A stretch of DNA of 64,000 bases, from the NCBI GenBank assembly GCA_037179385.1, contig CM074190.1:4664284-4728283 (forward strand), given 5' to 3'. A program made the translations under genes and the position numbers. This DNA is from Holothuria scabra (lineage: Eukaryota > Echinodermata > Holothuroidea > Aspidochirotida > Holothuriidae). Below, piece by piece: positions 1-64,000 of this stretch (its first letter is position 1; every line of letters begins with the position of its first letter). Below the pieces are notes generated by a model, which searched no databases, was not told where the DNA came from, and worked only from the letters and a program-made list of their open reading frames with translations.

Positions 1-1655
1 TGCATTAGTATACTACACTGTTATACTACTGACTTCTAAACGCATAAATATACCGTTTGGAAATACCCCCTCAATTTGTGCTATTACAGTTTAAACATGC
101 CATATCACCCATTAATTTTGATCATAAGATATATTTACCGAATATTCATGTTAACGTTTCTAATAATTCCGGAATCATGTACTAGAAGGGAGATTGCAAC
201 AGTAATTGTCTTCGAGTGACATTTCAATGCAGGATATTACGAGGGAGAAATTTCTCATTAATCAAACTGAATGATAAATTTTGCTGCTGACAGAAACTGT
301 TAATGTTTAAAATGATGATGGAGAAAAAAAAGAATAGAGAAATACGTCGACAGATGGAAAATAGGAAACAGTGTTGATTCATTGAAGAAGATCATTGAAT
401 CATAAAGACGGAGTAAGTTATAGATGGGCAAAACTCAACTTTAAAAGATAAAGCTCAAGTGAAAATTTTTGAAGGAGTGTTTTTTTACCATCAGGTGAAA
501 ACAATACTTTAGTGCATTATCATGGAAATGTTTATCTGAGCACAGCTTGTTGACCTGTCCTCATGGTCAAAGTTATTAAGTGAACGAAAATTTGAGAAGA
601 GGTGCGGACTGAGAAGGATGGATCACGGTATTGAGAATTCAACTTTGAAAAATGGAAGGGTTGGGTTTGTGGACACTTCGAACGACAATGCAGCTGCAGT
701 AATGCTGAATTATACGTAACTATATACCGGTTATTTTGATATGAGTAAACCAGACAGCGGTAACGATATATTGCTTATATGGATAGATGAACAATTGTAA
801 TCTGTCTACAAATAGTGCAAAATTTTAGGATGAATATCCAAGTAAGTGTGATTTTTTTGTGTTGATTACGTAATTGTAAATACCCTCAAAAGATTTCAAC
901 CATGAAAAAAACTAAAACACGAACAGTTGAAACATTCAACCTTAAAAAGTGTACTTTAAGTCCAAGAACATATAATTCACACATCTAAAAATAAATCTCA
1001 TTTTTCATCCAGCTCCCTCTTTCATAGCTTAATCTTTTGCTGAGATAAAAATATTGAATATTTTACACATAATTTAAAATCTTTTTCAATTCACATGACA
1101 TCTTGATGCTTCGTTTAAAAATTAAAATGTTTATGTAAGCATGAAAAATATTTCATGGAGTCCAAAACATATTGAAAACATAGGACTTTTATGGCCTGCT
1201 CGTCATATACCTACAAGAAAGCAATCAAACCTTCGTACAAGGTGCAATAGATTTCGAAGGAAAAGAGAAAACAAAAGGCTGTTATTTAGGTGGAACAATA
1301 ATGCCATCACATAGCAATCTGCCATTTTTAATTGAGTAAATAAGATTCAAAATTTCATATCTCAGCTCACAAATGTCCTGTAAAGATGATAGTTAGATCA
1401 TTTGAATTCATTCTTCATACTTTGTAACATATATCGTTGAAAGTTAAGACCCGAGGTACACATTTTAAAAGGTTTTTAACTTAAGTTGCCTACTTTATTT
1501 CCTTTATCGAGTGTACCATGTATATACACATTTACAAATTTGGTCTCCTACCTCGGAATTCTTCAGCCTCGGACATTTGTGAACATTAATAGCTTGAAAA
1601 AAGATTGCTATTAGTAATTTCAGTTCAACTAAACTCTAAATCAAACGAGCGAACT
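1..1655. other. AT-rich sequence with no recognised feature
   Basis: No coding block, RNA gene or clear repeat was recognised. Confidence 0.6.
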
Positions 1656-1659
1656 TAGT

Positions 1660-1917
1660 CACTCTCCAGGAGTGTGAAAAATATAAACTCCATTAGAAAA
1701 TTAATTCACTCCAAGAAGCGTGAAATTTACTCCGGGAAGATTAAGGGGTCACTCTTTCACGAGTGCCTTTAATGATCACTCTTATTTAAAGAGTGATCAC
1801 TGTAGGCCCTCATCAAGAAAGAAACTTTGTTCATTTGGATTAACTTTCACTCTTCTTGGAGTGAATAAACACTCTAATGGAGTGATTTCAATTTTTTCAC
1901 TCCACTAAGGAGGGACC
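1660..1917. repeat. foldback (inverted-repeat) element
   Basis: Two arms of roughly 110-120 bases are imperfectly self-complementary; both contain ACTCCATTAGA and TTCACTCCAAGAAG when read from their ends. A shorter palindrome, GATCACTCTT/AAGAGTGATC, sits near the middle at about 1775-1799. No clear target duplication seen. Confidence 0.65.
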
Positions 1918-3106
1918 AATTTCGCTCTTTTGATTTAAGAGCGTAATGTCTTTAGGCAGCAAGAGAAACAACAATGGGTGGATAAAATTGTCCCTCACTA
2001 AATATCTAACAAAACTGTTAAAGTCGTAAACATTACAAACGGAAAACGCCAAAGACCATGTCTGTCTGTCTGTTTGTCTACTATACTCTTCATGTGACTA
2101 CATTCCGAAAACAAAACACCCTACAAGTTTGCTGTTCATAAGTGGTTTGTATATTTATTTTCTATAATTTTATGGAAATCAATTTTTGATATCTCGTGGA
2201 TTATAATTTCATAAAACACTAAACTTTGACTCGATAAAGAACCGTGGAAAGCATTTCCTTCTTTCATAAAAATATTTTGCTCTGTTTGGGTTTTTTTCTT
2301 TTTAAAGTACAGGGCGGTGGAAAAAGGGGTAAATTTTGCAAAGTGACAAGTTATTTAAGCAAGGAATGATATAAGCCAAAACTTCAACAACACAAACTAC
2401 ACTTCTTCTTGTCATAAACAGAATCCAAACAGGTTCGAACATCACGCAAAAACAAGGATACGTATCAAATTTACAACAACAGCATAGGTTCACTCCGCAC
2501 CAATTCTGTTTTTGACCCAAGAAGGAATTTTAAAAAAGAGAGAAGTGTTCCCAAAGCGACCCAAAGGGTCTTTCCTATTGGCTGAGGGAGTAAAATTTGC
2601 CCATTTTGCTTTGCAAAAGAAAGGGTATATTTTCACTCTTTATAAATAAGCGTATTTTCAAATTGGATTTTTCAGTTGTATAACATTATAAGGGCCCGTT
2701 GTGTGTTCCATTACAAATGTCCACTGCATTTTGAGTAACAGCTGCAAATTTTATTGATTTATAGTAGTGGGGTAAGAGGAAAAAGATTTATCATCTTTCA
2801 CAAAAATACAAAATGTTTAGCCATCATGTTACTTTATGTCAGTTACGAAAGTATTTGGATTTTAGAAATCCATTTTTAAAGTGGAACTTGTTATTCTGAT
2901 TAAGTCATGAATGAAAACAATAAAGAAACGAAACTCAGTTTTATCAAACAAGAGAAATCAAAATTCCATGCATGTATATAAGTATGTAAGATTTAAAGGG
3001 CAAATTTAACGAGGGAAAGAAGTTAGTTCCTGCATGATGTCATGACATGAAAAGTCTTTTGGAAAATTTTATTCAACGGCCATCGGGCAATGTTGGATTA
3101 CTAATT
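1918..3106. other. non-coding sequence, nothing recognised
   Basis: AT-rich sequence, with a short TCTGTCTGTCTG run near 2059. Possible open frames are short and without family signatures. Confidence 0.5.
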
Positions 3107-3367
3107 AACCCTTTACCGTTGTTTGGGTCCTTTTGGACCCATACGGGATCACCCATCTTTACTGTCACCCATCTTTACTGTTTCACGCGGAGCTCGAAAC
3201 TGCGAGTAGCTACCCGAAAATTCGGCCACAACAACGAGAGAGACAATTGTTTAAGGTCACGGGGTCAACGGCCTACGGAAGCTGATGCGGGACGTGCTAC
3301 GTCCGCTTTTCCGTCCACTCCCGAGGCGCGCAAATATGCCCCGATCGGAGCACAACTATAAAGGGTT
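3107..3367. mobile_element. small TIR element (MITE-like)
   Basis: Begins AACCCTTTAC and ends with the near-complement ATAAAGGGTT, about 260 bp apart. The interior is much more GC-rich than its surroundings. An open frame at 3047-3361 runs through it but resembles no known protein. No target duplication was found. Confidence 0.4.
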
Positions 3368-3591
3368 CGATTTTCCAACTAATCAAAATTAGGTGAACTT
3401 AACTAACATTCGTTTCTATTAACCTAGGTTTTTAAAATTTTCAGTTAAAAATATCACTTTTGAATTGGGCAATACTTTGCGCATGTCTTCAATTTGAGGG
3501 GAAGTCGTTTTTTGGTAAATCGTCATCCATCTCGGATAACATATATTATTTTTGTCACTTCCGCATTCTGGTCCCGGCGAGATGTTTATGC

Positions 3592-3626
3592 CATGGAAGT
3601 ACTACCTCGGAGGTAGTACTTCCATG
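3592..3626. mobile_element. 35-bp palindromic hairpin element, copy 1, with 7-bp flanking repeats
   Basis: Perfect palindrome with 17-base arms (CATGGAAGTACTACCTC) around a single central G. The 7 bases directly before it (TTTATGC, 3585-3591) and directly after it (TTTATAC, 3627-3633) match at 6 of 7 positions, as a target-site duplication would. Identical in sequence to the copy at 12177. Confidence 0.75.
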
Positions 3627-3633
3627 TTTATAC

Positions 3634-5227
3634 TTCCCTGGTTGCTGTGCTTAACGCTAGTTTGAACATTCCACATACTTTTTTTAAAGCATGGGCTTAC
3701 GAGGTAGACAGGGGTGGGTCTGCAACCCTAGCTCCCGTTTGGTTGAAAAATAAGTTAAAATTTTCGGTCCAATATGGTTATTTTTTAGGCACTGGCCTTC
3801 ACCATTCAATTGTTGATAAAAAATACTCCCCATCCCACCCTTACAAAAGAAGTCGATTTACCTGATGCAGTTAAGTTCAGTCGGAGTCAGCATTAGTTAG
3901 TAAATGGTGTTTTAAGGTTCAGTTCCAAACCACCTCGAGCAGCCATGGTCTTTTTTCAGTTGTAGCTTACTGACTTGTTTTCCTACTCCATTGATTTTGC
4001 TGACCACCAAGCACAATGACAGTATAGGTACCATTTTTAAAGCCTTCGATACGACCGGGGCATGACTCGAACTGCACTCCAGACCTCTCGATTTCACGTT
4101 GGATGCTTTAACCACTTAAATATATAGTGAGTGGGCATGAAGTAGACACAAAATGTAATTCCTTATTTAGTTAATCAGTTATTAAATTATAAGAACATGA
4201 CATACATCAGACGTTTGCCTGCATGTGCCTTATATCAATGAAAAATAAGGGTTTAAACTATGACCAACATGAGATATAGACCTAATAATTTTGCATATTT
4301 AAATTTCTAATTCTTTGGTTTGTTTATTCTTTTTAGTCATATACCTTTTGTATCTTTAAAAATGAGGCAAACATGCTGGTGGAGCATAAACAGAGAAGGG
4401 AGAATTTACGAAAAAAGTACCGAAAAACCTTCGGTAACATATCTACGTCCCTCTAGCTGGTTTATTTACTATCATACGGGTACGGTACCTGCAGAACAAA
4501 GGACCAGTTGGGAAATGTTTGAACGCGAAGCATCATGGGATTGTTCAAGATAAGTTCGCCATTACCAATGCCCCAACTTAGCATGAAGAAATATAACATG
4601 CTCGTCTTATGTAACCATTTGTATGTGCACATACGTGAGTCATTTGTCCCGGCACAAATAGACCAAACGGACGGAACGAACTTGTTAAGTACGTAACTAC
4701 GTATGACACCTCAACATGCTGGATAGATTCGGATAAAAATTACGGAACTTTTTAAATTGCATCGCCAATGACGCAAGCCTGAGAACAGAAAATTTCCTTA
4801 TTAGGAAGTCATTATGAGAACAGAATATTTCCTTATCTCCCACGGGGGAGAGGTTGGGATGAGGGGTGGCCCCCCAAATTTCCGTCAGGCCCCCCAAATG
4901 TTCAAGGTTATGCTTTAATCTCAGTTGCACCTAGGGTTTGGCCCCTCAAATACTCAAATGGAACTCCTGCCACATTGTTATAAATTTGTAGCTACGATAT
5001 TGATTCTAGTTAGATGGCTATTACTCTTTCCCAATCTTCCATTTATCGAAGAGGAGAATATAATTTACAATAACTTCTTACAGTTTGTGTGCCATAAGCT
5101 TACAAATATTTTTACCTTCCATTAGGAACAGTTTCACGAGTTGCAAAGTGGATGAAAATAGGTAGAGAAAGATTTTAAGCTGAATTTATAACCAGTAGAA
5201 GAGTAAGAGCACATGGAGAGACAACTG
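3634..5227. other. non-coding sequence, nothing recognised
   Basis: No coding signature seen. Short open frames on both strands lack family motifs. Confidence 0.5.
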
Positions 5228-5526
5228 TTTTAAAGCGGTTCATCGAGTTTGTTCATTAGGAAGGTTCATGAAATTCAATGTTTTTCCAAACATGTAAGGT
5301 TTCCTTCACTCGCGAATGACAAATGGTCAAACGTAGATATTCCTAACTTTTTAGAGGGCTATTGGTGTGACAAACGGTCAAACTTTGACATTCTTAACTT
5401 TTTAGAAGGATTTGGAATGTAAAACTTGACTTGTTTATGTATATTGTATGGATTTCATGTGGTTTTATTCTTTAACATCCTCCTTAGACTGTTAGAATAG
5501 CGATATCAGCTCAACATGTCCGTCTG
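5228..5526. mobile_element. TTTAAAG-TIR element, copy 1
   Basis: Starts TTTTAAAGCGGTTCATCGAG and ends near ATCAGCTCAACATG. It shares blocks such as TTCATGAAATTCAA, TTTTTCCAAACAT and AACTTGACTTGTT with the element at 46474-46822, and the ATATCAGCTCAACAT end with the one at 41473-41790. The right terminus is degraded. Confidence 0.55.
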
Positions 5527-5565
5527 ACGAAGTCAAATACTTGTACCGGTTAAACAGATATGCCC

Positions 5566-5665
5566 ACCCAGGTAGGACAAAACGTTTTAAAACGTGTCAT
5601 GTGGTGTTTTAAACGTTTTATAACACCACATGACACGTTTCAAAAACGTTTTGTGTTACCTGGGT
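5566..5665. mobile_element. 100-bp foldback MITE
   Basis: Starts ACCCAGGTA and ends TACCTGGGT. The arms of about 44 bases are almost fully complementary (shared blocks ACAAAACGTTTT and AACGTGTCATGTGGTGTT). No clear target duplication was seen. Confidence 0.7.
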
Positions 5666-7797
5666 ATAGACCTAATACACTGACGTCACTCAATGTCATC
5701 TTGATAGGTATATAGTGAGCCAGAGAAATCCTTAGCCTAAAATTTCAATGCAAAGAGCACAGTGAAGGTATGGCTGGTCTTTAGCGTGCCATCGATTCTT
5801 GCATAAATAAACTTCAATGTAGAAAATCCAGTGTACCTTCATATTTATGTGAGTGTAAGTTGAAAAGACACGAGCTTACTTCTACAGGGAGTGTTTTGTT
5901 CTTTGACGTCATAATTATATGCATACCGTCAATACAATAGTTTTAGAGGACAGACTACATAGTTCATGAGCAGGTAGTATGCAATGCAGAACACTTTATT
6001 CCGTGGATGCTTGTAGATAACTATTACCGTACCTTCCTCTTTGAGAGGACATATTTTATTGCACTAACTTTTTCATTATTTTAACGATTTAACCTTAGGA
6101 ACAAGTTTTATTTCTTACAACTGATAATATTAATCATAATGACATTTCACCGATATGTAGGGCACAAGAGGTAAGTTACCATGCTATGAAAGGTTAGTAA
6201 ATTAATTTGTTTCCACTTTAGCGTTTAAGCTGAAAGTTTATCATGAATGTGCATAGTATTAAACGTTAATATTTATGAATAAATCAATATCAAGAAGATA
6301 TTCCTAGTACACTTTATATCTTTTCGATTAGTTGACAATTTCCATAACTGATGAATAATTACACTTTAAGGCACGTGCTCATTACAGATCTTGCGTGCAT
6401 ATATAATGTATGTTAATTAGTTTTGAAGACTGCACGGATCACAGTGTCATATTACACAATAAATTAATCGCGATTGAATTGTATAATAATGTTGTGTTTG
6501 CCATACTCATATTGTCTTTAACTTTTGTAAACTTATTCTTAATTTTTGTGAAAGCTCTGGAGGCGCTGTGCGCCAATTTTGCAATACACATGGTACAATG
6601 ATTACAAAGCTCCTTTGAAGTCTTCTGTTTTTAGCTCATCGCTGTCAGGCAGTAGATTTGCGGGAAAGAAATAAAGAGGGCGGTGTGGGATTAAGGGATA
6701 TACTTATGCACCCTTGAAGCAAATTTGGGTGCAAAATTTAAGGACATAAAATGGAGTAGGTATCTCTCATATGAATGCTGGATTTGTGTCTCTGCTAACA
6801 GTCTACCGATCGTAAAGAATATAATTGGAAAATTTCCGGGGCTCTAAATACTTTCTTAGGACGGATTGTTGATCACATATACCACTTCTTAGTGTGGAAA
6901 AATCCAAGTCGGTCTTTTCTTCATCATGCACTGACGTTTCACTTGCAAAAAAAAGGAAACTGGGAAACCCTAAGAAAATTGGAAAATATGGGTGCTTTTT
7001 CTCCTCTGAAAAATTTCTAGCTACGCCACTGAATCACAAATATGTACGAGGAAGAGTGTGGGGACCCCCCCCCCAAAAAAAAAAAAACAGAAATCTGAAA
7101 TTCACGCATAGACCTGGAAATATTTGAAGCAGGCATTTAAAAAAACCTGACATACCATGTTTTCCTGCAAAAGTTTTGTGATATTCTCAATTACCGGACT
7201 AAGCGGGGAGACGGGAGGGTGAACATATACGGTGCATCTAGTGTACAAAATTTTAAACGAATAATTAAGTAAAAGCCGTCTTGTGACGTGCCATATTTCA
7301 TGATGACAACCTCTTCCCCAGGGCGACATTCCAGAATGAAGACGATGACTTGACTTTGTCCCTTCTTAACACCAAAAATGGCTACCACGTACATTTGCAT
7401 GTATTTTTTATACTGATTGTAACATTTTATTGGTAAAATGAAACTCATTAAAACGACTCCTTAGATTATTTTTACAAGCATGGGATAACATTTTAAGTTG
7501 TCTAAGAGTTGTGATTTTTTAAAATTTTCCCTACCCTCCATGCCTTCTTATGGTAGCGCTCCGCTTAGCCATTCGGAGAGGATTTAAACGTAACAACTGC
7601 TTAGATTTTTCTCAGAAACCTGAGGAATGCCATTGTTGACAGTCTGAGAAATTACAAATAGGTTATTATTTTACAACATCTGTATGCTCCGCGCCTACTA
7701 ATGGCGGCGCTCCGCTCAGTTTTTTGGACTTTATTTTTCGGGTAGATATTCTGCCTTCTAACTGGAATGCCTCCATAAGTCAATGATAAAGCATTAA
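5666..7797. other. non-coding sequence with scattered repeat debris
   Basis: No gene recognised. The words TAGCTACGCCACTG near 7019 and a C-run followed by an A-run near 7065-7087 look like ends of decayed interspersed repeats. Confidence 0.4.
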
Positions 7798-8102
7798 CCC
7801 AGCCAACATGCCCAGCTGGGCCCCAACTGGGTTTCAGCTGGGCTACTTGCTGGGCCCCAGCTGGGGCCCATTCGTGTTTGTCAGGTGTTCCCATGTGGGG
7901 CCCAACTGGGCTAGCCTTCCCCAGCTGAAACCCAGCTGTGCCCCGCTTCAATAACTGAAGCCTAGCTGGGTTTAAGCTGGGAAAGGCTAGCCCATTTGGG
8001 CCCCACATTGGAACACCTGACAAACACGAATGGGCCCAGCTGGGGCCCAGCAAGTAGCCCAGCTGAAACCCAGTTGGGGCCCAGCTGGGCATGTTGGCTG
8101 GG
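7798..8102. mobile_element. 305-bp GC-rich palindrome (foldback element)
   Basis: Begins CCCAGCCAACATGCCCAGCT and ends with its complement. The two halves of about 150 bases pair almost throughout and carry many internal CCCAGCTGGG-type palindromes. Flanks AAGCATTA (7789-7796) and AAGCAATA (8103-8110) match at 7 of 8 bases, suggesting a target duplication, although one A separates the left copy from the arm. Open frames across it merely read the palindrome. Confidence 0.75.
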
Positions 8103-10734
8103 AAGCAATATTTTGTTCCATAGCAATACATACAAAATCATACTATGGCACGTTTACACTTCAGAAAATCTAGAATTGTTTTTTTCTCGGCAGAATAACA
8201 ATTTTCTGAATTTTACTATTTTGACGAAATGTTCCATCTCGCCAAAATTTAAATTTTCTAAATTTTGTCATTTTGACAAGATGTTCTAACTTAGCAAGAT
8301 GACAATTTTCCGAATTTTGTCATGATGACTTCGCGTTAAAATGTAAATGTTCCTAAAGATCGTCCGTATAAAAACATGCGAAAGACTTTTGTCACCTAGA
8401 CACGTACATTTAATCATCAAAATGTCAATTTTAAGGAAATTGTCATTTTGTCGTGCAAGCAGCTAACTAATTTATTACTACCCTTGTCAGCCAGATCGCG
8501 AATGTTATGCGGCGCCCTTTCAGAATTAAGTCTCTTGCAGATAAATTCCGAAGCCAAGGGACGATCAGCAATTGCATGGAATACAGCTATCCATAGTACA
8601 GGTATAATGCCAACAAAAAAAAAAAAAAAAATCAGGAAATAGCCGTAGAAAGGAACGAAAACTTCCCGCTAGACTTTTGTGAAAAATGGAAATCCCTCTG
8701 CCTATGAGGAGTCTGCTACACCTAAGAGGATATAAGTCTCCTGCATAAAGGTCATTTTTCACAAGCGTCTTTTTCTGGCAGTGTGGCGACGCTCCTTTCG
8801 TTACTACTTCAATGTTGGCGTTGTAGAAATCCGTTGCATCTCCTGTTTAATTATTGGGGGACAGTTTTTTACCGTTCTCCGTAATCACCAGCTGTTTAGG
8901 CTGGCTACGCCATACCTAATGGGTGCCCTTATACTGACAAGGGCATGAAAACTAACAATCGATAGCCTTCTATGGAGGAGCACGTCAATCACGGGATTTG
9001 GGAAGGTAATGAGCACAATTTGTTAATTTATAAACCTGTATACTCGTTGGTCACGAGCACGCACTATAGCCAAATAGGTACATGAAACATGAGGTGGACG
9101 AGTGGTTTGAAGTTACTTTACAAATCGTGGTCAATCTCAAATAGTTCCCTGTTATCCTCTGCTTTTTCCAATTAGTGCGCAGGACGATTGTTTGCTTCAA
9201 AAAAGCAGAGCAATTAATTTCCTTATCTTTGTGTATGCTTGGGTGACTTCCAGATGCGTCTGGTAATTGATACCAACGTCGGAGTCCCTGTCATTTCTCC
9301 CGATTTCCCGGGTATGTAGTCAATAGAGCTTTAAAGCAAATGTCTCCTTTATGATTTAAACTTAATCCTGTAATGTTACGCCCGGTACTCTGTGTGGACA
9401 TAAGGGACCGTGGTCCAGTCTGGTATACTTTCCTTCTAGGGAAAATTGTTTTCTTCGGAGACTCTTTGTACGTGTATGACAACGTTGTGTTCGACTTCGG
9501 CTCTGCAGCCACACTTTATTTCGCATACAAACTTTTACAAAATCCCTAAATTCCCAAGTTTTTCTTCTACGAAACCCAACTCGACGTAATGTTTTATAAT
9601 TTGAATACAATATTAAAGCTTTTCCGGTGAAACCTAAAAATGTTTGACCCCCCTCAAACAACTGGATTTAGTTACGATCAACCAGACTAGATTGTTGGAG
9701 ATTCAGGTTTGTTGCCCGCTACCGTACCCATTGGAACAATTCTGGTGACAACATTTTAGGCTTGGACGTTAACATGCGAAAGTTTGCGTATGGCTTAACT
9801 TGACAGTTATGGAGTTAGATTTCAGAACCTAAAATCTGTTATGTCTTCACCTTTCACTGTTTGAAGATGTTATACTTCAAAGCTGATTCTAGAGTAACCC
9901 TTTAAATGAGCAAAAACTGTGGAGGGATGCACCAGCGAAAACAGTGCATAGTGTTGCAGTGTTGACATTTCTTTTGTTCACTTTATATTATTTCTTAATA
10001 ACTTATCAGATAGTTTACGGTTTGCTTAGTGATACTGATGGCATGGAAGTTCACAATTAATACTTCCAAGATGAACCTGGGGCATATTACAAACTGATTG
10101 AAATAAAAATTGAAATAAAAGTGCGAAATCAGAGAATAATGTAAGCCATATGTGTTCCTCTGCCGACATCACAGATTTGCATACTTTGATCATGTTTATT
10201 CATAATTAAGTGGGAAACAGAAATCAAATTGTAAAATCACCATTTTTGGATGGATTTTGATTAGAATTGTGCCTGCCTTCTGCGTTTTGAATATTTATTC
10301 TTATATCAAATAACCAAATGCTATTCCCCTGTTATTTGCAGGAAACCTGTAAGGAGTCCCTGCCTGTAACATTGACTTAAGAGGTTTTCACACGTTGATG
10401 TAAAACCGCAAATGTCTTCAGTTCTAAGCATACGACACTATTGCTTCAAAAGAATGTGCTGTGTGAAATATTGCATATAATGCAGCCCATAAAAATTTTC
10501 TCCCCAATACTGTAGCCTCCCAATTTATAAGCTTTGCTTACTATTTCAACCCGAATTAAACTACTTTGCTTGTATCAATGGTATATCAGTCTTACTTTTA
10601 GTGGTAAAATGAATGGATCTTGTTAGTTTCAGATAGTCATATAATAAAATTCTTTATACGTCTCAGTTATTGAAAAATATGTTTAGATTGTCGCCATGCA
10701 AAAGAGGGCAATTTTGTTAGTTAGCTAGATCAGG
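8103..10734. other. non-coding sequence, nothing recognised
   Basis: No coding family signature. Local short repeats with the words TTTTGTCATTTTGAC and ATTTTCTAAATTTT lie at about 8170-8330. Confidence 0.45.
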
Positions 10735-10815
10735 GAGTTGTCCCTGACAACTCCCTGGTTATATACTGTAGTTCAAATGAGGGAGTTGTCAGGGACGGAG
10801 ATCCAACCAGGGAAC
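10734..10815. repeat. short inverted repeat
   Basis: AGGGAGTTGTC-CCTGACAACTCCCT forms one short palindrome, and AGGGAGTTGTCAGGGAC follows. GGTCCTGACAACTCCCTG near 14832 carries the same word, next to GAGATCCAAC in both places, so this is a dispersed repeat end. Confidence 0.45.
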
Positions 10816-10929
10816 TGTAAGGAAAGGAGAAACAACGCATGCTCCTCCTTCGTTCCATGTCCGTAGCCACTACTTAAGTTTTGCATTGTCTGATTCCTCT
10901 CAACTAACAGGGATTTGGCATTGAAGACA

Positions 10930-12740
10930 GGGGTGGCGCCAGGATTTGCCCGACAGGGGGCCAAGTTCCCCGACAGGGAGGGCCAGCATTTCGAGTACCC
11001 GACAAAGGGGATGAGTAAGTCCCAGTGGGACGTGATTTGGTAGAATCTGACGCGCGCGTAGCGCGCCGAAATTTTTGATTTTTTTCAACAAATATTTAAA
11101 AATCTGGAGTTTGTTTAGAAGAAAAAGTTTTTAAATAAAATTTGGCTTTTGCAAGGACCATTAAAAAGGTTGGGGTGTCTATTGAAAAACCTTCCCTTCA
11201 TAAAAATAAAAAACTCTTTTTGGGGTACGCATCTCATCGTACAATTGGGTCTAGGTACTAAGGCTTTCAGGCGAAACCGGAAACATTACGGGATATTAGC
11301 TTTAAGGAGACCCGTCATGACTACCACAGTTTTCGTGGAAAAACTGCGTTTCCCAATTATCGTACCCGACCACGGGTTCATTACTCCAATTAGCAGGGAC
11401 CGCGGAGACGGGGGGAAGCTAGGGGGGTTTAGTCCCCGCACTTTTTTGCTGTGGGCATTTTGGGCCGCTTAAAATTGCATTCATTTTATTGCACATGTTG
11501 GGCCTCTTCAATGATTAGCCCCCGCACTTCAAAATTGGCTCCGCGGCCTCTGATTAGCTGCTTCAATGAGCAGCAGATTTGATTACCATTCTGGTACAAT
11601 AGAAGCCCAACAACTTTGGGGTTCAAATAACAACTACCAACAAATCCTGAAATAAGTGCTGGCAAAAAGGGAGTCAAATTTTGAGATAATCTGCTATCAA
11701 ATGTCAACCTTGATGGTCATTTTCAAATGCTTAAATGGGCATATAATTAGTACTGAGAACAGTTCCTGACGAGATTGTTCTAAGGCTATTTTTTCTGACA
11801 TGATGTGCCCGAAAAAAGTTTCCCCTTTTTGAACGAAGATTTAAAAACTAACAGCTTATCAGATGGGAGAAATTTTAGAATTTTATGAAAAATTCGCTTT
11901 TTGGATAAGGTTACAATGACACTTTGGGGCTTTTTATTCAATGATATGCCTGTCAAGAGCAATTGTTGGAGCGATGAAGAGCGTTAAATTGGGTGTTTTA
12001 CTGTATGGAGTATCCATCGAAAATGAAAAAGTTTATCATTTTTAACAAATATTAGAGAATCTGAACGTTATATTGATGAAACCGTGTAATTTTATGACAG
12101 ATTTTGGGGGTTTATGGAAGAATCTGACCCTCTTATGAGAAAAATCAAGAAGGGGTGATTTGTAGTTTTGTTGGGGCATGGAAGTACTACCTCGGAGGTA
12201 GTACTTCCATGGTTGGGGTTTCTGAATGACATCATGGAGATTAAGGCCGTCGGGATTTTCCTCGCGGAAAAAGTTTGGCTTCCCATATATTTCAAGTTTT
12301 ATATTTTGTTTATTGACATATGGGAGTATTTCAATTTGGTAGGAGGCAGAATAGTCTATTTTGTGTGAAAAATATAATCCTGCCCGAAAAACTAACTAGA
12401 AAAGAACAGAAATTTTTGAAAGATTGAGAACCCCAGACAGAAACAAAGCAGTCTTTATTTTGACCTTTTTCCGCTTTAAAAATTTCACTTCACATTTCCC
12501 TCAAACGAAGAATAATTTGCAAACATGCATTGTCCTGCTGAATAATCTGTTCCACCAAAACACTATCAAAGCGGAGCGCCACAATAACTTGGCGCGGAGC
12601 GTAGAGAATTTTTTTAAAAAAAAATCTTACCCTCAGACAGCCGAAGGCTCCCCGACGAAACTGGATCTTCTCAACGACAGGGAAAGGACAGTCTTCCCCG
12701 ACGGGGACATGGCCCCTGGTTCCCCGCTGGTGCCACCCTT
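10930..12740. mobile_element. decayed 1.8-kb element with GGGTGGCRCCAG termini
   Basis: Left end GGGGTGGCGCCAGG (10930-10943) and right end CTGGTGCCACCCTT (12727-12740) are inverted copies; CCCGACAGGG-type words follow each end inward. No intact transposase was seen. The 35-bp hairpin at 12177 is nested inside. Confidence 0.45.
12177..12211. mobile_element. 35-bp palindromic hairpin element, copy 2, with perfect 7-bp flanking repeats
   Basis: Same 35 bases as the copy at 3592. It is directly abutted on the left by GTTGGGG (12170-12176) and on the right by GTTGGGG (12212-12218). The exact fit of element and duplication argues that the palindrome itself is the inserted unit. Confidence 0.82.
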
Positions 12741-12969
12741 GGTTACGTCTGCACGTAAAATTTCCAGGTCCCTAATACAAGTCTTGGTTATGGGTGACCT
12801 TGCGCGCACGGATTTAAGATGAGACACGGTACATGTAATGAGTTTTAACAGAGCTATGAGCTATGAGAAGTACTTGAATGTTTTAAAATAGTGTTATAAA
12901 AGGAAAATATGTTCAAGGTCCAGATCCAGTAATTTCAGTCCGTGCGGATTTTTTTATAATTATTTATTT

Positions 12970-13062
12970 TTTTAGGCCTCCCCGACGAAACCACCGACCT
13001 TCCCCGACGGGGGGGGGGGCAGTGTTCCCCGACGGGGGGGATGCCCCTCTGGCGCCACCCCT
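12970..13062. repeat. second copy of the GGGTGGCGCCAG element right end
   Basis: CTCCCCGACGAAAC, then TTCCCCGACGG repeated, then CTGGCGCCACCCCT, parallels 12651-12740 in order and orientation. It holds long G runs. Confidence 0.5.
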
Positions 13063-13167
13063 GCCCGAACTCCAGACTATAAATGCTTGAAGACAGTTGT
13101 TTTCGTCGTCTGCTACATCTGAAAGAGCTCTTAGGATTAATTTTCCTCCATTAGTACTATTTTGCCA

Positions 13168-14463
13168 GCAGTGGGGGAGCTGCCATATGGTCAGGGGGCA
13201 GTCTCCCCCTCCCCCCCCCTCCCCCGACGGACCAAAATCGTCTGTCGGCATCCTTTTTAGGTTTTAAACATACTTAACTCTTGCATCATTATTGGCAAAA
13301 GACATAATTTAATGGCGTTTTTTTAAGGCCCAGATAACAAAATGCTCAAAAAGCCACCAGTAACTGCACGTAACTGCCGTAACGTATCTTCATGTTTTAT
13401 ACGCAATGATGAATGTTGTCACTGTGCTAAGTTGCTTCAACACAAAGCGTTATTATAAGCTTACAAAATGCAAAGACTGACATTAAATTCACCCTTCCCG
13501 GCCAATAAAAGATATTGCAAAGGGCGGAACAATAATTGCAGCGCAAATAGCCTTCTTGTTGTCGGGGATAAATGTCAACATAGACAATAAAAAGAGTTTA
13601 TAAAAACACCAACATAGCTTCCACAACATTTTTCAAAATCATTTGATGAGAACATTCAGGTTAAAATAAAATAAAACTGAGTTTTACTGAGCAGTTTCCA
13701 TTTTGCTTTCTTCAAGTGATCATTCTCATGATAAATGGCTATTTCTGACACTGCAATCCCCTGAAATTTGTTTTTTTCTGTACTTTCTTAGTGTCAAAAG
13801 CCAAGAGTGTGCATCTAATAAGCCTTTTCCCCCTGTAAGATTGTTTGCTATTTGGCTCTAGCAGGTTTAATCTTCATCTTCACAAAGTAGTACACTATTA
13901 CTCTACATTAAATTAAAATCTTTAATCGAGACCTGACAACAACACAAAATATAATGACCGCCTTCATACTAGAATGTGAAAGAGAGGGATAGAAACATCG
14001 GTGTCCGCAGGTAGGGGCAAGGGGGGAACTTGCCCTCCCCTGGAAAATAAGAAAAACTTGAAAAAAACGAAGAAAACATAAACAAAAAGACGAAGAAAAA
14101 TTAACATCAACATTTCTTAACAGTTCACTCAGTGTTTATATGAGGTAAATAGGCTTTTTAAAAAGTGCCATTTCCAGTGGTCTGAGGCATTTTGGGCTAA
14201 AATTTTCTTGCGCTCCGCGCCAACCCAGGGTGACGCGGAGCGTTCCCCCCTAAAAGACTTTCCTTCTGCGGAGGTCCATGGATAGAAATTTTAAACATGT
14301 TTTAAACTGAGACTTGCCACGGAGAAATAGCAAAGTAGTCTCCTAGTCTCCTATCAGGTGCGGAAAATTAAATGGAAAGTCTGAAAAGCCATGGCTTCGA
14401 TCGTTCTGAGGCTAAGGCTATTTACTCCTTCGAAGCGCCCCTGTAGACCATTTTCACCCCTTT
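13168..14463 (+). repeat. dispersed 1.3-kb repeat, copy A
   Basis: Collinear with 61388-62812 in the same orientation. Shared blocks include GAGCTGCCATATGGTCAG, CATACTTAACTCTTGCA, GACATAATTTAAT, CGGCCAATAAAAGAT, GAGAACATTCAGGTTAAAA, GCGGAGGTCCATGG and TGGAAAGTCTGAAAAGC. No coding capacity was recognised. Open frames reading PTDDFGPSG or PTDEFGPSG come from this repeat, not from a gene. Confidence 0.75.
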
Positions 14464-16004
14464 TGACCGCAATCCCTAGCTCAGCCACTGATTGCCAGCC
14501 GTCAAAGAGAGCAAAATTATTTCAACTAGTGCCGCAAAGTGCCACTTTTTAAAAGGGTGCATTGTATTTCTTTATTACTTTTTTTAAAAAAGATACATTA
14601 TTTGCTATTTCAGGACCATCCGGAATTGTTTGAGATATCATCATCGAAATTTAGACTCCCTTTGGTTTTCAAACAGGTTCATTCCTTTTTTAAATAAAAA
14701 AATAATAAAATTGTGAAACTTAAAAAGGACTGACGGTCGTTTTAATCAAAAACTGTGAAAAGAACGTTTCACATGTCATGTGGGCTGAGCAGATATCTTC
14801 AGTTATCAGAGCAGGAGATCCAACATTTAACGGTCCTGACAACTCCCTGTTCAAGTCCTCCCGTTTAGTCGCCTCTTAAGACAGGCGGGGAATGTCATGG
14901 ACATATTCTACAACCCCAGCCCACAGGGGGGCAAAAGAGGGCAAACACGGGGAGTAGTGCACATCACTGTCACTATTAGCGTCGCTCAGTTCTTCGAGCT
15001 TTAGTCCACTGTCCCCCTGGTTACGGCCTACAAAACAAACACCTGTAAAATGCGTCACATTCAAGTTTGAAGTCCTCACCCCCCCCAAAAAAAAAAAAAA
15101 AAAAAATTGGGCGATATCTCACAGAAGAAAAACTTCCAAGACCGAACATTTAATGCGTATGGATATCTGTCTCAGTATTGGTTTAACCAAGTTTTAAATT
15201 CTGCAAGACCATTTGGGAATTTTAAGAGAACAAGTAGGCTTTTCCCAGGGGTAACCATATGAATTTTCTGATTTTTTTAGTTGCAAAATTACTATATTAT
15301 CAGCGGCGCTACCGGAAGGGAGCATAGGGGCAATAAGTGTAATCCCCCGATTTTGTCCTTCCCCCCCCCCCCCTTCTCAAGGGAGGTTAGTAAGGAGTCG
15401 GGTTAAACAAAAAGAAAAAAATAAATGGATCTCTCTTGAGACTTAATTCTTCATCTAGAAATATGCTGTGAAACTTGTTGGGATTCTTTGGAAAACACAT
15501 GGGTTTCTTGGAAGGGAATTTGAAAAATTCGGGTATTATTGAAGAATATGCCCTTCCATTTAGCAAAGTCAAAGACAAGGAATGCACGGAATGAAGAACA
15601 TTGTTGTTAGAAAATGTGATTTTAGGCCTTCTGATTGAATGAAACTCTCCCATATATTTTGAGAGTCTAGAACTGTTGTGCATTAAAGACAAATATAGAT
15701 GAAAATAAGGAGCTTATATTTGAAAAACTCTGGCATTTAAAAGCTTCAATTGGAGAAAATTTAGAATTTCATGAAATACAATACAGCAAAATTGCACTGC
15801 AGGTGGCTGATATCACTTAAAGATCTAAGTGTCACATATCATTGATCTCCATAATTTTTTTTGGGGGGGGGGGGGGGGAGGGAGCTAGGGAATCTTTTTT
15901 GCCCCTCCCTCCTCCCCTCCCATCCTTTACGTGAAACATTTTGAAACCTGCACAAATAAACTACTTCAAACATCAGTATAGATTAGGTTTCAAAGGCAAA
16001 ATAC
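14464..16004. other. non-coding sequence with homopolymer tracts
   Basis: Contains an A run near 15087-15105, a C run near 15361-15373 and a T-then-G run near 15857-15879. No gene recognised. Confidence 0.45.
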
Positions 16005-16010
16005 TTTATT

Positions 16011-17638
16011 TCATATTTTCAAAATCTTGCCAATCTTATTGTTTAAACAAAAATTCAACCAAAAAAATTATCATTTTGGAAAATCTTTACATTCAACTTT
16101 CTCTTTTAACTCTTAAATGATTCACCCAGTATCTGTAGGGAGCCAACAGAGTCCTTCTCACTGCCATATTCTATGGTTCTTCCTGAGCCAGACTTGCTAA
16201 AATAAGGAATTAAAATATCGGATACCTGTACAAGTGTAATCTGTAGCAATGATCATAATTATTCACCAATCCTATTACATTTTGTATTTGATGTTACGAC
16301 ATGTTTTGATGGAAGTAATACCCCGTACAAAAGAGTAAGACTAATTTCACAGTCACAAAAGTTCAAGGGTCATTGCCAGTCATCACCCTAAAGGTTAGGT
16401 TTCATCATCAATTCAAGATGGATCTCCAATAACTTGTATAACATTGAAAGACTGACTATGTATACGATTGCCACCCTTATGTTCCCTTTTTTAAGTCTTC
16501 CTCCTCTGTAAAACACTTCAAGATTCACCTAAAAATGGATCTGTTGTTAAGGTCTGAGATCATCAAACATAAATTTACACCCTCATAATTTGTGGAATGG
16601 TTTGTGAAGAATTCACAAGACAGGTATACAAGCTAAGCAGTAACGTTCACAACTGAGGTGCTCAAAACAAATTGCCATACAGTACTTTGATCCAGAATGC
16701 AGGGACAAGACATACTGAGTTTATTGCCCTTGCATTAGATTTACTGATGCACATTTCAAAACATTTATAGGGAAAAATACCTTTCATAGCTGAGGGGTTC
16801 CTTTGAACTCATGAAGTCTCCCCCCCTCCCCCCTCCTCCCTCTCCCTCCGTTTTGCACATGTCAAGGGAAGCTTTGCACTTGCCACTATTATTAACTCTC
16901 ATTACCATACTTTGCAATCTCTTGGACATTACTATGAAATTAGGAAATGGAGGTATGATACTGACTGCTCCTGACTCTTAGACTGAATAAAGCAAGACAA
17001 AATAGCTGGGGGAATCTATCTTGCAGACTTTCCTGTAACTCCTCTCTCATGAGCCTCGATATTGACTTAAGTTGAGACTATTCATAACTGACCAAGAAAC
17101 ATACAGAATACTGCCTAGACATCAAAAATATCTGTACAATAACATAATTAAGTATTCCAGTGTTTAAGATCTCCTCCAATATTCATCATCACTTTGCCTT
17201 TCTCTGAAAAATTACTGTCTCAAAAATCAGATATGTTATGAACTTCTTGCAGGATATGAGGGTTTCTAACATTTTGACTACAGTTAGGAAAACCTCCTTG
17301 TCCAAGTCCTTCTGCAACTCATTCACAGTGCTTTAAAAGATTACCTTCCACAAAACCACATCTGGAGCATAAGGAAGACTGCAGTAGAAGAGGTCCACCA
17401 CTTTAAGTCATACCAATAAAGTTTTCATTGCTATTTCAATACTGACATCTCAATTTGCTGTTTGCTTTCCCAAGAAAAATGGGTACCTCAGACACCATGC
17501 AAATGGTGTCCTGCTGTAATCACTGATGTAAATGAAAGTCTGCACCTCAGTATTGAAGACATTCAATACTGGCCCTGAATAGAGGTGGCAGTGTCCATCA
17601 AAGTTTTACTCCAACTGCCTCACATATTGTATCAAGGG
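16011..17638 (-). other. U2SURP 3' UTR and downstream sequence
   Basis: Lies between the stop codon and the two candidate AATAAA signals. No other feature was seen apart from a C-rich run near 16819-16850. Confidence 0.4.
16720..16725 (-). terminator. candidate poly(A) signal of U2SURP
   Basis: AATAAA on the minus strand about 0.9 kb after the stop codon. Another copy lies at 16005-16010. Which one is used cannot be told from sequence alone. Confidence 0.35.
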
Positions 17639-60811
<43,173 letters not shown>

Positions 60812-60844
60812 TGTAAATATGCTCAATTCGAGTGTAACAAACTA

Positions 60845-61080
60845 TGCTAGGTTACAGCGGGGAATTCAGTACGAATAACATAACGTTAGGCCAAGCAATT
60901 TTCTCTGACGTGACTGTTATTCGGCGTGTACGCGTACGGTTAATGTTGTAGGGAGCTATCTTGTAATGCACTGTGAGTCTGGTACGGTAGGGTGTGCATA
61001 GGCTTTAGTACTAGTACGTATCATGAACAGTGCGCAGCCACTAGACCTGTGTGCAGAGGGAGCGCGCAGGAGTAGGAATC
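60845..61080 (-). promoter_or_regulatory. presumed U2SURP promoter and 5' UTR side
   Basis: Sequence just upstream of the start codon has a cluster of CpG dinucleotides (around 60910-60945 and 61030-61070) in otherwise AT-rich, CpG-poor surroundings, and a CRE-like TGACGTGA near 60907. No TATA box is evident. Placement rests on position next to exon 1 only. Confidence 0.35.
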
Positions 61081-61387
61081 TATCAGCATGCATGTTGCTT
61101 ATTTCCCGCCGTATGTACCATACCATGGTGTAAAAGCTACTCTACGTACAAGACCGTGCATGTCAGTAGATTCGAATAGTAAGACCAAATTCCTTCTCCT
61201 TTTGTATTTTCATAGATGGAATATTTCGCCATTTCATCCATTTCTTTCATCGTACGGTGCAGGGGCGTATGTAGCCAGGTGTTTCTTGTGGAGGGGCAAA
61301 CAGGGGCGTAGCCAGGATTTTAAAAGTTGTAGGCACAAAGCAGGGGGACCGCGCCAGTGTTGGTATCGGGGGTGGGGAGGGGGGGGG
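61081..61387. other. sequence upstream of U2SURP, partly repeat debris
   Basis: GGGGCGTATGTAGCCAGG (about 61263) and CAGGGGCGTAGCCAGG (61301-61316) look like ends of interspersed repeats. No gene recognised. Confidence 0.45.
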
Positions 61388-62812
61388 GCAGTGGCGGAGC
61401 TGCCATATGGTCAGAGGGGGCGGTAGACCCCCCTGACGGACCAAATTCGTCTGTCGGCGCCCTTTTTAGGTTTTTAACATACTTAACTCTTGCACCAGTA
61501 TTGACAAAAGACATAATTTAATAGCTTTGTTTTAAGGCCCAGATAACTAAATGCTCAAACAGCCACCTGTAACTGTACTGTCTGCACTTTATTCTAATGA
61601 AAAGAGTCATTTACTGTAATATAGGGATAGGTTTGCAGTTGCCGAGATGTATCTTCACGCTTTATACGCACTAATGTTGTCGCTCTGCTAAGTTTACTGC
61701 TTCCACACCAAGCGTGATTATAACCTTACAAAATGACACAGACTGACATTAAATTTAAATTCATCCTCCCGGCCAATAAAAGATGTTGCAATATAACTGT
61801 AGCGCAAATAACCATCTTGTTATCGGGGATATTTGTCAACACAGACAATAAAATCAGTTTATAAAGATAACAAAATAGCTACCACAACATTTTTCAAAAT
61901 CATTTGAAGAGAACATTCAGGTTAAAATAAAATAAAACTGTTATAATAGTGGTAATGGTTTAAGAGTTTTAACGGGCAGTTTCCATTCCGCTTTTCTTCA
62001 AGTGACCATTCTCGCGATGAATGGCTATTTCTGACACAGCACGATAATCCCATGAAAATGCTCATTTCTACACTTTCGTGGTCTCAAAAGCCAAAAATCG
62101 CATCTAATAAGCCTTGGTTTAGGCTACTTTTATTTTTTATGAATTCTGTATCTAGAGAGCCAAATAGACCTTTTGTCGTGGCTATTTCTTGCAATGTAAT
62201 AGCTATTTCAGAGTGGTCACATGATGTAAATAACGTCACTTAATGTTTCTTCGTGTACTTATCTTGATTTCCAGGTACCAAAACTGTACACCCTACGGTG
62301 ATTAATTTCCATCATACCCCCCCCCCCTGTAAGATTCCCTGCTATTTGTTGTCTCTAACAGGTTTAATCTTTATCTTCACAAAGTAGCCCATTATTACAT
62401 TAGAATCTTAGATCGAGACTAAGGATAGAAACATGGGCGTCCACAGGTAGGGGAAAGTTCACCGGGCACGCAGTGTTTCACTATATATATGCGGTAAATA
62501 GGATTTAGAAATGCCATTTCCAGCGATCTGAGAGGCATTTTGGGCCAAAATTTTCTTGCACTCCGCGCCAAATTATGGTGTCGTGGAGCTTCCCCCTATA
62601 AGAATTTTGTACCCCCTCCCTCCCGAATTTTCTTCCGCGGAGGTCCATGGTTAGAAAATATTTAACATGTTTTAACAGAAAAACTTGCTGAGAAGAAACG
62701 GCAAAGTAGTCTTCCCCCAGGTGCGGAAAATCAAATGGAAAGTCTGAAAAGCTGTGGCTTCGATCGTGCTGAGGCTCAAGGTATTTACTCCTTCGATGCG
62801 CCCCTGCAGATC
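61388..62812 (+). repeat. dispersed 1.4-kb repeat, copy B
   Basis: Collinear with 13168-14463; the block from about 62050 to 62310 has little counterpart in copy A and may be an insertion here or a deletion there. Both copies end GCGCCCCTG.AGA.CAT. Confidence 0.75.
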
Positions 62813-62828
62813 ATCCCTTATAAAAAAA

Positions 62829-62951
62829 ATCCCACATAATTCCTACAGGAATCAGCATGTGGGATTTATGTGGGTTTTTGGTCATGTGGGAAAAAATTCC
62901 CACCTAATTCCCACATGAATGTGGGAAAATTCCCACATTAATCCCACATGC
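62829..62951. repeat. foldback cluster of CCCACA/TGTGGG words
   Basis: About ten copies of CCCACA or TGTGGG in alternating orientation, including TGTGGGAAAATTCCCACA (a perfect palindrome), within 123 bases. The stretch as a whole can fold back on itself. Confidence 0.6.
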
Positions 62952-63230
62952 TGGTCATCCCTTCCCATACTGGGTTCTACCATATTCTTGAAGGGGGATT
63001 TTTCAATGTACTCAGGTCTTCATCATTATTTTCCATTCATCATCATCTGCAGGCACACTACTGTATACATGTGCAGTAAACAGTCACAGTATAATGTTCC
63101 TATGAATTAAAGTGTGTCCAAAAGAGTATTATGGCTGAATTTAAATGTAACGTTCACCTTAAAGTTCTTGCCAAACTGGATACACGATTGTTTCTTCATC
63201 AAAACATTTTGTGAAGGCACGTACAAAATA

Positions 63231-63610
63231 AAAGTCCACTAGATGCAACTGGTTTGAGAATCAATATGTTTGAAATTCATCCAAGTTTGTTTGCAACAAA
63301 ATTACTGATTCCTTTTAAAGTACATCACATTGCCTGCATGTGTTCTGATGCATGCAGTCTCTTCTTCAGAATAATTTGCGACAAAGGCATGTGCAAAATC
63401 CTGCTGAATGTCCACAAGAAAAGTCCACTAGATGCAACTTGTTTAAGAGTTAAATGATATGTTTGAAATTTGTTGAAAGTCGTATGCAACACAATAACTG
63501 GTTCCTTTAACAGCGCATCCCATTGCCTGCATGTGTTTTGAATATGAGAGTCCAGTTGCTGAGGCTGCACCTTATAAAAATATCTAAGTCCATGCAACAA
63601 AACAGCACTC
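63231..63610. repeat. 190-bp imperfect tandem duplication
   Basis: AAAGTCCACTAGATGCAACT begins at 63231 and again at 63421. Later landmarks (ATATGTTTGAAATT, CATTGCCTGCATGTGTT) keep roughly the same spacing. Confidence 0.8.
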
Positions 63611-63818
63611 AGACTTAGTCACTTACTTAACAGTATTCAGCACATATAAAGTCCACAGTTTCCACTCAAATTTACAACTGCACAGTGTGCATCCACTCTC
63701 ACTGCTTGCTAACTATTAAATGCTGACTGCTGTATACAACACACTGTTAAACTGGTACACTGCTTGCTTTCCTATACAGCTCAACACTGTGCATGTACCA
63801 TACAAAGACTCCTTTCAA

Positions 63819-63836
63819 CATGGAAGTACTTCCATG
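63819..63836. mobile_element. 18-bp palindromic hairpin element, copy 3 (short form), with perfect 7-bp flanking repeats
   Basis: The perfect palindrome CATGGAAGT/ACTTCCATG equals the outer 9 bases of each arm of the 35-bp copies, without the central 17 bases. It is abutted exactly by CTTTCAA on the left (63812-63818) and CTTTCAA on the right (63837-63843). Confidence 0.75.
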
Positions 63837-63843
63837 CTTTCAA

Positions 63844-64000
63844 AAGGGCTTTGTTGTGATAGAGCCTTTGAATAAGCCAATCACAATAGACTTCCTTCAA
63901 AGCTATTCAGTGCACAATCCACACAGCCATTTTGTGCCTTCCCATATGGGGAATTTAACTTCTTATACCAAAAGATGACTTCCCACATGAAGAGTTGAGT
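63844..64000. other. window end, nothing recognised
   Basis: No coding or repeat signal seen in this last stretch. Confidence 0.4.

Follow-up and report, generated by a model that had tools for sequence, protein, structure and literature searches.

The 35-bp palindrome described here very probably consists of the outermost 17-18 bases of both ends of a transposon of about 4.4 kb, joined inside a 7-bp duplication like its own and left as a scar after the excision of this P-superfamily element. A common terminal inverted repeat (TIR), a common 7-bp duplication, the counts of the scar forms, a limit at base 20 of the element in the arms examined and transposase domains beside one TIR were directly observed. 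The window, that is the whole 64-kb stretch of DNA analyzed, corresponds to C12:4664284-4728283 of the 1.19-Gb assembly (31 contigs) in which the genome searches were performed. Three sites carrying such putative scars, called scars below, were read from the sequence of the window:

12170-12176, no strand assigned: left duplication, GTTGGGG
12177-12211, + strand: 35-bp scar with centre G, 17-18 tip bases per transposon end joined; its arms are the outer bases of the 34-bp TIR of elements L072-L075
12212-12218, no strand assigned: right duplication, GTTGGGG
3585-3591, no strand assigned: left duplication, TTTATGC
3592-3626, + strand: second 35-bp scar, identical to 12177-12211
3627-3633, no strand assigned: right duplication, TTTATAC (6/7)
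63812-63818, no strand assigned: left duplication, CTTTCAA
63819-63836, no strand assigned: 18-bp scar CATGGAAGTACTTCCATG, a join at the 6-base microhomology AGTACT between two tips (from the sequence, a microhomology enumeration and the genome count)
63837-63843, no strand assigned: right duplication, CTTTCAA (7/7)

Palindromes and the transposon that shares their arms

The 35-mer is laid out as two 17-base arms around one central base. Its expected number of occurrences in a shuffled window is 0, as compared to the two seen. The initial annotation had reported a 35-bp palindrome with abutting 7-bp repeats at two sites, and it is indeed present at both, between GTTGGGG and GTTGGGG and between TTTATGC and TTTATAC. 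A third relative in the window had been missed. It is a perfect palindrome of 18 bp, in which nine bases from the start of the arm are joined to their complement. We scanned the window for palindromes (arm of at least 6, loop of at most 6, more than 2 letters used) with a flush 7- or 8-bp repeat (at most one mismatch). Four sites were returned, corresponding to the two 35-mers, the 18-mer and an AT-rich 14-mer. In a Markov control of 100 simulated 64-kb sequences, 98 palindromes with an arm of at least 9 and a loop of at most 1 were obtained, a rate of about one palindrome of arm at least 9 per 64 kb, and flush repeats of at least 6/7 accompanied 2 of the 98. A Pfam search of six ORFs of the window returned no match at E 0.01.

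Genome-wide, the exact 35-mer with a G or C centre was found in 322 copies, as compared to 0 for the same sequence written backwards. The flanks of 43 of these copies were inspected, 41 from the 50 listed places plus the two window copies. The flush 7-mers agreed at 7/7 in 29 copies, 6/7 in 8, 5/7 in 3, 4/7 in 2 and 1/7 in 1. Matches of at least 6/7 were therefore present in 37/43 copies, with 6/43 below this value, as compared to 16 of 1806 mismatched left/right pairs (7/7 in 1, 6/7 in 15). Reading the flush repeat as 4, 5, 6, 8, 9 or 10 bp gave an exact match in 0/43 copies. The 60-bp flanks of the 43 copies had no 16-mer in common between different copies, showing that the palindrome does not belong to a larger repeat at these places. 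The target 7-mer is itself palindromic: position 2 is T, and position 6 is A, in 76% of the 43 copies each. The initial annotation had viewed the palindromes as identical units in unrelated surroundings and their 7-bp repeats as resembling transposon target-site duplications. Both views are supported by these flanks. It had also proposed to look for extended flank sharing among copies and for an excess of flush 7-bp matches; the former was absent from the 43 copies and the latter was found.

Scar clustering, as expected from local hopping, was looked for on contigs 1-3 (contig 3 taken as 70 Mb), which contain 47 of the 50 listed copies. Three neighbours within 150 kb were observed against 1.4 expected, a value reached in 17% of simulations, which is no clear sign of clustering. 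The first ten bases of the arm, or the complement thereof, were matched twice in 21 sampled 10-kb segments of contig 1 (2454 N), and neither match was a scar. The 17-mer arm gave 10 single matches in prokaryote genome contigs and 0 in viral contigs; these matches were dropped, being no more than expected by chance across 257 Gb.

The 17-base arm alone occurs 2179 times in the genome. It is the tip of a 34-bp TIR, CATGGAAGTACTACCTCGGAAGGAAATCCAACTT, which bounds elements of about 4.4 kb. On contig 1, four facing arm pairs about 4.4 kb apart (L072-L075) have identical 34-bp TIRs and are mutually 97.5-98.2% identical, with duplications TTCCTAC, ATTAAAG, CCCAAAG and TTCCCCA/TTCCCAA. The TIR is identical over 34 bp and 95% identical over 40 bp. 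A fifth element, of 5351 bp, has GTCTATT on both sides. It was tried as an autonomous copy and rejected, since it corresponds to the 4.4-kb element plus an extra ~965 bp (ORFs listed by eye). The full list of the exact 29-base tip contains 46 genome occurrences, distributed in 16 facing pairs and 14 lone tips. Thirteen pairs are spaced by 4.29-4.41 kb and the others by 4678, 5200 and 5351 bp. The five pairs fetched among these 16 showed identical 34-bp TIRs and 7-bp duplications matching at 7/7 in four cases and 6/7 in one; a duplication of the 7- or 8-bp size that characterizes the P superfamily was accordingly found, at 6/7 or better, in 5/5 full elements fetched. No recognized protein domain was detected in the ten ORFs tested from the 4.4-kb elements, one DUF match being below cut-off, and these copies are therefore probably non-autonomous. 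Locus L025 resembles the 3′ part of the element and appears to be a fragment.

Other repeats were seen in the window. A possible second scar family is represented at 10731-10757 by CAGGGAGTTGTC-CCT-GACAACTCCCTG, flanked by GCTAGAT and GTTATAT (5/7), and AGGGAGTTGTCAGGGAC is found close to it, at 10780-10796. Elsewhere, in the right flank of L061, a CAGGGAGTTGTC...GACAACTCCCAG unit sits between more copies of ATTACAT, the duplication of a 35-bp scar. Tandem arrays with similar units of ~145 bp (TGACCCCAAATGACCTTTGACC...) span window positions 30341-31869 (10.5 copies) and 47886-48901 (about 7 copies). An inverted repeat with 74-nt arms at 95% is located at 7810-8090 and overlaps CCCAGCTGGGC-type tandem units on both sides.

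Junction forms and the probable depth of the cut

Genome-wide, the central base of the 35-bp form is G or C in 322 copies and A or T in 12. Base 18 of the TIR is a G, and a centre dominated by G/C is as predicted if this element base is retained. A 34-bp join was found in 22 copies and a 36-bp join (18 + 18 bases) in 0 copies, whereas the 18-bp form, CATGGAAGTACTTCCATG, has 292 exact copies. The exact forms sum to 648 (322 + 12 + 22 + 292), as compared to 30 element sites with the exact 29-base tip; the flanks behind this sum are those of 43 copies of the 35-bp G/C form, 0 of the 12 with an A/T centre, 2 of the 22 of 34 bp (both from one duplicated locus) and 20 of the 18-bp form, plus the 18-bp copy of the window.

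A microhomology account of the 18-bp form was set down from the single window copy and enumerated before the genome search. The longest microhomology between two element tips is AGTACT, six bases, and the enumerated join at this position is precisely CATGGAAGTACTTCCATG. Among 20 fetched copies, which include two duplicate pairs, the flush repeat was 7/7 in 15, 6/7 in 1 and below 6/7 in 4. Mismatched pairs used as a control reached 6 or 7 matches in 10/380 cases.

Tail lengths of 17 to 22 bases were also enumerated. Only a tail of 20 bases sets its terminus (GA) in a 2-base microhomology giving 35 bp, and the centre is then G or C depending on which tail primes. From this property, we infer a stagger of about 20 bases; the position of the junctions indicates that the transposase likely cut about 20 bases inside the element. 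An 18-base tail with a CG microhomology was rejected as the source of the main form, because it predicts 34 bp, yet 22 such copies are found as compared to 322. Random 17+1 joins are ruled out by the predominance of G/C (322) over A/T (12) at the centre. The 18+17 bases may also have been retained by another route.

Arms that do not continue into an exact 29-base tip represent 2133 of the 2179 occurrences, 46 doing so. Some of these 2133 arms could be mutated element ends; 0/34 examined is. Contig 1 has 52 unpaired arms, and the sample consisted of the first 34. The match to the TIR extended past base 20 in 0/34 cases and stopped after base 20 in 19, base 19 in 3, base 18 in 4 and base 17 in 8. 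The ends of all 34 junctions at element bases 17-20 would fit a deep staggered cut. The flanking 7-mer recurred at 6/7 or better within the next 90 bases in 26/34 arms, as compared to 12.9% of 1100 swapped controls, and did not recur in the other 8/34. The pieces between the recurring 7-mers included mutated 35-mers, joins of 34, 32, 29 and 21 bp, and also joins lengthened to 37-40 bp by extra bases. Filler or extra bases were seen at the junctions in L083, L087 and L092.

Five of the 34 unpaired arms correspond to one copied scar, with the same duplication and the same mutation, and two more have common flanks. The copied scar is found with duplication CAAATAG at five places of contig 1 (L086, L099, L101, L102, L106) and was probably copied within another, larger repeat. 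Other scars are duplicated within larger repeats as well (L079/L091, L076/L077, L116/L123, L130/L131). Because of such copying, the counts exceed the number of independent events.

Excision followed by tail joining would proceed as follows. At each end of the element, the transposase would cleave the strand with the 3′ terminus at the duplication, and its cut in the opposite strand would fall about 20 bases further in. A 3′ element tail of about 20 bases would thus stay on each donor end. End joining would then align the tails by microhomology before trimming and filling. If the terminal GA of one tail paired with TC of the other, the 35-bp form with G or C at the centre would result, and pairing at AGTACT would give the 18-bp form. 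As the element moves on, each end-joined departure would leave a scar, and scars would come to outnumber elements. Their excess would be explained because scars accumulate with each end-joined excision, whereas the number of elements need not.

We also considered that the scars, together with extreme internal deletions, arose after excision by interrupted copying from the sister chromatid (gap repair) rather than by tail joining. The filler or extra bases mentioned above would suit this origin, as would the accessible part of a study in Drosophila, where most wild-type P{wa} repair products result from incomplete copying followed by end joining (PMC2895639). However, gap repair predicts variable retained lengths, whereas none of the 34 unpaired arms examined passes base 20, and 36-bp joins are absent. 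As the general origin of the scars, gap repair appears very unlikely. It may nevertheless account for a minority of copies even if the tail-joining account is right.

Transposase domains beside the terminal repeat

When the genome was searched with PF21787, the RNase H family of P transposases, 31 matches were obtained. One of them, C5:40367461-40367862, shares its strand with a lone perfect tip (C5:40362898) and lies 4.6 kb inward of it. This stretch (locus L133) begins with a perfect 34-bp TIR, and its similarity to the 4.4-kb element is 69% over the first 335 element bases, in which the TIR is counted. Two domains were identified in its ORFs:

L133 4248-5036, same strand as the TIR: ORF with PF21787 (1.9e-19, 70.8 bits, cut-off 24.6)
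L133 6755-7075, same strand as the TIR: ORF with PF21788, the GTP-binding insertion (1.2e-6, 29.3 bits, cut-off 24.8)

The transposase domains are situated 4.2-7.0 kb from the perfect 34-bp TIR, and the RNase H domain with a GTP-binding insertion that characterizes the P superfamily was found at this one locus. No right TIR of L133 was found in the 18 kb read; the link of the TIR to a P transposase therefore rests on one locus. By arithmetic (46 tips, 31 matches, 1.19 Gb), a transposase neighbour within 5 kb of a tip has a probability of about 1% of occurring by chance. The remaining 30 PF21787 matches were compared with the TIR through the coordinates of the listed tips.

A similar arrangement, with an upstream ORF and a transposase, is observed in L019 (33% and 47% identity). 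A protein search with the transposase exon returned five relatives, all five with PF21787, and a PDB sequence search with the same exon returned no match. The upstream ORF of L133 shows weak matches to zf-AD and to RAG1_imp_bd (RAG1 importin-binding region), both below cut-off. No THAP domain was matched in seven L133 ORFs, tested as ORFs rather than as joined exons. In L133 (2118-2543) and L019 (1249-2019), an ORF with a CRLCG-type zinc motif precedes the P-type transposase ORFs, at the place where a THAP domain is expected. L133 also holds a copy of the 35-bp scar, with one arm mismatch, flanked by TTTAGAC. In the window, 55153-55712 and 57502-58067 are 77% and 68% similar to L133 2804-3384 and 3645-4272, respectively. 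From this similarity, the window may contain remnants of a long element related to L133, or of repeats nested therein. Finally, the P transposase match C1:34159739-34160089 is 4.5 kb from a 35-bp scar (C1:34164607-34164641), a proximity that could be due to chance or to a decayed family member.

An origin of the scars from another superfamily of cut-and-paste elements, cutting with a similarly deep stagger, would be compatible with the lack of a recognized transposase in the ten ORFs of the 4.4-kb copies and with a P transposase copy having just one matching end. To our knowledge, no superfamily besides P has a stagger of 17-20 bases. A perfect 34-bp TIR with 69% terminal similarity ahead of the PF21787 and PF21788 domains, and, as in Galileo, 7-bp duplications whose target consensus is palindromic, also argue against this assignment, which we regard as even less probable than gap repair. 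The least probable of the explanations considered is that of the initial annotation, in which the 35-bp palindrome is itself mobile, as a minimal element moved in trans by the transposase of the family: it would account for 322 identical copies, most of the 43 examined having perfect 7-bp duplications and unrelated flanks, but the 18-bp form, devoid of half of each arm, is nearly as abundant with the same kind of duplication, further junction types exist, the centre base and the lengths track element bases 18-20, and a transposase could scarcely pair two ends across 35 bp of stiff DNA. On the present evidence, the 35 bp, presented at the outset as the inserted unit, rather appears to join both tips of an element of ~4.4 kb, which has the same TIR and 7-bp duplications of the same type, and was most likely left behind by excision. 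The data can be explained without movement in trans or hairpin integration, from which the 18-bp class, the central-base rule and the base-20 limit would not be expected. The class structure and the TIR identity speak against a short sequence as the transposed unit.

Significance and comparison with known systems

Beyond the reading of the palindromes as probable excision scars, we lean towards a broader interpretation. A P-superfamily transposon cutting about 20, and not 17, bases inside its ends would have left some 650 exact scars, more than twenty per surviving tip or pair, and the ultrashort palindromes would be its main visible trace. In these palindromes, microhomology end joining in the germline would be naturally recorded at sequence resolution, and two junctions predicted by the tail sequence would dominate the record. 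In repeat annotation, palindromes of this type could be entered as mini-MITEs or as tiny repeats of unknown nature; if the interpretation is true, they are donor-site records of departures. Each scar would preserve the insertion target and the repair junction, and hundreds of natural breaks with known ends would be readable from one genome. How far inside its ends an uncharacterized transposase cuts, and which end-joining route a non-model germline uses, could be tested from sequence alone. Scars would also allow counting the past transpositions of a family with few remaining copies.

MITEs carry target duplications and transpose. Like MITEs and REP-like palindromic repeats, the present sequences are short, palindromic and dispersed. 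Unlike MITEs, they consist of the two tips without further internal sequence, and we interpret them as donor-site remnants. In the accessible part of the open-access literature, we found no report of natural genome-wide scar forms outnumbering their element. Excision footprints of P have been described in experiments on Drosophila, and 7-bp duplications are a known feature of Galileo.

According to the accessible part of PMC10983969, zebrafish Pdre2 / THAP9 is, like the element described here, a P-superfamily element outside insects with short TIRs beginning with CAT. It differs by its 13-bp TIRs and 8-bp duplications, and, in fly cells, zebrafish THAP9 left larger deletions of the flanks upon excision. 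Galileo, of the P superfamily, has 7-bp duplications with consensus GTANTAC (PMC2775673, PMC4168063). The duplication length and the palindromic target are shared with the present scars, in which T2 and A6 dominate. However, Galileo has long TIRs (575-610 bases in two of three tabulated copies, 10 in the third; PMC2775673), as compared to 34-40 bp here. With TIRs this short, the element was not filed as Galileo. In the accessible parts of the two Galileo papers, no scar class of this kind was met.

The closest parallel is with the P element of Drosophila melanogaster. P transposase makes a 17-bp staggered cleavage (PMC7776569), and excision leaves 17-base 3′ tails at the donor site, often joined at microhomologies, in products that retain the target duplication and parts of both tails (PMC2895639, in its accessible part, as for what follows). 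The footprints of the P{wa} assay resemble the scars described here, with the duplication on both sides and both tips in between. The tips start with CATG in both cases and joins occur at microhomologies within the tails. A table of mus308 mutant products contains one blunt join of both complete tails; such a full blunt join makes a 34-bp palindrome, a further likeness to the present scars. In contrast to the experimental breaks of Drosophila, with an 8-bp duplication and 17-base tails, the scars reported here are natural and genome-wide, with a 7-bp duplication and tails that would measure about 20 bases. Unlike the Drosophila P footprints, they are dominated by two exact junction forms.
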